A stretch of DNA of 64,000 bases from IMG/VR virus record IMGVR_UViG_3300035703_000005, positions 124,001-188,000 of that record; one strand, given 5' to 3'. This stretch comes from a virus. Below, piece by piece: positions 1-64,000 of this stretch. The notes below the pieces were generated by a model. The model was given only the letters and a program-made list of their open reading frames with translations. It searched no databases and was not told the DNA's origin. Every line of letters starts with the position of its first letter. Within the stretch, counting starts at the first letter, position 1. Both the position numbers and the translations under genes were made by a program.

Positions 1-1370
1 AGAATTTTAGCAGCCTTTACTCTAGTTGCACCACGAACTCTCTCAGCTTTCTCAGTCGCAGTTAAACCTTTTTTTGGATTTTCTTCAGTTTTTTTTGGCT
101 TTTTTTCAGTTTTTTTTGGCTTTTTTTCATCATCACCATCACCACGAATATCCGCAAGAAGATCATCTAACTTTCCCTCAGACAATGGAGAGAATTCCAA
201 AATCATTTTTTGAACTAAAGAAACTTTCTCTTTAACTTCTTCTTTCTTTTTTTCAGGAAGACCTTCATGTTTTGTCTTTGCAAAGTCTCTTGCTGCCTTC
301 TTGCTCATACCTTCAGCAGCCTTTGCAACCTCAGGAGATGCAGGAGTTCCTCCCTTCTTTGCAGCATAAACCATTCCCATAAATCTTTGTTGCGCTCTAC
401 TTAAAGCCTTTTCTTCAATGTATTCTTCCTTAGTAAGTTCTCCAGTTGCTTTTGCTTTACGAATCTTCTTTGGATTCTTTAACTTACCGCCTGGATACAT
501 ATCCTCTTCATCGTCACGATCATAGTCAGGATCCACATTCGCACGATGTCTTGCTGCTCTCTCTGGAGATGCCTTATCGTCATGAATACCTGATCTACGA
601 AGAGGTGAAGTCTTTTCTGCTTCTCTCTTATCCTTTTGCTTTTGACGACTACGGTTCTTCTTGAAGTCCTTCATCGTCATGCCTTCTTCAACCATTTCAC
701 CTTCTAGATCATAAGATTGACGAAGTTGTTTCATTGCATCATTCAATGCATTATTTCTCTTCTGCATTCCATATGCAGCACCTGCAATACCTGTTCCAGG
801 ATTCTTGATATTTTGGCCTTTATTTGCAGCACTTACACCAGAGTCTGCAGCTTTTTTCGCTCTATTAATAGCTGCACCAGCAAGTGCAGCACCACCAGCA
901 GCAAGCCCAGCAGCAACTAATGGTGCAATTTCATCAAGTTGTTCAGTTTCTTCCTTCATCTTTTCACGTTTTGCCTTTGTCTTAGCAAGAAGTCTTTCAC
1001 GAGCAGCTTCCTGTTCAGACTTAGAAATATTAAACATATCCCTATCGGTTTTAAGTCTCTCCTGGGGAGGAATAACTTTAGCTCTAACTTTTCTACGATT
1101 TAGAAGATACTTATCTGACTTATCGTGATCTCCGTCGTTATCAATATCCTTATCTTCCTTACCAACAGGATCTAAAGCTTCTTCTACCTTCTTCTTTTTA
1201 TCGGCAGCAATCTCGGCACCGACAATCGCTCTCCTCTTCTTTAAATAACTATCGGAAGAATCCGAATCACCATCATTATCCACATCGTCATCTTCTTGAC
1301 CGATAGGATCTAGTTTTTTAGGTGTTTTAGCTTCTGCAACAATACGTGAAAATTCTTCCCAACTAGCCAT
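1..1370 (-). CDS. Putative late virion/internal protein with DUF3008-like region, cut by left edge
   Basis: The reading frame is open from an ATG at 1370 to the left edge, so about 456 residues are visible and the C terminus is missing. The N terminus (MASWEEFSRIVAEAK) resembles a capsid-targeting peptide. Two acidic DxDNDGD-type segments near residues 20-45 and 60-90 look like calcium-binding EF-hand or dockerin loops, each followed by a Lys/Arg patch. A Gly/Ala-rich hydrophobic stretch (about residues 140-165) could insert in a membrane. Around residues 320-370, the QQRFMGMVYAAKKG and KAAEGMSKKAARDFAKTKH motifs match what I recall of DUF3008. The tail is a Lys/Glu repeat. A late promoter sits just upstream. 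A role as a structural or internal head protein is inferred from these features and is not certain. Confidence 0.75.
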   Translation of the reverse strand, partial: MASWEEFSRIVAEAKTPKKLDPIGQEDDDVDNDGDSDSSDSYLKKRRAIVGAEIAADKKKKVEEALDPVGKEDKDIDNDGDHDKSDKYLLNRRKVRAKVIPPQERLKTDRDMFNISKSEQEAARERLLAKTKAKREKMKEETEQLDEIAPLVAAGLAAGGAALAGAAINRAKKAADSGVSAANKGQNIKNPGTGIAGAAYGMQKRNNALNDAMKQLRQSYDLEGEMVEEGMTMKDFKKNRSRQKQKDKREAEKTSPLRRSGIHDDKASPERAARHRANVDPDYDRDDEEDMYPGGKLKNPKKIRKAKATGELTKEEYIEEKALSRAQQRFMGMVYAAKKGGTPASPEVAKAAEGMSKKAARDFAKTKHEGLPEKKKEEVKEKVSLVQKMILEFSPLSEGKLDDLLADIRGDGDDEKKPKKTEKKPKKTEENPKKGLTATEKAERVRGATRVKAAKI

Positions 1371-1395
1371 TTATTTTGTAGAAATACTGCTAGTT

Positions 1396-2652
1396 TTATT
1401 TATTCTTTTTGCCCTTGCGGAATTTATCATAAATTGAAGTAATCTTAACTCCAGTATAACTCTTAACTTCTTGACCTGGAGTTAATGATTGAACATATTC
1501 CCTATATTCATCTGTTCCAATTTCGTGAGGATTCTCTACAAGATCTTTCAACCATGACTTAAACATTACGTCATCTTCAGTTACACAAATGACATAATTT
1601 GTTCCTCTACGAATTACCTCTCCTCTGAGTCCGGTATTCATATTTTCAACAAGATTACCAACCTCATAGATATGATCTACAAGATATGCATCTCTCATAC
1701 CTTCCTCATCGAGTTTAGGAGCTATTTCCCATACTTCAGTTCCTTCTTCAATATTCATAGATCTACGAAGGACATTAAATAATTCCTTTTTCTGCATATT
1801 ACCAAGAGTATCTGGAACACCCTTAGCAAATTTTACAAAATCTCCTTCTGCAGCCGCAAGTCTCAACTTAGATGCAGACATTCCAGTTACATCATCCGAA
1901 TCAGGATCTCTTTCTCCAGCAGAAACTACTTCAAGTTGATCATAGTTATAAAGCTCTCCATTATACTTATGACTTAAACCTTGAAATTCACCAAGTCTAT
2001 CTTGACCAACCATAATGATCATATTACTATGACCCTCTTCATTTGCGCCAGTCAATACATTGAAAATCGTCTTCGCGCCCTTATCATCAACAATACTATC
2101 CGCATAGTCTGGGAACATTTGACGCATATAAGAAATCTTCATTTGTGGAGTGAGAGGATTCTTCTTAGCGTCTTGTGAACGAGATGGATAAATTCTCAAT
2201 TCATAACCCCTCTTCTCAGCTTCCTTTGCAGCTCTCTTGAGAAGTTTTTCGTGGCCAATTGTAGGTGGATTAAATCTACCAAATACTACAACGACTCCTG
2301 GTGTTTCTGGAACTGGTTTTTCGACAGAAGGTTGTTCTTGTGAAGTTTGTTGTTCTGGTGGAACTTGTTGTTGTGTAGTTTGTTGGGTAGGTTCTTGAGT
2401 AGGAGCCTGTTGTGTTTGTGGTGCAGCTTGTGGTTGAACTGCTGCAGATTGAGGTTTAGAAGGTGAATCCTTTTGTCCAGGTATATTGTCACTACCAAAA
2501 AACTTTAATTTTCCAGATACAGTCTTAGCAACAAACTCACCATTTTTATCATACCATCCTCCATGACCGTCTCCACTCAAACCGAGTCTTTTGGCTTCGG
2601 CAGATGCAGAGGTCTCTCTAGCTTCAGTGAAAAACTGAGTGAAATTCTTCAT
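1396..2652 (-). CDS. NMN adenylyltransferase/cytidylyltransferase-like protein with capsid-targeting-like N terminus
   Basis: The protein has 418 residues. Residues 1-11 (MKNFTQFFTEA) align position by position with the T4 capsid-targeting peptide MKTYQEFIAE|A. A small GDGHGGWYD module follows near residue 30, then a long Gln/Pro/Thr-rich linker (about 65-115). The central domain is a nucleotidylyltransferase: GRFNPPTIGH carries the HxGH-type site and SASKLR is the ISxTxxR-type site. The C-terminal part contains a GLRGEVIRRGTNYVICV segment that looks like an SH3/KOW-type module. The usual reaction of the family is transfer of AMP or CMP from the nucleoside triphosphate, for example NMN to NAD. 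The substrate cannot be told from sequence. It has its own late promoter, so it is probably made late and may be packaged in the head. Confidence 0.8.
   Translation of the reverse strand: MKNFTQFFTEARETSASAEAKRLGLSGDGHGGWYDKNGEFVAKTVSGKLKFFGSDNIPGQKDSPSKPQSAAVQPQAAPQTQQAPTQEPTQQTTQQQVPPEQQTSQEQPSVEKPVPETPGVVVVFGRFNPPTIGHEKLLKRAAKEAEKRGYELRIYPSRSQDAKKNPLTPQMKISYMRQMFPDYADSIVDDKGAKTIFNVLTGANEEGHSNMIIMVGQDRLGEFQGLSHKYNGELYNYDQLEVVSAGERDPDSDDVTGMSASKLRLAAAEGDFVKFAKGVPDTLGNMQKKELFNVLRRSMNIEEGTEVWEIAPKLDEEGMRDAYLVDHIYEVGNLVENMNTGLRGEVIRRGTNYVICVTEDDVMFKSWLKDLVENPHEIGTDEYREYVQSLTPGQEVKSYTGVKITSIYDKFRKGKKNK
1397..1404 (-). promoter_or_regulatory. Late promoter box AATAAATA
   Basis: The minus strand reads AATAAATA 27 bases upstream of the ATG at 1370, inside the last codons of the adenylyltransferase-like gene. 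It fits the NATAAATA box repeated before virion genes in this window and the T4 late consensus TATAAATA. Confidence 0.6.
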
Positions 2653-2687
2653 TATTATTAATTAGTTAGGATTCCTTAACCTTTAGG

Positions 2688-2695
2688 TATTTATT
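2688..2695 (-). promoter_or_regulatory. Late promoter box AATAAATA
   Basis: AATAAATA on the minus strand, 36 bases upstream of the ATG at 2652. It overlaps the TAA stop (2694-2696) of the preceding gene. Confidence 0.6.
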
Positions 2696-3770
2696 ATTTT
2701 TCTTTTGGATTGTATGCGGCAGGACCAGCTTCAACATAGAACTTCAATTCCTTAATTTGAAAATCTTCTCCAGATCCAACAACCCTTTTCTTAAATCTCA
2801 GTTGAAATAATTCTTTATTCAATGGTTTTATAATAAATTTTAAGTTATCACTAGTTTTCTGAACATCTATTGAGTTAGTATTTTTCTGAAGTTCATTTAT
2901 ATAATCTGGGGTAATTTCTTTTATTTTTGCCTTGTCAATATCTACAACATTTGCAAGATCGGATCCGAAAGTTACGGATTTAAATAACTCAAATGCCTGA
3001 TCTTTGAAGGAAGAATTTCTAGAAGCAGTTTCTAAAGATTCCAAAGTTTCCTTGTAAAGTTCTTTTATGGTATCTACTTTTAATTTTTTTTCTGCGGGAG
3101 TTCTAGCTTGTGCAAGTTGTTCCCCCAATATTTTTCTATACTTAGCTTCTTCAGGCAATGAAATTCCAAATCTTTTAAGTATATCCATCATTCCATTATA
3201 GGGACTCAAATTAGCAAGAGTTTTACTACCAGATTTCAAAGAGAAACTTAAAGTCCTATCCATTTGTTTTTGACCATTCATAGTTACCGAAACTTCAAGA
3301 TCTCCCTTAATATCTCCACCTGAAGATTCTCCGGCAATACCATCGGCATTAATAATAATTTCAACTTGATCAGATTTATTATTTTTTAAATAACTATCTT
3401 TAGTTTTTTGAATAAGAGTCCTATAGTGTGTTTTAGTGTACAGAATTAAATTATCTATTTTTCTTTCAATATTACCTATATCAGCACTCTTTGCGTAAAG
3501 AGGTTCATAATTTGGACCAAAAGCCATATTAGTTGATTCATATTTTAGTCTAACAATTAATACAACTTTAATTTTATCTTGTGGTTTTCCGTCTTTAAAT
3601 TCTCTAATTACTATTTTTGCATTTCCATTTCTAAAAATAGATGGATCAATTTGTCTCCTCCATTTATTAATATTTCCTTTATTGATTGTCCCACCACCAC
3701 TGGCAAATAACTCCGCAAGACATATGGCAAAGATGCCTTCCATTACATCCCCTTCATTTAACTTTGCCAT
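2694..3770 (-). CDS. Conserved-looking late protein of unknown function, 358 aa
   Basis: I do not recognise this 358-residue protein with confidence. It starts at an ATG just after a hairpin and late promoter, so late expression is likely. The N terminus is helical (MAKLNEGDVMEGIFAICLA). The middle alternates strands and charged helices and includes SFSLKSGSKT near residue 175, which recalls the Lys-bearing strand of PD-(D/E)xK or restriction-type nucleases, but a complete catalytic set is not evident. The C-terminal half is rich in Lys and Glu. No signal peptide or membrane segment is apparent. It could be a structural protein or a DNA-processing enzyme. Confidence 0.7.
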   Translation of the reverse strand: MAKLNEGDVMEGIFAICLAELFASGGGTINKGNINKWRRQIDPSIFRNGNAKIVIREFKDGKPQDKIKVVLIVRLKYESTNMAFGPNYEPLYAKSADIGNIERKIDNLILYTKTHYRTLIQKTKDSYLKNNKSDQVEIIINADGIAGESSGGDIKGDLEVSVTMNGQKQMDRTLSFSLKSGSKTLANLSPYNGMMDILKRFGISLPEEAKYRKILGEQLAQARTPAEKKLKVDTIKELYKETLESLETASRNSSFKDQAFELFKSVTFGSDLANVVDIDKAKIKEITPDYINELQKNTNSIDVQKTSDNLKFIIKPLNKELFQLRFKKRVVGSGEDFQIKELKFYVEAGPAAYNPKEK

Positions 3771-3783
3771 AAGTATTAAAAAA

Positions 3784-3808
3784 ACCCTTCCAAATATTTA
3801 TGGAAAGG
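3784..3808 (-). terminator. Terminator hairpin with a late promoter in its loop
   Basis: The minus strand forms a stem of about 9 base pairs, ACCTTTCCA with TGGAAGGGT including one G-U pair, followed by seven T. It lies after the stop of the 59-residue gene. The loop contains CATAAATA (3795-3802), a late-promoter box for the gene starting at 3770. Confidence 0.65.
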
Positions 3809-3815
3809 TCTTAAA

Positions 3816-3995
3816 TTATTTGTTAGCAATATAGTTTTCCATTGCCTCATCAAGATTCAAAAGAACTTCACGAATATTAGAAATTCGTTTTGGTTCTGTA
3901 GGACCTTCGGCATAACCCTTTTGGGCATCAATCAAAGCCATAAGGACCTCACTTGATTCTTCAAAAGTCATCTCAAGAACTACTTTAGTTTTCAC
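3816..3995 (-). CDS. Small hypothetical protein, 59 aa, GTG start
   Basis: This short gene starts with GTG at 3995, which overlaps the TGA stop of mazG in a GTGA junction, and ends with TAA at 3816. The 59 residues include EMTFEESSEVLMALIDAQKG and form two predicted helices; no known family was recognised. The overlap implies translational coupling to mazG and membership of the gp43-uvsX-gp41-mazG transcription unit. A terminator hairpin follows its stop. An ATG start inside (ninth codon) is possible but leaves a very short protein. Confidence 0.6.
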   Translation of the reverse strand: MKTKVVLEMTFEESSEVLMALIDAQKGYAEGPTEPKRISNIREVLLNLDEAMENYIANK

Positions 3996-4402
3996 AGATC
4001 ATCCTCCGCACGATTTTCTGAATAATAAGGGTCAAAAAAACCGCCAGGATAACGCTTTTCAAGTTTAGTCACATTTCCCACAATCACCTCATCAATAGTA
4101 ACTCCAAGAGCCATACAAGCTTGTGCAACATACCACATGATGTCTCCAAGTTCAATAATCATGTGATGACGATTATCTTCATTGAAGGGTTTGCCTTGGA
4201 AAATCATTTTTTTAATGATCTCAAGAAACTCTCCACCTTCAGCATTGATACCAACACCTGCGGTAAGAAGTCGTTCAATATTTGCACCTTTCTCATCCAG
4301 TTCCACAAGACGATTAGAAAGAACAAGAAAATCAGTAGATGCTTCAGAAGTTACGGCATCGACAAACTCAGTGTATTTCGCAAAGTCAACGTTTTTAGTC
4401 AT
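3992..4402 (-). CDS. mazG: MazG-like nucleotide pyrophosphohydrolase
   Basis: The 136-residue protein shows the all-alpha NTP pyrophosphohydrolase pattern: an ExxE helix (GGEFLEIIKKM) followed by HHMIIELGDIMWYVAQA with ExxD, and a C-terminal KLEKRYPGGF. Such enzymes hydrolyse nucleoside triphosphates to monophosphate and pyrophosphate. In cyanophages MazG has been proposed to act on (p)ppGpp or on deoxynucleotides; that role is from the literature and cannot be read here. Its ATG shares one base with the stop of gp41 (TGATG), so it is the downstream part of the replication operon. Confidence 0.88.
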   Translation of the reverse strand: MTKNVDFAKYTEFVDAVTSEASTDFLVLSNRLVELDEKGANIERLLTAGVGINAEGGEFLEIIKKMIFQGKPFNEDNRHHMIIELGDIMWYVAQACMALGVTIDEVIVGNVTKLEKRYPGGFFDPYYSENRAEDDL

Positions 4403-5784
4403 CAGAATTTAAATCCCTCAAATGATTTTTTTGGTCCGGTTTTCTTTTCTTCATAAGTATACTCCTCATCTTGCCCAGAGTCAAGTATGTCCGTTTGAGC
4501 ACTCTGTTCACAATCATAGAGGCGCATCTTTGCACGATCAATACCAACAACAAATCGTTTGTTGATAGTAGGATCGTTATAACGGTTCTTCAATTGTTTT
4601 ACCATGATTTGTCCCAACTCTTCAAGCTCTTCTGTACTAATAAGGGCAAACATAAGATCAGCAGTAGCAGGGAGACCAAAGGATTCAGAAGTATCAGTAA
4701 GTTCAACATCAGAAGAACCATAACCTGAACGAGTGGTCTGAGTGGCGGATACAATCGGGACATTAAACTCAACGGCGAGTCCACGCAATTCCTCAGCAAT
4801 AGCTTTGATATACGAATAAGAATTGACAGAAAGATTTCCTTTATACCTAGAGGAAGAACAAATATTAAGGTAATCAATGAAAATAATATCAGGTCTAAAT
4901 GACTTCTTAAGTGCAAGTTCATTAAGAAGTGCTTTAAAATGTCCACTATGTGCAGATGCAGTTGGATATTCCTTAATTATAAGAGTTCCTTGAGTTTTTT
5001 TTGCAATATTTGATACTTTATTCTCAAACATCTGACGAGGAAGTTTCTCAATCTCTTGAATATTTACATTCAGAAGATTAGAGTCAATCCTTTCAGCAAT
5101 CCTTTCTTCAGCCATCTCCATGGTAATATAAAGGACATTCTTACCACGAAGAAGAACAGAAGAAGCAAAGTGACACATAAAAAGTGATTTACCCACACCA
5201 GTGCCTGCAAGAGCAATGTTGAGAGTTTTATTAGGAAGACCACCTTTTGTAACCTTGTTGAAGAATTCCAAATCAAAAGGAATCTTTTCTTCGGTCTGGT
5301 GATAAAACTCGTATCGTTCTTCATAATCCTGAAGATAATCGTGACCTACATTTCGGTCAAAACTGACAGCAAGAGCATCAGAAAGAATGGATGGAATTGC
5401 GTCCTTAGTTTTCTTGGAATCTTTACCATCAACAATAGCAATAGATTCCATCAATGCAAGATAAATGGCTTTATCACGACACCACTTCTCAGTGGTATCG
5501 CATAGCCAAGTAATATCTAGAATAGAATCATCAAGACCAAAAACATATTCGGTCACTTCTTTATAAGTATTTTCATTAAGATCGGTACGATTCTCAACTT
5601 CAATATGAAGAATTTCCTTAGTGGGCAACTTATTATACTTAAAAATAAAGTTACAAATTTCTTCAAAAACTACTTTCTCAGCGTAGTCAGTAAAATATTC
5701 TGTTCTAATGAATGGTAGAACTTTACGAGAGTAATCTTCATTAAAAGCAAGGCTCCTGAGAATTGTAGTTTCAACCCGTTCCAT
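4402..5784 (-). CDS. gp41: Replicative DNA helicase (T4 gp41-like, DnaB family)
   Basis: The 460-residue product is the hexameric 5'-3' helicase of the phage replisome. The Walker A motif is AGTGVGKS (about residues 193-200), followed by a DnaB-type ITMEMAEERIAERID segment and Walker B IIFIDYLN. An N-terminal helical domain resembles T4 gp41 (MERVETTILRSLAF). I chose the ATG at 5784, which overlaps the TAA of the upstream oxygenase gene (TAATG). A TTG at 5799 in the same frame would add five residues but is less likely. The C terminus is acidic and tyrosine-rich before a Lys patch. Confidence 0.95.
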   Translation of the reverse strand: MERVETTILRSLAFNEDYSRKVLPFIRTEYFTDYAEKVVFEEICNFIFKYNKLPTKEILHIEVENRTDLNENTYKEVTEYVFGLDDSILDITWLCDTTEKWCRDKAIYLALMESIAIVDGKDSKKTKDAIPSILSDALAVSFDRNVGHDYLQDYEERYEFYHQTEEKIPFDLEFFNKVTKGGLPNKTLNIALAGTGVGKSLFMCHFASSVLLRGKNVLYITMEMAEERIAERIDSNLLNVNIQEIEKLPRQMFENKVSNIAKKTQGTLIIKEYPTASAHSGHFKALLNELALKKSFRPDIIFIDYLNICSSSRYKGNLSVNSYSYIKAIAEELRGLAVEFNVPIVSATQTTRSGYGSSDVELTDTSESFGLPATADLMFALISTEELEELGQIMVKQLKNRYNDPTINKRFVVGIDRAKMRLYDCEQSAQTDILDSGQDEEYTYEEKKTGPKKSFEGFKF

Positions 5785-6323
5785 TAGTAATAGTGACAAT
5801 AAGTGGACATAATGTATTTGATTCCTTTATTAACTCGCAATCCCGCATGAGGATACTGCCAAGTTGGAGGAAACACCATGACTGATCCTTTTTTTGGAAC
5901 AATCTTTTTATTGTGGTGAGGAAAATGAGTTTCTCCACCAGTAAAATCATCGTTTAGATAATAAAGAAATGCAAGATACCTTCTTGCAGATGCATAATCT
6001 TCAACATCAACGTGTAAATCAAATCTATCTTGACTGCGAGAATGATATTTTTTAATACGAAATTCTTCCAAAAAGAGTCGCGGTGGATACCATCTAGTGT
6101 AATCGGAGAACTCTCTTTTGTAAAGATCTAGAATATTTTTAGTAATTATAGATAAAAATTGTACATGTTCTGGATGTTTTTGATTCACATTCAGTTGTGT
6201 AAAATTTGGAGTTCCCTTATTATTAATGATTTCTTTGTATCCACTTACATCAAATAAACGAATCAAGATATCGCAAGCATTATCATCAAGGACTTTATCA
6301 TAGACCTTGATGAAATCATCCAT
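5784..6323 (-). CDS. 2OG-Fe(II) oxygenase (prolyl 4-hydroxylase-like)
   Basis: The protein has 179 residues from the ATG at 6323, eight bases inside the end of uvsX. An in-frame ATG at 6350 would overlap uvsX by 35 bases and is less likely. The iron ligands are visible as H104-x-D106 (in LHVDVEDY) and H159 (in PHAGLRV), with K169 as the probable 2-oxoglutarate salt-bridge residue. TGGETHF is typical of the P4H branch. The family hydroxylates proteins, small molecules or modified bases using oxygen and 2-oxoglutarate. Similar genes are frequent in cyanophages, but their substrates are unknown. Position between uvsX and gp41 means expression with replication genes. Confidence 0.88.
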   Translation of the reverse strand: MDDFIKVYDKVLDDNACDILIRLFDVSGYKEIINNKGTPNFTQLNVNQKHPEHVQFLSIITKNILDLYKREFSDYTRWYPPRLFLEEFRIKKYHSRSQDRFDLHVDVEDYASARRYLAFLYYLNDDFTGGETHFPHHNKKIVPKKGSVMVFPPTWQYPHAGLRVNKGIKYIMSTYCHYY

Positions 6324-7317
6324 AACAAAACTCTTTCTTAGCAATTTCATCTAAAGCCTGCATTACTTCTGGAGTAAAATATTCTTCTGGGTTCGCTAGA
6401 ATTTGTTTTGCATAGATTTTTTTACCATCAATTTCATATCTACCTGCGACATTTTTCCAAAGGCCGCCAATCTCACCCAGTTCTAAAAGACCATAGTAAC
6501 GATCGAGACCACGTTCATCATAATAAAGACGAACCTCAACATCCTTATTCTCTTTACTCAAACGAGACTTAGCAGTCTTAGCCTTGATAATGTTTCCAAC
6601 GACTTCTGTTCCATCTTTTTCTTTTTTCTTACTGAGATATATGATAGTAGAAGCGGCGTACTTAAGACCACTACCACCTCCCATCTCCTTAGTAGGAACA
6701 TAAGCACCGATGACATCATAAGTATGATTCGTAACTAACATTGGAATTTTAGCTTGTCCAAGTTTCAGAGTAATCATACGAAAAGTACCTTTGACCAATT
6801 GCGATTTGGTCATGTCCCGAACTTGTTTATCGTTCAGTGCATCCGTAATTTCTTTCTCTGTGGAAAGCATTCCCAATGAGTCTAACACAAACATACAGGG
6901 TTTGCGTTCTCCTTCAGGTTTTTTTAAGTATAGATCTACTGCTTTGAGAGCTTTACTACGAAACTCCTCCACTGTAACAACATTAACAACAACGAGACGA
7001 GAAGTATCAATTCCACGAGATTCTACTAGTGATTTAGTGATAGCAGCCTCAGTGTCAAAGTAGAGACAGTAACCATCGGGATAAGTATCAAGAAAGTTCT
7101 TAACCACGGCGAGAGAGAAAAAAGTCTTTCCAGTAGAAGACTCTCCAGCAATAGCAGTAATCTTATTCCCAGATACACCACCAAATACACTGCCCGAAAC
7201 CAATGCATTAAAAATATATGAACCTGTATCAACATAAGTTTCAGTCTCATCAATATCGGAAGCAAGTTGTGTATACTCGCCACCAATTTCTTTTACAATA
7301 TCTTTAAGAAAATCCAT
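6316..7317 (-). CDS. uvsX: RecA-like recombinase UvsX
   Basis: The 333-residue recombinase forms filaments on single-stranded DNA and drives strand exchange and recombination-dependent replication. Walker A is GESSTGKT (58-65), Walker B CMFVLDSLG ends near residue 149, and the L2-like region contains TKEMGGGSGLKYAAS. The start is the ATG at 7317, which overlaps the TGA of the upstream small gene (TGATG). An ATG two codons earlier is possible. It works with UvsY (28943-29371) and UvsW (27487-28950), both encoded in this window. Confidence 0.96.
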   Translation of the reverse strand: MDFLKDIVKEIGGEYTQLASDIDETETYVDTGSYIFNALVSGSVFGGVSGNKITAIAGESSTGKTFFSLAVVKNFLDTYPDGYCLYFDTEAAITKSLVESRGIDTSRLVVVNVVTVEEFRSKALKAVDLYLKKPEGERKPCMFVLDSLGMLSTEKEITDALNDKQVRDMTKSQLVKGTFRMITLKLGQAKIPMLVTNHTYDVIGAYVPTKEMGGGSGLKYAASTIIYLSKKKEKDGTEVVGNIIKAKTAKSRLSKENKDVEVRLYYDERGLDRYYGLLELGEIGGLWKNVAGRYEIDGKKIYAKQILANPEEYFTPEVMQALDEIAKKEFCYG

Positions 7318-7481
7318 CAGCATACCATCCCGTATTCTTCACGTAAGATTTTTTTGTAAGGAAGTCCCTGTTCACGAAGTTCCTTAACTAATTTAAGTTT
7401 ATGATATAGAGCAGAGTCTCCACCAAATCCAAGAGCACTGACAATTTTTTTCAGTTCATCATCATTAATAGGCAGATCCAT
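7317..7481 (-). CDS. Small hypothetical protein, 54 aa
   Basis: The gene runs from an ATG at 7481, preceded by a good GGAGG ribosome binding site, to TGA at 7317. The 54-residue product begins MDLPINDDELKKIVSALGFG and is charged and helical; I recognise no family. Both junctions are TAATG/TGATG overlaps, so it is translated in line between another small gene and uvsX. The C-terminal half (REQGLPYKKILREEYG) looks like a helix-turn-helix fragment, but this is only an impression. Confidence 0.7.
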   Translation of the reverse strand: MDLPINDDELKKIVSALGFGGDSALYHKLKLVKELREQGLPYKKILREEYGMVC

Positions 7482-7642
7482 TATTCCTCCAAATTTTTAG
7501 ACTCTGTGCATATAACCCAATTATACCTCTTTTTGAGCTCATTTGCAAACCAATAAGCTGTAGAAGGAGATTCAAATAATTTTTTATTTTTTATAGGAGA
7601 CAATCTACCTGGTTCAGCCCAGGTAACTACATATTTACTCAT
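7481..7642 (-). CDS. Small hypothetical protein, 53 aa
   Basis: The gene starts at an ATG at 7642 that overlaps the TGA of gp43 (ATGA) and stops with TAA at 7481, overlapping the next ATG. The 53-residue product (MSKYVVTWAEPGRLSPIKNK at the start) reads like a small alpha/beta protein with FESPSTAYWFANELKKRY as its likely helix. No family was recognised. The tight coupling to gp43 and uvsX supports that it is translated. Confidence 0.7.
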   Translation of the reverse strand: MSKYVVTWAEPGRLSPIKNKKLFESPSTAYWFANELKKRYNWVICTESKNLEE

Positions 7643-10137
7643 GAGAAAAAGCTATCTAAACTTACAGATTTTTCTACCGACCATCCAATGGAATCAAGAA
7701 TAATCTTCATTGGTTCAACAAAAGATTTGTTAAACTGAGTATCATAATCAACATATTTTTCCAATCCAAGTTCTCTAGGAAAATCTTGAATGAATCCAAG
7801 AACATTTTCCTGAATTGGATTGGGAACTTTCAGATAGAGAAATTTAATCTTTTCTCCACTTTGAATTGCGGGATATTTCTTATCCAATCCAGCCTTCTTT
7901 GTATAATGATTGTATAGAATTGCACCCCTAACATGAAAAGGAACTCCTTTATTATACATCGTACTTTTAGAAACCCATTTATTAATTTCAGATACACTGC
8001 GGGGAAATGCAATCTCTTCTGGTTTCAGTGACTTAAACTGTTTACGAGCATTTTCAATGAAGTCAATTACATTATCCTCATCTTTGGTCATGATAAGATC
8101 GATTGCATCTTTAATCATTTTTCGACAAGGTGCAGGAGTTGAAGTTTTGATTGCTTCAATACCCATCATCTTAAGTTTGGGTTTCTCATAACGAACCCCC
8201 TCTGAGTCCCACACACGAAGAATGTAACGTTTTTTACCAGTCCAGATACCACGTTCTGCGATGTTCTCGCGTTTCATGTACATCTTTTGATCGTATGCAT
8301 TCAAGTAGTCGGCCAATTCTTGGTAAGAACCTTCAATATACTTCTCAAGTTCCAGGTTACACACCTTATCAAGGAAACTGACAACTTCATCAGTAGTTTT
8401 CTCTCTCCCTTTGAATACAGCGTCAACAAAAGGACCCATATTAATATAAATGGAGTCAGTATCCATAGCAATGACATAATCAACACCCTCTGTTTTGAGA
8501 ACCTTATTCATATAGGAGTTCATCTTCTCCTCAATCCATTGGATTGCAACTTGACCACTCAAAGTAATAGCTTCAGCATTTGCAAGTTTATAATAACGGA
8601 AATACTGATTACCGATGGCACCATAAGCAGAGTTTAGTGCAATCTTTTTAGCCATCTGAATATTGTCACAACGAGAAATCTCTTTCTCCAATTCTTTGGT
8701 TGGAGTTTTCTCATAAGCTTTCTTAGCTTCGATCATCTTCTTCTTAAAGATGACTCGTTCGTTGTACATCTTCTCCATAAGTTCCGGAAGGAACCCACGA
8801 ATATCTTTACGATACATTGCACCATTGGCACAAACTGCATAGTCTTTGTACATTTCAAAAGTAAGTTCTTTTTTTAGAACTTTATCTACAGTAACATTAG
8901 GATGACGAGTATCGAGAAGAGTTTCTGGTGAAATATTGTATTGCATAATCAAGTGCGGATACAGAGAGTTGAGGTCAAAGTTTACGACCCAATCATAAGA
9001 TCCAGGAATAGGTTCCTTAACATATGCACCAGCATATTTCTCATCTTTAGTATTGCGTTCCTTCTGAGGAATCACAATCTTTTTCTTGAGAAGATAGTTG
9101 TAAATAATCGCATCCCAAGTTCTCACCTGATACGCAATATCATTGAAGTTTACCTTTGCGTCAAATGCACGGGTGAAACAAAGGTCAATCAACTTAAGTT
9201 TATCCTCAAGTCGGTCTACTAGTTCTACGTCAACGATGTTATACTCTACAAACTTTTGCCAGTTATTAGAGTAAAAGTCACGGAAAGTATCATACTCAGA
9301 GTGATCCAACTTGTTCTGACCCAACTCCATGAAAGCAATATGATCCAGCCGGTAGCTTTCTTGGTTGGGAGTTGCGGGAGATTTCTTATAAAGATCCAAG
9401 TAATCAATAATAGAAACACCAGCAATATCACAACTTAATTGTTTGCGACCAGAAATAGTTACTTCATTTACACGAACAATGTTCCATGGCGAAAGTCTTT
9501 TTGCAGTTTTCTCGCCCATCAGTCTTGAAATACGACCAACAAGATATGGAAGGTCATATAGTTCACAGTTCCAACCAGTCACTACTTCAGGAGTATTATT
9601 CTGCCACCAATCCATAAAGGAATTGATAAGAGCATATTCATCCTTACAATAAATGTAATTTACGTTCTCCTGCGTGATCTTTGCAGGACGAGAACCAAAC
9701 GTAGTAATCTGTTTAGTATTATAGTCCTGAACTGTAACCAAAAGAAGTTCTTCGGCACAATTGAAGACATCAGGGAATCCACTTTCAGCAGCAACCTCAA
9801 TGTCAATCGTAATAAGTTTGATTTTATTAATATCAAACTCGATTTCGTCTTCCGGATATTTCTCCGCAATGTACTGATAAATGAATCTATCATTTCCATA
9901 TACGCGAAATCCATCTACACCAGAGTACTTCTCAAGAAATTCTCTACAATCTTTAATTGTGCCAGGACGAATTGGTTCTACATTTTGACCATCTAAAGTT
10001 TTATATTCACTTTTTTTCTTTGATGGTACATAAAAAGTAGGGTAAAATTCTTCTTTTACTGTAAAATGTTTTCCATTTTCATATCCGCGAACAAGGATGT
10101 CATTACCAAGTAGAAATACATTCGTATAAAATTTCAT
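7639..10137 (-). CDS. gp43: DNA polymerase, family B (T4 gp43-like)
   Basis: The 832-residue polymerase has the 3'-5' exonuclease DxE (D112, E114 in ITIDIEVA) and a second exonuclease segment VVTGWNCELYDLPYL. Polymerase motif A is FDLNSLYPHLI with D388, motif B is KKIALNSAYGAIGN near 498-510, and motif C is AMDTDSIY with D559 and D561. GKKRYILRV matches the KxY region. The C terminus ends in a short hydrophobic/aromatic segment, SLDSFFS, that likely binds the sliding clamp. The start ATG overlaps the stop of the upstream Sm-like gene. It copies the genome together with gp44/62, gp45 and gp41. Confidence 0.97.
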   Translation of the reverse strand: MKFYTNVFLLGNDILVRGYENGKHFTVKEEFYPTFYVPSKKKSEYKTLDGQNVEPIRPGTIKDCREFLEKYSGVDGFRVYGNDRFIYQYIAEKYPEDEIEFDINKIKLITIDIEVAAESGFPDVFNCAEELLLVTVQDYNTKQITTFGSRPAKITQENVNYIYCKDEYALINSFMDWWQNNTPEVVTGWNCELYDLPYLVGRISRLMGEKTAKRLSPWNIVRVNEVTISGRKQLSCDIAGVSIIDYLDLYKKSPATPNQESYRLDHIAFMELGQNKLDHSEYDTFRDFYSNNWQKFVEYNIVDVELVDRLEDKLKLIDLCFTRAFDAKVNFNDIAYQVRTWDAIIYNYLLKKKIVIPQKERNTKDEKYAGAYVKEPIPGSYDWVVNFDLNSLYPHLIMQYNISPETLLDTRHPNVTVDKVLKKELTFEMYKDYAVCANGAMYRKDIRGFLPELMEKMYNERVIFKKKMIEAKKAYEKTPTKELEKEISRCDNIQMAKKIALNSAYGAIGNQYFRYYKLANAEAITLSGQVAIQWIEEKMNSYMNKVLKTEGVDYVIAMDTDSIYINMGPFVDAVFKGREKTTDEVVSFLDKVCNLELEKYIEGSYQELADYLNAYDQKMYMKRENIAERGIWTGKKRYILRVWDSEGVRYEKPKLKMMGIEAIKTSTPAPCRKMIKDAIDLIMTKDEDNVIDFIENARKQFKSLKPEEIAFPRSVSEINKWVSKSTMYNKGVPFHVRGAILYNHYTKKAGLDKKYPAIQSGEKIKFLYLKVPNPIQENVLGFIQDFPRELGLEKYVDYDTQFNKSFVEPMKIILDSIGWSVEKSVSLDSFFS

Positions 10138-10388
10138 TGAGTAAGGTTCAAATAATCATTAAGTAGAGTTTCTTTGGGATCCACCAAAGTCAAGATCTTA
10201 TCAGAAGATATCATAATTGCATCAGTTGAATCAGTCAACCCATACAACCATGGAGTTAAATTTCCTTCAACAATTTGATAGGGATTAATCAATTTGCAAT
10301 CCGGCTCTCCAAGTTCAGATACCATTGCAGAAATTCTTGAAATTAAAATTGTTCCACTAACTAGAACAATAACCTGTATATCATCCAT
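10134..10388 (-). CDS. Sm-like small protein, 84 aa
   Basis: The 84-residue protein has the strand pattern of an Sm/Lsm fold: VIVLVSGTILISRI, then CKLINPYQIVEG, then AIMISSDKILTLVDPKETLL. The same outline occurs in three other proteins of this window (10381-10809, 13597-13893, 27083-27490). Cyanophage Sm-like proteins are known from structural work, but their role is not established. The gene overlaps both neighbours, eight bases with the upstream Sm-like gene and ATGA with gp43. It may form a ring or bind RNA; both are inferences. Confidence 0.75.
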   Translation of the reverse strand: MDDIQVIVLVSGTILISRISAMVSELGEPDCKLINPYQIVEGNLTPWLYGLTDSTDAIMISSDKILTLVDPKETLLNDYLNLTQ

Positions 10389-10809
10389 TTTTCTCTTCCG
10401 TAATTACTTCAAAATTTTCCAACAATGTTTCTTTATCATTATTTTCCACTAAAGAACCTTCAGGCCAAATATCAGAAACAACCTCTTTATGAACACCATT
10501 TGTATTTCCGGACATCTTTGACTCATAAGAAGATTTAACAAGTTCTTGGGGTTCAACTACCGTTATTACCCAAGAAGGATCTACAGCCATTTCTTTATCT
10601 TTGGATAGTGGAATCCAAGGATAAAATGAAACTTTGTGTTCAGATTCAACTACAGTATTTTCTTCAAATAAAATCTGGGGAGTAAGTAATCTAACAACAT
10701 ATGGATTATAAAAGACCAAGGAAACTACCTTTTCATTTTCATCAACTAACTCTTTAATATCTGCGATTACATTCTCACCAGATTTCAATAAAGCAATTTT
10801 TATTGACAT
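10381..10809 (-). CDS. Sm-like protein, 142 aa
   Basis: From the ATG at 10809, preceded by a GGAG site, this encodes 142 residues. An in-frame ATG 11 codons upstream lacks a good ribosome site and was not chosen. The first 75 residues have the Sm-like pattern (MSIKIALLKSGENVIADI, then LVFYNPYVVRLL, then VSFYPWIPLS). The last 60 residues are acidic, Ser/Asn-rich and probably flexible. It is the first gene after a terminator and appears to start the transcription unit that includes gp43. Confidence 0.75.
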   Translation of the reverse strand: MSIKIALLKSGENVIADIKELVDENEKVVSLVFYNPYVVRLLTPQILFEENTVVESEHKVSFYPWIPLSKDKEMAVDPSWVITVVEPQELVKSSYESKMSGNTNGVHKEVVSDIWPEGSLVENNDKETLLENFEVITEEKNG

Positions 10810-10840
10810 AATTACTCCATACCTCTTAATACGATACCAC

Positions 10841-10882
10841 AAAAAAATGGGGGTGTCAACTGGATTTTGCCAGTTAACCCCC
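10841..10882 (-). terminator. Rho-independent terminator after the hsp20/54-aa unit
   Basis: The minus strand reads GGGGGTTAACTGG, a six-base loop, then CCAGTTGACACCCCC, followed by A and seven T. The long stem with a small bulge lies downstream of the stop at 10908 and upstream of the Sm-like gene at 10809. Confidence 0.75.
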
Positions 10883-10907
10883 AGCGGCGACGATATTCAA
10901 TGAATAT

Positions 10908-11072
10908 TTATGCGCCGTCTCCACCAGCACTTGAAGAAGATCTCTTAGCACATGCTTTGCCCCCAGGTGCCATGGCATACTTAATTACTTTATAGCACTT
11001 TACTTTAGGTTTAGGAGCAGGTGATCCGAAATCTCCTTCCGCTTCGGACATAAATTGCTTAAAGGATTTCAT
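10908..11072 (-). CDS. 54-aa basic protein with capsid-targeting-like N terminus
   Basis: The gene runs from an ATG at 11072, overlapping the last 14 bases of hsp20, to TAA at 10908. Residues 1-11, MKSFKQFMSEA, align without gaps to the T4 internal-protein leader MKTYQEFIAE|A. Cleavage after Glu10 would leave a 44-residue peptide rich in Lys, Ser and Gly with two cysteines (C24 and C41). No enzymatic family is visible. It may be a small internal head protein; that is inferred from the N terminus alone. A terminator follows. Confidence 0.72.
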   Translation of the reverse strand: MKSFKQFMSEAEGDFGSPAPKPKVKCYKVIKYAMAPGGKACAKRSSSSAGGDGA

Positions 11073-11496
11073 ACACCTTACGTTTCTGATGTTCAGGAAT
11101 AATCCTATTTAGTTTGACATGGAGTAATCCATCCTCAAACTTAACATCCGAAACTTTAACATCGTCGGATAATGTCCAAGTTCTCGTAAAGGCTCTCTTC
11201 GCAAGACCATTGTGAAGATATTCCCCTAGTTCGGAAGTTTCCGCCTTCTTCGCTTCAACGAAGAGTTTGTTCCATTCAGTGAAAACTTCAATATCTTCTT
11301 TTTTATATCCTGCAAGAGCAATCTCTAGACGAAACTCAGTTTCACTCTCCTTAATCAAATTGTATGGTGGATAGTTTGTTGTAGATTCGTGAACCGTTCC
11401 TAAACGGTGAAACCACTCATCCATACCAATACTATATTTTTCAATATCATTTAGAAATTTGTCAATGTTAGCCGTGTTATACTTGGCGAGTAACAT
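11059..11496 (-). CDS. hsp20: Small heat shock protein, Hsp20/alpha-crystallin family
   Basis: The 145-residue protein has an alpha-crystallin domain: PPYNLIKESETEFRLEIALAG starts it, the middle has KEDIEVFTEWNKLFVEA, and the end has DVKFEDGLLHVKLNRIIPE, matching the V.a.l.nGvL.v.l family pattern. It would bind unfolding proteins without ATP. Hsp20 genes are a hallmark of T4-like cyanophages. An AGGAGG-like site (cctcct on the plus strand) precedes the ATG at 11496. It is separated from regA by a terminator and probably has its own promoter. Confidence 0.93.
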   Translation of the reverse strand: MLLAKYNTANIDKFLNDIEKYSIGMDEWFHRLGTVHESTTNYPPYNLIKESETEFRLEIALAGYKKEDIEVFTEWNKLFVEAKKAETSELGEYLHNGLAKRAFTRTWTLSDDVKVSDVKFEDGLLHVKLNRIIPEHQKRKVYEIL

Positions 11497-11587
11497 AATA
11501 GACCTCCTTAAGCGTCTGTTTGGTTGAATTACGGATCCGAAGACTCCGCTTTAGCGTATGGGTAGTCAAATGACTGAACCCATCAAT

Positions 11588-11593
11588 ATTATA
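11588..11593 (-). promoter_or_regulatory. Possible -10 element (TATAAT) for hsp20
   Basis: The minus strand reads CTATATAATATTG about 90 bases upstream of hsp20, just after a terminator. TATAAT is a perfect -10 hexamer, but no convincing -35 lies 16-18 bases upstream and it does not match NATAAATA. Confidence 0.35.
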
Positions 11594-11604
11594 TAGTGAG
11601 ACAT

Positions 11605-11640
11605 TAAAAAAGAGGAAGGGTGTAAAACCGATCCTCTTTT
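11605..11640 (-). terminator. Rho-independent terminator after regA
   Basis: On the minus strand AAAAGAGGA and TCCTCTTTT pair around a 15-base loop, and the downstream arm runs into six T. It follows the regA stop at 11660. Confidence 0.75.
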
Positions 11641-11659
11641 GTAGTATATTCCGAATATA

Positions 11660-12091
11660 TCAGACTTCTACTTTCTTTTTTTTACCAATATTGTACTTAC
11701 TTTCAAGAATCCAATCTCCTTTATCCTTATAAGAAAGAACTTTGATTTGATTCAAGGGAGCTACATCAGTAACTGAATCTGGTTTTACAATAGTAACCAA
11801 ACCCCAATCTGAAATTAGATTGATAATTCTATTACGTCTTTGTACATCATTCACGGTAAGATTTGCATGTTTCCCGTCAAGAGCAAACAATTCTTTAAAA
11901 TGAACAATGTAATATTTACCCTGTTTATGAAGAATATGACAGGATTGATAAATTTTCTTTTCCTTACGTGAGGCAACTCCAATACGAGTGAGTGTCTCAC
12001 GGACTTTTAGGAAGTCATCTGGTTCATTCAGAACCACTTCGACCATTTGATCCTGGGACCAATTGACTTCTGGTTCAACAAAGGTACTCAT
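11660..12091 (-). CDS. regA: RegA translational repressor
   Basis: The 143-residue protein closely follows T4 RegA: NEPDDFLKVRETLTRIGVA, YQSCHILHKQGKYYIVHFKE and ISDWGLVTIV all have direct counterparts. RegA binds start regions of phage early mRNAs and blocks ribosome entry, including its own and those of gp44, gp45 and gp62. This version has an N-terminal extension of about 14 residues and a basic KKKK tail compared with T4's 122 residues. It overlaps gp62 by four bases (ATGA). Confidence 0.95.
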   Translation of the reverse strand: MSTFVEPEVNWSQDQMVEVVLNEPDDFLKVRETLTRIGVASRKEKKIYQSCHILHKQGKYYIVHFKELFALDGKHANLTVNDVQRRNRIINLISDWGLVTIVKPDSVTDVAPLNQIKVLSYKDKGDWILESKYNIGKKKKVEV

Positions 12092-12477
12092 TTTTTGCCT
12101 CCAACATCAAGTTTTTGTTTAATAAATGTAATTTGATCCTTACTAAGAATTTTCAATGCTTGTTGGGCCTTTTCATTACTATAACCATAGTACGATTTGA
12201 CTGCATCAAGATCTTGAATTTTCTCTTTTTTAAGCCACGGAGAAAATCTTTTCCGTTTCCTGACACTATTTAGTAAAAAATCATATTGCAACTTGGAAGG
12301 AAGTCCATGATTCATGTTCATCTCGTTTGCAAACATAATCGTGTCAATATGACCTGACATACATTTATTGACAACAAATGCAGGATATTTCTTTTCCCAT
12401 TGTGGATCAGATTCATCCATCAAATATTCCTTTGTGAAATTGATGGAATTTAGATAATCTTTCAGTTCGTAACTCAT
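12088..12477 (-). CDS. gp62: Clamp loader small subunit (gp62)
   Basis: The 129-residue protein resembles the cyanophage gp62 type: MSYELKDYLNSINFTK at the start, a central KCMSGHIDTIMFANEMN and KRKRFSPWLKK, the latter comparable to the RGKRYGKWAK segment of T4 gp62. With four gp44 subunits it loads the gp45 clamp. It is shorter than T4 gp62 (187 residues). ATGA overlaps join it to regA downstream and to the DUF4338-like gene upstream. Confidence 0.88.
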   Translation of the reverse strand: MSYELKDYLNSINFTKEYLMDESDPQWEKKYPAFVVNKCMSGHIDTIMFANEMNMNHGLPSKLQYDFLLNSVRKRKRFSPWLKKEKIQDLDAVKSYYGYSNEKAQQALKILSKDQITFIKQKLDVGGKK

Positions 12478-13595
12478 CGGATAATATCAATAGAATCGGG
12501 ATTTTTATTCCAAGTTTCAAGTTCAGTACGAAGACGACCTTCGGACTTCAAAGTTTCATAACGATTAGAAGCCTTTTTCTTCCACCAATTGACAAGATTG
12601 TCAAAATGAAACTTGTCATAGTTTTGACCTGGACGCAATACCTCTTCCTGACCCAGAATTACTTCACGAGCATTGTCAAAACCATAGTCCGAAATATAAA
12701 ACCTCTTTTGTTCAGTCAGATTTTTTGCATTTACAATCGCAGTCTGGAACTCCGCAACCTTTTGAGAAGGTAAGCTTTTCTTGATGATTGCGATCATCTT
12801 TTGTTGTGTCTTTAGTTTCCGACTCGATGCGTCCTCCTTCACTAGAGACTCGTTGTTGTTCCTCTGAATAAACCATTTGTTTAACTCCTGAAAAATTTCA
12901 TCATGGAGCAGAGGAGTAAAATCACTTTGGGTAAGACCTTTATATCTCATATAAGGTTTTAGACCATCATACTGGGATGAGGCTTTAGTAGAACCATAAA
13001 GAGAGGTTGTCTCAAAAGAACAAATATCTGCGCCATACTTCTTATTTAATGTTTCACGAGCAGTATGAGAACAACAAAGAAGTGCAAGAAGTTTACCCCC
13101 AAGATAATTAAATCCAAAAGGTTGAGTTGGGACAATAATGAATCCCATAATTGCATGACGATTGAACCTAGACAATTCTGGCGTCTGTCCAAGCCAATCA
13201 TTGCGTGGTTTAGAATTAATTGTAGGAGATCCAAACCTACAGAATCCCACAATCTTCTGTGTATTAGTTTCTTGTACGATCCACTTTAGGGATTTGCCGG
13301 GAATACTATCTTCAATTGCATGAGAAGTAGTAATCTGCAATCTCTCATTAAAATATTCATTTGTGAATCCACCCTTTTCTCCTGCAGGATAAACTTTGAA
13401 GTTCATGTCCTGTGGGTGCATGTCAAACGAATCAAACATGTCATCTTCAGGCCCAAGACCCAAGATAGATGAAGGTATTTGACTCATTCTATCAAGTTTC
13501 ACATTACGCAAGTATTCATCAATTCTTCCCATGTTAGAAAAGTAATCAATAAATTTATCCGCTGCGTAAATCGCATCATCAAGTTCTAGTTGCAT
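12474..13595 (-). CDS. DUF4338/Mom-like protein in the clamp-loader operon
   Basis: The 373-residue protein contains WIVQETNTQKIVGFCRFGSP, DWLGQT, RHAIMGFIIVP, FNYLGGKLLALL, CSFETTSLYGS and QYDGLKPYMRYKGLT in that order. This series recalls DUF4338 (the family containing Druantia DruA) and, more loosely, the GNAT-fold Mom protein that modifies adenine in phage Mu. The family call is from pattern memory and is only moderately certain. The C-terminal 130 residues are helical and basic. It lies between gp62 and an Sm-like gene, overlapping gp62 by four bases, so it is expressed with the replisome. Confidence 0.6.
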   Translation of the reverse strand: MQLELDDAIYAADKFIDYFSNMGRIDEYLRNVKLDRMSQIPSSILGLGPEDDMFDSFDMHPQDMNFKVYPAGEKGGFTNEYFNERLQITTSHAIEDSIPGKSLKWIVQETNTQKIVGFCRFGSPTINSKPRNDWLGQTPELSRFNRHAIMGFIIVPTQPFGFNYLGGKLLALLCCSHTARETLNKKYGADICSFETTSLYGSTKASSQYDGLKPYMRYKGLTQSDFTPLLHDEIFQELNKWFIQRNNNESLVKEDASSRKLKTQQKMIAIIKKSLPSQKVAEFQTAIVNAKNLTEQKRFYISDYGFDNAREVILGQEEVLRPGQNYDKFHFDNLVNWWKKKASNRYETLKSEGRLRTELETWNKNPDSIDIIR

Positions 13596-13596
13596 A

Positions 13597-13893
13597 TCAG
13601 AGAATCAATTTTTTATCATCGGGAACTACAAGTTTACTCCCGTAAATTTCATTATACTTGTTTTTAATTTGACTATCAACATCTGCAATATAGACCACGA
13701 AGTTTTTGGAGACTTGAACTTCAGGATTATCTTTGTCAATTACAGGAGTCCACGGAGCAAACCCAACACCACCTTGAGCTGTTGGAAGAACCACAAGTCC
13801 ATTTTTCATGACAACAGAAGTATCAGTTTCGAAAACAAGTTCTGCAACGACTTCTTCGCCAGTAGAAATACGAAATAGTTTTACATTAATCAT
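13597..13893 (-). CDS. Sm-like small protein, 98 aa
   Basis: The 98-residue protein has the strand order of the Sm-like group: VKLFRISTGEEVVAELVFE, SVVMKNGLVVLPT, VGFAPWTPV and KNFVVYIADVD. It lies between gp44 (ATGA overlap at 13890-13893) and the DUF4338-like gene, with one base between stop and next start. It resembles the protein at 10381-10809 in its Pro-Trp segment (FAPWTPV versus FYPWIPL). A regulatory or RNA-binding role is possible but unproven. Confidence 0.75.
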   Translation of the reverse strand: MINVKLFRISTGEEVVAELVFETDTSVVMKNGLVVLPTAQGGVGFAPWTPVIDKDNPEVQVSKNFVVYIADVDSQIKNKYNEIYGSKLVVPDDKKLIL

Positions 13894-14834
13894 TTGAATT
13901 CACACTCACACATAATTTCAGTTAATGCTGCAAGGATATTCACTTCCTGGTCAGCCACGAACGCACATTGGTATTGATACTTAGCAATAATAAGAACGGC
14001 AGCGGGGATAGACTGGGGTGAAAGATGGTCAAAAGAGGCGTCATAAACCCTGCGAAGTAGACTAGAAGCATCGTTGTCCAAGTTGGCGACCACCCACTTT
14101 CGGACTTCAGTAAAGTTTTTAGTTTTGAGATGTTTAATGAGTTCATTGACGGAAATATCTGAGAAAGATGCCAGAATTGCAGAGTCAATCTTTCCCCCAG
14201 TTGAATATCGTTGACATTCATTAAGAACTCTACGAAAATCTGGAAAATATTTTGTGACCAGTTGTGCAACAACTTTTTGATCATACTCAATTTTTTCTGC
14301 ATCCAAAATTAATTGGAGGCGTTGAAAGAAACTTTCCGCAAGTTGAATTTTTTGTTTTCCCTTAATAGTAAAATCAATTACTGCACATCTAGAATGAAGA
14401 GGTTCAATAATTTTATTTTTATAATTACAAGTAAAAATAAATCTACAATTATTATAAAATGACTCAATATTTGCCCTCAGAAGAAGTTGAACATCATGGG
14501 TTGTATTGTCACTTTCATCCACAATGATTACTTTGTGTTTACTGTTTCCTTGAAGTGATACGGTAGAAGCAAAGTTCTTTGCTTGGTTTCTAACTGTATC
14601 AAGAAATCGTCCCTCATCAGATCCATTAATTAGATAATAATCCGATCCAAGCTGCTCGCATAATGCTTTCGCAATAGTAGTTTTTCCAATACCAGGAGGA
14701 CCGGAAAGGAGAAGATTGGGAATTTCTCCCTTTTCAATAAAGTCCAAGAAAGTTTTTTTAGTATCCTCTGGGAGGATACAATCTTCTACTTTTTTTGGCC
14801 TCCACTTTTCCACCCACAAAAAATTATCAGTCAT
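13890..14834 (-). CDS. gp44: Clamp loader ATPase subunit (gp44)
   Basis: The 314-residue AAA+ protein has Walker A GPPGIGKT (45-52), Walker B VIIVDESD (102-109) and a sensor/SRC region FTCNYKNKIIEPLHSRC. The N terminus FLWVEKWRPKKVEDCILP is typical of RFC-type loaders. It opens the gp45 ring with ATP together with gp62. I chose the ATG at 14834, which overlaps the TAA of the HNH gene (TAATG) and has GGAG upstream; the ORF extends nine codons further upstream but only through the HNH gene. Length is close to T4 gp44 (319). Confidence 0.96.
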   Translation of the reverse strand: MTDNFLWVEKWRPKKVEDCILPEDTKKTFLDFIEKGEIPNLLLSGPPGIGKTTIAKALCEQLGSDYYLINGSDEGRFLDTVRNQAKNFASTVSLQGNSKHKVIIVDESDNTTHDVQLLLRANIESFYNNCRFIFTCNYKNKIIEPLHSRCAVIDFTIKGKQKIQLAESFFQRLQLILDAEKIEYDQKVVAQLVTKYFPDFRRVLNECQRYSTGGKIDSAILASFSDISVNELIKHLKTKNFTEVRKWVVANLDNDASSLLRRVYDASFDHLSPQSIPAAVLIIAKYQYQCAFVADQEVNILAALTEIMCECEFK

Positions 14835-15283
14835 TAATAAACTCCATTCAATACATTCCAAATACTTCGTTGACTTTTACCCACAATATCAGCAATCTCT
14901 CTTTGAGGCAATCCTTGTTCAGAAAGATTTTTTATTTGTTGTTTAATCCCATCTCCTAATTGAGATCTTCCTTTTTTAAGTTCAGGTCTCCCCAAATGAG
15001 ACCTCCTTGTATTCTCGGAACGAGGCAACCATCTCAAGTTTTCAACTTTGTTATTGGTTTTGTTTTCATCAATATGGTCTATACACCAGTCTCTACCTTT
15101 TGGTTTTGGTTCTCCCCAACATTCTATTACAAGTTGATGAAGTCTTTTTTGACGAACATTAATGTATCCGTCTCTTTTATCAATTCTACCAATGGGTTTT
15201 ACATTTATAATTTTACCACAAGCACTTACATAAATGTCTGGATAAGTTTTTGATTGTTTGTAAGTAATTCCGTTAAGTTCCAT
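14834..15283 (-). CDS. HNH homing endonuclease
   Basis: The 149-residue protein has an HNH core: RLHQLVIECWGEP, then DHIDENKTNNKVENLRWLPRS, with the paired His, Asn and His expected. The C-terminal third (LSEQGLPQREIADIVGKSQR) is a resolvase-type helix-turn-helix that would set site specificity. It is free-standing, not within an intron, and is inserted upstream of gp44 with a shared TAATG. No good ribosome binding site precedes its ATG. A hairpin and a perfect TATAAATA late box lie just upstream, so it may be expressed late while its neighbours are early. Confidence 0.92.
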   Translation of the reverse strand: MELNGITYKQSKTYPDIYVSACGKIINVKPIGRIDKRDGYINVRQKRLHQLVIECWGEPKPKGRDWCIDHIDENKTNNKVENLRWLPRSENTRRSHLGRPELKKGRSQLGDGIKQQIKNLSEQGLPQREIADIVGKSQRSIWNVLNGVY

Positions 15284-15304
15284 TGGAAGAGTAATAACTA
15301 TTAG

Positions 15305-15312
15305 TATTTATA
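15305..15312 (-). promoter_or_regulatory. Late promoter box TATAAATA for the HNH gene
   Basis: The minus strand reads TATAAATA, identical to the T4 late consensus, 22 bases upstream of the HNH start codon. It overlaps the 3' arm of a perfect hairpin (15311-15341). Confidence 0.65.
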
Positions 15313-15341
15313 TCCAAACTACACTAAATGTAGTTTGGATA
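15311..15341 (-). repeat. Perfect 13-bp inverted repeat after the 170-aa gene
   Basis: TATCCAAACTACA and TGTAGTTTGGATA pair exactly around a five-base loop. It begins one base past the stop codon at 15343. The sequence after it on the minus strand is not a T-run, so it may be an mRNA end stabiliser or a factor-dependent stop and not a classical terminator. Confidence 0.8.
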
Positions 15342-15342
15342 A

Positions 15343-15855
15343 TTAAATCCAATCAGGTTTTCGTTCGGGCATACGAAGGTAATTATCCTTCACCCAAGGT
15401 TTAGAAGCAATATACCTTTTATAAGCAGTAAAGGTATCAATACTATCATCAAACTTCCACTCTTCTGGCATTGCACGAGCAAATGGAGTTACTTCTGTGA
15501 TCTTTCCCTTAGGAAAAAGGTAGTAAGCATCTACAAGTGTTTTGTAACAAGAGTGCGTTTTATTATAACGCAAGGCATATTCATCCGCAAGATTCATTCC
15601 CCACTTGATCAACCAATAGGCATTATGGATACTTTCCATTGCCCATTTGGTACAGGGATGATTACGAAACGCACCCTTTTCAGTTCTGTAGGGAGTACCA
15701 TCAGCTTTAGGGAGAGTGCCGTAGTTATGACCCCATTTTTCAGATGCCACAATGGAAAGCATTTGACAGCACTCCAGTGGCATCTTGACAATGTGTTTAT
15801 CGGGAAGACAGACAGCACTCTCTGCAGGCCAGGGAGAAGTCACAAAAATGTTCAT
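15343..15855 (-). CDS. Conserved phage protein of unknown function, 170 aa
   Basis: The 170-residue protein begins MNIFVTSPWPAESAVCLPDK and has HIVKMPLECCQMLSI, HPCTKWAMESIHNAYWLIKWG and YLRMPERKPDW. This DKH(V/I)VKM...E pattern is familiar from many phage genomes, but I cannot assign a reaction. The conserved His, Lys, Cys and Trp residues would suit an enzyme or nucleic acid binder. It follows gp45 after 17 bases, where a short AGTGAG/CTCACT hairpin overlaps the gp45 stop. Confidence 0.8.
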   Translation of the reverse strand: MNIFVTSPWPAESAVCLPDKHIVKMPLECCQMLSIVASEKWGHNYGTLPKADGTPYRTEKGAFRNHPCTKWAMESIHNAYWLIKWGMNLADEYALRYNKTHSCYKTLVDAYYLFPKGKITEVTPFARAMPEEWKFDDSIDTFTAYKRYIASKPWVKDNYLRMPERKPDWI

Positions 15856-15872
15856 AATAAAAGTGAGTCAAC

Positions 15873-16541
15873 TCACTCATCATAAGTGGAGTCGGGTTCC
15901 AAAGCAATGTAGTATGTAAGATTCTTATCTTCCGACTGGAATCGGGACAGGAGTTTCTTGGAGATCACAACCTCATAAGAACCAGGAAGAATCTTAATGT
16001 TCTCAACCTTAAAGTTCAGAACAAAAGTACCAGTGGTCTCACCAACAACCAGCGAATATTCGTTAGAAGTATCATTCTTCTTATCACGAACAACTAGTTT
16101 CACAACACCAGCTTCACCAACCACAGAAAGGTCTGGAACACCATAAACTGCTGCAGCCTTGAGAAGTTTATCCAGTTGTTGAGTATTCAGTTCAAAACAG
16201 ACATCCTCAGAAGGAAGAGAAATGGACTTTTCGGGAGGAGTCACAATCACTGCAGGATCAGCGAAGAAATACTTGGATCGTGCATTACCCTCACTGACAG
16301 TCACATAACTATCGTTCGCAAACTTAAGTTGGGGATTCTGATAGAGAGACATTGCATTCAGGAACTGGTTCAGGTCATAAATGCCAAAGTCGCGTTCAAA
16401 TTCTTCTTCAACTTCCACTTCTGCAAGGATATTCTTCATCACAGAAATCGTGCGAAGTTTATTACCTTTCTTGAAGAGAATAGACTGGTTAATACCAGAG
16501 AAGTTCTTGAGAAGGGAAAGAGTTTTTTCAGAAAGTTTCAT
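15873..16541 (-). CDS. gp45: Sliding clamp (gp45)
   Basis: The 222-residue clamp starts MKLSEKTLSLLKNFSGIN, almost the T4 N terminus, includes FGIYDLNQFLNAMSLY, and ends ALEPDSTYDE, like the AMEADSTHDF end of T4. Three copies form the ring that holds the polymerase on DNA; in T4 the same ring activates late transcription with gp55 and gp33. I chose the ATG at 16541, which has AAGGAC upstream; an in-frame ATG seven codons earlier is less likely. No gp33 was recognised in this window. Confidence 0.95.
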   Translation of the reverse strand: MKLSEKTLSLLKNFSGINQSILFKKGNKLRTISVMKNILAEVEVEEEFERDFGIYDLNQFLNAMSLYQNPQLKFANDSYVTVSEGNARSKYFFADPAVIVTPPEKSISLPSEDVCFELNTQQLDKLLKAAAVYGVPDLSVVGEAGVVKLVVRDKKNDTSNEYSLVVGETTGTFVLNFKVENIKILPGSYEVVISKKLLSRFQSEDKNLTYYIALEPDSTYDE

Positions 16542-16558
16542 AGTGTTGTCCTTGAGTT

Positions 16559-16954
16559 TCACTTGTTTTCTACCAGGTTAAGGTGATTGATCAAAAGAAT
16601 AGTATAGTGGAGAACTTTGAAAAGATCCGCACGAGGAGTTCCTTTTGTGTCGTAACGATCAATATACTTGGTCACATTTCCTGCACAAAATCCTTCACGA
16701 CGATTGTGTTTAATTTTATCAAGAGTCTGTTCAGTTCCACCTCCAGTCCTATCAACATAATGTTGACTATAAGTTCCAGAAATATATTCCTCAAGTTGTT
16801 TGAGAATTTTATCTTCGTTATATTTCCAAAAATGATTTGAGTTGTCGTTCATAACAGGTTTTTTGTCAATTACAATTTTATCTTCACTATTCATTGAAAT
16901 AGTGAATTCATTCATAGAATAGGGATGTTCGTCCATAATAAAGGGAAGGCGCAT
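16559..16954 (-). CDS. DUF3310-family protein
   Basis: From the ATG at 16954, with GGGGAAGG upstream, the product has 131 residues. The C-terminal half (EGFCAGNVTKYIDRYDTKGT and DLFKVLHYTILLINHL) matches the DUF3310 pattern of phage proteins sometimes called nucleotide kinase-like. The function is unknown. A strong sigma70-like promoter ends so close to this start that the main transcript would begin within the ribosome site. An internal ATG (for example at MDEHPYSM) may therefore be used, and the start is uncertain. It is the first gene of the gp45 unit. Confidence 0.78.
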   Translation of the reverse strand: MRLPFIMDEHPYSMNEFTISMNSEDKIVIDKKPVMNDNSNHFWKYNEDKILKQLEEYISGTYSQHYVDRTGGGTEQTLDKIKHNRREGFCAGNVTKYIDRYDTKGTPRADLFKVLHYTILLINHLNLVENK

Positions 16955-16968
16955 TTTTACCTTCCCCA

Positions 16969-16997
16969 ATTATATCAGAACGGAGCGGGTTGGTCAA
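16969..16997 (-). promoter_or_regulatory. Sigma70-type promoter for the DUF3310-gp45 unit
   Basis: On the minus strand TTGACC (16992-16997) is followed after exactly 17 bases by TATAAT (16969-16974). This is five of six and six of six against the bacterial consensus. It lies in the last codons of the CobS-like gene and points at gp45, fitting early expression by host RNA polymerase. Confidence 0.75.
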
Positions 16998-18105
16998 GGT
17001 CGTAAGTTACGTGCTCACCACCTTCAGAAGGCATTTTGAAATCAGCATCCACCTTGTCATAGAGTTCCAGGAAAGATTGCTTGGTCTCATCGTCAAAGCG
17101 ATTCACACACACTTGAATCGCTTTAGCCTTGTCATTGAAGATGCTGTAGGCACGGATGATATGAACCAGACGGCGGGTGCTGATGATTTCTTCAATACCA
17201 CCATCGTAAAAAGTCTTGCGGATAATGTCGGCCCAATCTGCGAGACGCTTACAGAAATTGGAATCATTTACACCAAGAGTTTGAGCAACTTTCTCAAGAA
17301 TCTTGACTTCATTTGCAACAGAAGGATATTCCTGTTCAAAGGTCACAGGGAAACGCTCAAGAAATGCTTCATTGAGAACGTTAGTACCGATAAAACGACC
17401 ATCATCCGAACCCTTACCTTTGGTATTTGCAGTAGCAACAACATTGAAACCAGAAGTAGGTTTAACGAACTTACCAATTTTCTTGAGGAAAACGCCTTTA
17501 CCTTCAAGAACAGATTGCAGACACAGAATTTTGTTAGAGGCAAGGTCAATTTCATCCAACAGGAGAATTGCGCCACGCTCAAGGGCTTCAATCACAGGGC
17601 CATTGTGCCAAGCGGTTTCACCGTTCACAAGACGGAAGCCACCAATCAGATCATCCTCATCAGTCTCAATGGTAATGTTAACACGGATTAGCTCCCGACC
17701 CAACTGAGCACAAGCTTGTTCCACTCCAAAAGTCTTCCCGTTACCGCTAAGACCAGTGATAAAGGTAGGGTAAAACAGACGACTGGAAATAATTTTCTTA
17801 ATGTCGTTAAAATTGCCAAACTTGACGAAGGTATCATCTTTTTCGGGAATAAGGTTTTGATGTACTTCAGGGAGAACTGCAACATTGTTAAAAGAACGCT
17901 CAATTTCTTCCACACGCTCTTGAGTCACTTCCAGATTCCAACGACCACGAGCAGTCTTAAAATTTTCAAGACGGCGAGTAACCGTAGGATAAGAAAGATT
18001 GTTCATCGCACAATAGGCTTTGACATCACCAGAAGTAATATCAGAACCATAAGTGGACTTAAGACCTTCCAGGATTTGATCGTCGTTCATTTGAAGGCGG
18101 GGCAT
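16975..18105 (-). CDS. cobS: CobS/MoxR-like AAA+ ATPase
   Basis: The 376-residue protein has Walker A GLSGNGKT (118-125), Walker B LLLDEIDLAS (182-191) and the sensor VVATANTKGKG. The insertion DEDDLIGGFRLVNG is typical of the MoxR/CobS branch. The first 75 residues form a small helical domain (NNLSYPTVTRRLENF). Cyanophage copies are usually named cobS, after the cobalt chelatase subunit, but MoxR ATPases also act as chaperones with vWA proteins. A vWA/metallopeptidase gene lies two genes upstream, so that partnership is the more natural reading here. A terminator and a GTATTATAG box precede it. Confidence 0.9.
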   Translation of the reverse strand: MPRLQMNDDQILEGLKSTYGSDITSGDVKAYCAMNNLSYPTVTRRLENFKTARGRWNLEVTQERVEEIERSFNNVAVLPEVHQNLIPEKDDTFVKFGNFNDIKKIISSRLFYPTFITGLSGNGKTFGVEQACAQLGRELIRVNITIETDEDDLIGGFRLVNGETAWHNGPVIEALERGAILLLDEIDLASNKILCLQSVLEGKGVFLKKIGKFVKPTSGFNVVATANTKGKGSDDGRFIGTNVLNEAFLERFPVTFEQEYPSVANEVKILEKVAQTLGVNDSNFCKRLADWADIIRKTFYDGGIEEIISTRRLVHIIRAYSIFNDKAKAIQVCVNRFDDETKQSFLELYDKVDADFKMPSEGGEHVTYDLDQPAPF

Positions 18106-18130
18106 TGTGTAGTGTGTTTTTCAACTGAGG

Positions 18131-18139
18131 CTATAATAC
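18131..18139 (-). promoter_or_regulatory. Possible early promoter -10 (GTATTATAG) for cobS
   Basis: The box GTATTATAG lies just after a terminator, 26 bases upstream of cobS. The identical box follows the terminator upstream of the vWA gene (21326-21334). A candidate -35 (TTCCAA at 17 bases) is weak. Confidence 0.4.
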
Positions 18140-18142
18140 GAC

Positions 18143-18168
18143 AAAAAAAGGGGGGTTGGAAGCCCCCT
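18143..18168 (-). terminator. Rho-independent terminator upstream of cobS
   Basis: On the minus strand AAGGGGGC, a short loop and CCCCCCTT are followed by a run of T. It follows the stop of the 284-residue gene at 18191. Confidence 0.8.
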
Positions 18169-18190
18169 TGTGCAGGTTTTCAAAGTGGCC

Positions 18191-19045
18191 TCAGTCTCTT
18201 GCCGAGTGCATCATTTCTTCGCCGCGTTTTTTATCTTCACGGCGTTTTGCTACCTTTTGTGCAGGAGAAACTGCAGGTGCTTCTGGTTTTACTTTACCAG
18301 TGCGATCTTTTTTCTTTCCTCTTTCTTGAATTGCTCCACCAGCACCCATTCTACCAGCACCCATAACCTTGTGCATGTGTCTCATGACTTTTGAGTCAAG
18401 GTCATCGCCGCCCATGGTGCCACCTTTAACTACTGGTTTTCCAGTTTTATAATCCTTACCAGTTTTTTTCTCATAACGATTAAGTTCCATAATATCCTCA
18501 AACCAGGCTTCACTCATGTTGAGAATAATTTTATCGGCAGCTTCTTCAGTTGAAGCAAAACCTTCATCAAGAAGATAGGAAAAAACTAACTCATAAGCAT
18601 TAAAACTTTCAGCACTTACACCAGTTTTCTTCTGTCTTTCTGCCTTTTTACCTTTTGGTTTTCCACCAGAATCACTTGGACCACCATCAAAGTCTGGATC
18701 ATAACCAGTATGTCCGTATTCCGCCTCACCTCTTGCGTGATCTCTATCACTTTGAGTCATTCCACTTCTTCTACCTGAATAGGGAGAAGGTTTAGTTGAC
18801 TTCTTACCTCTATTTCCCGCATCAGGATTAAGAGTTCTGTAGTGGTGTTTTTCTGCAGATTTTACTTTTGCAGTCTTTTCACCTCTTTTTGAAAATCCAC
18901 TTGCAGGAGTAGATCTTCTCTTATTAGCAAGGGAACCATAAGCAGCAGTTGCTTTTGGAGTTTGTCCATAAGAACCTTCTGCTTCATCAAGTTGACCAAC
19001 CTGACTATAAGCTTCTTGCAATCCCTGTAAATGTTCTGCGTCCAT
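18191..19045 (-). CDS. Putative late structural protein, 284 aa (LQEAY family)
   Basis: I chose the ATG at 19045 (MDAEHLQGLQEAYSQV), which is preceded by a late-promoter box; an ATG 19 codons upstream would read through the terminator. The N terminus, and the segment ELVFSYLLDEGFASTEEAAD with ILNMSEAWFEDIM (about 165-200), are shared with the 191-residue protein at 21406-21981, so the two are paralogues. The rest is Lys/Gly/Arg-rich and low in hydrophobic residues, suggesting disorder. An LDE|A site near residue 21 would suit the prohead protease. Role in the virion is inferred. Confidence 0.72.
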   Translation of the reverse strand: MDAEHLQGLQEAYSQVGQLDEAEGSYGQTPKATAAYGSLANKRRSTPASGFSKRGEKTAKVKSAEKHHYRTLNPDAGNRGKKSTKPSPYSGRRSGMTQSDRDHARGEAEYGHTGYDPDFDGGPSDSGGKPKGKKAERQKKTGVSAESFNAYELVFSYLLDEGFASTEEAADKIILNMSEAWFEDIMELNRYEKKTGKDYKTGKPVVKGGTMGGDDLDSKVMRHMHKVMGAGRMGAGGAIQERGKKKDRTGKVKPEAPAVSPAQKVAKRREDKKRGEEMMHSARD

Positions 19046-19064
19046 TTTTACAATACTTTTTAAG

Positions 19065-19072
19065 TATTTAGT
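19065..19072 (-). promoter_or_regulatory. Late promoter variant ACTAAATA
   Basis: The minus strand reads ACTAAATAC 20 bases upstream of the ATG at 19045, immediately after the terminator of the vWA gene. It differs from NATAAATA at one position. Confidence 0.5.
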
Positions 19073-19094
19073 AAAAAAGGAGGGTTTCCCCTCC
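19073..19094 (-). terminator. Rho-independent terminator after the vWA gene
   Basis: On the minus strand AGGAGGGGAAACCCTCCT forms a compact stem followed by TTTTTT. It directly abuts the TGA stop at 19095. Confidence 0.85.
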
Positions 19095-21305
19095 TCATGC
19101 AACTAGTTCAATGAACTCTCCAAGAACTTTTTTATTCATTTTTTTACACTTCAGTGACTTAGCGAAGGCAGTTCGGATTTGAGTTTTACTTGCATCATCT
19201 GAAACATCAAACTCCGTCTCGTTAGAAAGAGCCGAACCGGAAAGTCCAAAGTATGCATGATATCCGGATTTCTTAATTGCAAAAGATTTATTCTTTTTCC
19301 AGTCATTCATGATTTCATTATACTCCTTATTTTCCTGATAGTAACCAAAAGAATAATCGGAACTCTCATAGTAACGACGAATAAAACTTCCCGCATCACG
19401 ACCTTCTAGAACCCGAATACCAATAAAGTTTATATCAGTGAAACGATCACGAAGATTACGAAGAAGAACATCAGTAAAACTAGTATAATCTCCTTCCAAC
19501 TTATAAGTAGAACCGATCTTACGATCACGAAGAATTGTATTGGATCCGATAGAGTTCAGACCAATGTACACTTCCTCAGTATCATAATTAAAACGACCTT
19601 TGAATTCCTTATGAAATTTAAGAGGTGCAGCTTCACCATCAGTCAGAACAACACATTGAACTTTCTGAAGTTTATTTTCCCGTTGAAATTGAGGAAGAAT
19701 TTGATGAAGTGCAACCAAAGTTTCATTCAAGGGAGTTCCAGAAAGAGAGAGACGGTGTGGATGACTGTACTCAGGTGCATTATTATAACTGTACTTAAAC
19801 TCTTTAGCTAACCTAAAGATATTGATCATCTGTTCTTCAAGAACACGATTATTTACTTTACTAGTAAACAAGTTCATGAGTGAAAAAGTTTCATCTACAT
19901 AGATCAATCCGTGTTTCTTTTCATAATGCGGTTTCATAGATTTTGGACGATGATTTTCATCATAGTCATAACGACGCCACTCATTAGTAAAAGCATAGAC
20001 CTCAAACGGAATCGCAACTTTCTTACAAAACCACATCAAGTTATAAAGTTGTTTGAGAGTGTCCATCATCACTTGAGACATGGAACCAGACCAATCCAGA
20101 ACAAATACAAGACCATGATTCTTACCATTAGAAAGAGTGGTGACTTTCTTGAAAAGATCTTCATTGTATTTGTAAGTATGAAGTTTAGAACAGTCCAGAA
20201 CACCAGTACGAGCGGTTGTAGCACGGGCATAAGAATCTGCTGCCTTACGACACTCAAACTCTTTCACAAGATAATTAACTTCTTTCTGCGCAGAACGCTT
20301 GAATTCCCGATACTCTTTATCTACCTCACCAAAAAGATATTCTTTGGGATTGTGTTCATAAGAATATTTTGCAATAGTTTTTTCCCACCAATCGTTGATC
20401 TCTTTATGAACTTCAACATTTAAACCAATAACACTATCGAGATTAAGTTTAGGAAGTTCCAGATAAGTGTTTTCTGACCCATTCATGTTCACAAGATCAC
20501 GAAGAGCTTCTTCTAGATTGTCAGCGGTTTTAACTTCAGGTTCGGCGGATTCTCCACCAAGATTTGAACTAGTATCAGTAGGGGAATCCATTTTATCATC
20601 CGACTGACCATCAGAGGACGCCTGGCCACCCTCTCCAGAAGTTTCCAAGTCATCCTCCTGAGAAGGATTTTGTTCCTCTTGAGGCGCACTTTCCGACCCA
20701 TTGCCAGGAGTTGATTGAAGATTATCAAAAGAATCAATTTTAATTTGTTCTTTATCCTTCCTCTTACAATACTCGTAAAGTTTTACGGCAGCTGCAATCG
20801 CATCATCAAAAGTTTCTGCATCAGCAACCATATTCAGGATTTCAGTTTCTTCACCCCGTTCAATAGGAATCTGAGTGAACCCACCAATCTTAAACCACAG
20901 ATTTACGCGATCTGCAAGATTGTAGGTAGAGATATCATCGTCTTTGATTTGAAAAAAATCGTCCTCATGCAGTTCTTTATAACCTGCGAAGAAAGATTTG
21001 TTCAGACCCGCATAACGACGCTTCATCATCTTCTCAATACGAGCGTCTTCCGTCACATTCACGAATTGTTGAGGAATCGTAAACTTCTTACTCCAATCTT
21101 CATTAGGAGTATAGAGAGCATGACCCACTTCATGACCAACAAGCATGTCATAGACTGCGTTAGAAGCTTTCTCCCACATCGGAAGAGTCAGAACGCGAGT
21201 GTCTACATTGAAACATGCAGTAGGAACTTGTTTGTGTTCTACCACAAGGTCTTCTGTTGCGAGAAGACGAGCGAGTTGACCTTTGACTTCGTGATTAACA
21301 GGCAT
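19095..21305 (-). CDS. Metallopeptidase-like protein with C-terminal vWA domain (CobT-like)
   Basis: From the ATG at 21305 the protein has 736 residues. The in-frame extension to 21389 passes through a terminator and was not used. Residues 58-62 are HEVGH, a zinc peptidase motif, followed by VTEDARIEKMMKRRYAG. An acidic Ser/Gln-rich linker spans about 210-290. The C-terminal vWA domain has the metal-binding DWSGS at 404-408, with LSGTPLNETLVAL and VVLTDGEAAP as later MIDAS parts. CobT-type proteins pair with CobS/MoxR ATPases, and such an ATPase is encoded just downstream. The substrate is unknown. A terminator and a GTATTATAG box lie upstream, suggesting early expression. Confidence 0.85.
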   Translation of the reverse strand: MPVNHEVKGQLARLLATEDLVVEHKQVPTACFNVDTRVLTLPMWEKASNAVYDMLVGHEVGHALYTPNEDWSKKFTIPQQFVNVTEDARIEKMMKRRYAGLNKSFFAGYKELHEDDFFQIKDDDISTYNLADRVNLWFKIGGFTQIPIERGEETEILNMVADAETFDDAIAAAVKLYEYCKRKDKEQIKIDSFDNLQSTPGNGSESAPQEEQNPSQEDDLETSGEGGQASSDGQSDDKMDSPTDTSSNLGGESAEPEVKTADNLEEALRDLVNMNGSENTYLELPKLNLDSVIGLNVEVHKEINDWWEKTIAKYSYEHNPKEYLFGEVDKEYREFKRSAQKEVNYLVKEFECRKAADSYARATTARTGVLDCSKLHTYKYNEDLFKKVTTLSNGKNHGLVFVLDWSGSMSQVMMDTLKQLYNLMWFCKKVAIPFEVYAFTNEWRRYDYDENHRPKSMKPHYEKKHGLIYVDETFSLMNLFTSKVNNRVLEEQMINIFRLAKEFKYSYNNAPEYSHPHRLSLSGTPLNETLVALHQILPQFQRENKLQKVQCVVLTDGEAAPLKFHKEFKGRFNYDTEEVYIGLNSIGSNTILRDRKIGSTYKLEGDYTSFTDVLLRNLRDRFTDINFIGIRVLEGRDAGSFIRRYYESSDYSFGYYQENKEYNEIMNDWKKNKSFAIKKSGYHAYFGLSGSALSNETEFDVSDDASKTQIRTAFAKSLKCKKMNKKVLGEFIELVA

Positions 21306-21325
21306 GAACTTTGTTTCGTATGCGA

Positions 21326-21334
21326 CTATAATAC
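21326..21334 (-). promoter_or_regulatory. Possible early promoter -10 (GTATTATAG) for the vWA gene
   Basis: The same nine-base box as upstream of cobS follows a terminator 21 bases before the ATG at 21305. No clear -35 was found, so this rests on the repeated box and its position. Confidence 0.38.
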
Positions 21335-21336
21335 AC

Positions 21337-21360
21337 AAAAAAGGGGGGTCAAACCCCCCT
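21337..21360 (-). terminator. Rho-independent terminator after the 191-aa gene
   Basis: On the minus strand AGGGGGGT, a three-base loop and ACCCCCCT are followed by six T. It is 45 bases past the stop at 21406. Confidence 0.85.
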
Positions 21361-21405
21361 AGTGTGCCAGTTTGGAAAGTGGTCTTCAACCATTAAGATT
21401 TTAAT

Positions 21406-21981
21406 TTACCAATTATCCTGAAGTTCATTACTTCTAGGTCTTCCCGCATCTCTTTTACGTCCTCCTGTTCGTCTATTATCGTCCTCTTTTCTTTGAGATC
21501 TATTAGGATTATGAGCATCAGCAACCTTGCCCATTTTTGCAACTCGTTTTGGATTGCTATGCCTTGCAGATTGGTTTATCATTTTGCCTACAGGAAGTTT
21601 TTTATATCCTTCATCAACAATCTCTTCTCTCCACTCCTCACTCATATTTACCATAATTACTTGTGCTGCTTCTGGTGTTTCGGCATATCCTTCATCAAGA
21701 AGATGTGAGAGAATGATATCGTAGTAATCATAACTATCAGATACAGCAATACGACTATCCTTTACTTCTTTACCTGCTCTTCTTCTTGCTCTATTACCAG
21801 AACCAACATCTTCTGGTTTTTGTCTTTTACGAGCACTAAGTTTTCTAAGAGTTTCAACATCTCTTAGTTTTCTATCAAGTAAATCAGATGCCTTTTGTTT
21901 GCGAGCACCAGTAAGTTCTTCATCAACCTGATGAACTTGATTATATGCTTCTTGAAGATTGCAAAGTTCTTGTGCGTCCAT
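21406..21981 (-). CDS. Putative late structural protein, 191 aa (LQEAY family)
   Basis: The protein begins MDAQELCNLQEAYNQVHQVDE, matching the 284-residue protein at 18191-19045. It also shares YDIILSHLLDEGYAETPEAA with VNMSEEWREEIV (about 85-125). The C-terminal 70 residues are very basic (Arg, Lys, Asn), as in DNA-contacting internal proteins. A perfect TATAAATA late box lies upstream and a terminator follows, so it is a single-gene late unit. The function is unknown. Confidence 0.75.
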   Translation of the reverse strand: MDAQELCNLQEAYNQVHQVDEELTGARKQKASDLLDRKLRDVETLRKLSARKRQKPEDVGSGNRARRRAGKEVKDSRIAVSDSYDYYDIILSHLLDEGYAETPEAAQVIMVNMSEEWREEIVDEGYKKLPVGKMINQSARHSNPKRVAKMGKVADAHNPNRSQRKEDDNRRTGGRKRDAGRPRSNELQDNW

Positions 21982-21996
21982 CTTATGAGATACTTT

Positions 21997-22140
21997 TTAG
22001 ATATTTATAAAAGAAGAAGCGCCCTGTGAGAGGCGCTTCTTGAGTGCTTGGCGTCTTGCCTTCGCTTGTCGCAGTGCTTGTGGTTTAAGTTTTCGTTTTT
22101 GTTCCTTCTTGGAATGGTGTTGCCAGTTTGGTGTGGTCAT
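21997..22140 (-). CDS. Small basic protein, 47 aa, ending inside a terminator
   Basis: An ATG at 22140 overlaps the TGA of gp46 (ATGA) and the frame stays open to TAA at 21997. The product (MTTPNWQHHSKKEQKRKLKP at the start) is dominated by Lys, Arg, Gln and Ala and could bind nucleic acid. Its last 14 codons run through the terminator at 22010-22040 and through the TATAAATA promoter of the next gene. This implies either a real overlap of signals and code or a shorter functional protein. No family was recognised. Confidence 0.6.
   Translation of the reverse strand: MTTPNWQHHSKKEQKRKLKPQALRQAKARRQALKKRLSQGASSFINI
22002..22009 (-). promoter_or_regulatory. Late promoter box TATAAATA
   Basis: TATAAATA on the minus strand, 20 bases upstream of the ATG at 21981 and directly behind a terminator hairpin. 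Confidence 0.7.
22010..22040 (-). terminator. Rho-independent terminator after gp46
   Basis: On the minus strand AGAAGCGCC and GGCGCTTCT pair around an eight-base loop, followed by TCTTTT. It lies within the 3' end of the 47-residue gene. Confidence 0.75.
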
Positions 22141-23855
22141 GACACGAGTTTACTGAATCCTTTTACTTTATCAAATTTCATCACCTTGTCAAATTTATCC
22201 ATGAGGTCGTCGGTCTTATGTGAGATTACGAACACATGAGCATCCTGAATGACATAACGAATAATATTTGTGAAAAAATCTGTTCCTGCACCATCCAAAG
22301 AACTATCAAAGATTTCGTCTAAGATGAGAAGATTTGTACTGGCCGAGTTCCTAAGTTTGGCAATATCCCGCCAAGTAAACAAGAGAGAAAGGTCAATACG
22401 CATCTTCTCACCTTCACTAAACGATTCATAACTAAAATCTTCGTGAACTGGTGACTTGATAACCTCCTTAAACTCTTCATCCAATGTGAAATTGATGTAG
22501 AAGTCCATCATCTGTAGATACTTGTTTATCTGCTGATTCATAAGAGGCAGATACTTTTTGATGATTTTGGACTTTACTCCACCATCTTTCATCAATGAAT
22601 GAGCGAACTCGTAATAATTAACTTGTTCCTTTTCCTTAGATCTTTCTTTTTCTAATGTTTCAAGATCCGTTATTAAGTTTTCAAGGGCTTTGCGTTCAGA
22701 ATTTCGGTTTTGAACTTGTTCGGTAATTTCTTGAATTTCGTTTCGTAGATTCCTGATTTGTCTGTTAAGCCCAGTAATTTTAACATTGTTGTGTGAAATG
22801 TCATTGTTGAGTCTGTTAATCTCCGTAGAATAAGATAAAAATTGTTGATCTTTTTCTAGTTCTACATTGATTGCATCCTCCAACTCTTGGTATCCGCCAT
22901 TGAGTTCTTTGGATTTCTCCTCAATATCTACAATCTTATCTAGGCGAAATTTTTCCTCAATACTTTGCGTACATGTAGGACAAACCGAATTCTCCTGAAA
23001 AAACTTATGTTCAGAAACTAGTGTTTGTATTTTTTGTTCAAGTTTAGCTTTGATTTGATTTAATTTTTTTAGAGTTGAATTTGTACTAGTAAGTTCTTCC
23101 AACTTTGGTTGAAGATCTCTTTCAATCATTACCAAAGTAGCTTCATTATCAGTAGTCAATTCATCAATTTCATTCTCAATAGTTTGAATATTTTCTTCTT
23201 TTCTTTTGATACGATCTTTTCCACTTTTGTCAAGATCTTTGATGAAGTTCTCTTGCATCTCAATCTTATCCTCAATCATTTCTTTTTTGATTGAATATTC
23301 ACGAATGAGTTCATTAGTGCGTCTCATTCTTTCTTTCAGGATATTATTCATAGTAGAGAAAATCTTGATATCAAGAAGATCTTCTACAATTTCTCTACGA
23401 TGAGCAGAAGTCAACTGCATAAATGGAACAAAAGTTGCAGATCCAAGAATAACTGTCTGCGTGAAAGACTTATAGTTTAATTTTAGAATACTTTCCTCAA
23501 GTTTCTTTTGTTGATCTTGAGCTGCGGAATCTTGATTTTGAACAGTTCCGTCTATCGAGATCTCAAAAATATTCGGTTTAATTCCTCTTACTACCTTATA
23601 GTCTTTATTTCCAATCGTGAATTCAATTTCCACAAGACAATCCTTCTCATTCACAGAGTTAATGAGTTGAGGTTTATTAATCTTACGGAATGGTTTGTTA
23701 TACAGTACAAAAGTAAGAGCATCCAAAATGGTACTCTTACCAGAACCATTAGTTCCGACAATTAGATTTGTTTGAGCGTCTTGAAAATTTACTTCAGTAA
23801 ATTGATTTCCAGTGGAAAGAAAATTACGCCAACGAATTGTTTTAAAAATAATCAC
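22137..23855 (-). CDS. gp46: Recombination endonuclease subunit gp46 (Rad50/SbcC-like)
   Basis: The 572-residue SMC-type ATPase starts with GTG at 23855. Walker A is GTNGSGKS (34-41), a zinc-hook CPTC sits at 292-295 between long coiled coils, the signature is FSEGEKMRIDLSL, and Walker B is LLILDEIFD. With gp47 it resects DNA ends for recombination-dependent replication and host DNA breakdown. The start matches T4 gp46 in layout, and no ATG start is available nearby. gp47 is encoded two genes upstream and not next to it, because the amidinotransferase and DUF3110 genes lie between them. Confidence 0.95.
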   Translation of the reverse strand: MIIFKTIRWRNFLSTGNQFTEVNFQDAQTNLIVGTNGSGKSTILDALTFVLYNKPFRKINKPQLINSVNEKDCLVEIEFTIGNKDYKVVRGIKPNIFEISIDGTVQNQDSAAQDQQKKLEESILKLNYKSFTQTVILGSATFVPFMQLTSAHRREIVEDLLDIKIFSTMNNILKERMRRTNELIREYSIKKEMIEDKIEMQENFIKDLDKSGKDRIKRKEENIQTIENEIDELTTDNEATLVMIERDLQPKLEELTSTNSTLKKLNQIKAKLEQKIQTLVSEHKFFQENSVCPTCTQSIEEKFRLDKIVDIEEKSKELNGGYQELEDAINVELEKDQQFLSYSTEINRLNNDISHNNVKITGLNRQIRNLRNEIQEITEQVQNRNSERKALENLITDLETLEKERSKEKEQVNYYEFAHSLMKDGGVKSKIIKKYLPLMNQQINKYLQMMDFYINFTLDEEFKEVIKSPVHEDFSYESFSEGEKMRIDLSLLFTWRDIAKLRNSASTNLLILDEIFDSSLDGAGTDFFTNIIRYVIQDAHVFVISHKTDDLMDKFDKVMKFDKVKGFSKLVS

Positions 23856-23888
23856 TTTCAGTTTTGTATAATTTATAAAGAATAATTT

Positions 23889-25169
23889 TTAATTCCTTTC
23901 CGGAAAATAGTCTTGTCTAGTTCCAGATCTACTAATATCACTAGTAATGCAATGAATTCCACCATCCCAAAAATATCTGTGACGGAAATTGAGTACATGT
24001 GGTGTTATTCCATGTCTTTCAAAAGCCTCGAAAACTTTTTCATTATAGTTATTAACTATAACATTGGTTGGATTTACTATTAACATATTAACATCAAATA
24101 TAGTCTCTTCGACATATATTACCCAATCTTTCAACCAAGTTTCAACATAGTCTGTAAAATCATCATTAAGTTCTTCACCGGGAACCCACCATTTACCTTC
24201 ATTTTTTCTTTTCAAATCAATAAATTCTTTAATTTTTAAATTTTCATCACCCTGGGATGGCAAATAGACAACTTCCCAATCTGGAAAAGTTTTAGAATAA
24301 TTTTGAACTTCGTGTAAAGAAATTATTAATCCTGGTTTGACTGGAGTATAAGCAGCATCACCATGAGTATTTGCTTTAACCAAGTGCATTCTATAATCTG
24401 GAAAATATTCTTCTTTTAATTCCGAATATATTTTTTTTAAATTTTCGTATGAAAATTTATTATCAGGAACAGTAGAAGAATAATATAAGTCTTTTCCTAA
24501 TCTAGTTACACAAGCACTATTGACAAATTTATCATAAACAATATTGTTTCCATGATCTTTAATATAATTTTCAATAGTATTAAAGGTGTTAAATTTTTTA
24601 TTATTAGGAAAAGTTTCCAATGGGTTATGATTAACCGATGCAAGTATACCTTTAAAAGAATCTAATACCTTCTGCCTCATATATTTTGGCATTTGCAATA
24701 ATTTTGCTTTAAAAATTTTAGAAAATATTTCTTTCTCTTTTACTGATAAATTTTTTATTTCTCGTATGTCTTCTATTTTTGTGAAAAAGTTAGTGTCACA
24801 AACATAAGTAAAATTCCATTGATAAACAAAAGATCTCCAAAGTACTTCCATGCCATAATTGCCACCAGGCATGAAAAATGTTTCTCCAATCATGGCAGTA
24901 TGATCCCTCGGAGTCATTGGTGGAGGAGAGTATGATCCTGCCCAATAATGATCTTCAGGATTATCCGAGATATCAGTTCTCAAAACTTTTACATTAAAGG
25001 ATTCCAAAATAGATATTAATTTTTGATAATCCTCTTCCGTTTCTATAGCTATACGTTCCATGACAGAACGAGCTTTTGGGTTTTTAATAAAACTATAAAA
25101 TTCTGGAGGATAACTGCGGCCTACTGCACAAACTTGCAAAGGATCCCAATGTTGATGAACTGATAACAT
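23889..25169 (-). CDS. Amidinotransferase-like enzyme (guanidine-modifying, pentein fold)
   Basis: The 426-residue protein opens with HWDPLQVCAVGRSYPPEF, a typical start for glycine amidinotransferase-like enzymes. The catalytic set is visible: PRDHTAMIGE, GKDLYYSS (Asp), THGDAAYTPVKPGLII (His) and the final GGIHCITSDISR with the nucleophilic Cys. The family moves an amidino group from arginine, for example to glycine to give guanidinoacetate; the acceptor here is unknown. The gene is visibly richer in A/T-ending codons than its neighbours and has a late box overlapping the upstream stop. It separates gp46 from gp47, which points to a recent insertion. No strong ribosome site precedes the ATG. 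Confidence 0.85.
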   Translation of the reverse strand: MLSVHQHWDPLQVCAVGRSYPPEFYSFIKNPKARSVMERIAIETEEDYQKLISILESFNVKVLRTDISDNPEDHYWAGSYSPPPMTPRDHTAMIGETFFMPGGNYGMEVLWRSFVYQWNFTYVCDTNFFTKIEDIREIKNLSVKEKEIFSKIFKAKLLQMPKYMRQKVLDSFKGILASVNHNPLETFPNNKKFNTFNTIENYIKDHGNNIVYDKFVNSACVTRLGKDLYYSSTVPDNKFSYENLKKIYSELKEEYFPDYRMHLVKANTHGDAAYTPVKPGLIISLHEVQNYSKTFPDWEVVYLPSQGDENLKIKEFIDLKRKNEGKWWVPGEELNDDFTDYVETWLKDWVIYVEETIFDVNMLIVNPTNVIVNNYNEKVFEAFERHGITPHVLNFRHRYFWDGGIHCITSDISRSGTRQDYFPERN

Positions 25170-25195
25170 AATAACTAATTTTAAAAAATATCGAA

Positions 25196-25453
25196 TTATT
25201 TATTTCTGGGTGGAATAACGAAATCTTCAGGAGTGATGATAGCATATTTGTAATTATACTGGTGACAAGTGTTTATTGCAAGTTCCGGATCAACTTCAAC
25301 AACTTCCATTTCTGGATAATCATCTGCTTCTAAAAGTCCAGCAAATCTTTCTGCATCATCTTCATCTTGAAAAAAATATAATGTTTTTTCGCCATAAGGA
25401 TCTGATACAGCGTATGCCCCATCTTCATCTCCGTATTGCGTAATCATGTACAT
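25196..25453 (-). CDS. DUF3110-like protein, 85 aa
   Basis: The 85-residue protein has ETLYFFQDEDDAERFAGLLEADDYPEMEVVEVDPE, here described in pieces: LYFFQDEDDAERFAGLL and the following DYPEMEVVEV match the DUF3110 pattern of cyanobacteria. It is acidic and has no cysteine cluster or membrane segment. DUF3110 has no known function. The presence of a cyanobacterial family supports a cyanobacterial host. It follows gp47 after a single base. Confidence 0.8.
   Translation of the reverse strand: MYMITQYGDEDGAYAVSDPYGEKTLYFFQDEDDAERFAGLLEADDYPEMEVVEVDPELAINTCHQYNYKYAIITPEDFVIPPRNK
25197..25204 (-). promoter_or_regulatory. Late promoter box AATAAATA for the amidinotransferase gene
   Basis: AATAAATA on the minus strand, 28 bases upstream of the ATG at 25169, sharing bases with the TAA stop of the DUF3110 gene. 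Confidence 0.55.
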
Positions 25454-25454
25454 A

Positions 25455-26501
25455 TTATTCTATTTCGCAAGCTTCTTGATAGACTTCTCGCAAAAGTTTT
25501 TTGACTTTCTCTTTATCTAAGTCAAAATCAGAGTCTTCAACATATTTATTTAAAATGGTGATGGTATCCTCAATTTTTTCTTGATCAAAGTCCACGTCAT
25601 CGTCATTAACTTCAAAGTTTTCAACGATTTTAATATCTACAACTCCAGTCTTATAGATCTTATTCACAAACTTTTCAAAAAGAAGTTGATCAGATTTTTT
25701 GCGGACAATTATTTTAACAATCTTATCTTTACAGGAAGTTGCATTGAATAACTTTGGATTTTGATCCTCATAATAAATTCTTTCAAACATATTATAGGGG
25801 TTCTGAACAAACTCTAGTTCAAAAGTTTCAGTATCAAAGAAATTAAATCCTCTCTTATCATCCACATCATTCCAATATAATTGATATGGATTTCCCAAAT
25901 AAAAGACCTTTCCATTATTAGAACGAGTATGATAGTGACCAGAACAAACAATTCTAAAATTATCAAATAGATTTGCTTCCATTCCATGTTGTTGAACATT
26001 TCCTGGATAAACACTAAATCCTTGAAGTTCAAGGTGTCCAAATGCAGCTTTTGCTTTGGTTTTAGAAAGTTTTTCTAAAGTCTCTTCATGATTTTCAGGA
26101 GAAATCCAGGGAATCATGAATGTTTTTAATCCCGCAACTTCATACTCACCAGGACTAGAAATGGGAACAATGTTATCATACTCTCTCAACAGGGACTCAA
26201 TAGAGTTGACTTCATTGGTATTTTTATAATACGCATCATGATTACCAACGATTTGATATACTTTGATTCCCAAATCGCGGAAACGATCGTAAACATTTTC
26301 TTTTGCCCAGTTTAGGGCCCAAAAATCTACACTTTTACGATTATCAAATGCATCACCCAAATGAATACAATGTTTGATATTTCTCTTTTCTAATTCTGGA
26401 AAAAAGACATCCTCATAAAACTTTTTAAAATAATCATGAAAAGTTTTACTGGATTTTCTCGCACCATAGTGAGTATCCGTAACACAAGCAATTAAAGTCA
26501 T
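25455..26501 (-). CDS. gp47: Recombination endonuclease subunit gp47 (Mre11/SbcD-like)
   Basis: The 348-residue metallophosphatase has the family motifs in order: VTDTHYG (D9, H11), HLGDAFDNRKS, IVGNHDAYYKN, and CSGHYHTRS. Together with gp46 it forms the nuclease that trims DNA ends. Its ATG overlaps the stop of gp55 (positions 26498-26501). The C-terminal 120 residues are rich in Asp, Glu and Lys and likely contact gp46. Confidence 0.95.
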   Translation of the reverse strand: MTLIACVTDTHYGARKSSKTFHDYFKKFYEDVFFPELEKRNIKHCIHLGDAFDNRKSVDFWALNWAKENVYDRFRDLGIKVYQIVGNHDAYYKNTNEVNSIESLLREYDNIVPISSPGEYEVAGLKTFMIPWISPENHEETLEKLSKTKAKAAFGHLELQGFSVYPGNVQQHGMEANLFDNFRIVCSGHYHTRSNNGKVFYLGNPYQLYWNDVDDKRGFNFFDTETFELEFVQNPYNMFERIYYEDQNPKLFNATSCKDKIVKIIVRKKSDQLLFEKFVNKIYKTGVVDIKIVENFEVNDDDVDFDQEKIEDTITILNKYVEDSDFDLDKEKVKKLLREVYQEACEIE

Positions 26502-26977
26502 TGATACATTTTTGTTTGGATAGAATCTTTAATACTATTATAATCGGAAGCGTTTCCGTAGTCATCATCCACAGTGAACACTTCGTCATATCCAGATCTT
26601 TCAATAATCTTGGAACGAATTTCCATTTGTTTCTTTTCTTTTTGAATTCTTCTCAGAAATGCGTAGTGAATAATCTGAGTAAAATAAGCAAATGGATTGG
26701 AAGATTTCTCTGGATTGAAGTTATGAATATATTGAACACAATTTTCAATTCCATCACAAATCATGTCTTCGCGGAACATGTAGTTCACAAAATTCGGTTT
26801 ATATGATAAGTGGGTGGCAATCTTTAGAAAACACTCACCAAGATAATTGGTAATACGGGGTTTTGGATCTCCGTTTTCCGCAGCTACCTTAACCTTTCTC
26901 TTGTATTCACATATTGCCTCTAAAAATTCCTTATTATTTACATAATGTTCTGATCTTTTTCTTTTTGGTGCCTGCAT
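26498..26977 (-). CDS. gp55: Late transcription sigma factor gp55
   Basis: The 159-residue protein has the T4 gp55 layout: YVNNKEFLEAICEYK at the start, MFREDMICDGIENCVQYIHNF (region 2-like) and NPFAYFTQIIHYAFLRRIQKEKK, which recognises the late -10 box. It replaces the host sigma factor to read NATAAATA promoters and, in T4, acts with gp33 and the gp45 clamp. T4 gp55 has 185 residues. The gene is preceded by a strong sigma70-type promoter, consistent with expression before the late genes. Confidence 0.94.
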   Translation of the reverse strand: MQAPKRKRSEHYVNNKEFLEAICEYKRKVKVAAENGDPKPRITNYLGECFLKIATHLSYKPNFVNYMFREDMICDGIENCVQYIHNFNPEKSSNPFAYFTQIIHYAFLRRIQKEKKQMEIRSKIIERSGYDEVFTVDDDYGNASDYNSIKDSIQTKMYQ

Positions 26978-27009
26978 TTCATGAGTCCCTGTTAATATTA
27001 AGTGTTCTT

Positions 27010-27038
27010 ATTATAACAGAATGTTTGGCTATTGACAA
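27010..27038 (-). promoter_or_regulatory. Sigma70-type promoter for gp55-gp47
   Basis: On the minus strand TTGTCA (27033-27038), 17 bases, TATAAT (27010-27015), then the gp55 start 33 bases on. The -35 is five of six and the -10 perfect. Confidence 0.72.
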
Positions 27039-27082
27039 TGGCCTGAAAAAGTTGGTACAATAACTCTGTGGGGTTTCAAAGA

Positions 27083-27490
27083 TTAGCTATCTTTAATATC
27101 TTGAGCTCTATAAAGTTTTTCAAGTTTTTTTCTTGCTTCAGACACCGATGAGAGATATCCCATCTCTGGAGTAAGGGAGTTTTTTGAGTTTTTATTTTGA
27201 TGTTGTCTTAAAAACTTATGGTACATTTCAATAGTTTCTTCATCACGAACTTCACTGATGGTTAAAACTTTATCCATGTCAAGTAGAAATGTATCATCAT
27301 CAGCAAACTTAAGCCATGGATCTATTTTATATCCTTGCATTCCAATTTGTTTCATGACAACAATTTCTATGACAACCGGATTATTTAATATCAATATTGT
27401 TCTACCTTCTTCTTCAGAAGGACAAACTATAGAGAAGATTTCTTCTCCGGATATTAATTTAATAACTGCATAGAAATCTTCTTCCATCAT
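27083..27490 (-). CDS. Sm-like protein with basic C-terminal tail, 135 aa
   Basis: The first 80 residues show the Sm-like strand order: FYAVIKLISGEEIFSIV, TILILNNPVVIEIV, YKIDPWLKFADD and FLLDMDKVLTISEV. The remaining 55 are helical and charged. The ATG overlaps the end of uvsW (ATGA), so it ends the uvsY-uvsW unit. It is the fourth Sm-like gene of the window. A role in RNA handling or as an assembly ring is inferred from fold only. Confidence 0.75.
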   Translation of the reverse strand: MMEEDFYAVIKLISGEEIFSIVCPSEEEGRTILILNNPVVIEIVVMKQIGMQGYKIDPWLKFADDDTFLLDMDKVLTISEVRDEETIEMYHKFLRQHQNKNSKNSLTPEMGYLSSVSEARKKLEKLYRAQDIKDS

Positions 27491-28950
27491 TCTTTTAAAT
27501 TTACCTGTATAAATTCGTAGTTAAAGTTTTCTTCATTGTAAATTTTGACTCTTTCTATTAAATGATTCAATGTATAATTTTTTCTTGAATTTTTAGTGCA
27601 ATCATCAGCAATATCATAAAGAACTGCTTGAGTTTTATTGTCACCTTTTCTTAAGACTCTTCCTATTGATTGAAGATTTCTAATTCTTGATTTACTGGGT
27701 GAAGCAAAAATAACATTATGTAAATTTTTAATATTAATTCCTGTACTAAAGGTGCCGTACGAAGCTACGATGATTGCATTATTTTCTCTTTCAGTAATCT
27801 CTCTAACCAATTCTCTTTCTTCCGCATCTACTCCACCATGTACATAAAAAACTTTTCGACCATCCTTAGCGGAATTATTTATTGATTCATATAAAGGTTG
27901 ACCATGAGTTTCAACTCTAGAAAAGAGAACGAGAGTATTTCCTTTCAAATCTAAAGCTAAATTCTTAATAAAATTATTTCTTTTTGGGTGACCAATAATA
28001 AATTGAACTTCTTCCTCAAAATTCTCAAACTCTTGTGGATTGTGTTTCAGAATTATAATTTTAATTTGAAGTTTAGAAAGATGTCCTTTATCAATTAACT
28101 CCTTGGTTTGAGTTACTTTATAAGATGGTCCAAATAAACCCTCCAGTACCCATTTATGTGTTTGAGTGCCATCAAGAGTACCAGTAAAACCGAACCTATA
28201 TTTCGTATTATCCAACTTAGTCATAATTCCTACTAAAGATTTGGATTTAAATTGATGAGCCTCATCCCCAATCACTACATCAAATGAGTCGTAAAATATT
28301 CTAGGTAATTTATAGATGGACTGCCAAGTAGTAATGATTACAGGATACTCATTAGTCTTCTCACGACCGCTGTATATGCGGTGGCAGTAGTCCTCTGCGT
28401 TCCATCCATAGTCCTGGAAGTCTTTGAACATTTGTTCAACCAGGGAGGTTGTAGGGACCACTAGGAGGATCTTTTGATCTCTTTCTGCAAAGTACCTGAC
28501 AATAGAGTAAATCATTAACGACTTACCTGATGCAGTTGGAGATATTAATAATTTTCTATTATATTTAAGTGCATCATATACTGCATCTATCTGATAATCT
28601 CTTGGTTTATGTCTAGAGATGCGAGTCATATAGTCCTTTACCCCTTCATAAGAGATCATTTCATTCTCTTCTAAAGGTGTCCCATAGAACTTATTGTTTT
28701 TAAATTCTACTTGGTAGTTCCATTTTTTCGCCCAAGAAACTACCTTATCGAGGAGACCAACATATATCTCTCCAGTATGAGTCGAAAAGAGACGAATCTT
28801 TCCATCCCAATATTTACTTCTATACTGGGGCATAAATTTTGCACCAGGTACATCAAAAGTAAAATGTTCTGAAAGTTCCTGGTAGATATGTGGTTCTGCT
28901 TCTATTTTCAAGAATACTTCGTTCTTTTTCGCAATTACAATGTCAGTCAT
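27487..28950 (-). CDS. uvsW: RNA-DNA/DNA helicase UvsW
   Basis: The 487-residue superfamily 2 helicase has an N-terminal domain with PQYRSKYWDGKIRLF. Its motifs are I PTASGKS, Ia VPTTSLVEQM, II IGDEAHQF, III FGFTGTL, V VASYGTFSTGINIKNL and VI QSIGRVLRKG. UvsW unwinds R-loops and branched DNA and helps shift T4 from origin- to recombination-dependent replication. I chose the ATG at 28950, eight bases inside uvsY; an ATG 11 codons upstream is less likely. Confidence 0.95.
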   Translation of the reverse strand: MTDIVIAKKNEVFLKIEAEPHIYQELSEHFTFDVPGAKFMPQYRSKYWDGKIRLFSTHTGEIYVGLLDKVVSWAKKWNYQVEFKNNKFYGTPLEENEMISYEGVKDYMTRISRHKPRDYQIDAVYDALKYNRKLLISPTASGKSLMIYSIVRYFAERDQKILLVVPTTSLVEQMFKDFQDYGWNAEDYCHRIYSGREKTNEYPVIITTWQSIYKLPRIFYDSFDVVIGDEAHQFKSKSLVGIMTKLDNTKYRFGFTGTLDGTQTHKWVLEGLFGPSYKVTQTKELIDKGHLSKLQIKIIILKHNPQEFENFEEEVQFIIGHPKRNNFIKNLALDLKGNTLVLFSRVETHGQPLYESINNSAKDGRKVFYVHGGVDAEERELVREITERENNAIIVASYGTFSTGINIKNLHNVIFASPSKSRIRNLQSIGRVLRKGDNKTQAVLYDIADDCTKNSRKNYTLNHLIERVKIYNEENFNYEFIQVNLKE

Positions 28951-29371
28951 ATCCTCTAATAAATTTTTGCCATTCAATGGCATTTTTCAATTGGTATGTT
29001 CTATTTAATATAGTTTTAAGAATGCTCTCTAGATAATTGAGCATCATTTGATAATACTCAATTTTAGTCTGACATTTAATTAAATCTTCATCAGCATCCA
29101 TGTACTTATCCAAATCCGGTTTAAGTACTTTATGGTCAAAAGGTTTTTCTATATAAACTTCTGGTTCGGCTTTACCAGTGTAATATTGCCACTTTTCTTT
29201 CTTTAAGATCTTATATTTGTTTTCCTGAGCTTTCTTCAGAGTCAGGATATTGTTGAAAATTTTATAATATTTTGCATGAAGACTTGGAATTTTTACTGAT
29301 TCCGTATGCAAATTGTCTTCATCAATTTTTGAATCTTCTTCCCAAAGTTTTTGAATTTCATCCAGGTTCAT
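28943..29371 (-). CDS. uvsY: Recombination mediator UvsY
   Basis: The 142-residue helical protein resembles T4 UvsY in length and in the segment KEKWQYYTGKAEPEVY, comparable to LDYYSGRGDGDEF of T4. IEYYQMMLNYLESILKTI is the likely oligomerisation helix. UvsY loads UvsX onto single-stranded DNA coated by the phage SSB. It overlaps uvsW by eight bases and the upstream tube-like gene by 14 bases. Confidence 0.9.
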   Translation of the reverse strand: MNLDEIQKLWEEDSKIDEDNLHTESVKIPSLHAKYYKIFNNILTLKKAQENKYKILKKEKWQYYTGKAEPEVYIEKPFDHKVLKPDLDKYMDADEDLIKCQTKIEYYQMMLNYLESILKTILNRTYQLKNAIEWQKFIRGYD

Positions 29372-29897
29372 AATTAGTTATTTTATAAAGAGCATACTTA
29401 AAGGTTACGGTAGCTACTGCATATTGGATATCAGGCGAAGTAGCATCAAAATCAATCTCGGATAAAGATGTCGGAAACATTCCTTGAAATTTAACAACAG
29501 TTGTTGGTTGAAAATTACTATTGTAGATAACTAATGAACCATCTGATAGATTTGGATCTTGATTTGGATTGTTTGGATCACTCTGTTTCCATTCCGAGTA
29601 TTCATAGACACTTTCGGGATAACCAAGTCCCCTCATCCAACTCTGGACTATATTGTAGTTTTCTAGATTTTCATCGATATTAAATGTTAATTTAAAATCA
29701 TCGAAGACCAATTTATCTCCTGGAAATGGGATATCCTTCAAATAAGTTGGTTGAATGGCTACTCCCAAATTAATTCCGGGAATATTAGCCGATTTTGAAA
29801 AAAAATCTACCTTAGGGGTTCTTGCAAGATTAAACTTGAATCCAGATAAAGATAAAAAGTTTCTATTAGATATTTGTTTATCAAAAGCTCCAGACAT
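29358..29897 (-). CDS. Tail tube-like protein (second gp19-type fold)
   Basis: The 179-residue protein has NFLSLSGFKFNLARTPKVDF, KDIPFPGDKLVFDDFKLTF and a C-terminal FPTSLSEIDFDATSPDIQYA. The last part parallels FPTAVSAIDLSYDSSDTI of gp19 (35580-36275). Tube-fold proteins in T4 include gp19, gp48 and gp54, and gp3 caps the tube; which of these it represents cannot be decided from sequence alone. It is expressed from a late promoter just after the gp23 terminator and is followed by uvsY. Confidence 0.78.
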   Translation of the reverse strand: MSGAFDKQISNRNFLSLSGFKFNLARTPKVDFFSKSANIPGINLGVAIQPTYLKDIPFPGDKLVFDDFKLTFNIDENLENYNIVQSWMRGLGYPESVYEYSEWKQSDPNNPNQDPNLSDGSLVIYNSNFQPTTVVKFQGMFPTSLSEIDFDATSPDIQYAVATVTFKYALYKITNYEPG

Positions 29898-29910
29898 GGT
29901 GTTTTATTTT

Positions 29911-29918
29911 TATTTATT
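29911..29918 (-). promoter_or_regulatory. Late promoter box AATAAATA
   Basis: AATAAATA on the minus strand 14 bases upstream of the ATG at 29897, six bases after the gp23 terminator. Confidence 0.62.
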
Positions 29919-29923
29919 TGCAA

Positions 29924-29948
29924 TAAAAAAGGGTCCTTTCGGACCCTT
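29924..29948 (-). terminator. Rho-independent terminator after gp23
   Basis: On the minus strand AAGGGTCC, a GAAA tetraloop and GGACCCTT are followed by TTTTATT. It lies 24 bases after the gp23 stop. Confidence 0.88.
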
Positions 29949-29971
29949 GATTTGAAGAGTTGTGAAATGAA

Positions 29972-31366
29972 TCACATTAAGTTGGAGACCTTTACTCTTC
30001 TGTAGTAACGGTTTGCATTGAGGCGTAGTCTGCCAAGACCCTGATCGGTTCCTTCTGCAAATGGGTTTGCAACGATTCCGTAACGAGTCTTGAATCCGAT
30101 TTTTGGCTGGAAGGTGTCCTGACCAACGGCACGAACCATCTGGAGAGGAACATATGGGCAGTAGAAGATACCAGCATCGTATGCGCTAGAACCCTTATAA
30201 CCTACAACGTAGTACTGATCAGCAGCAACGTTTGCAGCATATGGGTCAATGTATACACGATACTTACCTTGGAGAACACCAGCGAAGGTGTTACCAGTGT
30301 CATCAACGTTTAGGTTAGCGTTGAGTGCAGGGGTGTAATCAAGAACACCAGCCATGGTTAGAGCGGAAGCAACGTCTGCGGAGCAGATGATGGTATTGCC
30401 CTTTCCTCTACGAGTTCTTTGTGCGATTGCGTTAGCATCACGCTCGATCTGGAAAAGTAGACCCTTGAACTTCTCAACGGACCAACGACCATTGGAGTCA
30501 ACGTCGAGGTCAAATACACCAGCGGTAGCAGTGTTAACAGCAGCACCTTGCTCAGCAACCTTATAGATGGTTCTGATGACTTCTCTGTTGATTTCAGCGA
30601 GGATCTCAGTGGAGAGAATGTTAGCAAGTTCTGCTTCTGCGTTTAGACCGTGGATTGCCTTGAGGTCTTGAGCGAGCTCTAGGGAGTACTCAGCCTTGAG
30701 GGCACGTGACTTAGCAGTTACGGTAACTTTCTCGATGCTGAATGCCATCTGGTTGAAGGCATTAGATGCAGAATCTCCAAGAGCTTCTGAATCACCAGTA
30801 GCCATACCCTGACCAACATTATATGGTGATGGGTTGGTGGTTGCAGATCCAACTGGGTTGAGAACGTTAGGATTGGTTCCATCCTGGTTGGTTGTACCGA
30901 AACCAACGAGACCATCGGAGAATCCGTTGGCAAGGTTACGGCTGTTGTTCTGACCAGAGAAGGTGGTATCTACTTCATCGAAGAAGGTCTCAGTACCAGA
31001 CTGAGAATCGTAACGGGAACGCATTGCGAAGATGAGTCCAGTAGGACCACTCATTGGCTGAACACCACAGATGTCATAAGCAATGAGGTTAGGCATTGCA
31101 CGACGAATGAGGCTGATTAGAACTGGGTCGAAACCAGCAACAGGTCCACCAGCAGTAGCGGAACCAGAGAAACCACCAGTACCAGCAGAGTTAACTGGGG
31201 AAGCTTCGCCAAGGAACTCAGCAGACTCGCGTAGTTCTCTCTCTTGGTTCTCTAGAAGTTGTGCAGTTACTGCACGTCTGTGGGAATCTTTGATGTCGCC
31301 TAGACCGTCGAAGTCTAGAACTGGAGCCCACTTCTCCATTAACATTTGTGAGTTAATTCCGTCCAT
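29972..31366 (-). CDS. gp23: Major capsid protein gp23
   Basis: The 464-residue protein is the T4-like major head protein. It begins MDGINSQMLMEKWAPVLD and has the conserved NLIAYDICGVQPMSGPTGLIFAMR. A prohead protease site LGE|A lies after residue 54 in EFLGEASPVN, comparable to cleavage after Glu65 in T4. The C terminus contains TFQPKIGFKTRYGIVANPFA, the standard gp23 end. Codon use is more G/C-ended than in neighbours, as expected for the most highly expressed gene. A strong terminator follows. Its own late promoter is unclear: GATAATAC near 31420 is only a partial match. Confidence 0.97.
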   Translation of the reverse strand: MDGINSQMLMEKWAPVLDFDGLGDIKDSHRRAVTAQLLENQERELRESAEFLGEASPVNSAGTGGFSGSATAGGPVAGFDPVLISLIRRAMPNLIAYDICGVQPMSGPTGLIFAMRSRYDSQSGTETFFDEVDTTFSGQNNSRNLANGFSDGLVGFGTTNQDGTNPNVLNPVGSATTNPSPYNVGQGMATGDSEALGDSASNAFNQMAFSIEKVTVTAKSRALKAEYSLELAQDLKAIHGLNAEAELANILSTEILAEINREVIRTIYKVAEQGAAVNTATAGVFDLDVDSNGRWSVEKFKGLLFQIERDANAIAQRTRRGKGNTIICSADVASALTMAGVLDYTPALNANLNVDDTGNTFAGVLQGKYRVYIDPYAANVAADQYYVVGYKGSSAYDAGIFYCPYVPLQMVRAVGQDTFQPKIGFKTRYGIVANPFAEGTDQGLGRLRLNANRYYRRVKVSNLM

Positions 31367-31426
31367 TTTGTTTGATACCTCTTTTTAAGTGTTGGGGTAA
31401 ACTGCGGTTTGAGTATTATCTAAAAA

Positions 31427-32599
31427 TCACTTTTTAGCAACGTTGGAAAGCGCGCGTAGATAAGCGTCCATAGAAGGTGAATGATTCACTTCTTGGAAAT
31501 TTGCTTCTTCTGTTAGATTTTCCGTTTCGTTTGCTGGAATACCAGCGTTTCTTGGGAAGTATGACTCCCTAAGAGTTACCAGCTTCTGGTAATAGTCATT
31601 CTCACTCTCAAACTCAACACTTTCAGAGAGGCTTGCAAGCTTGTCCTTTTGGGAAAGAGCTAGACCCTCAGAAACTTGGTTTAGAATTCTGTCAGCGGCA
31701 GATTCTGCAAGTTTCGTATTTAGAGCAATATTCTTTTGAATTTGCTCGTTGAGTTTTGTCTCCATTTCATCAAGTTTTTCTACCATGCTCTCTAGTACAT
31801 CATATTTTTCTTCAGGCATTGATACATAATGTTCTTCAAAAAGACCCTTCATACCAGCGATGAAGGACTCAGTGATCTCAGTCTTGAGACCACTTTCAAC
31901 TGCGAGAGCATTTTCTTCTAACCATTCGGATGCAACATACTCAAGATATGAGTCAACTCTTTCGGTTAGTTCTAGTTTGATCTCTTCGATCTCTTCTGCA
32001 AGAGCAGCAGCATAGTGCTCTTCCAGAGAAGATTGAATTTCTTTTGTTTTAGCGTGAAGAGCAGCTTCAAATACTAATTTTGCTTTTTCTTTGAATTCTT
32101 CGGATAACTCTTCTTCGCCGGAGAGGAGAGCATTTACGTCCTCATCAATGATAGAATTTACATCCTCTTCGACAACTTCTTCTGCATCTTCCTCAGATTC
32201 GGTTTCTTCAACCTCACCTTCTTCGTCACCTTCTTCTGCAATTATTTCTTCTTCAACTTCTTCTTCAACTTCTTCTTTCATACCACCACCTTGACCTGGG
32301 GTAGCAACGGAAGTTGCAGAAGTTGCAGCAGCATCAGGTGCAGAAGCTTTAGCATTTACAACGTCCTTAACTTGCTTAAGAGTTGCGCCAGGTGTTTTTA
32401 ACATGTTGGAATTATCATCTGGCTTGCTGTTTTCTGGAGTTGGGCCTCCAAGATCTTCCCAAGCACCAGTTTGACCAGGAGTTGCAACTGGAGTTGCGCT
32501 CTTGTGTGGTGCTTCCGGTGCAGATGCGTTAGCATTTACAGCGGTTTTGGATTGTGAAGTGCCGGTTTCCATTTCTTGTAAATTTTTACCACGGGACAT
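31427..32599 (-). CDS. gp22: Prohead scaffold core protein gp22
   Basis: The 390-residue protein has a very acidic stretch (about 110-150) followed by long helices, as expected of the internal scaffold that is digested by gp21. The N-terminal 110 residues carry a duplicated segment with SATPVATPGQ and SATSVATPGQ. The C-terminal DAYLRALSNVAKK resembles the end of other gp22 proteins. It is placed between gp21 and gp23, as in T4, and has a double late-promoter box. Confidence 0.93.
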   Translation of the reverse strand: MSRGKNLQEMETGTSQSKTAVNANASAPEAPHKSATPVATPGQTGAWEDLGGPTPENSKPDDNSNMLKTPGATLKQVKDVVNAKASAPDAAATSATSVATPGQGGGMKEEVEEEVEEEIIAEEGDEEGEVEETESEEDAEEVVEEDVNSIIDEDVNALLSGEEELSEEFKEKAKLVFEAALHAKTKEIQSSLEEHYAAALAEEIEEIKLELTERVDSYLEYVASEWLEENALAVESGLKTEITESFIAGMKGLFEEHYVSMPEEKYDVLESMVEKLDEMETKLNEQIQKNIALNTKLAESAADRILNQVSEGLALSQKDKLASLSESVEFESENDYYQKLVTLRESYFPRNAGIPANETENLTEEANFQEVNHSPSMDAYLRALSNVAKK

Positions 32600-32630
32600 T
32601 TGTACTCTCCGATTACCTTTGTATAATCTG

Positions 32631-32642
32631 TATTTATTTATT
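32631..32642 (-). promoter_or_regulatory. Double late promoter box AATAAATAAATA for gp22
   Basis: Two overlapping AATAAATA boxes lie 32 bases upstream of the gp22 start, partly within the interval before gp21's stop. Confidence 0.62.
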
Positions 32643-32646
32643 AAAA

Positions 32647-33297
32647 TTAAAGATTTGATAAAAACTCTTGGAACAGATTTAATTTCTGTTCATCAAGTCT
32701 TCTTTGATCAACAAGAGTGTTAATTCTCTTTTGAGTATTGGAAGCAAGTTGTTCACGAAGAATTCCTCCTTCCCAAACCCACTCCTTTCCTTCCATAATT
32801 CCAGATACAAATGCATCAGGAGCTGAAGGATCAGCAACAATATCTGCAGCAGTTGCAAGCATAAAATCTTCACCAACTACTTTATAACCTTCATTAGTTG
32901 TAGTTAATGAACCTACACCACGAGAAGAAACTCCTAACATTACACCTTCATCAAGAAGAGAAGATGCAATTTTGCCCATTGGAGTATTAAGAATCTGAGC
33001 TTTACCTACAAAGTTATTTCCCTCTTGAACAAGAGAAGTAATTTTGTGAGAAACACGATCGAGATTAACTGTTGGTCCATCTGGATGACCAAGCTCTCCG
33101 AGAGCACGACCCTTCGCAACAAAACTTTCATTATAACGATTTACTTCACGAGTAAGGGTTGTAATAGGATACATTCTTCCATTACGATTTTTAATTTCGC
33201 CTTGGAGAAATACTCCTTCAATATAAAGTTTTTTATCAGCACCTTTTCCTTCGGTGATAATCTTTACATTTGTTACTTCTTCGGTGATTAGTTTCAT
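32647..33297 (-). CDS. gp21: Prohead core protease gp21
   Basis: The 216-residue serine protease has H71 in GELGHPDG, S124/S125 in LGVSSRGVGS and the N-terminal KNRNGRMYPITTL typical of the family. It cuts gp22, gp23 and the internal proteins after (L/I)xE-type sites during head maturation. The C-terminal 30 residues are helical and may be removed by autocleavage. It follows the 89-residue gene after five bases. Confidence 0.95.
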   Translation of the reverse strand: MKLITEEVTNVKIITEGKGADKKLYIEGVFLQGEIKNRNGRMYPITTLTREVNRYNESFVAKGRALGELGHPDGPTVNLDRVSHKITSLVQEGNNFVGKAQILNTPMGKIASSLLDEGVMLGVSSRGVGSLTTTNEGYKVVGEDFMLATAADIVADPSAPDAFVSGIMEGKEWVWEGGILREQLASNTQKRINTLVDQRRLDEQKLNLFQEFLSNL

Positions 33298-33302
33298 AGT
33301 TT

Positions 33303-33572
33303 TTAGTTGGTGAGTCCTACTTTAGCAGCTTTAACGGATGCAGAAGATGCAAAAATAACATCAGTTGAGGCTTTTTGGAGAAACTCTACTGATTGGTCAG
33401 GCATTGTAAAAGTTGAAGTTGATGCAGCACCAACGGCAGTAGAAATACTAACAGTAGCTGCAGCTCCAGAACCATTAAATAATCTTACACAAGTAGCTTC
33501 GCCAATACTTGAAGCAGCACCTGCGGTTGTTGGCATTGCAACTTCTGTTGCAATTATTTTTGTTCTTTGCAT
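33303..33572 (-). CDS. Small late protein between gp67 and gp21, 89 aa
   Basis: The 89-residue protein is rich in Ala, Ser and Thr and looks like a small beta sandwich (ATCVRLFNGSGAAATVSI, then TFTMPDQSVEFLQKAS). I recognise no family, although T4 has the small head protein gp68 at a similar place. It has its own late box. It might be a head decoration or internal protein, which is a guess from context. Confidence 0.7.
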   Translation of the reverse strand: MQRTKIIATEVAMPTTAGAASSIGEATCVRLFNGSGAAATVSISTAVGAASTSTFTMPDQSVEFLQKASTDVIFASSASVKAAKVGLTN

Positions 33573-33597
33573 TGTTATAATAAAGTTCTATAATAGT

Positions 33598-33605
33598 TAT
33601 TTATT
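33598..33605 (-). promoter_or_regulatory. Late promoter box AATAAATA
   Basis: AATAAATA on the minus strand 26 bases upstream of the ATG at 33572, sharing bases with the gp67 stop codon. Confidence 0.6.
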
Positions 33606-33807
33606 ATTCCTCGTCTTCTCCATGAGAATCACTATATTCAACCTCAGATTCGGTTTCGGTATCTTGTTGCCCAAACATTGAAGCGGCAACCAAGGGTCTA
33701 ATAGTATCAATATTTTCTGCAGATTTTTGCATTAAAATTTCTTTAATTTTATCACTAATATCTGCAGGGGATTCGTTAGAAACCATCATGTTAATAAGAT
33801 CATCCAT
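33604..33807 (-). CDS. gp67: Prohead core protein gp67-like, 67 aa
   Basis: The 67-residue protein starts MDDLINMMVSNESPADISDK, has a central helix ending RPLVAASMFG, and finishes with a Glu/Asp-rich tail. Size, acidic tail and position between gp20 and gp21 match T4 gp67, a core component needed for correct head shape. The match is by layout and not by strong identity. A late box overlaps the gp20 stop region upstream. Confidence 0.8.
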   Translation of the reverse strand: MDDLINMMVSNESPADISDKIKEILMQKSAENIDTIRPLVAASMFGQQDTETESEVEYSDSHGEDEE

Positions 33808-33834
33808 TTTTTTACATCAAAGTATACTTAAAAT

Positions 33835-33842
33835 TATTTATT
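33835..33842 (-). promoter_or_regulatory. Late promoter box AATAAATA for gp67
   Basis: AATAAATA on the minus strand 28 bases upstream of the gp67 start, overlapping the TAA of gp20. Confidence 0.6.
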
Positions 33843-35550
33843 AGATTCTGCCACCCTTAGGCATTTTTATTTTTGGAGCCTCTTCTGTTGGTGACATTTC
33901 TGCTGCAGTTGCATCAGTTTCTGGGTTCATTGGAACTTCACCCATTGCTGGTTGTTCTGCTGGTGGTTCTTGGCCAACTGGAAGTCCAGTCATTGGATCT
34001 ACTGGAGGTGAAATTATTCCTGCTGCTTGTTCAGCACCTATTTGTTCATCTATTTCTACGATTTCAGCATCAGTTTGTTTGAGAATATTTCTTCTTACAT
34101 AATCCACAGAGAAATATTTGCCAACATAAGGTTCTGCAGCTACTAAAACATTCAATCTATTTTGAATGAGTTCGGCTTCTTTCAGTTCCGCAAAATGATT
34201 GTCATAAACAAAATCAAATTGAATATGGTCAGATAAAATTTTCCAATCTTCTGGAGTAACAATATTTTTAAGAATGAGTTGAGTTTTCAACATATCCATA
34301 AAGAGATGGGAAAACCTCTTTCTCATTCTCCCCACAAACTTAGTAAACTTAATTTCGTCTCTTAAAATTTCGGAAGATCTACCAAGATTAAATCCACCAC
34401 TTCCACTTAAACGTGACTCTGGAACTCCAAGTGCTCTATAAAGTTTTTTCTGAAAATATTCAACATCGGTAAGTTCTCCAAGGTTTTGACCACCTGGGAG
34501 TGTAGTGATTTCAGTTCCTCTACCACCTTCACGACGAGGGAGCCAGAAATCCTCAAGCATTGACATCATTCTTTTGTCATCACGAATCTCACCAGTATTT
34601 GCATCGTAAACTAATTTGTTACGATAACGAGTCATAACATCACGAAGATATTGTTCTGCCTTGATTTTGGGAAGATTGCCCACATCAATGTAGAAAATAC
34701 GACGTTCTGGAGCACGAGATAATCTGTAAATTACAAGGCTATCTTCAATCATTCTAAGCTGATTGAGTGCTTTAATTGCTTTGTGTAGATATGAAAGAAC
34801 TACTTGTTTATTTCTATCTACTAAACCAGAGTGAACATAGGTAATTGCATCTTTGGAAATTCTTGCGGCGCCACCAATTGCACTTTTAAAATTACTAGTT
34901 GCCTGACCTGCACCAGTACCTCTGATATTTGGATCATATTCAAAAAACTCCTCTACTTCTGGAGTTGCCATATTTCCATCTGGAGCTTTACCTGCAGTAA
35001 CTGAAAAAGATGGATTTAATACATGTTTGCCATCTTTTTTAATTTTTCTGACAAGTTTAATCTTCATGGGATCAATATATCTTACTTCTTTGATCCCTTC
35101 TTCTGGTTTTTCTAAATTAATGACTTTATGGTAATAAATCCTACCATCAACGTACCAATTCCTTAAAATTTCGTGGCATCTTTTATCAAAATCCAAAAGT
35201 TCTTTGATATATTTAAATTCTTGTCTTATAATATCTTTGAGTCTATCCGAAGCCGGTACATTTTGAAGATCAATTTGAATTGGAGAATCATTTTGATCGG
35301 AAACTATTGCCTCATTGATTATATCTTCAATTGCACTATCCACTTCTGGATGAATAGCCATTTCACGATATCTTTTAATTAGATCATATTCGGACTTATA
35401 GACGCCTTCAATATCAACATATTGTCCATAAAATCCACTCGCAACATAAAAATCCGAAGAATCTTCCTGATTCTCCGGAACAGGAGAGACGATAGATTTT
35501 GATCTATCGTCCTCCGAGTCTTGGATTTTGAAACCAAATAATTTAGGCAT
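33841..35550 (-). CDS. gp20: Portal vertex protein gp20
   Basis: The 569-residue portal has HPEVDSAIEDIINEAIV near residue 70, WYVDGRIYYHKVIN near 155, RAPERRIFYIDVGNLPK near 290 and LYRALGVPESRL near 380, the standard gp20 series used as a cyanomyovirus marker. Twelve copies form the DNA gate and initiate head assembly. The C-terminal 60 residues are Pro/Glu-rich and likely flexible. Confidence 0.97.
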   Translation of the reverse strand: MPKLFGFKIQDSEDDRSKSIVSPVPENQEDSSDFYVASGFYGQYVDIEGVYKSEYDLIKRYREMAIHPEVDSAIEDIINEAIVSDQNDSPIQIDLQNVPASDRLKDIIRQEFKYIKELLDFDKRCHEILRNWYVDGRIYYHKVINLEKPEEGIKEVRYIDPMKIKLVRKIKKDGKHVLNPSFSVTAGKAPDGNMATPEVEEFFEYDPNIRGTGAGQATSNFKSAIGGAARISKDAITYVHSGLVDRNKQVVLSYLHKAIKALNQLRMIEDSLVIYRLSRAPERRIFYIDVGNLPKIKAEQYLRDVMTRYRNKLVYDANTGEIRDDKRMMSMLEDFWLPRREGGRGTEITTLPGGQNLGELTDVEYFQKKLYRALGVPESRLSGSGGFNLGRSSEILRDEIKFTKFVGRMRKRFSHLFMDMLKTQLILKNIVTPEDWKILSDHIQFDFVYDNHFAELKEAELIQNRLNVLVAAEPYVGKYFSVDYVRRNILKQTDAEIVEIDEQIGAEQAAGIISPPVDPMTGLPVGQEPPAEQPAMGEVPMNPETDATAAEMSPTEEAPKIKMPKGGRI

Positions 35551-35576
35551 TATTCAAATATTAACTCTATTTCTAT

Positions 35577-35584
35577 TATTTATA
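35577..35584 (-). promoter_or_regulatory. Late promoter box TATAAATA for gp20
   Basis: TATAAATA on the minus strand 27 bases upstream of the gp20 start, containing the TAA stop of gp19. Confidence 0.7.
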
Positions 35585-36275
35585 GAGGGTTCAATACTTG
35601 AGGGTCTGTACCCAATTGAGTATTGCCTTGTGAATCAAGAGCATCCCACCACTGAACTTGAAGATCTACTGTAAATTCTTCAATTGTGTCTGAAGAATCA
35701 TATGAAAGATCAATAGCACTTACTGCAGTTGGGAAAATTCCATAAAACTTATATGCCTTAAGAACAGGCATTGGATCACCTGGATTAGTAATATTTGGAT
35801 TAGTTACATTAGATTGTGCAGAAGCTAAAGATGATCTACCAAATTGTCTTACGATTGCATCTTTTTGATATTGAGCGGGATTAATTAATCCAGAATTATC
35901 ATCATGTTTGTTGATGGCATTCATCCATCTTTCAAAAGCAGTTCTGATTGAAAAATCAACATCATTAATTACAGTAATTGTCCAAACATCAAAGGTTCTG
36001 TCACCTGCAATTTTCAAATTTCTGCCTCTAAATGGAACTTCAATAACTCCAACTGAGGATGCAGGAAGATTTGCAGTTTTAATCATAAACCTAGAAAGTT
36101 CTGAAACTGATCTAGTTTCATCGGTTCCAGTTGTTGTTTGGGTATTTGCAACCGCAAAGTTTGGGAAATTCAATTCAACTTCGAAGAGATTTGGACGAGC
36201 GGCTCCACCAATTAATCTTGCTTTAAAATCTTCTAAAGTTCTGGAGCTGAAACTTGGGGTATTTGAAAATGCCAT
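35580..36275 (-). CDS. gp19: Tail tube protein gp19
   Basis: The 231-residue protein begins MAFSNTPSFSSRTLEDFKAR and has LFEVELNFP, EVPFRGRNLKIAGDRTFDVW and the C-terminal GIFPTAVSAIDLSYDSS. These match the tube subunit of T4-like phages. It polymerises into the inner tail tube through which DNA passes. It follows the sheath gene by 40 bases with no late box of its own, so both are probably made from one mRNA. Confidence 0.95.
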   Translation of the reverse strand: MAFSNTPSFSSRTLEDFKARLIGGAARPNLFEVELNFPNFAVANTQTTTGTDETRSVSELSRFMIKTANLPASSVGVIEVPFRGRNLKIAGDRTFDVWTITVINDVDFSIRTAFERWMNAINKHDDNSGLINPAQYQKDAIVRQFGRSSLASAQSNVTNPNITNPGDPMPVLKAYKFYGIFPTAVSAIDLSYDSSDTIEEFTVDLQVQWWDALDSQGNTQLGTDPQVLNPL

Positions 36276-36315
36276 TTTTTGTACCTCTTATAGGGATTGA
36301 TGATTTTTTACAAAA

Positions 36316-38730
36316 TTAAACAGTTCCAACAACTTCTTCAAAACTAACTCCAGTTCTGTTAGCCACAAATGTTAGTCCAATAAAGTTAATGGATCTTGCA
36401 GGTTTAATGAAAATATCAGCCCTAAATTGATTTGCATCAATTACAGATGGAGTGTTATTTGATTCATCACAAACGACTAGGAAATCGGTGATTCCTCTCT
36501 TCGCTTTAACATCTCTTAGATATGGTTCAACAATATTTACAAAATTAGATCTAGTAATAACATCATTGAATTCAAATAATTGAGCTCTTGCAGCTCTTTC
36601 AATTGTCTCTTCTAATGTTAAGAATAATCTACGAACATTAATTCTATCAAATGCTGAAGAATAAGAAAGTGCAGTTTTATCGCCAAATAGAATGATTCCG
36701 GCACCAGGAGAGAAAATAACAGGATTTACTCTCTTTGGATATAGTAAATCTCTCTGAGATTGTGTTGGATTATAGGAGAGTTTGATAGCATTATTGATAG
36801 TTCCTCTTGCTGATCCAGCTGGAGAGAACCAAGGATAATTATTAATTGAGGTTCTTGCCATCAATCCTGCAATGTCACCATTCAATGGAATGTATCTAAA
36901 CTTATTGTTAAATCTATCAAACATATACTTGTAACCTGAGTCAAAGACAGCATAAGAACTTGAGGTAACAGAGTTATAAAAATTGATAATATTTTCAGTT
37001 TGTGTATCAGAGTTAGTTACATTTACTACACCTGCTCTATGTGGAGATAAGGTAACGACACAATCTTTTCTATTTTCAGCAATAGAAATCAGTTTATTAG
37101 CTTTTGCTTGTGATTCAAATATAGTTTGTCCACCACTTGGACCAGCGATGATAAAGTTGACATTGTATTCTGCAGGATTATTTAAAATCTCATATGAATT
37201 TAGAATATCGGAAAGAACCGCTGCCATTCCACCTGAAGCGGAAGAATAATCGTATCCAGAAGACAATGTATATGTTTTTGATCCAACGCATCCAAATACT
37301 ACTCCATTTGCATTTTGTCCCCATGCAATAGATCCACCAGAAAGAGGTGTAAATCCAGATAGAGTTGTAAATTGAGGAGCAATTAGAGAGTCAACAGCAC
37401 CGGCATAAATGTAAGAAGAATTATTTGATAAGTAATTCTTGTAGTAAATATTTTCAGTTGGAGAAACGGTTCCATCTAGTGCCTTAGATAGATTGGTATA
37501 TTTCTCTAAAATATTTCCGGAAATTCCTGTAATAGATCCAGAATCATCTACAACTACCACATGCATTTCATCATTTTTGGAATTTCTTTCTAAACCAAAC
37601 CTTGAAGTACCTGGTTTTGGTGCGATTGATTTCCAGAATATTGTAGAATTTGTAAGACCCAATGTTTGATTATTGTACCAATCGGATACTACATTATCAC
37701 TTGAAAAATAAAGTCCTTCACCCTTACTTAGTGTGTCATCCAATGCACTTCTAGCATAAGTAATAACAACCGTTGTAGCAGCAAAGGCAACAGGTGCAGC
37801 ACTTTCGAGTTGTATAGCAGTAACTCCTACTCCAGTAACTCTACTTACGTAAGCACCGTTTAAAGTAGTAAGTAAATCACCAATTCTTACATTGTTTACA
37901 ATATCTGCATTAGGATCAATGATCTGAACTATGGTTGAACCAATTCCGACAGAAGCTCCATTAGTGACTCTGAATTTTTCTAAAGAGGTTGCAGCTCCAA
38001 CACTATTGAATACTTGAACATATGGATTAAGAGCTGAAGATATATTAGGAATCGCATTTAATCCATTTTCTTCATAGAATACCGATGTATGGAGTCCTGT
38101 AACAGCATCAAATCTGCTTACGATTTTTACATCAATACTTTGTTGACCAACTTTGGTTATAATTCCCTTAACATATCCATTGAAGTTTTCAATAGTTCCA
38201 TTTTGAGTTACATAACTTGTTTGGAATCCACAAGTAATTGCATATCCAACTTCAATTCCAAAAGTTCCAATAGCTACAGTTTGATCTGCACCATTATCAA
38301 TTACACAAATTTTTAAGTTATTAGCCCAACTTCCAGGCTCTCTAGAAGCATATAACCAAGAAGAAGGAGCTGTGTAATTGTTATTATAATCTTCTTCGGA
38401 AGTTATTTTTAAGTTAGTTACTGGAGTACTAACTGGAGCGTTTGCGTTTACTAGATTTGTAGAATCCGTTCTGATTACTCTTAGTGTTCCTCCATATGAA
38501 AGATATGAAGAAGCAGACATCCAATATTCGTACTGTCCATCATTATCGGATGGCTTACCAAAAGTGTTTAGTAGGTCTTGTTCCGTTTCAACTAAGATAG
38601 GAACATTGATTGGACCCTTAACGAATGGTCCAGCTATTGCTCCAACTTGATCATTACTAGCTGTGATTCCACCTACAGTTAAATCAACCTCTCTAATTTT
38701 AACGCCTGGTGATACTAAGTTTAGCGACAT
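36316..38730 (-). CDS. gp18: Tail sheath protein gp18
   Basis: The 804-residue protein starts MSLNLVSPGVKIREVDLTVG, the usual sheath start, and ends with NVRRLFLTLEETIERAARAQ and GLTFVANRTGVSFEEVVGTV, the conserved C-terminal core. It is longer than T4 gp18 (659). The extra length lies in the middle, where protruding domains sit. The sheath contracts to drive the tube into the host. A late box lies 38 bases upstream. Confidence 0.96.
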   Translation of the reverse strand: MSLNLVSPGVKIREVDLTVGGITASNDQVGAIAGPFVKGPINVPILVETEQDLLNTFGKPSDNDGQYEYWMSASSYLSYGGTLRVIRTDSTNLVNANAPVSTPVTNLKITSEEDYNNNYTAPSSWLYASREPGSWANNLKICVIDNGADQTVAIGTFGIEVGYAITCGFQTSYVTQNGTIENFNGYVKGIITKVGQQSIDVKIVSRFDAVTGLHTSVFYEENGLNAIPNISSALNPYVQVFNSVGAATSLEKFRVTNGASVGIGSTIVQIIDPNADIVNNVRIGDLLTTLNGAYVSRVTGVGVTAIQLESAAPVAFAATTVVITYARSALDDTLSKGEGLYFSSDNVVSDWYNNQTLGLTNSTIFWKSIAPKPGTSRFGLERNSKNDEMHVVVVDDSGSITGISGNILEKYTNLSKALDGTVSPTENIYYKNYLSNNSSYIYAGAVDSLIAPQFTTLSGFTPLSGGSIAWGQNANGVVFGCVGSKTYTLSSGYDYSSASGGMAAVLSDILNSYEILNNPAEYNVNFIIAGPSGGQTIFESQAKANKLISIAENRKDCVVTLSPHRAGVVNVTNSDTQTENIINFYNSVTSSSYAVFDSGYKYMFDRFNNKFRYIPLNGDIAGLMARTSINNYPWFSPAGSARGTINNAIKLSYNPTQSQRDLLYPKRVNPVIFSPGAGIILFGDKTALSYSSAFDRINVRRLFLTLEETIERAARAQLFEFNDVITRSNFVNIVEPYLRDVKAKRGITDFLVVCDESNNTPSVIDANQFRADIFIKPARSINFIGLTFVANRTGVSFEEVVGTV

Positions 38731-38767
38731 GTCTTTCCCTCTAAAGAAGATTCAACTTGACTACAAA

Positions 38768-38775
38768 TATTTATT
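38768..38775 (-). promoter_or_regulatory. Late promoter box AATAAATA for gp18
   Basis: AATAAATA on the minus strand 38 bases upstream of the gp18 start, in the 84-base gap after the zinc-ribbon gene. Confidence 0.62.
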
Positions 38776-38814
38776 ATTTGCTAACTTTACATTGGGGAAA
38801 CCGCCAATGAACCG

Positions 38815-39045
38815 TCACCAGTCAGGATATTCCCACAAATGGGCTGAACTTTTATTTTTCTTACTTTCTGTTATTCTTTTGATTGTGCATGTTTTACACT
38901 CATATGAATACGCAGAGGGTATTCTACCTTTACCTTTACGTGTTAAATAAAATCCATCTATAAGATCTTTAACTTCCCCACATACTCTACATTTTCTCTC
39001 TGTCAAAAATAAATGTTCTAATTCGAATTGGTTGTTGAGATCCAT
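38815..39045 (-). CDS. Zinc-ribbon protein, 76 aa, downstream of terminase
   Basis: From the ATG at 39045, which overlaps the TAA of gp17 (TAATG), the product has 76 residues. Four cysteines are arranged as CRVC and CKTC about 28 residues apart, with SAYSYECK between, making a zinc ribbon. Similar ribbons occur in HNH and endonuclease VII-like proteins, but no HNH catalytic block follows here. The coupling to gp17 suggests a packaging-related helper, which is an inference. Confidence 0.78.
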   Translation of the reverse strand: MDLNNQFELEHLFLTERKCRVCGEVKDLIDGFYLTRKGKGRIPSAYSYECKTCTIKRITESKKNKSSAHLWEYPDW

Positions 39046-40694
39046 TATCGATAATCCCACATAAAAGATCTATCGCCATACTCATCAATATGCCAACGAT
39101 CCCCATCATCATCAATAAAACTTTCACCACCATCCAAACCATCAGAAATAAAACCAAATGGAGCCATATCCTGTTCAATTTGATTTTTCTGTTCCTCATA
39201 CAATCTTTTACGAACGTCATTGTCCGTCATTTCCTTAAAATATGGTTGTGCAATTAACCACGCAAAAATTACTAAACACATTGCAAGGTCATCATTACAA
39301 CCATCTTCCGCTTCAAAAGAATTTGACTTTTGAATAAAAGTCGTTAATTCGCTTATAGTGTCGTAATCGTTAATTACCAACTTATCACTTTCAATTAATG
39401 TCTTAAGATTCATGCATCCAATCTTTTTGACATTCTTAGACATTTTTACTCCCATCTGAGACTTTTTGCCTGAGAATCCTTGGCCAACCAATTGTCCTGC
39501 ACGACCCCTCATCGTACACATAAGGACATTATCATATTCCAGATCCATGTGAAGGATTTGTCCTACCTGTTCTCCAATATCATTAACTTCTACGAGAATA
39601 TATGCCTTATTATAAGCGACTGCAAGATCTTTAATAACACTTGGAAACAACATGGGTTTTATTTGATTGTCTCTGTATTTTGCTACAAGACGATATGGAA
39701 ATGATGTTGTATCGCAAATAGTAAATGCAGAATAATCTTTTTCTACACCACGAGCTACGTCTACTGTTAAAACATAGTTATGATCTTTTTGTGGTTCTTC
39801 GTAAATATCCAATCCAGCGTTTGATTTAATAGGATCTTCATAAACTAAGGATCTGAGTTTAGCTGCAGATATAAGAGTATCAACAGACCCTAAAAATTCA
39901 CATTCAAACTCTACTTTAAACTGTTGTTCCGATGTGTTTGCAATGGTCTGAGCTTTCCACTTTTCATCCCTACCAGGAACTTCTGACCAGTGAACATCGG
40001 TTGGGATATACTCATTTTTACCCCTCTCCGCATCATGCCAGATGCGGTAGAAGTGATTCATACCCTTTGGGGTAGAAACAATCAGGACTTTTGTGCTTTG
40101 GCCTGACGAAATAGTAGGATAAACAGAGGCAAAGAATTCATCAGCAATGTGATTTGGAATGAACGCGAATTCGTCCAAAAAGATGACATTGTACGATCCG
40201 CCTCGGACAGCAGATGCAGAAGTAGATGCGGCGATAATCTTGGAACCATTTTCTAGTTCTAACGATCTTTTATTCCATGATACAATACCTTGTTGCATCC
40301 ACTTCGGCAGTTTTTCGTATGCAAACTGTAATCTACTAAGTAGGTCTTGTGCAGTGGATGCCTTGTTGGCTAGAATAGCTATGTTGACATTATCATTAAA
40401 GACCGCATAATGTAACAAATATGAAACACAAGTTGTAGATTTACCTGTCTGTCGAGGCATTCTACAAATATTAAATCTATTTTGATGGAAATTAGTGATC
40501 AACTTCTCCTGAAACGGATACATCTTAAATGGTATCTCACCATGATCCAGTGAAACAATCTTGATATAATTTTTAGCAAAATACACAGGATCATTCTTGC
40601 ACTTGATAAACTCAAGAATTTGTTCCTGTGTAAATTCTACTGGTACATTAGCCTTTTTAAGGTTTGGGTTCCCCAAATAAACTTGATCACTCAT
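39045..40694 (-). CDS. gp17: Terminase large subunit gp17
   Basis: The 549-residue packaging motor has Walker A RMPRQTGKST (78-87), Walker B VIFLDEFAF (170-178) and the coupling motif STPKGMNHFYR. The nuclease domain has YVLTVDVARGVEKDYSA with D312 and later acidic residues in EVNDIGEQVGQ. It cuts concatemeric DNA and pumps it into the prohead with ATP. It follows a 56-residue gene after three bases. Confidence 0.97.
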   Translation of the reverse strand: MSDQVYLGNPNLKKANVPVEFTQEQILEFIKCKNDPVYFAKNYIKIVSLDHGEIPFKMYPFQEKLITNFHQNRFNICRMPRQTGKSTTCVSYLLHYAVFNDNVNIAILANKASTAQDLLSRLQFAYEKLPKWMQQGIVSWNKRSLELENGSKIIAASTSASAVRGGSYNVIFLDEFAFIPNHIADEFFASVYPTISSGQSTKVLIVSTPKGMNHFYRIWHDAERGKNEYIPTDVHWSEVPGRDEKWKAQTIANTSEQQFKVEFECEFLGSVDTLISAAKLRSLVYEDPIKSNAGLDIYEEPQKDHNYVLTVDVARGVEKDYSAFTICDTTSFPYRLVAKYRDNQIKPMLFPSVIKDLAVAYNKAYILVEVNDIGEQVGQILHMDLEYDNVLMCTMRGRAGQLVGQGFSGKKSQMGVKMSKNVKKIGCMNLKTLIESDKLVINDYDTISELTTFIQKSNSFEAEDGCNDDLAMCLVIFAWLIAQPYFKEMTDNDVRKRLYEEQKNQIEQDMAPFGFISDGLDGGESFIDDDGDRWHIDEYGDRSFMWDYR

Positions 40695-40697
40695 AAA

Positions 40698-40868
40698 TTA
40701 AAACTTCGCTAAACTTGCTACAACCTCTTGTTGTTTAAGATAAAGTTTAAAATAAGATTTTGCAAATTCTATTGCTTCTTCTCTATCTAATTTATCTATA
40801 ACCCTTGACTGTTGTTCATAAATCAACATCTTATTAATATCTTCAAGTTTAATTTCATCGGGGTTCAT
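40698..40868 (-). CDS. Small helical protein, 56 aa, between the mosaic gene and gp17
   Basis: The gene runs from ATG at 40868 to TAA at 40698. The 56 residues (MNPDEIKLEDINKMLIYEQQ at the start) form a single long amphipathic helix rich in Glu, Lys and Gln. It follows the 731-residue gene after one base and precedes gp17 by three. No family was recognised. It does not replace gp16, which is present at 43089-43520. Confidence 0.65.
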   Translation of the reverse strand: MNPDEIKLEDINKMLIYEQQSRVIDKLDREEAIEFAKSYFKLYLKQQEVVASLAKF

Positions 40869-40869
40869 T

Positions 40870-43065
40870 TCATTTACCTTGAATAACTACGATTGGTTTA
40901 GATGGATCGGTAGGACTTGGATACCATTGCAGTATAACTGCGCCTGGATAAAACTTTTCAATTTCCGCTTTTACTTCATCTTTAGAAGGTCTCTTCATAT
41001 TTGGGAAGAAGAGTTGAAGATTCATCATTGGTCTACCTCTCCAAGAGAAGAGTATAGTATAAACATTACCAGTAGATTGTATCCGTTGATAATCTTCGTT
41101 TGTAATTTGTCCTGGTTGAATTACGGAGTCTGCAAGAGGTAGAGAGGGTCCTGAAAGCTTCTTAAGTGCGGCATTCTTTTCGTTAGGATTAGTATTACCA
41201 GTTGCAAGATTTCGGATCTTAGCTTGTTTTTGTGCTTGTCTATGTCCAGAACCAATTTCAAAACTTACATTTTCATTTGCTGGATGCACTTTTGCAATAC
41301 TGTAAGGTTGTTCTGGAGCTAATGAGGAAGGTAGTGAGAACATTCTCCAATATCCTTCACCGTATCTACATTCAGATGCAGTTTCATTTTTTTGACATTT
41401 GGGACAATATCTAATTCCCATTTCTTCTGGAATGAACTCTTCTTTCTTCGTCTTATTTCCCCAGTTTTTTGCACCAACCTTACGACACTTAACGAGAGCG
41501 CCAGATGCATATGCAGAAGGCCAAACCTTATAACGAGATTTTACTTTTGAATAACATGCGTCCTTTTCTTCACTAACATCCAAAAATTCTTCTTTTCTAA
41601 TATCTGACTTTGTTACTGATGATGGATAAGAACTCTCTTTACTCTTAGGAACATTTGTTCCCATAATTTCTCTTCTTACTTGACCAGCATCTTTTTTCCA
41701 AAATGGATTCTTCTTAAATTCGTGTTTCTTACCCTTGGGTTGATCCCTCTTCTTTTCCATTTTCTTCTGTGCCGCAGAAAGATTGCCGTGTCTAGCATAT
41801 TCTTTCTCGCCAGGACCACCCTTCTCAAATGATTGAGTATCTGGGTTATCTACACCTAATTGTTTTCTCTTGGCCTCAGACTTTTCCTTTGGAGTATAGC
41901 CTGAAGGATTTGGATTTTTCTTGTCATCCCAAGCAACTTTACCTTCAGTCGCAACCATTTTTGCCTTACCCTTTCTATTGGGATTTGGATCTTTTTCATT
42001 CTTACGACGAAATGCTCTCTCCTCTTCCTTATCGGAGAGCTCTGTTTTCATTTTACTTGAACCGCACTTTGGTTTAGTTGTTTGTCCTGGTTGTTTTGCA
42101 CAGGGTTTCCCTGCGTATTTACCACCCAATTGAACCCAACCAGGGGTGCCATCAGAAGCGCGACTCTTAGTAAACCAGTCACGCAAAGAACTATCACCAC
42201 TTTTGTTTTCATTAATAGAATCCTCCTTCACACAGTTAGGAACGACTTTTTTGCCCTTCTTTTTCATTCCAAGTTGTTTGTATCCATCCCAGCATTTTTC
42301 ATTTAAACCTTTAATCCATTCATCTGGAGTTTTATCATGTTTTTTAACAAATGCATTATGAAGTTCTTTTGCAGTCATATCATGTTCTTTCATGATACTA
42401 CGCATTAATTTATCAATGGAGTCATAAGAAGTATCATCTAATTTTTTAAGTCTACTTTCAAGTTCTTCAACTGCATCTTCATTTATTGGTTGAGTAAAAC
42501 TTTTAAACTTATAATCACTACCTTTAATGATGTCAACAACATGTGCAAAAGTATTACCATTTGCGTCATGAAGTTCTGTCCATTCTTCCTTTACTTTCTC
42601 CATCTTTTTGAGTTTGGAGTAATAATTGGGAATTTCATCTAAATGTTGCAATGCAATATCCATTGCTTCATCATTATCTGTAGTATGTTCATGTTCAACT
42701 TTCATCCCCATCTCAAGTTGTTTTTGGATGATTGATGGAGATACTTTATGCTTTTTTGCGATTTCTTCTACTGATTTATGACCTTTGAAACCTTCTTTAA
42801 CTTCTTTCTTTCTTTCGGTATCATCTTCTCCATGAGAGAGATGATCAGCTACTGTATCAAGATACTCTGCAGCCTTTGTAATCTTTGATTGCACCCATGC
42901 TTCCAAATCACCTTCACCTTTAAGTTTAGTCATCAATCTGATGATTGCAGCCTGTGCAGTTTTAAGTTCTCCACGAGCCATAGAAAACTCAAAATCCTCC
43001 CCAAGAGGTGCGATTGTTTCTAGGTCTGCAATAATAGACCACTCTTTAAAGGTGAGTTTATCCAT
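40870..43065 (-). CDS. Mosaic late protein of small Cys-containing modules, 731 aa
   Basis: The 731-residue protein reads as beads on a string. A helical N-terminal domain occupies about residues 1-85. A DUF5661-like part follows (MGMKVEHEHTTDNDEAMDIA, IPNYYSKLKKME). Next come KCWDGYKQLGMKKKGKKVVP, then SLRDWFTKSRASDGTPGWVQ with GKPCAKQPGQ (DUF5872-like), a basic low-complexity stretch, DACYSKVKSRYKVWPSAYAS, a CxxC pair in YCPKCQKNE, and a final alpha/beta domain. Family names are from memory. The gene sits between gp16 and gp17 and has a CTAAATA late box. A virion or internal head role is inferred. Confidence 0.78.
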   Translation of the reverse strand: MDKLTFKEWSIIADLETIAPLGEDFEFSMARGELKTAQAAIIRLMTKLKGEGDLEAWVQSKITKAAEYLDTVADHLSHGEDDTERKKEVKEGFKGHKSVEEIAKKHKVSPSIIQKQLEMGMKVEHEHTTDNDEAMDIALQHLDEIPNYYSKLKKMEKVKEEWTELHDANGNTFAHVVDIIKGSDYKFKSFTQPINEDAVEELESRLKKLDDTSYDSIDKLMRSIMKEHDMTAKELHNAFVKKHDKTPDEWIKGLNEKCWDGYKQLGMKKKGKKVVPNCVKEDSINENKSGDSSLRDWFTKSRASDGTPGWVQLGGKYAGKPCAKQPGQTTKPKCGSSKMKTELSDKEEERAFRRKNEKDPNPNRKGKAKMVATEGKVAWDDKKNPNPSGYTPKEKSEAKRKQLGVDNPDTQSFEKGGPGEKEYARHGNLSAAQKKMEKKRDQPKGKKHEFKKNPFWKKDAGQVRREIMGTNVPKSKESSYPSSVTKSDIRKEEFLDVSEEKDACYSKVKSRYKVWPSAYASGALVKCRKVGAKNWGNKTKKEEFIPEEMGIRYCPKCQKNETASECRYGEGYWRMFSLPSSLAPEQPYSIAKVHPANENVSFEIGSGHRQAQKQAKIRNLATGNTNPNEKNAALKKLSGPSLPLADSVIQPGQITNEDYQRIQSTGNVYTILFSWRGRPMMNLQLFFPNMKRPSKDEVKAEIEKFYPGAVILQWYPSPTDPSKPIVVIQGK

Positions 43066-43088
43066 TTATTTTTATAAGTTTCCTATGT

Positions 43089-43520
43089 TTATTTAGATAG
43101 ATCTGGATTCATAGAACTCTTTAAAAACTTTTGAAGTTCTGCAGTAGATCCCAGAAATACAGCATTATTAGTAACATTAGTCGGTACAGATCCTTTCTGT
43201 TCTTGATTAATATCTTTCATCTTCTTCTGAAGATCCAAAAGTTTATCCGTAACATCTCCGACATTTTTAATCAGTTGTCCAGCAACCTCATATGCTCTTG
43301 GAGAATCAGATTCTTGTGCAAGTTCTAGGATGCCATTAATTGCCTCTTGACCTTTTTCAATAATTGAATAAAGTTGACCTCTAGAATACTCATAATCTTT
43401 TTGAAGTTGATCGACAACATCAGAAGTTTTTTGTATTTCTGGTTTATCTACCTTAACTATTTCCGACTCTATTGGGGTAGTTTCGATATTTAGAGCCTTA
43501 TCAATATCTTCAAAACTCAT
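43089..43520 (-). CDS. gp16: Terminase small subunit gp16
   Basis: The 143-residue protein matches T4 gp16 in two blocks: AQESDSPRAYEVAGQLIK followed by KKMKDINQEQ, and NNAVFLGSTAELQKFL near the end. The small subunit forms rings that recognise DNA and stimulate gp17. In T4 gp16 is next to gp17; here two genes separate them. The ATG overlaps the stop of gp15 (ATGA). Confidence 0.93.
   Translation of the reverse strand: MSFEDIDKALNIETTPIESEIVKVDKPEIQKTSDVVDQLQKDYEYSRGQLYSIIEKGQEAINGILELAQESDSPRAYEVAGQLIKNVGDVTDKLLDLQKKMKDINQEQKGSVPTNVTNNAVFLGSTAELQKFLKSSMNPDLSK
43090..43097 (-). promoter_or_regulatory. Late promoter variant TCTAAATA
   Basis: TCTAAATA on the minus strand 25 bases upstream of the ATG at 43065, overlapping the gp16 stop. 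It matches the CTAAATA variant seen before 19045. Confidence 0.48.
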
Positions 43521-44569
43521 ACATCAATACCTTTGGTTGAACTATAAATTTTGCCATCACCATCTAAATTATAACGATATTCACTAAATCCAAAATCATC
43601 ATCTAAATCAATTAATTCATCATCTGCAAAATTAATTATATTGACCGCATCTCCCTCAGAATGAATTGAAATAGTTGTTCCATCTTGACCTCTATTCACT
43701 AGTAAACTATTTCCGGTAATTTTACGGATATACATTGATTCTTCTCCAATCATAATATATGATTTTTCAGTTAATGAAGTTGCATCAGAGACATTAAATT
43801 CTGTAATTTCTTCTGAAATGTTTTCTGAGATTGTTGTTATTGCATCATCATTATAATCTTTTAGAGCTCTAGGTTCTGCAATATATCTAAGTTGTCTTGA
43901 AGCATTAACTCTATTTGTATTAGTGTAATAATCGACCTGAACTTGTTTGATCAATGCATCATTTCCAACACCAGTAGGACCAAACAGGTATGTCTTTGCA
44001 GTAAAATCCAAACTATAAATTAAAATTCTTCTAGTCGTAAAATCACCTTCATATTGATCATCCATTGAAATACTTTCCAAAACCATTGGAATATCTCTTT
44101 TTTCTCCGATACTTGAAACTAGGTCAATTGTTAAATTGAAATGTGGTTGAAAATATGGTAAAATTTGTTCTATAATTTGTAAAGCATCTTCATTCAACTT
44201 TGACATAATTGAAAGTCTTATACCCACATTATAGGGGACGGGTAAAAAATTCCTCGACATTTGCCCACTTTCTTGATCTACTCCTCTGAAAGTTTGCATT
44301 GTTGATGATTTTCTACTGGAATCATAAGAAATTCCCGTCATTTCAAATGACATTCTCGGTAGAGTAATAGCGGCTCTTTTCTTTAGATCTGGAACTTGTT
44401 CAATTCTTGCTAAAAACTTTTGAACAGGACCATACGCAATAGGAACGGTAATAACACTAAAGTCATCTCCAGTATTATCTTTATGTTTTATTTTAATATC
44501 ATTAAAAAGAGTTCCAAAAGATACAATGGTCTTTCTCAATATTTCGTGGTAAAAATAATTTGAGATCAT
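43517..44569 (-). CDS. gp15: Tail terminator/sheath stabiliser gp15
   Basis: The 350-residue protein has ISNYFYHEILRKTIVSFGTL, VPIAYGPVQKFLARI and LQIIEQILPYFQPHFNLTID, all conserved in T4 gp15. It caps the tail tube and sheath and joins the neck. It has about 80 extra C-terminal residues compared with T4 (272), including EKSYIMIGEESMYIRKITGN, a small beta module that also appears in other long tail proteins here (for example YILIGDEIIRYTG at the right edge). Confidence 0.94.
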   Translation of the reverse strand: MISNYFYHEILRKTIVSFGTLFNDIKIKHKDNTGDDFSVITVPIAYGPVQKFLARIEQVPDLKKRAAITLPRMSFEMTGISYDSSRKSSTMQTFRGVDQESGQMSRNFLPVPYNVGIRLSIMSKLNEDALQIIEQILPYFQPHFNLTIDLVSSIGEKRDIPMVLESISMDDQYEGDFTTRRILIYSLDFTAKTYLFGPTGVGNDALIKQVQVDYYTNTNRVNASRQLRYIAEPRALKDYNDDAITTISENISEEITEFNVSDATSLTEKSYIMIGEESMYIRKITGNSLLVNRGQDGTTISIHSEGDAVNIINFADDELIDLDDDFGFSEYRYNLDGDGKIYSSTKGIDV

Positions 44570-44596
44570 AACAAGTTAAGATAGAGTATTAACTAT

Positions 44597-46027
44597 TTAG
44601 TATTCACCAAAAGGATTACGTTGACTGAAATCAATAACAGAATCGGCAGATTCTTCTATTTCAATATTAGACGCATAAGCATCTAAAAATTCGTTACTTT
44701 TTATAGACGAAACTTTATAACTTGCAGCTACTCCAACAATAGATTCTCCCAACGCAAAAGTTCCATCAACAATCGCAACCTTAAGAACTCTATTGGCATA
44801 ATCCCAACTCTTAACATATGCAGTTGTTCCTGTTTTGGTTCCAGTTACAACCTCGTTATAATTATAATCACCAAAAGTAGATGACGTTGGATCTGTGAAA
44901 GATATTGAAGGTGTAAATGTATACCCAGCACCAGCATTAGAATATCTAACCGCAACAACTACTCCATTTGTATTCAATATAGCTTCTGCTTGTGCATTAT
45001 TAATATTGGAAGAAACTCCGGAACTTGTAGGTATAAAGATTCTATCTATAGTTACTTGTGGGACAGTTGTATATCCAACTCCACCGGAAGATATACCAAT
45101 TATTCCTAAAACTCCAGAATTTATAACTGCTGTTGCAATTCCACCAGATCCACTGCCACCAGAAATAGTTACAGTGGGTGGTTCTGTATATCCAAATCCA
45201 GGATTAGTTACTAATATTCTATCAATAGATAATCTTTGATTTGAAGATCTACTAGTCATAATTGCAACAGCAGTTGCAGTCATTCCCCCAATAGGTGGTT
45301 TTGATATTGTGACTGTAGGAGATGAAATATAACCAAATCCATCATTAATCAAATCAATATATTGAACTGATTTGGAACCCGGACTTGTTGTGGCAAATCC
45401 AACTGTTGCGGTTGCAGTAGTTGCTGCAGCACCAACCATTTGAATAGTGTAAATATTTCCTAAATCTTTTACGGATTCATTAACTTCAATTCCAGTTGGA
45501 TCCACTTCTGGAACATCAATGATCTCATCTTCATATTCAAATCTCTCACATCTCAGTTCATAAACATAAAGATTATTGAGTTGATAAAATGGCTTTTTAT
45601 GTTCTACATATTTGATTTCAAATAAAGATTCGTCTAAAGGAAACCAAATTAAATCTCCTTCTTGAGGTCTGTATGCAAGTTTTCTTTCATTTTCTGGCCA
45701 TAATTTCAACAAAGGGGATATGAAATCATCATACCTTTCTTTTGAAATCACAAGATTTATTTCGTCATTACTTCTTACACCAAACTTTGAGAGTAAATCC
45801 CCATTCCCAGAAAAACCATCAAAATTCATTAGATATGCTTCAATTCTATAACTATCATCAAATTTTGACGCAACAACTTCTTTAATGACAGTATTTTCGC
45901 CAACAATTTTTCTAGGCATGTACAAAACATCTTGTCCGTACATTTTAAGTTGTTCATTAACTAGATCTTGAATAAGTCTTTGCTCACTCGGAGATCCTTG
46001 CAAAAAATAAGAATTGAGTGGTGACAT
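44597..46027 (-). CDS. gp14: Neck protein gp14 with inserted GxGY repeats
   Basis: The first 190 residues match gp14: MSPLNSYFLQGSPSEQRLIQ, LYMPRKIVGENTVIKEVVAS and EGDLIWFPLDESLFEIKYVE. Between about residues 205 and 375 lie four repeats built on G(F/V/A)GY...P.VTI (for example GFGYTEPPTVTISGG), absent from T4 gp14 (256 residues). The C terminus returns to a conserved end with SQRNPFGEY. The neck joins head and tail; the repeats probably project outward. It follows gp13 by one base. Confidence 0.93.
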   Translation of the reverse strand: MSPLNSYFLQGSPSEQRLIQDLVNEQLKMYGQDVLYMPRKIVGENTVIKEVVASKFDDSYRIEAYLMNFDGFSGNGDLLSKFGVRSNDEINLVISKERYDDFISPLLKLWPENERKLAYRPQEGDLIWFPLDESLFEIKYVEHKKPFYQLNNLYVYELRCERFEYEDEIIDVPEVDPTGIEVNESVKDLGNIYTIQMVGAAATTATATVGFATTSPGSKSVQYIDLINDGFGYISSPTVTISKPPIGGMTATAVAIMTSRSSNQRLSIDRILVTNPGFGYTEPPTVTISGGSGSGGIATAVINSGVLGIIGISSGGVGYTTVPQVTIDRIFIPTSSGVSSNINNAQAEAILNTNGVVVAVRYSNAGAGYTFTPSISFTDPTSSTFGDYNYNEVVTGTKTGTTAYVKSWDYANRVLKVAIVDGTFALGESIVGVAASYKVSSIKSNEFLDAYASNIEIEESADSVIDFSQRNPFGEY

Positions 46028-46028
46028 A

Positions 46029-46859
46029 TTAACCTATTAGATCTAGTGGTGGTAATTCATATTCATCCTTGAGTTGCTGCTCAAGTTTTTCAATCTCCGC
46101 AACTCCATCATCATAAATTTGTCTACCATTTAGAACAATTCCTCCAGGAAGTTGAACTCCTTGGAACTTACTCATATTTTGACCCCACTGTTTCTTAATA
46201 AGAGCAGTAAGATATTTCTTTAACCACCAATCATTGTATAGTTTTGGTGCATCATTTGGATCCAAAATTCGGTAACAATCAATAATCACATACTCATTTT
46301 CACCAACTTGAGACCAATCAATGTCCAAGTATAACTTATGATTTTTCTTATTGAATCTAATCTGTGCATGAGGATTTAGAAGAAAATCCAAATCCTCAAG
46401 ATATCTTTTAACCATCGCATAATTTAGAAGATCTAATGCACCATAATAATAAACATCATTCAAAAATAACTGATATTTAATATTAAATAGACCATCAGAA
46501 ATTGTACTAGAATTAATTTTGAGAATATTATTTACACCTATAATACTGTCTGGAAGAGGTAAATAATTGACCCCTTCAACATAAGTGAGAGATGTTAATC
46601 CTGCTCCAACAACCGTTGGGGATGTTGTTGCAGACCCTACTGGCCCAGGTTGAGCTAAAGTTGTTTTAGTTGCAGGAGTAAGTTTATGTTTTAAAAATAC
46701 ACGATCAATTCCATCATAGTGACGTTCGTGATAATACTGAATTGCATCATCAATTAAATTATCAATCTGATCGTCGTCTACATTTATTTCTAAAACTGGC
46801 TTTCCTAATTGTTTGAGGCAATAGTCTTTCAACTCCGCTCTACTAGATGGTTGCGCCAT
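46029..46859 (-). CDS. gp13: Neck protein gp13
   Basis: The 276-residue protein starts SRAELKDYCLKQLGKPVLEI and has DDAIQYYHERHYDG, LFLNDVYYYGALDLLNYAM and WWLKKYLTALIKKQWGQNM, as in T4 gp13. It attaches to the portal after packaging. The ribosome site AGGGG lies in the 3' arm of a hairpin that immediately precedes the ATG, and a TATAAATA box overlaps the 5' arm. Translation from the two possible transcripts may therefore differ. Confidence 0.94.
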   Translation of the reverse strand: MAQPSSRAELKDYCLKQLGKPVLEINVDDDQIDNLIDDAIQYYHERHYDGIDRVFLKHKLTPATKTTLAQPGPVGSATTSPTVVGAGLTSLTYVEGVNYLPLPDSIIGVNNILKINSSTISDGLFNIKYQLFLNDVYYYGALDLLNYAMVKRYLEDLDFLLNPHAQIRFNKKNHKLYLDIDWSQVGENEYVIIDCYRILDPNDAPKLYNDWWLKKYLTALIKKQWGQNMSKFQGVQLPGGIVLNGRQIYDDGVAEIEKLEQQLKDEYELPPLDLIG

Positions 46860-46890
46860 AAAAAATACCCCTAGTTTCCTAGAGGTATTT
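46860..46890 (-). terminator. Terminator-like hairpin abutting the gp13 start
   Basis: On the minus strand AAATACCTCTAG and CTAGGGGTATTT pair (12 bp with one G-U) around a GAAA tetraloop, with six T running up to the ATG. It lies 20 bases after the fibre gene stop and also contains the gp13 ribosome site. Confidence 0.7.
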
Positions 46891-46893
46891 ATA
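46886..46893 (-). promoter_or_regulatory. Late promoter box TATAAATA for gp13, overlapping a hairpin arm
   Basis: TATAAATA on the minus strand 26 bases upstream of the gp13 ATG. Its last five bases are the outer part of the hairpin 5' arm, so a transcript starting downstream would lack most of that arm. Confidence 0.7.
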
Positions 46894-46910
46894 ATTTATA
46901 GGTTAAGTTT

Positions 46911-49900
46911 TCACTCTCCCTTTAATTTTTTGATCTCTTCACGAAGTTCGTTGATTTGATCTTGTTGTGTCTTAACGGCTTCAATTAATAATGCTGTTAG
47001 GTTAGCATATGCAACAGACTTATGTCCATTTGCATCTGTTGTAACAACTTCAGGTACAACTTCTTCAATTTCTTGAGCGATTACACCAATTTCAGTTCCT
47101 GGAGTTTCGAGTCTTTCGAAAGTTACTCCACGCATGTTTAGGATCTTATCAAGAGCATCTTCAATAGTTTTAATATTCTTCTTGAATCTTGCGTCAGAGG
47201 ATGCAGTTACCGTTCCACCAAATGTAGCATTATTATTTGTAAGATCAATTTGTAGTGGCCAAACACTATTAACTTGTGTCCAAGTTTCACTATCATTTGA
47301 TCCACGAAGAACATAGAAAATATTAGAGTTGCAATGGATCATTGATACGTTATGATCCGTATCACGTAGATAAATCGTGGGCGTTGTACCTCTCAGTATC
47401 ATTGCACCTTGAACGAATCTATTATTAGTATCCGCAGTGATATTGTGAGTTGCTGCTGTATGTGTTGATGCTGTAATAGTTGCTCCAGTAATATTGCCAG
47501 AACCATCTCTAGCAACAATTGTATTTGCCGTTGCAGCAGTTGCAGAATTTAATCCATCAAGTAGATCGGCATTCAAGTTAGTAACTACTGTTGTTGAAGA
47601 AACTGTAAGTGGTGCAGTTCCAGTTGCAACTGTAGATGTTAAAGTAGTTGCTGAAAGGGCACCAACAAGAGTTAATGCACCAGCTCCGGTTAAAGTTGCA
47701 GCAAGTGTTGTACCACCATACCACTTAAATTGTTGTGAAGTTGTTGGAACACCAGACCATAATGTAGAACCATCAATACCTAATGCATAATCTGCTGCTG
47801 AACCACTAATACTATTATAGAGAACAATCTTAGTTCCAAGACTTCTTGTGGTAAACGCTGGAGCAGCAACTCCAGTTGTACCAAAAGTAATCCAATTGTT
47901 TGTAGTTCCACTAAATGTCAATTGTGCAGTCGATGTTGAACCTGCAGAAGAAAGTTCAAGTCTTCCCGCAAAAATTTGATTACTTGCATCTCTTCTTACA
48001 ATTGCATTTGCAGTGTTTGAAGTATCAGATGCATATCCATTTAATAAAGCAGCATTTAGATTTGAAACCTCAGTTGTAGAAGATACTGTGAATGGAGCGG
48101 TTCCTGTAGAAACTGTAGATGTAAATCTAGTACTTTGGAGTGCTCCAGTAAATGTTGCATTACCACCATTACCCAAAGTAAATACATCTGTTCCACTGGA
48201 GTTTCTGCCAATTAAACTAGTAGTGAACTGTAAGTAGAGATTATTGCTGGAGAATTGAATCTTGCCAGCCTTTTCACCTGTCCAAGTTCCTGTGGTAAAG
48301 GAAATATCATAACCTGTTTGAACTGCAATATCTCTGGTTGTTATAGTACCAGTAAATGTTGGAGTGGTGGTAAGGGTGTAAGCGGTTCCATTACCTAATA
48401 ACAATGATCCACTTGGAGGTAATCCTGTTAATCCAGTACCACCTCTTGTAATTGAAACAGTACCTTGGTGATTAGCCACATCTAAATGATATGAAGAGTT
48501 ATTTCCTCCAAGAGTAGCAGCATCAACATCACCACCTTGAGATGATGTCTTAATTTGAATCTGACCATCAGATCCAACATTAAATGTTGATGTTTTGAAT
48601 TGCGCAACACCAATTGTTGAGTATGTATCAATAGTTGGTAGAGCTCTATTGAGTTTAATTTCAATATTACCATAGTAAGTATTAACTCCAACCCCACCTG
48701 GAGCTAAATCCGAAGAAGTTGCACTAACTTGTACTGGTTGAGTTGTACCAAATCCTACAGAGGAAACGGCCTTTGCCCAAGCAGAGTCTCCTCTCAAGAA
48801 CGTTTCGTTATTTGCACTACCACTACCAGCAAGTCTAGTGGTATTAATAACACCAGTAATGATATTAGAGGCATCAATATCTCCACCACCGACAGCAGAC
48901 CAGTTGGAAGATAGTTGGCCAGAAGTATTAACAACAGAAGTGAAAGATACATTTTGTTTTGTGAACGAAACTATACCACTTCCACTTGTACCTAGTGATA
49001 TTTCATCTAATATTAGACCATTGATAGATGAAAGAGCACTGGATCTACTTTCATGTAAAGTAAATGAGTTTGTTGTTACAGAACCCACGAAGTAATAGAA
49101 TCCTGTAGAAATACCTGATGGTAGAGTTCCAACACCTGCAGCTGCATTAATTTGGATTGGGTCACCTTGAGTAAACCCATGATTTGTAAGTACAACTTGA
49201 TTAGTTTCTGTTGAAAATGCAACTCTTGTTAATGTCTGTGTTCCAGTACCAGAAGCACTAAGATCAATTGGTGTTGTTAACGCATAATTTGAATGAAGTG
49301 TATAGGAACTTATTCCAACTTTTTTGACATAATAAACTTCATTATCAACTAATGGAGTAACAGGAGTTCCCGAAGTGGTATATTTTACTGGATCACCATC
49401 TTCAAATGGGAAGAATGTAGTAGTAACTCTATCATTAGTAAAGTCAATATTTCCACCAACATCAATTCCTGTTCCATTAAATGAGAAACTTGTAGTTGTT
49501 CCTACATTAGTTGAAATTGCAACAGCATTTCTATCTGCAATGTAATCGGCCAATACTGGAGTTGGTGTAAATTTAGCATTATTAAGAAGATTAACGTATA
49601 ATCTAGTCTCCACACTAGCAATTTGAACTGTAAAATTAGATCCTCCACTTCTACCACCAATTGGAGTAGGATCATTAAGAGTCAATAAATCATTGACTGC
49701 AAAATAACGACCACCGGTATTGATGGCAACGGATTGAACTGTACCTGCAGCACTAACCGTAATTGTACCTGTTATTCCTGTACCAATACCACTAGCAGTG
49801 TCAAATCTTACACCAGTATAAATTCCAGCTTGAGAATATCCACTTCCTCCTGTCAGAGATTTTAGAGTTAAAGCAACACCTCTAACCAATCCAGTTGTTC

Positions 49901-52900
49901 CATAACCAACCTGAGGGAAACTTAGTCCCGCATTTGTAGTTATCCCTGTGGTTGTATTGACACCAATGTATGGAGGACGAGTAACAACCCCAGTCACCGC
50001 ACCTTGATTGAGAACACTAACTATAATGTCTCCATTTTGGAAGTTATAAACACTACTGTTATTAAGAATGATATATTGAGAATAAGTATCACTTGTAAGA
50101 ACATATGGAGATGTTGGTTCAATAACAGTATCACCATTTAGTAGACCTAAAGCGGGAATTTGGTTATGTAATTGCAATCTACCATAATTATAAGGTGTTC
50201 TGTAAAAATTAGAAACTTTAGGTGGAATTAGGTCAGCGTTGATCTGTCCAATAGCATTTAATTGAACAATAGCATTAGGAACAGCATTAGTAGATACGGA
50301 TTTATCAATAAACCCGCCAAGTCTACTATTAAGGAATGATCTTGTTGCAAGTTGAGTTGGAACTCTCCTATTCAATGGTCCACCAAGTTCATTATCACCG
50401 AGTCCAGAATCTGTAGAGAATTCTTCAATAGAAACACCACCCGAAAGTGATAGTCTAAGAGAATCGAGAGTACCAATTGTTACAGTATTGTTGAAGATAA
50501 TATTACCCGTTCTGTTGAATGCGGTAATAAAGTCTCCAATCTTGAAGTCACCAAGTTCATTGGTGCCGGATGAGAATACTCTTCCACCACGTTCAGAAAC
50601 TTGTTCAGTTCTGGCATCGGTCTTACCTCCATTTTGTGGTAGGGCATTATAATCAATACCAGATCCAGAATATTCCCAAGTATGACCAGATGAGTTAATA
50701 ATTGATGGTCTATGCCAATGTAACTTATAAGTTTCTGGAAGATTTTGAACACCTTGAATACTTTGACCTACCAAAGTAGAATCAATCTTACTATTAGTAG
50801 ACCAATATGTCGTTAATCCCGCAATAACAGTTACTGCAACACCTATTGGAGATCCGCTATGATCTGTTATATTAAGAATCGTAGTTCCATTGGAGATTGC
50901 AAAGTTTCTTCTAATGCCTTCAGAAAGTTCAACGGAAACAATCAACTCCCTTGAAGTTTGATTGTATGTGTATGCAATACCAACCGCTGTTCCACCAACA
51001 ACTGTTTGAGTAATTTCTCTACCGGAAACAAAGTTAGCTGTGCTCCCAACCCCAGCAAGAGTAAGTTTTTGATAAGAATTATGTCTGTCAAGAACTGATG
51101 ATGCAAAAAATTCAAAAGTATTTTTTTGAAATGTGTGAATACCAGTAGATACCGAAGTCAAATCAACAATTCTAGTTAATCCATCATCTTCTGCTAATCT
51201 AAACGAATTGGAATCATTATAAACAACATAATATTGGTTTCCATTAACTAATCCACCTATAATTCTGTTAGGTATAACTCCTTCATCACCAAAATAAACG
51301 ATACTATCACCATTACTGAATGGATGTGAGGTAATGTTAATAGTATCGTTTGCGATGTTTACAACTCCACCATCAGTTACTGCAGTTCCAACAAACTCTG
51401 ATGTTATTGGACTTGCTTTGAAGTTTTGAGTTACATCTTGATTCGCATTATTGAATATTCTTGCAACATAAAGATCCTGATCAGATCTTCCAAGACCAAC
51501 AACTTTTAATGTAGTTAATCCACCAGAAGTACCTGTAGCAGCAATTCTTCCCCTATCAAATCTAAAGGAATTTGGACTAAATCCGGTAGATCTGAGTGCA
51601 TATAATCCAAAGTTAGTTGCTGAGTTTGTAATAGATAGATATCCGCCGGACTGTGTTAGGGAACCATATCTACAGAAAATTTGGAAACAAGAGACAACCT
51701 GTGCATATCCATCATTAATTGTTCTCCAACCAATACCACCAAAAGAAACCATGGTGAATGCAGCTGCAACCATGGATTTACCTTGTTCAGGTTGATCACC
51801 TTCTAGTGGTATTTCAGCTTCTTGTCTAATAACAGGAATATTTGGAGTTTGTACTTTATTACCATCAACTAGAATACCATTTGCACCTAAGAAAGACAAG
51901 ATGGAACAGTTCTGAATATATGGAGATCTTGAAATAATTGGAGGATCTATTTTCGTGGCATATCCAGATCTAGATGTCAATTGATCCTGTGGGTCATCAA
52001 AAGCAACAGCATAATTCCAAGTACTTAGTGGAATACCAGCCTCGTCAACGGAATCTTTTAATGCAAATCCTGTGACATATACTCCGTTTCTGACCCTGAA
52101 CATATCCTTACCGGAGTTCAGAGGTCTAATAATGGTATTTCTCAGGTTATCACCTACAATTGCAACGTCGTCATAAAGAATAATCGGATTGTCCTCTATG
52201 TATTCTCCAGCCTCGACAAAAATGCAAATTGGTTTAGACTGTGTTTGTGGAATACTAAGTTGTGGCGCTATATTAGTGCCATATCCAACAACACTAGTAA
52301 TAATACCGACATAATTTACAAGCGCGCTTCTAACATCTGCACAATCAGTAATACCAAGATTGATTGAAGAAATTCCAGAAAGACTTCCGGTGAGTACCGC
52401 AGTAGTAAGAATTCCAACAAGAGAGTCAATCGTTGCTTGAGTATTTGCACATACCGCAGACCCTTTGTTAGTTCCGATTCCGGCATCATTTTGAATTGTT
52501 AAATCTTGGTAATTTAACTGGTTAGTTACAGCTAACTTAGAGTAATATGCAAGACTTGTAAAAGCATAACCAGATATTACCTCTTCATTAACTAATCCAT
52601 CTGTTCTAGCGACACCAGTTCCATCAAAATATTTCTTAGTTGCATAAATTATATGTTGATTTGTTCCATAGGAAATATCTTCTGCAACTGCATTAACAAT
52701 ATATCCAAGATCTCTAGCGCACTTTCTCCCACCAACAACATTAGTAGTACCAATACCTACAAAGTCTCTTACATTAAATTCTGAATTAACTAAGAAGTAA
52801 CCATAATTAGTTGTGGTTCCGATTCCAGCAGTACTGCCAGCAGAAATAACACTTGTTACAATACCAACGAGACTTGAAATTGTTGCTCTAACATTTGCAC

Positions 52901-55900
52901 AGGAAGTTGGACTAGTATTTGATCCAGTTGCAGGATCTGCAGTAATAGTTAAATCCTTATTTGTCAATAAATTGCAAACTGCAGATGACATACCAACTTT
53001 AGCTTGCTCAAATGCATAAACAGATTCAGTTTCTTCACCCAAAAGTCCATTACTAATTGGATTTCCTACATTATCAAAATAAAATCCAACAAAACTTCTT
53101 GCATAATTATTACCACCCGTAAATACGTCAGTAGAAATGGCATCAACAAAGTAACCCAAGTCCCTCTTACACTTAGTTTGTGTTGTAGAAATACCTGGAT
53201 AAACGGATACTGTTGCATTCCAAGCATAATCAATAATTTCTTGTCTATTGATTTGAATTAACTTATATGAATCATAGTATCTGGATCTTTCATTCGTTTC
53301 TTCTTCTCCTGGGAAGTAAAATCCAGTAGTCGCTGCAAGAGCGACAGAAGCGAGAGATTTATCAATAATTTCTTGTCTATTACCTACAATTAAATTTCTA
53401 GCATCTTTAGATCTATGGAAATAATTTATATTAATATTTTCTGGATCCTGTGTAATTGTAAAATCAAATATTTGATTTTCTATAATTGGGAACTGATATA
53501 AAGTAGGAGGAGACTGATTGTTAATAATATATTGGCCAATAAATTTGACATAATCTAATGCAAATATGATGGGATCCTCTTCTCCGGCAAAAGTGCCGTT
53601 ATTTACAAATTCAAAGGCAATTTCTCTAGACTTGGAATTCCCACCGAATCTAATGTCATAAGTTAAATACTCTACAACAGATGATATTCCAGCTTTCCAA
53701 GTATTTGCATCAAAATCTGGGAAAATGGTAGAAACACCAATATTTTCATAGTTAAACTGCACATATGCTACCGCTTCTTCAGTAATAAAATCTTTGTTGG
53801 ATTCTAGAAGGTTACCAGCGTCAAGATATCTTTGTCCAGGAATTACAAAACTATCAAATGATGCTAACTGAGCAGCCTTTTTAATTGTTTTAACAGGAAG
53901 AGCTCTACCATCATACGAATCATCTCCATTCTGTGAAGAAACATAATATCTACTTTCAAAAAGTCCAGCACCATTAGTAGTAAATCCTAATGTACCATCT
54001 GGCAATAATCCTAAAAGTTGTCCGGCTGTACCTTTACTTGGAGGTAAAGTTAAGGTGTAATTTGTTGCAACTCCAGAATTCGAAAGTTCAATCGTTACAG
54101 TTTTATTTTGATTACCTAAAAGTGTATTAACACCCACAAAAGATAAGGTAGAAACACCAACTTCATTTAAAGTAGAAATTCCTGAATAGTTTAGATTAGT
54201 ACCGGAAATATTTGTAACAAATCCAGCAGCAACTCTTAGACTATTAATTCCAGAAACTGATGAACTAGTTCCATCAATTGTAACTGTACCAGATCCTACT
54301 GAAAGAATACCAGTAATTCTAACATCTCCCGAAACAATTAAATCAGTATTTCCAATACCTATAGTAACATTACCAAATGTAGATAATCCAGTATAATTAA
54401 TATCAGATCCATTCAGATAAGTTATAAAACCAACAAAAGATTCTAATCTCTGAACAGTACCGATACCTGTTACATCAAAATAAGTTGCAAACCCGGTATT
54501 AGTATAAGAAGTACTAATAAATGCAACATCTAAGGTTGAAAATCCGACCTGAGATGAAGTTAAAATGCCTGAATTTGCATAAAAAACATCAATTCTAGCT
54601 TCATTTATAGATGCGGTAGTTCCAATGCCAACTCCAAAGAATATATCGGATGAATATAATGTATCAATATTGGCGGCAGTAATAATACCGGAATTAATAT
54701 TTGCAGATCCAATATGAGTATCAGTAATGTTAAATGTTGATGATATACCAGAATTAATATACGCTAAATTTATTGAGCTTGTACCTATATTAAAACTAGT
54801 AGCTATACCTACATCAATATTAGCTAAATTTATATTAGCAGTATTGATACCTGCAGTAGTTATTATACCAGAATTAATATAGGCAGAATTAACATATAAA
54901 TCAGTTGATGATAAATTTGAGATCGTAAAGCTAGTTGCAATACCACTGTCTACAAATAGATCATCAACTCTAGCTGTTTGTATTCCAATTTCAGTTGCAA
55001 TACCAATGTTGACGTATAAATTATCTGATCTTAAACTGGAAATTCCAACAGTAGTACCAATACCAACATTAAAGAAAGATGTACTAGCGACAGATGTATC
55101 TACATTGAAATATTGAGCGATTAAATTAGTTGCAATACCAGAAGTAATATATGCTTCATTCAATCTTGCGCTGGAAATTCCGACAGTAGTACCAATACCA
55201 ACATTAATATAAGCTTGATCAATTGTAGCAGTACCTAATCCAGTATTTGTAATAATTCCACTTGTTATATAAGCAGTATCCACTAAAGCAGTAGTAATAA
55301 TTCCTGTATTTACTCTTGCAGTATCTGTGGTTGATTCATTACTTACGTATAATTTAGTTACGGATTCTTCTTGAGCCTCAATTACATCAATATTTGCTTT
55401 TCCTGAAATCGGATCAGTAAAACTAAAACTGGTAGATATACTTAAATTTGAAAAATAGTATTGATTTAATGGACCAAATTCAAAATCTCTCGTTCCTGTT
55501 ACCGAAATAATGTCATTTACTACAATTTCTCCAATATTAATACTTACAATTTGAGTATTATTTGGAGTTCCTGAACTTGGATCGTATAAAATTGAATACC
55601 CTACAACTAAATCAGTCGTTGTTATTCCTGTAATAATTGTACCAGCAGAAGAAACTGTTCCAGATGCAGTTATTACACCAACAGTTCCTGTAGTATTTTG
55701 GGATAAAAATACAGATCCATTTAAAAATGAACTTAATGAAGATATTGTAGTATTCGGAAGAACTCCAAAACCACTTACTGCATAACCAACAGCTAGAACT
55801 GATGTATCAATTCCAACATACGGATCAATTAAATGATTTCCATTTGAAGTTGCAACATAAGCAGAGGTAGATATTTGACTATCAGATGTAAACTCACTTA

Positions 55901-56339
55901 TGGTAATACTGTCAATACCTATAGATATAACAGTTGCAGCTGCAGAAATAGTTGTATTTGTTACATAATATCCTACACGAATATTATTTGTAGCAATTCC
56001 TGTAATAAAATTGTTTGGAGTATCGCTTATGATTCCACTTCTAACTACAGGTTCTTCGTAATTTATAAAAAGACTTCTAGTTGTTAAATTACCAGCAATA
56101 TAAGCATTTCCAATTACACCCAATTCACTTTCTGTTCCACTGGTTCCAATACCAACAGATACTTTATTAATAATATTTTGAGTGGCAGCAACACCCACTA
56201 GATAGTGACCACCAGGTGTAGATCCGTCATGAACAACAGCTACATCCAGATTAGTATCAATCGTTAATTCTCCTACTGCCCCCGTAAATACTAAGTGTTC
56301 TGATGTGGACCCTCTTCTAAGTTGTACCTGTTTGGTCAT
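46911..56339 (-). CDS. Giant tail fibre-like protein, 3142 aa, with C-terminal S74 chaperone
   Basis: This is the largest gene of the window. Residues 1-50 (KQVQLRRGSTSEHLVFTGAV, then GELTIDTNLDVAVVHDGST) match the N-terminal domain of the Mtd tropism determinant. Residues of roughly 330-630 form many imperfect repeats of the type YINSGIATSFNI. The middle contains Asp/Thr/Ser-rich beta domains. The final 96 residues are an intramolecular chaperone (peptidase S74): SSDARFKKNIKTIEDAL with the self-cleavage Ser, GVIAQEIEEVVPEVV and KSVAYANLTALLIEAVK, ending in a coiled coil. Such domains trim fibres folded as trimers. It probably mediates host contact, but the exact structure is unknown. Confidence 0.9.
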   Translation of the reverse strand: MTKQVQLRRGSTSEHLVFTGAVGELTIDTNLDVAVVHDGSTPGGHYLVGVAATQNIINKVSVGIGTSGTESELGVIGNAYIAGNLTTRSLFINYEEPVVRSGIISDTPNNFITGIATNNIRVGYYVTNTTISAAATVISIGIDSITISEFTSDSQISTSAYVATSNGNHLIDPYVGIDTSVLAVGYAVSGFGVLPNTTISSLSSFLNGSVFLSQNTTGTVGVITASGTVSSAGTIITGITTTDLVVGYSILYDPSSGTPNNTQIVSINIGEIVVNDIISVTGTRDFEFGPLNQYYFSNLSISTSFSFTDPISGKANIDVIEAQEESVTKLYVSNESTTDTARVNTGIITTALVDTAYITSGIITNTGLGTATIDQAYINVGIGTTVGISSARLNEAYITSGIATNLIAQYFNVDTSVASTSFFNVGIGTTVGISSLRSDNLYVNIGIATEIGIQTARVDDLFVDSGIATSFTISNLSSTDLYVNSAYINSGIITTAGINTANINLANIDVGIATSFNIGTSSINLAYINSGISSTFNITDTHIGSANINSGIITAANIDTLYSSDIFFGVGIGTTASINEARIDVFYANSGILTSSQVGFSTLDVAFISTSYTNTGFATYFDVTGIGTVQRLESFVGFITYLNGSDINYTGLSTFGNVTIGIGNTDLIVSGDVRITGILSVGSGTVTIDGTSSSVSGINSLRVAAGFVTNISGTNLNYSGISTLNEVGVSTLSFVGVNTLLGNQNKTVTIELSNSGVATNYTLTLPPSKGTAGQLLGLLPDGTLGFTTNGAGLFESRYYVSSQNGDDSYDGRALPVKTIKKAAQLASFDSFVIPGQRYLDAGNLLESNKDFITEEAVAYVQFNYENIGVSTIFPDFDANTWKAGISSVVEYLTYDIRFGGNSKSREIAFEFVNNGTFAGEEDPIIFALDYVKFIGQYIINNQSPPTLYQFPIIENQIFDFTITQDPENININYFHRSKDARNLIVGNRQEIIDKSLASVALAATTGFYFPGEEETNERSRYYDSYKLIQINRQEIIDYAWNATVSVYPGISTTQTKCKRDLGYFVDAISTDVFTGGNNYARSFVGFYFDNVGNPISNGLLGEETESVYAFEQAKVGMSSAVCNLLTNKDLTITADPATGSNTSPTSCANVRATISSLVGIVTSVISAGSTAGIGTTTNYGYFLVNSEFNVRDFVGIGTTNVVGGRKCARDLGYIVNAVAEDISYGTNQHIIYATKKYFDGTGVARTDGLVNEEVISGYAFTSLAYYSKLAVTNQLNYQDLTIQNDAGIGTNKGSAVCANTQATIDSLVGILTTAVLTGSLSGISSINLGITDCADVRSALVNYVGIITSVVGYGTNIAPQLSIPQTQSKPICIFVEAGEYIEDNPIILYDDVAIVGDNLRNTIIRPLNSGKDMFRVRNGVYVTGFALKDSVDEAGIPLSTWNYAVAFDDPQDQLTSRSGYATKIDPPIISRSPYIQNCSILSFLGANGILVDGNKVQTPNIPVIRQEAEIPLEGDQPEQGKSMVAAAFTMVSFGGIGWRTINDGYAQVVSCFQIFCRYGSLTQSGGYLSITNSATNFGLYALRSTGFSPNSFRFDRGRIAATGTSGGLTTLKVVGLGRSDQDLYVARIFNNANQDVTQNFKASPITSEFVGTAVTDGGVVNIANDTINITSHPFSNGDSIVYFGDEGVIPNRIIGGLVNGNQYYVVYNDSNSFRLAEDDGLTRIVDLTSVSTGIHTFQKNTFEFFASSVLDRHNSYQKLTLAGVGSTANFVSGREITQTVVGGTAVGIAYTYNQTSRELIVSVELSEGIRRNFAISNGTTILNITDHSGSPIGVAVTVIAGLTTYWSTNSKIDSTLVGQSIQGVQNLPETYKLHWHRPSIINSSGHTWEYSGSGIDYNALPQNGGKTDARTEQVSERGGRVFSSGTNELGDFKIGDFITAFNRTGNIIFNNTVTIGTLDSLRLSLSGGVSIEEFSTDSGLGDNELGGPLNRRVPTQLATRSFLNSRLGGFIDKSVSTNAVPNAIVQLNAIGQINADLIPPKVSNFYRTPYNYGRLQLHNQIPALGLLNGDTVIEPTSPYVLTSDTYSQYIILNNSSVYNFQNGDIIVSVLNQGAVTGVVTRPPYIGVNTTTGITTNAGLSFPQVGYGTTGLVRGVALTLKSLTGGSGYSQAGIYTGVRFDTASGIGTGITGTITVSAAGTVQSVAINTGGRYFAVNDLLTLNDPTPIGGRSGGSNFTVQIASVETRLYVNLLNNAKFTPTPVLADYIADRNAVAISTNVGTTTSFSFNGTGIDVGGNIDFTNDRVTTTFFPFEDGDPVKYTTSGTPVTPLVDNEVYYVKKVGISSYTLHSNYALTTPIDLSASGTGTQTLTRVAFSTETNQVVLTNHGFTQGDPIQINAAAGVGTLPSGISTGFYYFVGSVTTNSFTLHESRSSALSSINGLILDEISLGTSGSGIVSFTKQNVSFTSVVNTSGQLSSNWSAVGGGDIDASNIITGVINTTRLAGSGSANNETFLRGDSAWAKAVSSVGFGTTQPVQVSATSSDLAPGGVGVNTYYGNIEIKLNRALPTIDTYSTIGVAQFKTSTFNVGSDGQIQIKTSSQGGDVDAATLGGNNSSYHLDVANHQGTVSITRGGTGLTGLPPSGSLLLGNGTAYTLTTTPTFTGTITTRDIAVQTGYDISFTTGTWTGEKAGKIQFSSNNLYLQFTTSLIGRNSSGTDVFTLGNGGNATFTGALQSTRFTSTVSTGTAPFTVSSTTEVSNLNAALLNGYASDTSNTANAIVRRDASNQIFAGRLELSSAGSTSTAQLTFSGTTNNWITFGTTGVAAPAFTTRSLGTKIVLYNSISGSAADYALGIDGSTLWSGVPTTSQQFKWYGGTTLAATLTGAGALTLVGALSATTLTSTVATGTAPLTVSSTTVVTNLNADLLDGLNSATAATANTIVARDGSGNITGATITASTHTAATHNITADTNNRFVQGAMILRGTTPTIYLRDTDHNVSMIHCNSNIFYVLRGSNDSETWTQVNSVWPLQIDLTNNNATFGGTVTASSDARFKKNIKTIEDALDKILNMRGVTFERLETPGTEIGVIAQEIEEVVPEVVTTDANGHKSVAYANLTALLIEAVKTQQDQINELREEIKKLKGE
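54480..55330 (-). repeat. Coding repeats of the YINSGI(A/I)T type in the fibre gene
   Basis: About ten imperfect units of roughly 25-30 codons, each with a core such as AYINSGIITTA or FVDSGIATSF. At DNA level, phrases such as accagaattaatata recur. The units are in frame and probably build a regular beta or triple-stranded shaft. Confidence 0.7.
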
Positions 56340-56375
56340 AGTACTATACGACTCAAATTACTATTTCTTCTAATT

Positions 56376-56383
56376 TATTTATC
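56376..56383 (-). promoter_or_regulatory. Late promoter box GATAAATA for the fibre gene
   Basis: GATAAATA on the minus strand 37 bases upstream of the ATG at 56339, in the 48-base gap after the 1295-residue gene. Confidence 0.6.
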
Positions 56384-56387
56384 AGAA

Positions 56388-59300
56388 TTAAATGATAACA
56401 ATATAAGTTCTAGGAATTTGGAATGAATTGGCAATAGATACGCTCGATATTTCTTGAATATAGATTGTTCCAACACCGGCATAAGTTGATTTTACAAATG
56501 ATTCCAATCCAGAAGAGAATCCAAATAAAGTACCGAAGGTGTCTTTATATTCCTTGGTTAGAGAATTTGTTGAAGAACCAATAATGTTAATTGTTCCCAA
56601 TCCATCTGGTGATGGAATGAATATGATATCTGGATGGATTAACTCTCCAGATAAAGTTGCAGTTCCGGATCCAACTTGTTCATAAGTAGAAATCTTTCTG
56701 GTGATTGAATTTCCATTAATATTAACTAATCCAATACCAACAATCGAATATTCTAATTCAATTCTAATGTCTGCAGATCCACCAATTTGAATTAATATGG
56801 TAGACTCTGATATTTCTGCAGAGTATGATTCGGAACTTCCGGATAAAGTTGAGAAACTTCCAGATCCTACGTAGTTAATTACATTTTGTTCTAATAAGGA
56901 AGATGGAGTAAATATTGTTCCTACACCAATCTCAGAATATGTGAACGAAACTTTTTCATAAGACCCAAAAATTGTATAATTAATAGTTTCGTCATATTCA
57001 TATGTTGCAATCTCTTTTATGGATGCAACCCCACTAAATCCAAATAAAACAGTATTTTCTGGGGTATTAACAACAAAACTTACCTGTGCTGAATATTGAT
57101 TATCGCATGTAAGTTCTGCATTATCACAAGTATCATAATCATTATCTACACCATGATTTACGAATCTAATTAATCCTCTTGATGGATAATTTGGAATCTC
57201 AATCGATCTTGCGGAACCATTTAAAGTTATAGAACCATTTCCACTATAAGAATTACTTGTTTTTTCAATAATACTTCCACTAATGACATAAAGAACTTCA
57301 ATTTCTGGAGTTTGAGCGGAATAAACTTCGAAAGAACTTCCACTAATATTAAACAGTTGAACATTTTCTGGAATTTGGGATGATAAACTTTCTAAACCAG
57401 TTCCAGAAATATTAATTATTCCGGATCCAAGATATGCATTTGATTCTTTTAATGTAGAGGCACCAGATATTAAATAAGTTCCAACACCAATATAAGAATC
57501 TATTTCTTTCTCAATAGATGGAGTTGTTTGTTGTGATATGAATATAGTTCCAGAAGTTCCTGGATTCTTATCATTACCATAATATCCATAAACTGCAATT
57601 TCTCTAGTAGATGCAATTCCGGAAAGTGAAATAACACCAGTTCCATTATAATTTGATTTTGTGAAACTCCAAGATTTGCCAACACCTGGTCCCGGAATCC
57701 ATGGATAAGATTCTTGTGGACTGTATCCGGTGATTATATTGAATCGACCATTTCCTGTGTAAGGTGTTAATGGACTATACTTGGCAATATTTCGAGTTTG
57801 ATCGAAAGTAATTGTGCCGATGCCAGTATTTGGAACTTTATCATTAATTGGATATCTATTAGAATATGTTCTGGCATCACGAGTATTTCCTTCACTATCT
57901 GGAGTAAATCCTACACCTCTTAAGAATTTAATTCCAGTAGTACCAACTCCAATATTTTGTTCAATACCATAATGTGGAGTATAATCAACATTAGGATGTA
58001 CAAGTGGTTGGCCAGATAAGGTTATTGGTGGTGGAGTTTGAGTGGTTCTATATTCTAGATTTAAATTATATAAAGATTGTCCACTGATTTGGAATAGTTG
58101 AGTATCTTCCGGAGTTTGAGCAGAATAGGATTCTAAAGATACTCCAGATAATGTTATTGAACCTGTTCCATTATAAGACTCTGTATTTCTCTCTACAGAT
58201 ACTTCGGAGAGCGTTAAAGTACCAAATCCAACATAAGACTCGGTGTTTTTCTCTATAGAAACTCCAGAAAACGTTAAAGTACCAAATCCAACATAAAGAT
58301 TCGTATCACTTTCTGCAGATACTCCAGAGAAAGTTAAAGTACCGAATCCAACATAAGATTCTGTATTTTTCTCTACGGATGTTCCAGAAAGGGTTAAAGT
58401 ACCTAATCCAACATAAGACTCTGTATTTTTCTCTACGGATATTCCGGAAATAACAAATAGTTGTATATCTTCCGGAGTTTGAGCAGAATAAGATTCTAAA
58501 GATACTCCAGAGAAGGTTAAATTACCTAATCCAATGTAAGATTCTGTATTTTTCTCTACAGATGATCCAGATATTTGAATACCAGTTGTTCCAATGCCAA
58601 TATTTTTTTCAATTCCATAATGAGGTGTATAGTCAATAAATGGATGTAAAAGTTCTCCAGAAATGGTTAATGTTGCTACATCTCCGAAATATGAATAATT
58701 AGAAATCTCACTATTAGAACTAATACCTGATAGTGAATATAATGCAGATTGTCCCTCATATCCCTTTCTGGTAAAGCTCCAAGATCTTCCAACTCCCGGT
58801 TCTGGAAGCCATGGATATGATTCTTGTGGACTGTATCCATTGATATAATTAATTTCCCCAAATGGATATATTAATTCTCCAACTATAGATGAAGTAACTA
58901 CGCTAATTTCACCAAAGTCAACAGTAGGTCCACCATTTGATAAAGAATTATAATTATCAAATAATTCTGGCGCATTACTTACAAGTCCATAATCTAATGC
59001 ACCTTCAGTTATGGAACTTTCATTATAAAAATATGTAATACTTTCAATTAAATTACCAAATCCAAATAAAGTTCCACTACTAATATAAGATTCTGTTTCG
59101 GATTTGAGAGATGTTCCAGAAATAACAAATAGTTGTACATCCTCCGGAGTTTGAGCCGAATAAGACTCCAAAGCTAGTCCAGAGAATGTTAAAGTACCTA
59201 ATCCAACGTAAGATTCTGTATTTTTCTCTACAGATATTCCAGAGAATGTTAAAGTACCGAATCCAACGTAAGATTCTGTTTCCGATTCTGTGAGCGTTGA

Positions 59301-60275
59301 TGATAAACTTATAGACCCAGAAACAACTTCGGAATAAGTAACTTTTACTATTGCATTACCATCAATATAAAGCCTATAATTTGGAGCACATATAGCAGAT
59401 CCACTTAGAGACATTCCTCCAAATGGATATATTATTGGTATTACCTGATTAATTACAAATTCAAAATCATCTATTTTTGGATCTATATCTTCCGATACTT
59501 GGCCATAATCGACCGCAACACCAGAAAAATAATCTACAATATTTCCGTAATCAACTACATTATCAGTTTGTATGGAAGACTCATTATAATCAAATGTAAT
59601 ACTTTCTTGTGCAGTATTTAAACTGAACAAACTACCAGATGTATTATAATTACCAATTGTGAATTTTTCTTCAGCAGAACCAGAGAATGTTGCTAATCCG
59701 TTACCAACATAAGACTTTGATTCTGACTCTAAATCTACTCCAGAAACGGAAAATAGTTGTGTATCTTCTGGAGTTTGGTATATAACTCTTGATTCCGAGA
59801 TACCAGTTATTGTGTAGAGAACGGTATCTTCTACGGGATCGATTGTAAATGACTCCAAGACCGTCTCTGCGACGGTTGTATCCAGTCGGAGTGTACCAGA
59901 AGATAAATATGCATTTACAGTCCTTTCTAGACCATTGCCTATCTCAAATACTGTGCCATTACCTACCCATGTAAATACTACATTTTCGGTAATAGTTTGA
60001 GTTGTAAATTCAAATAGTATTCCAGAAGAAACGTATTGATATGTTGCAGATTCTTGTGATGAATCTAGGGTAATTAAATTTCCATATGGAATTAATGATT
60101 CTGTAGTAGTAATCTGATACCAATCATCTTCTAAGAAATTAAATTCCGGATTACTGTCAGTTATAGATCCACTATCAACTGAAGACGTTGAGGCAGAAGT
60201 AATCGATCCATAATCTTCCTCAGAATATGGATTATTTACTTCCGGATTGTCTAGACTATAAACATAGATAGTCAT
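56388..60275 (-). CDS. Repeat-rich structural protein, 1295 aa
   Basis: The protein is built from beta repeats of about 20 residues with the core SVEKNTESYVGFGTLTFSG. It also carries larger duplicated blocks, for example GYSPQESYPWLPEPGVGRSW and GYSPQESYPWIPGPGVGKSW, and two versions of DYTPHYGIE(K/Q)NIG. It contains no recognised enzyme domain. Ser, Gly, Thr and Tyr dominate and charged residues are few, as in fibre or spike shafts. The ATG at 60275 has no clear ribosome site; a seven-codon reading frame with a strong site lies just upstream. Lying between other tail genes, it is probably a tail-associated structural protein. Confidence 0.78.
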   Translation of the reverse strand: MTIYVYSLDNPEVNNPYSEEDYGSITSASTSSVDSGSITDSNPEFNFLEDDWYQITTTESLIPYGNLITLDSSQESATYQYVSSGILFEFTTQTITENVVFTWVGNGTVFEIGNGLERTVNAYLSSGTLRLDTTVAETVLESFTIDPVEDTVLYTITGISESRVIYQTPEDTQLFSVSGVDLESESKSYVGNGLATFSGSAEEKFTIGNYNTSGSLFSLNTAQESITFDYNESSIQTDNVVDYGNIVDYFSGVAVDYGQVSEDIDPKIDDFEFVINQVIPIIYPFGGMSLSGSAICAPNYRLYIDGNAIVKVTYSEVVSGSISLSSTLTESETESYVGFGTLTFSGISVEKNTESYVGLGTLTFSGLALESYSAQTPEDVQLFVISGTSLKSETESYISSGTLFGFGNLIESITYFYNESSITEGALDYGLVSNAPELFDNYNSLSNGGPTVDFGEISVVTSSIVGELIYPFGEINYINGYSPQESYPWLPEPGVGRSWSFTRKGYEGQSALYSLSGISSNSEISNYSYFGDVATLTISGELLHPFIDYTPHYGIEKNIGIGTTGIQISGSSVEKNTESYIGLGNLTFSGVSLESYSAQTPEDIQLFVISGISVEKNTESYVGLGTLTLSGTSVEKNTESYVGFGTLTFSGVSAESDTNLYVGFGTLTFSGVSIEKNTESYVGFGTLTLSEVSVERNTESYNGTGSITLSGVSLESYSAQTPEDTQLFQISGQSLYNLNLEYRTTQTPPPITLSGQPLVHPNVDYTPHYGIEQNIGVGTTGIKFLRGVGFTPDSEGNTRDARTYSNRYPINDKVPNTGIGTITFDQTRNIAKYSPLTPYTGNGRFNIITGYSPQESYPWIPGPGVGKSWSFTKSNYNGTGVISLSGIASTREIAVYGYYGNDKNPGTSGTIFISQQTTPSIEKEIDSYIGVGTYLISGASTLKESNAYLGSGIINISGTGLESLSSQIPENVQLFNISGSSFEVYSAQTPEIEVLYVISGSIIEKTSNSYSGNGSITLNGSARSIEIPNYPSRGLIRFVNHGVDNDYDTCDNAELTCDNQYSAQVSFVVNTPENTVLFGFSGVASIKEIATYEYDETINYTIFGSYEKVSFTYSEIGVGTIFTPSSLLEQNVINYVGSGSFSTLSGSSESYSAEISESTILIQIGGSADIRIELEYSIVGIGLVNINGNSITRKISTYEQVGSGTATLSGELIHPDIIFIPSPDGLGTINIIGSSTNSLTKEYKDTFGTLFGFSSGLESFVKSTYAGVGTIYIQEISSVSIANSFQIPRTYIVII
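58141..58440 (-). repeat. Tandem 60-bp in-frame repeats
   Basis: Five successive 60-bp units (20 codons each) share phrases such as gttaaagtacc and aatccaacataaga at constant spacing. Further copies lie at 58501-58560 and 59161-59280. They code for the repeated GFGTLTFSG units. Confidence 0.88.
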
Positions 60276-60371
60276 GCAAGTAGTCCAAGAACTTTGTTAA
60301 AAAAGAAAGAGGATCGCCATAAAAAAGCAACCCTCCCACCAATAACTTATTATATTGATTATTAAATTAAA
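60276..60371 (-). other. 96-base gap with a seven-codon reading frame
   Basis: On the minus strand GGTGGGAGGG, a strong ribosome site, precedes ATGGCGATCCTC... and a TAA stop (60297-60320), giving a seven-residue reading frame upstream of the 1295-residue gene. An AT-rich imperfect palindrome (TTGATT/AATCAA) lies near 60345-60365. No late box was found. The frame may be a leader that couples translation or may be chance. Confidence 0.3.
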
Positions 60372-61379
60372 TCAATCAAGAGCAACGTTTAGAGTAATTT
60401 TAATTTGGTCACCGTTATTTTGAATGGTGTATGGGCCGTTTGTAAACCTTTCAGCATACATAACGGAACTATAGAGAGTTGCACTACTTAAACCAGCGGT
60501 AGCATTTGGTGTAGGAGTTAACGATGGAGTAGTGTAGAACTCATTAGCATTTGGTACAGAAAATACTGTATAAACATTAGATGTTAAAGTAGTATTACCA
60601 GTTCCAGCAGCTACATAAAGAACATCTCCAGCAACAAGTTGATGTCCCGCAGCAACTATTTTACCAAAACTAAATGTTACACTAGGATCTGTAGCAACCT
60701 GAATATTATCGATAAGTGGTTTATCCAAATAAACTACTTTTAGATCTCTATCAACACCAATTACAATAGTACCAGTTTGAATTCCTGAATTTCCACCAAC
60801 AACCATTCCTAAAGTTAGATCATCGACACTTTGGTCTGGATCAACAGTAATGTAAGAATTTCCAATAACTCCAATAACAGGATCAGTATTATCCCCCTTT
60901 GTTACGGTCGTTCCAATACCAACAGAAGCATAGTGTACAACACCCTGAACTGAAACAGGCATGTTGTTAGCTCTAGTTACATAATAACCGTAAATATCTC
61001 CAGCATCACCAGTGAACGTGAATGTCTGTTCTGGATATGTTGCAGTTGTACCAGAACCAACCTGATTAATTCTCCAACGAGATCCGTTTAGTAGAATACC
61101 GGTCTGAGAAGTATAATTCTGATCCCCTCTATTATTTACGCAATATGGATAACCGGTTGTAGGAGCGAATCCATACGCATTAGTGTTACCAATTCCATAT
61201 GGCTCATAATATCTGGTATCAGAAGGAACATCCGTCTCAGCTGGAGTGGTGTTACTTGTAAAAAGTTTTAAAACTAGGTTTCTGGGAGACTGGTCAGCAA
61301 GACTTGCAGTGTGGTTGTTTTGTGCAACCAAGTATCTGAGTGACTCAAGTTCTCCAATATTTGGAACTAATAGTGCCAT
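60372..61379 (-). CDS. Virion structural protein, 335 aa
   Basis: The 335-residue protein begins MALLVPNIGELESLRYLVAQ, has NLVLKLFTSNTTPAE, and contains QTFTFTGDAGDIYGYYVTRA, as in small tail or baseplate proteins of cyanophages. The remaining residues form beta-rich segments with many Gly, Thr and Val. I do not know its T4 counterpart. It has a perfect late box and its own ribosome site (AGGGGAG on the minus strand). Confidence 0.78.
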   Translation of the reverse strand: MALLVPNIGELESLRYLVAQNNHTASLADQSPRNLVLKLFTSNTTPAETDVPSDTRYYEPYGIGNTNAYGFAPTTGYPYCVNNRGDQNYTSQTGILLNGSRWRINQVGSGTTATYPEQTFTFTGDAGDIYGYYVTRANNMPVSVQGVVHYASVGIGTTVTKGDNTDPVIGVIGNSYITVDPDQSVDDLTLGMVVGGNSGIQTGTIVIGVDRDLKVVYLDKPLIDNIQVATDPSVTFSFGKIVAAGHQLVAGDVLYVAAGTGNTTLTSNVYTVFSVPNANEFYTTPSLTPTPNATAGLSSATLYSSVMYAERFTNGPYTIQNNGDQIKITLNVALD

Positions 61380-61423
61380 TTAAACAACTCCCCTACAGGC
61401 TATGATTGTGTAATAACTATCTT

Positions 61424-61431
61424 TATTTATA
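61424..61431 (-). promoter_or_regulatory. Late promoter box TATAAATA
   Basis: TATAAATA on the minus strand 45 bases upstream of the ATG at 61379, containing the TAA of the preceding gene. Confidence 0.68.
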
Positions 61432-62104
61432 ATTTTAATTTTAAAGAGATTAAAAATCTATTGATATTGTTGACGGAGATAACATCAAACGTTAATATAT
61501 CTCCAGCTACTATTGATTTACTCCAACCAACCAAATTATCATCACGAACCTTTCTTGAATTTGTCATTTGTGGATATACACCACCAACAATAGAAGAAAA
61601 AGTAGGAAAAGTTGAATAATTTGACTTCTTTATATCAATAGTCAAATCGCCCTGTTGATCAGATAAAATTACTAAAGATTCAATAATTCCACTTACATCA
61701 ATGGTTACAGATCCCTTATTTCCAGGTAACATTGAAATTGATCCACTATCAATAATATAATTAATTGTTCTAGTTAAATCTGCGGTTGTTGCAAGAGCTA
61801 TTATAAAAACATCATCACCAATGTCAGGAGCATTAGTAAAAATAATGTTATTATTGGATACTACAAAATCCTGTGTGGGTTCTAAAATGGAATTATTTAA
61901 ACTTACAATTAATTGTTGTTCATTGATTGGAACATATGAATCACCAGAACTGTATAATCCAAAAGTATGAGCAACTCCAGTAAATTGAGAATTTATGTTA
62001 TCTAGTATTAGATTACTATACTGGATAGATTTAGTTGGTATCTCGTAATCAACACCAATCCTATATGGACCGGGTTCATTTAACGTTACTAAGTAGTCGG
62101 ACAT
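61427..62104 (-). CDS. Virion-associated protein, 225 aa
   Basis: The 225-residue protein is beta-rich (QQLIVSLNNSILEPTQDFVV, then FIIALATTADLTRTINYIID) and contains an N-terminal SDYLVTLNEPGPYRIGVDYE. No enzyme motif is seen. The ATG overlaps the stop of the 110-residue gene (TAATG), so the two are translated together. Membership of the tail or baseplate module is inferred from context. Confidence 0.72.
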   Translation of the reverse strand: MSDYLVTLNEPGPYRIGVDYEIPTKSIQYSNLILDNINSQFTGVAHTFGLYSSGDSYVPINEQQLIVSLNNSILEPTQDFVVSNNNIIFTNAPDIGDDVFIIALATTADLTRTINYIIDSGSISMLPGNKGSVTIDVSGIIESLVILSDQQGDLTIDIKKSNYSTFPTFSSIVGGVYPQMTNSRKVRDDNLVGWSKSIVAGDILTFDVISVNNINRFLISLKLKL

Positions 62105-62436
62105 TATGATACTCCCGGAGTTACCAAAACGTTTCCTTGAACAGGTCGGGTTCTGTAAGAATTAGGAGAAATAAGAATAACATCATAAACATAACGGCCG
62201 CCTTCCATCGCACTTGTATCAGTATGTCCCATAGATACTGAAATTCTTCCATTTAATCTATCTACGAATGTAAGAGTTAACGGATATGATGTAGAAGATG
62301 TTGGATGTTTTCTGATAGAGGAAATACCACTATAACCAGTAAGATTTAATGGTGCGTTATTAGTATTTCTGATCGTAAAGGTGGCTTGAAAATCAACCCC
62401 CTGTTCAAGAACTAGATTTACATTTCTTGCAGCCAT
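62104..62436 (-). CDS. Small beta-sandwich virion protein, 110 aa
   Basis: The 110-residue protein (NLVLEQGVDFQATFTIRNTN, LNLTGYSGISSIRKHPTSS, GGRYVYDVILISPN) has the look of an Ig-like or BppU-type N-terminal domain found in baseplate and fibre proteins. It has its own late box and overlaps the next gene by one base. Confidence 0.75.
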   Translation of the reverse strand: MAARNVNLVLEQGVDFQATFTIRNTNNAPLNLTGYSGISSIRKHPTSSTSYPLTLTFVDRLNGRISVSMGHTDTSAMEGGRYVYDVILISPNSYRTRPVQGNVLVTPGVS

Positions 62437-62457
62437 TGCTGTAATTCGTCCTTTTAG

Positions 62458-62703
62458 TTATTTATTGTTAGTCTGCATTTGTGAAACAAGTTCTTTCATT
62501 AGAGACTTCAATTCCAGTAAGTCGGATTTGATAGTCTCTATTTCAGAAACTTTATTTTTCAAATTATCAATTTCTTGCATTTCTTGGATTTTCTTTTTTT
62601 TAACCTCTTGATAATTAATGTAATCAATATCTGAACAATTCAATATTGCTCCAGATTCACTATCACGATATAAATTAGGATTTCCTTCTACTGGTATTTT
62701 CAT
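62458..62703 (-). CDS. Small coiled-coil protein, 81 aa
   Basis: The 81-residue protein begins KIPVEGNPNLYRDSESGAIL, a short beta motif, and continues as a coiled coil (IDNLKNKVSEIETIKSDLLE). It starts one base after the large gene at the right edge ends. A role as a small structural or chaperone protein is only suggested by shape. Confidence 0.7.
   Translation of the reverse strand: MKIPVEGNPNLYRDSESGAILNCSDIDYINYQEVKKKKIQEMQEIDNLKNKVSEIETIKSDLLELKSLMKELVSQMQTNNK
62459..62466 (-). promoter_or_regulatory. Late promoter box AATAAATA
   Basis: AATAAATA on the minus strand 23 bases upstream of the ATG at 62436, overlapping the stop of the 81-residue gene. Confidence 0.6.
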
Positions 62704-62704
62704 T

Positions 62705-64000
62705 TTAAATTGATGCTATTACACGTAGATCTCTAATTAATGGTGTGAATGTCGTATTAGTTCCACTCATAATAATCTTAATTTGGAATCCATTGAATAA
62801 TGGTAGATTTTTAGAAGTAAATTCATAGGATTTAAATTCACCAATAGTTGAAGAAGGTAATACAAGTCTATCAGGTCTTCCACTATTATTTGCTGCACTT
62901 ATCACTTGATTATTTTCATCTAAATTATCATAACCAGGGAAAAGTTCATATAATTGTGTAGATAGATCGGTATCAGATCTGAATAATCTATACATTACTC
63001 GGATATCACTTGTTGAATGCCTGTAAGCGTCAAAAAAGACTTTTAGATTATCAGATCCTCTTTCTAACCTTACAATTTTGGTAACATAACTACAAGCACT
63101 AGGATCATCTCTTAATGAATTGACTCTAGGATCTTTGGAATAATCAGAAATTTTTGAATTTAATCGGTTTCCAACAGTAATTAAATTTACTCTATCCAAA
63201 TCAATTATAGGAGAAACTTTAGAATCAGTAGTTGATAAGTTTACTTCCATTGTGAATGATTTTTTACCTGGGAAATCTTGTAAAAACTGATTTTCATTAA
63301 CTTTAGAACAAATAATTCTTGGACTTGACAAGAAATTATTAGAAGTAAGAGATATAGTTTCAAATCCCTGATCAACAAAAGCATTTATTGAATTATTATC
63401 GGGAGATCCGCCAGAAAAAGTTCTAATCTTAGCGGATATTCCAGTTGATTGTGGAGTTAGAGTTTGAATGTTAGGTCTTACAACATTAAAAGATATATTT
63501 TGTGTGGCTTTTGGTGTTCTATTAGAAGAAGTTAATTGTAAAGGATCATATGATCCACAACTCTTATTCTGATTAAAATATAGTTCTGGGAATCCATTTA
63601 AATTTCCTGCAGATCTATCAGTTCCATTAGTAGATATACCCAGTTTTACGTAATAGTAATCTAAATCAGTTGGATACTTCGAATGATCCGTTTCAGATAA
63701 ATTATGAGTTCTGTTAATTCTTCTTAAAGAAATTCCATTCAATTCATATTTAAATACCTGTTGTGATGTAGAATAAGATGCTGGAATAGTAGAATCAATT
63801 CCTCTAGTTACGCCAGTTAAACTATTTGTTGAAGTGGTTACGCCAGTGTATCTAATTATTTCATCTCCGATTAAAATGTATCCAGGATTAAGAGCAGAGA
63901 CTGGTAAATTTTCAAAACTTGTAAAAATTCCAACAGCACTTAAAGTTATATTAGAAGTAGCTGAAGAATTATAACTTGAATTTAATTTTTGTGGTTTTAG
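62705..64000 (-). CDS. Large structural protein, cut by right edge
   Basis: The frame is open from the right edge to TAA at 62705, giving 431 visible C-terminal residues. A TTG at 63742 could be mistaken for a start, but the frame continues upstream with good coding sequence (YILIGDEIIRYTGVTT), so the gene begins outside the window. The visible part is beta-rich and includes YSKDPRVNSLRDDPSACSYV and YRLFRSDTDLSTQLYELFPG. It is probably a baseplate or tail protein. Confidence 0.82.
   Translation of the reverse strand, partial: LKPQKLNSSYNSSATSNITLSAVGIFTSFENLPVSALNPGYILIGDEIIRYTGVTTSTNSLTGVTRGIDSTIPASYSTSQQVFKYELNGISLRRINRTHNLSETDHSKYPTDLDYYYVKLGISTNGTDRSAGNLNGFPELYFNQNKSCGSYDPLQLTSSNRTPKATQNISFNVVRPNIQTLTPQSTGISAKIRTFSGGSPDNNSINAFVDQGFETISLTSNNFLSSPRIICSKVNENQFLQDFPGKKSFTMEVNLSTTDSKVSPIIDLDRVNLITVGNRLNSKISDYSKDPRVNSLRDDPSACSYVTKIVRLERGSDNLKVFFDAYRHSTSDIRVMYRLFRSDTDLSTQLYELFPGYDNLDENNQVISAANNSGRPDRLVLPSSTIGEFKSYEFTSKNLPLFNGFQIKIIMSGTNTTFTPLIRDLRVIASI

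Follow-up and report, generated by a model that had tools for sequence, protein, structure and literature searches.

The 418-amino-acid (aa) nucleotidylyltransferase-like protein analysed here begins with a capsid-targeting-type tag of the kind found on the internal proteins of phage T4, and we put the probability that this tag targets the enzyme into the phage head at roughly three in four. The source record, which comes from a virus of ocean cyanobacteria, has 248,835 bases, and its positions 124001-188000, a stretch of 64,000 nucleotides, constitute the window to which coordinates refer unless stated otherwise. Packaging into the head had been proposed in the initial annotation and is well supported by the T4-type tag, by a T4-type protease and scaffold, by tagged virion proteins, by homologues of the enzyme in virions, and by a late-promoter motif.

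Gene, locus, and domain organization

Pfam assigns the protein to CTP_transf_like (PF01467) with 27.4 bits at a cut-off of 21, and its PHROG match is the cytidyltransferase family phrog_395 (E=4e-96). Homologues are present in 555 phage records, chiefly of Synechococcus and Prochlorococcus phages, the nearest relatives of the protein being those of T4-like cyanophages, and the genes around the enzyme gene are T4-type replication genes, which were named by reading their translations. The gene and the parts of its product are as follows:

1396..2652, minus strand: nucleotidylyltransferase-like protein with N-terminal capsid-targeting-type tag (ORF, ATG start, 418 aa; PF01467; phrog_395)
2623..2652, minus strand: residues 1-10, MKNFTQFFTE, capsid-targeting-type tag (gapless alignment to T4 IPII/IPIII; predicted cut after Glu10)
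2488..2610, minus strand: residues 15-55, small shared module (profile search; without Pfam match)
2305..2487, minus strand: residues 56-116, Pro/Gln-rich variable linker, predicted disordered (pLDDT mostly <50; conservation 49%)
1783..2301, minus strand: residues 118-290, nucleotidylyltransferase domain with T131-I-G-H134 and S259-A-S-K-L-R264 (PF01467, AlphaFold, Foldseek)
1531..1662, minus strand: residues 331-374, small C-terminal beta domain, SH3-like by strand pattern only (predicted secondary structure)

In the AlphaFold model, residues 120-300 are predicted well, with block means mostly of 74-92 and one of 65, and the tag and the linker poorly. Mean conservation among 11 representatives with <80% identity amounts to 75% in the tag, 64% in the catalytic domain, and 49% in the linker. 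The C-terminal beta domain has profile matches in NMNAT-like proteins and in two other phage proteins. The product of the downstream neighbour (3-1370, minus strand) starts with MASWEEFSRIVAEA, repeats the motif LDPxGxEDxDxDNDGDxDxSDxYL, and resembles the virion protein ORF92 of phage S-SCSM1; by eye, its DUF3008-like part is like virion protein ORF93. A homology of the upstream neighbour (2694-3770) to the S-SCSM1 virion protein ORF90 is not supported.

The N-terminal tag

The tag on the 418-aa protein is real, and the gapless N-terminal match to T4 that the initial annotation had described was confirmed by reading the T4 record: MKNFTQFFTEA here corresponds to MKTYQEFIAEA of IPII and IPIII. 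The residues are identical at positions 1, 2, 7, 10, and 11, and with IPII also at position 12; position 4 is Phe here and Tyr in IPII and IPIII. Glu10 is indeed followed by Ala11, as had been claimed. In the T4 leader, targeting depends mainly on residues 4 and 7, and processing on residues 8 and 10 (PMC9026906); Phe4 and Phe7 are both present at the targeting positions of the 418-aa protein. Met1, Phe4, and Glu10 are invariant and Ala11 is nearly so in 31 members of the enzyme family, and in the 11 representatives Phe4, Glu10, and Ala11 are conserved to 100% and Lys2 and Phe7 to 91%, with positions 3, 5, 6, 8, and 9 varying. One clade of the family has another start (MSFFKKVRTILEA or IIEG), yet the (I/L)xE↓(A/G) site is kept.

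A degenerate start pattern, MKx[FY]xxF[hydrophobic]xE, was defined for pattern searches. Its two matches in the window compare with 0.01 expected, and two were obtained in none of 100 shuffles (0/100); four matches occur in the 248.8-kb genome, compared with zero in the reversed control. T4 itself has three, namely IPII, IPIII, and gp61.1. The last of these, the sole T4 match besides the two internal proteins, is a hypothetical protein of 54 aa (L231:967-1131, minus strand) which starts MKTFKEFIKE.

Enzyme domain and substrate

Of the two catalytic motifs named in the initial annotation, SxSxxR was found (S259-A-S-K-L-R264), but the presumed HxGH site is TxGH instead (T131-I-G-H134). The last His of the TxGH motif, Ser259, and Arg264 are invariant across the family (31 members); in one clade, TKEH replaces TxGH. 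Profile, fold, catalytic His, and SxSxxR together identify the domain as a nucleotidylyltransferase of the HIGH type (CTP_transf_like). NMN is not singled out as the substrate: the folds of NMNAT, NaMNAT, and PPAT match alike, and NMN/NAD activity is therefore one guess among several.

A Foldseek search with the AlphaFold model returned the nucleotidylyltransferase fold, the best E-value belonging to the bifunctional NadM and the best target-normalised TM (0.72) to PPAT, with NadD and NMNAT at about 0.5-0.7; the identity in these fold matches is 12-19%. The sequence-profile search of the PDB yielded a weak and partial match only. The likeliest single substrate class for the body of the protein is that of an NMN/NaMN-type adenylyltransferase, an assignment which is tentative and falls somewhat short of even odds; besides the NadM match, a weak but real PHROG match to the phage NMN adenylyltransferase family (E=5e-4) argues for it. 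A serious competitor, to which we also give less than even odds, is an enzyme that is packaged and delivered and transfers its nucleotide to a different substrate, e.g. phosphopantetheine or a phosphosugar. The top TM value of PPAT points in this direction, as do the TxGH form, which occurs in PPATs also, and the absence of an NAPRTase/NAMPT-family partner gene from all seven phages searched; furthermore, HIGH-type nucleotidyltransferases acting on phosphosugars have been proposed in jumbo phages, cyanophages among them. Restoration of NAD by phages is known for other enzymes (NARP1; PMC12774641).

The tag as a portable label

Four tagged ORFs are present in this genome, the enzyme gene included, and the leader is common to otherwise unrelated proteins. 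The other three are:

10908..11072, minus strand: second tagged ORF of the window, 54 aa, MKSFKQFMSEAEGD (MKSFKQFMSEAEGDFGSPAPKPKVKCYKVIKYAM...) (start-pattern match)
L079:973-1530, genome position 221726, outside the window, minus strand: tagged basic 185-aa protein MKTFKQFLHEATLNK... (tag and partial S-AdoMet_lyase match)
L076:1216-1530, genome position 123049, just left of the window, minus strand: tagged 104-aa protein MKSFKQFLSESINIAGDFNGNLY... (tag)

The 54-aa ORF overlaps the end of an Hsp20-like gene. With a partial SAM-lyase match of 25.4 bits, just below the curated cut-off of 28, the 185-aa protein is possibly a packaged anti-restriction protein.

A survey for genes with the same leading peptide, suggested in the initial annotation, was carried out on viral contigs with the narrower pattern MK[ST]FK[QE]F[hydrophobic]xE and gave at least 120 tagged starts, on as many stretches of viral contigs; scrambled controls gave 3 matches with Phe7 shifted by one position and 4 with both Phe residues replaced by Ala. 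Among the matches listed, all 85 that were read start an open frame that has 50 or more codons or continues past the end of the contig. The 78 proteins of at least 60 aa among the matches listed were clustered by BLAST after removal of the first 14 residues. They fell into 37 clusters, counted here as about 38 because SAM lyases share the largest with a family of approximately 105 aa; distant relatives may have ended up in separate clusters. The family of the tagged 104-aa protein accounts for about 23 of the 78 tagged proteins among the matches listed, and its S-SCSM1 member is without a virion-protein mark. Pfam families recognized among the matches listed comprise S-adenosylmethionine lyase, ART-PolyVal, and a double-psi barrel protein, in addition to a probable methyltransferase with a score just under the cut-off and CTP_transf_like proteins, two above the cut-off and one below. 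Two simpler accounts of the tag were rejected: a chance N terminus in view of the expectation of 0.01 in the window and of the scrambled controls, and a feature restricted to the NMNAT-like family in view of the tagged starts on unrelated proteins.

Of 20 tagged contigs (31-169 kb), 9 encode a T4-type capsid protein and 9 a prohead protease (one weak), and each was found on 0 of 6 control contigs; given the fragmentary contigs and the small control, this co-occurrence counts as consistent only. The viral contig L128 (6505-9422, minus strand) has within 3 kb a group of four different tagged genes, coding for 158, 119, 275, and 175 aa; this group, which is without Pfam families, is likely a cargo cluster.

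The shared module which follows the tag in the 418-aa protein is a small predicted unit (residues 15-55) with the consensus GLxGDGHGGWYDxxGEFVAKT. In a search with its profile, the module was found in a 687-aa protein of S-B05, in the Cas9-like gp12 together with relatives from S-N03 and S-CRM01, and, as two copies per protein, in the kinases of S-CREM2 and S-N03, so that virion-detected kinases and the Cas9-like nuclease of other cyanophages are among the carriers. As the same label stands on many unrelated proteins of T4-type phages, injected proteins may be readable from sequence. We lean, at somewhat better than even odds, towards the view that T4-type phages of many hosts use the T4 capsid-targeting sequence as a general address label which can be read from sequence; this would allow injected proteins (SAM lyases, ADP-ribosyltransferases, kinases, Cas9-like nucleases, nucleotidylyltransferases) to be listed from genomes. 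On the same view, the label is often followed in cyanophages by the second portable module, which is present twice in the kinases.

Virion association and expression

The virion association of the enzyme family is already known from three phages. We take T4-GC190 to be the same family as the 418-aa enzyme. The putative citidylyltransferase of this group was detected in S-SM1 virions (PMC3037559), the enzyme homologue ORF91 in S-SCSM1 virions (PMC9602691), and the cytidylyltransferase gp154, with 3 unique peptides, in S-CREM2 virions, where 52 of 219 annotated proteins were detected (PMC10665884). A relaxed tag rule, M..[FYLWIM]..F[ILMFV].E, selects five starts in S-CREM2, i.e. those of the SAM hydrolase gp6, gp13, the APH-like kinase gp14, gp136, and the cytidylyltransferase gp154. 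Every one of these was detected in virions (P=6e-4 against all proteins, an optimistic value because the rule was relaxed after the S-CREM2 N-termini had been seen); under the strict T4-like rule, it is three out of three (P=0.013). In S-SCSM1 the relaxed rule selects two starts, that of the NMNAT, marked as a virion protein, and that of an unmarked 106-aa protein; pooled, six of the seven tagged starts in the two phages belong to virion proteins (P=5e-4, optimistic for the same post hoc rule). S-CRM01 has a run of adjacent genes with the same kind of start, among them a kinase whose start, MISFDQFLSE, fails the ATG-Lys pattern and agrees with the looser rule; a putative serine/threonine kinase has been reported in S-CRM01 virions (as cited in PMC10665884).

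S-CREM2 gp12 (L072:7704-10313, minus strand), a virion-detected protein annotated as a Cas9-like nuclease for which the Pfam search gave no match, has the tag motif from about residue 16, after an SRWxxW stretch common to its S-N03 and S-CRM01 relatives. The ORFs 18191-19102 and 21406-21981 (both minus strand) have in common a start of the form MDAxxLxxLQEAYxQV, at an internal Met in the first, followed by a further domain, and the S-SCSM1 virion protein ORF89 starts with MDSKTFNSLSEAYAAVYS; starts of this type are possibly a second kind of packaging tag.

Upstream of the enzyme gene, a promoter-like motif was located:

2688..2695, minus strand: T4-type late-promoter-like motif AATAAATA, 43 nt upstream of the enzyme start codon

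The motif NATAAATA is found before gp22, gp20, gp18, and gp13 and is missing before most replication genes around the enzyme gene, and W-ATAAATA occurs on the coding strand only (17 vs 0). TAAATA is present at most 60 nt upstream in 20 of 30 homologues; for the remaining long ORFs of these loci the figure is 100 of 264 (P=0.002, the sequences being non-independent). These motif data suggest that the enzyme gene may be expressed together with the virion genes.

An enzyme which acts late in the producing cell, appears in virion preparations as soluble carry-over, and has an N-terminal peptide without a packaging role is an unlikely explanation. The authors of the S-SCSM1 and S-CREM2 studies named carry-over as possible and left the location inside the particle open (PMC9602691; PMC10665884), the S-SCSM1 virion list also has a translational repressor which is likely carry-over, and gp154 was recognized by its three peptides only; yet the same peptide begins many unrelated proteins, unlike a family N-terminus, the tagged starts of S-CREM2 were detected without exception, and detection recurs across several phages and different laboratories.

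Protease, scaffold, and the predicted cut

The partners expected for a T4-type tag are encoded in the window, which also contains a T4-type portal gene:

32647..33297, minus strand: T4-type prohead protease (gp21), predicted remover of the tag (PF03420, 131 bits)
31427..32599, minus strand: T4-type scaffold (gp22), predicted docking partner (PF25623, 261 bits)
29972..31366, minus strand: T4-type major capsid protein (gp23) (PF07068, 510 bits)

The gp23 propeptide has a matching LGE↓A site, as read from the sequence. The T4 protease follows the site rule L/I-x-E (PMC9026906). In the 418-aa protein, Glu10-Ala11 fits the protease site and position 8 is Phe, outside this rule; close relatives have Leu8 or Ile8. 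Position 8 is Ile or Leu in 66 of 84 tags and Phe in 2 of 84 among the matches listed, with Phe, Leu, Ile, Met, and Val all allowed by the pattern, a bias expected if a T4-type protease reads the site. Since Phe8 is rare among the tags and lies outside L/I-x-E, cutting of the 418-aa protein may be slow or absent; removal of the tag after Glu10 is plausible. A further unlikely reading, in which the tag brings the protein to the prohead core to help with structure or scaffolding, and the protein remains uncut or is without effect in the next cell, its enzyme domain being a relic, would accommodate Phe8, the TKEH clade with its not fully fixed active site, and the head-assembly role of T4 IPIII (PMC9026906), but is opposed by the invariance of the last motif His, Ser259, and Arg264 and by the several other enzymes that carry the tag.

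If, as we prefer, the tag targets the enzyme into the head, it would dock the protein on the scaffold core during prohead assembly, with Phe4 and Phe7, the key positions in T4, and the gp21-type protease would cut after Glu10. By analogy with the T4 internal proteins, the enzyme would stay in the head while DNA is packed and would enter the next host with it, where an enzyme of the NMN/NaMN type could maintain or restore NAD early in infection. Our certainty falls in the order of Glu10 cleavage in this phage, injection, and NAD metabolism.

Significance and comparison with known systems

Little is known to date of the cargo which marine T4-type phages deliver beside their DNA, and enzymes that turn up in virion preparations are often dismissed as possible contaminants. 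With a short label from which packaging can be predicted, such cargo becomes a testable list, and attention is drawn to functions exerted during the earliest minutes of infection; reporter proteins could also be loaded into cyanophage heads by means of this tag. If the NMN activity holds true, cells that deplete NAD as a defence could have it restored with the help of a packaged enzyme. The leader has long served to identify the internal proteins of T-even phages (PMC12373910). No cyanophage capsid-targeting sequence was found in the literature searched, which had subscription journals and supplementary files outside its scope, and what appears to be new within this literature is the link of virion association to the leader, along with the wide spread of the label and the second module.

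T4 IPI, IPII, and IPIII share with the proteins described here a ten-residue N-terminal leader with the same key positions, common to otherwise unrelated proteins; in IPII and IPIII the Glu10-Ala11 junction is the same, and a T4-type protease and scaffold are encoded in the genome. In T4, the internal proteins are small and either inhibit restriction enzymes or have no known function (PMC12373910), whereas the cargo here is a 418-aa enzyme with a further shared module and with Phe at position 8. T4 Alt is alike in idea, being a head-packaged enzyme delivered at infection, as the enzyme here would be, but it is an ADP-ribosyltransferase with its own 7-residue propeptide (PMC9026906). NadM, NadD, and PPAT have the fold, (T/H)xGH, and SxSxxR in common with the 418-aa protein, which differs from them by its extra N- and C-terminal modules and by the low identity given above. 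Closest is the cyanophage "cytidyltransferase" or NMNAT core protein (T4-GC190, phrog_395; S-SCSM1 ORF91, S-CREM2 gp154), which belongs to the same family, has the same type of tag, and was detected in virions of three phages; in the published work searched, packaging was left open and the tag is not named.

What the first reader, a model, noticed from the sequence alone, without database searches (positions are those of the whole stretch)
23889..25204. Amidinotransferase gene between gp46 and gp47 with its own late promoter
The product has the Asp, His and Cys segments of glycine amidinotransferase-like enzymes (GKDLYYS, THGD, GGIHCIT). It splits the gp46-gp47 pair, is more A/T-rich in codon use than its neighbours, and has a late box on the upstream stop codon. 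A phage enzyme acting on arginine would be an unusual auxiliary gene: it could make guanidino compounds, redirect host arginine or citrulline nitrogen, or modify a protein. The substrate is inferred, not seen.
Basis: partly seen in the sequence, partly recalled or inferred. Interest (0 to 1): 0.75.

Follow-up and report, generated by a model that had tools for sequence, protein, structure and literature searches.

The report
Virus-only amidinotransferase with rewired active site
This marine cyanobacterial virus carries a real relative of arginine amidinotransferases, but from a large, unannotated virus family that has swapped the enzyme's catalytic aspartate for asparagine, gained a glutamate nearby, and often travels with the same small partner genes, which points to a viral arginine-based chemistry that has not been tested.

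Summary
The gene is real: 426 aa, 23889-25169 (-), similar in sequence and fold to L-arginine:glycine amidinotransferase (AGAT; profile E 3e-18, Foldseek E 7e-16). It lies between DUF3110 and gp46, not directly between gp47 and gp46. The closest isolate, S-SCSM2R, has nothing there; twelve metagenomic loci have it at the same spot.

AGAT's catalytic Asp254 aligns with Asn217. In 132 viral family rows this position is never Asp or Glu, while AGAT Ser355 has become Glu in 130. Cys407, His269 and guanidinium-binding Asp89/Asp271 are kept. The virus's second, canonical amidinotransferase and cellular AGATs keep the acid and Ser. So this is a virus family (at least 585 IMG/VR hits) with an altered active site, not a captured host gene.

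Many relatives pack it with a DUF6875-like (putatively heme-binding) gene, an arginyltransferase-like (ATE_C) gene and DUF6614. This genome has the DUF6875-like partner 62 kb away, outside the window.

Most likely: an active amidino-transferring enzyme in a small viral pathway making a guanidino compound. Substrates are unknown; deimination or a non-catalytic role remain open. The late box is real but recent; AT-richness is unremarkable.

The parts
23889..25169 (-). CDS, 426 aa, N-type viral amidinotransferase-like enzyme
24519..24521 (-). codon of Asn217, at the position of AGAT catalytic Asp254
   Evidence: alignment; never Asp/Glu in 132 family rows
24105..24107 (-). codon of Glu355, at the position of AGAT Ser355
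   Evidence: ungapped alignments; Glu in 130 of 132 rows
23949..23951 (-). codon of Cys407, the nucleophile position
24363..24365 (-). codon of His269, at AGAT His303
24357..24359 (-). codon of Asp271, at AGAT Asp305 (guanidinium-binding)
24903..24905 (-). codon of Asp89, at AGAT Asp170 (guanidinium-binding)
25197..25203 (-). T4-type late box ATAAATA overlapping the DUF3110 stop, 28 nt from the start codon
   Evidence: shared only with L001 and L002
25196..25453 (-). DUF3110 gene, upstream neighbour
   Evidence: Pfam E 1.7e-13
25455..26501 (-). gp47 (SbcD-like)
   Evidence: phrog_100 E 4.5e-114
22137..23855 (-). gp46 (SbcC-like), downstream neighbour
   Evidence: phrog_77 E 2e-183

Best explanation
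The gene encodes an enzyme of the guanidino-group-modifying superfamily, nearest to AGAT/StrB1-type amidinotransferases. It belongs to a virus-specific family in which the acid that supports the catalytic histidine is replaced (Asn217 here) and an invariant Glu355 has appeared at the Ser355 position. It most likely still forms an amidino-Cys407 intermediate from arginine or a similar guanidino donor, held by Asp89 and Asp271 with His269 as acid/base, and passes the amidino group to an amine. The acceptor is probably made or processed by the usual partner proteins: a DUF6875-like, putatively heme-binding protein, an ATE_C-type aminoacyltransferase-like protein and a small DUF6614 or ABM-like protein. 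The window virus has the DUF6875-like partner at another place in its genome; I did not search it for the others. Shown: homology, fold, residue swap, conserved gene cassette, purifying selection. Inferred: activity, donor, acceptor, and the idea that Glu355 replaces the lost acid.
For: Homology and fold. Cys, His and both guanidinium-binding Asp kept in nearly all rows; acid absent and Glu355 present in 130/132, whereas the genome's canonical copy and cellular AGATs keep the acid and Ser. dN/dS 0.10-0.25. Same insertion site in 12 loci. C6 partner near the gene in 40 loci and at least five contexts, and present in this genome. Cassette C6/ATE_C/enzyme/DUF6614 with overlapping genes. In PPAD the residue that I place at the same motif (Thr180) is dispensable (PMC4487231).
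Against: No assay exists. The defining Asp is missing, so activity cannot be assumed. A few family members have lost the Cys or His (L036/L038/L039, L083, L110), which shows that a non-catalytic role is possible. C6 also occurs without the enzyme in isolates, and several large records with the enzyme lack C6.
Confidence: 0.55

Rival explanations
1. It is a deiminase or other hydrolase: the amidino-Cys or related intermediate is passed to water, so arginine or a guanidino compound becomes citrulline or a ureido product, or a protein arginine is citrullinated.
For: Deiminases come next in the fold search, and PPAD works without an acid at the place equivalent by motif (PMC4487231).
Against: All best sequence matches are amidinotransferases and no deiminase appears among them.
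Confidence: 0.2
2. It is a pseudo-enzyme that binds arginine or another guanidino ligand as a sensor, or binds a partner protein, without chemistry.
For: The supporting acid is lost family-wide, and some copies have lost Cys or His while staying open reading frames.
Against: Cys is kept in 126 of 132 family rows and His in 131 of 132; the losses are confined to a few lineages, often where a second copy exists.
Confidence: 0.13
3. It amidinates a sugar or another glycan part of the virion or host envelope, as StrB1 amidinates inosamine phosphate.
For: Some relatives sit beside glycosyltransferases (L004, L005, L053, L060), and an amidinotransferase of S-SCSM2R lies in a KdsA/KdsB cluster.
Against: The window virus already has a canonical StrB1-like enzyme in its own glycan cluster; the window gene sits among recombination genes, and the deep cassette has no glycosyltransferase.
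Confidence: 0.1

Closest known systems
L-arginine:glycine amidinotransferase (AGAT/GATM, PDB 1jdw)
   Same: Fold; Cys407, His303, Asp170 and Asp305 positions; WDPL amino-terminal motif
   Different: Asp254 is Asn217 and Ser355 is Glu355 here; about 17% identity in the structural alignment; acceptor unknown
Inosamine-phosphate amidinotransferase StrB1 (1bwd) and the phage glycan-cluster type (phrog_25854; L129:8221-9183 of this genome)
   Same: Same superfamily, also in phages
   Different: Canonical DAAN motif, shorter, in glycan clusters; a separate clade in the tree
HsvA polyamine amidinotransferase (5wpi)
   Same: Best PDB fold match (E 1.4e-16)
   Different: Ser, not Glu, at the 355 position; 16% identity
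Porphyromonas gingivalis peptidylarginine deiminase (PPAD)
   Same: Superfamily member with a non-acidic residue (Thr180) where I place the supporting acid, and active without it (PMC4487231)
   Different: Deiminase of C-terminal peptide arginine; Asn297, not Glu, beside the Cys
Virus-carried K00613 glycine amidinotransferase reported from a karst lake (PMC8226683)
   Same: A viral gene annotated as an amidinotransferase

Membership tests
Guanidino-group-modifying enzyme superfamily | Alpha/beta-propeller fold | tested here: met
   AlphaFold2 pTM 0.87; Foldseek probability 1.00 to AGAT, ADI and DDAH, with modest TM-scores of 0.4-0.6
Guanidino-group-modifying enzyme superfamily | Nucleophilic Cys, HxD motif and upstream guanidinium-binding Asp | tested here: met
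   C407, H269/D271, D89 aligned to AGAT and conserved
AGAT/StrB1 amidinotransferases | Catalytic Asp (AGAT Asp254) in the DAAD/DAAN motif | tested here: not met
   Asn217; no Asp/Glu in 132 family rows
AGAT/StrB1 amidinotransferases | Ser at AGAT 355 | tested here: not met
   Glu355
AGAT/StrB1 amidinotransferases | Amidino transfer from arginine to an amine | not testable with these tools
   needs an assay
Host-derived auxiliary metabolic gene | Close homologue in the host lineage | tested here: inconclusive
   Only 3 GTDB loci, from MAG contigs, by an exact-peptide scan; PMC2242806 detected no arginine amidinotransferase in the Prochlorococcus and two Synechococcus genomes read here; cyanobacterial genomes could not be searched directly
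T4-type late promoter | TATAAATA-like box close upstream of a gene start | tested here: met
   Box at 25197-25203; boxes are strongly enriched upstream of starts in the window
DUF6875 (partner gene C6) | Match to PF21780 over its cut-off | tested here: inconclusive
   Best 23.0 bits against cut-off 24.5; 6 of 17 members match at E <= 0.05; hhalign probability 83%, E 8.8e-6; the window virus's own copy has no Pfam hit
ATE_C (partner gene c67, in relatives) | Match to PF04377 over its cut-off | tested here: met
   38.5 bits against cut-off 25 for the L106 copy; 9 of 12 members match at E <= 0.01

The most novel reading that the evidence does not exclude
A widespread virus-encoded small-molecule pathway: a heme-binding DUF6875-like oxidase, an aminoacyl-tRNA-using ATE_C enzyme, an amidinotransferase with a relocated catalytic acid and a small DUF6614/ABM-like protein together make a guanidino metabolite during infection. 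The window virus would carry a split, reduced version.
Probability: 0.3. Interest if true: 0.82.

Novelty: new variant of a known kind. Interest (0 to 1): 0.62.

Why it matters
Pfam and NCBIfam give this protein no hit and PHROGs only an unnamed one, although its family is abundant in virus contigs (at least 585 stretches). It is a natural test of whether the supporting acid in the guanidino-modifying active site can move to another part of the propeller. The conserved partner genes suggest virus-specific chemistry rather than a borrowed host step; marine picocyanobacteria examined in PMC2242806 had no detected arginine amidinotransferase.

Tried and rejected
Filing as 'glycine amidinotransferase': rejected, the defining Asp was tested and not met. 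Recent host-gene capture: no close cellular homologue outside three MAG contigs. Foreign base composition as evidence of recent arrival: rejected, GC3 is not an outlier in the window and the gene has kept its place in twelve metagenomic relatives. PMC11360552 (ocean virus AMGs) describes GATM only in passing and discusses GAMT, so it does not cover this family. Fold search of C6 in the PDB gave nothing (best E 0.11). DUF6875 genes in five bacterial genomes had no amidinotransferase in the roughly 3 kb held around them. A combined MAFFT alignment placed a gap at the 355 segment of the cellular enzymes; the ungapped phmmer alignment and direct inspection were used instead.

Full report
What is there. 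The window is G000:C1:124001-188000 of a 248,835-bp IMG/VR virus record. Its gp23 and gp46 are closest to the cyanomyovirus Synechococcus phage S-SCSM2R (83% and 81% amino-acid identity). The ORF at 23889-25169 (-) is intact. Transcription order is gp55, gp47, DUF3110, this gene, gp46. In S-SCSM2R and S-SSM7 the DUF3110 gene overlaps gp46 directly, so the gene is an insertion at that junction. Twelve metagenomic loci (L001-L003, L006, L008-L014, L025) have it at the same place, at 55-91% identity, so it has been kept there for a long time.

What it is related to. Pfam and NCBIfam give nothing, PHROGs one unnamed family. phmmer finds StrB1, HsvA, AGAT and SxtG at E 6e-10 to 1e-6, and a profile of 35 family members finds AGAT at E about 1e-18. 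The predicted structure (pLDDT 83, pTM 0.87) matches amidinotransferases first and then deiminases, with probability 1.00 and modest TM-scores. Membership of the guanidino-group-modifying superfamily is secure.

The active site is not the textbook one. The alignment to human AGAT puts catalytic Asp254 on Asn217. The three catalytic residues Asp254, His303 and Cys407 are named in PMC3684758. Of 135 homologous rows (metagenomic, partly redundant), three carry Asp at this place and all three are canonical enzymes; the other 132 have Asn (113), Ser, Gly, Thr, His, Lys or a gap. At the position of AGAT Ser355, reached by an ungapped local alignment, 130 of the 132 have Glu, and the two exceptions (L083, L110) have also lost the Cys. 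Cellular AGAT-like proteins drawn from a bacterial phylum have DAAD (one has EAAD) and YSS or LSS there. Two linked changes at active-site positions, fixed across a family while Cys, His and the two guanidinium-binding Asp stay, suggest a rewired rather than a dead site. In PPAD the residue that I place at the same motif is Thr180, and its Ala mutant keeps about 66% activity (PMC4487231), so an acid there is not always needed. That Glu355 takes over the role is inference.

Selection. dN/dS between the window gene and its relatives in L001, L002, L003 and L010 is 0.10-0.25, against 0 to 0.12 for gp46, gp47, DUF3110, gp55 and uvsW: purifying selection, but faster evolution than its neighbours.

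Distribution. Among 50,697 isolate phage records only four match; three are contigs of one single-cell data set and the fourth is a partial match in S-SCSM2R. Only three loci came from 84,980 bacterial and archaeal genomes, by a scan that needs short exact peptides, and L086 has the gene layout of its viral relatives. In 398 genomes of one bacterial phylum, apart from L086's own contig, only ordinary AGAT-like proteins matched (E about 1e-11). The tree separates the canonical copies from this family (long branches, so only the broad split should be read). Some viruses carry two or three copies, a few of which have lost the Cys or His.

Partner genes. A gene of about 150-190 aa (C6) lies next to or within two genes of the family in 40 loci, in at least five genomic contexts and in both orders, often overlapping by a few bases. 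Deeper members form a tight cassette of C6, an ATE_C-like gene, the amidinotransferase and DUF6614 (L057, L076-L078, L099, L103, L104, L109, L111; re-ordered in L105, L106, L124). ATE_C is supported by Pfam and weakly by arginyltransferase structures. C6 is distantly related to DUF6875 and shares its Cys-Pro motif; PMC13307353 states that DUF6875 proteins are heme-binding and oxidise tryptophan. That C6 binds heme is inference. The window virus has C6 at G000 211265-211690, beside gp25 and gp6, where L027, L028, L045 and L048 carry C6 and the amidinotransferase together. So the pair is split in the window virus. Syn1, S-PM2 and other isolates carry C6 apparently without the amidinotransferase, and 8 of 18 further records with the enzyme lack C6 in the part held, so the link is not obligate.

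A built-in control. The same genome has a second amidinotransferase at G000 51220-52182 (L129:8221-9183) with the canonical SFDAAN motif, inside a cluster of radical-SAM-like, epimerase-like, sugar-dehydrogenase-like and glycosyltransferase-like genes next to tail-fibre-like genes (neighbours named by inspection). The window gene is therefore less likely to be the virus's glycan amidinotransferase.

Promoter. ATAAATA occurs 20 times on the minus strand, 15 of them 8-70 nt upstream of a gene start, zones that cover 4.7% of the window. The total count is not above chance; the placement is. The box before this gene is shared only with L001 and L002. In the other relatives at this site the upstream stop codon abuts the start, so they are probably read with gp47 and DUF3110.

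Verdict. Superfamily membership is near certain. Enzymatic activity is likely, amidino transfer more likely than deimination, the acceptor unknown. I do not file it as a glycine amidinotransferase, because the defining Asp was tested and not met.

Noticed in passing
L129:8221-9183 (G000 51220-52182, outside the window): A second, canonical StrB1-like amidinotransferase of the same virus, inside a glycan-type gene cluster next to tail-fibre-like genes.
   Followed up: yes
L092:8245-8712 (G000, outside the window): C6, a DUF6875-like gene with a Cys-Pro motif (phrog_10325, unknown function), upstream of gp25/gp6; found in 25 cyanophage records, its confident model has no PDB fold match.
   Followed up: yes
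L036, L038, L039 (one lineage); L083; L110 second copy: Family members that have lost the nucleophilic Cys (and in L110 the His) but are still open reading frames.
   Followed up: partly
L019, L020, L022, L034, L035, L037: Two divergently oriented paralogues of the family side by side, close to psbA in some loci.
   Followed up: no
L004, L005, L030, L031, L040, L052, L054, L069, L097, L119, L122: A small (about 88 aa) protein with only weak Pfam monooxygenase/Dabb hits directly or closely downstream of the enzyme; it may stand in for DUF6614.
   Followed up: no
window, minus strand, 20 ATAAATA sites: T4-type late boxes precede many window genes at 14-63 nt from the start codon, though their total number is not above chance.
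   Followed up: partly
L024, L015-L021, L041, L060 and others: Carbamoyltransferase (NodU/TobZ-type) genes recur near the enzyme in the psbA-linked contexts.
   Followed up: no
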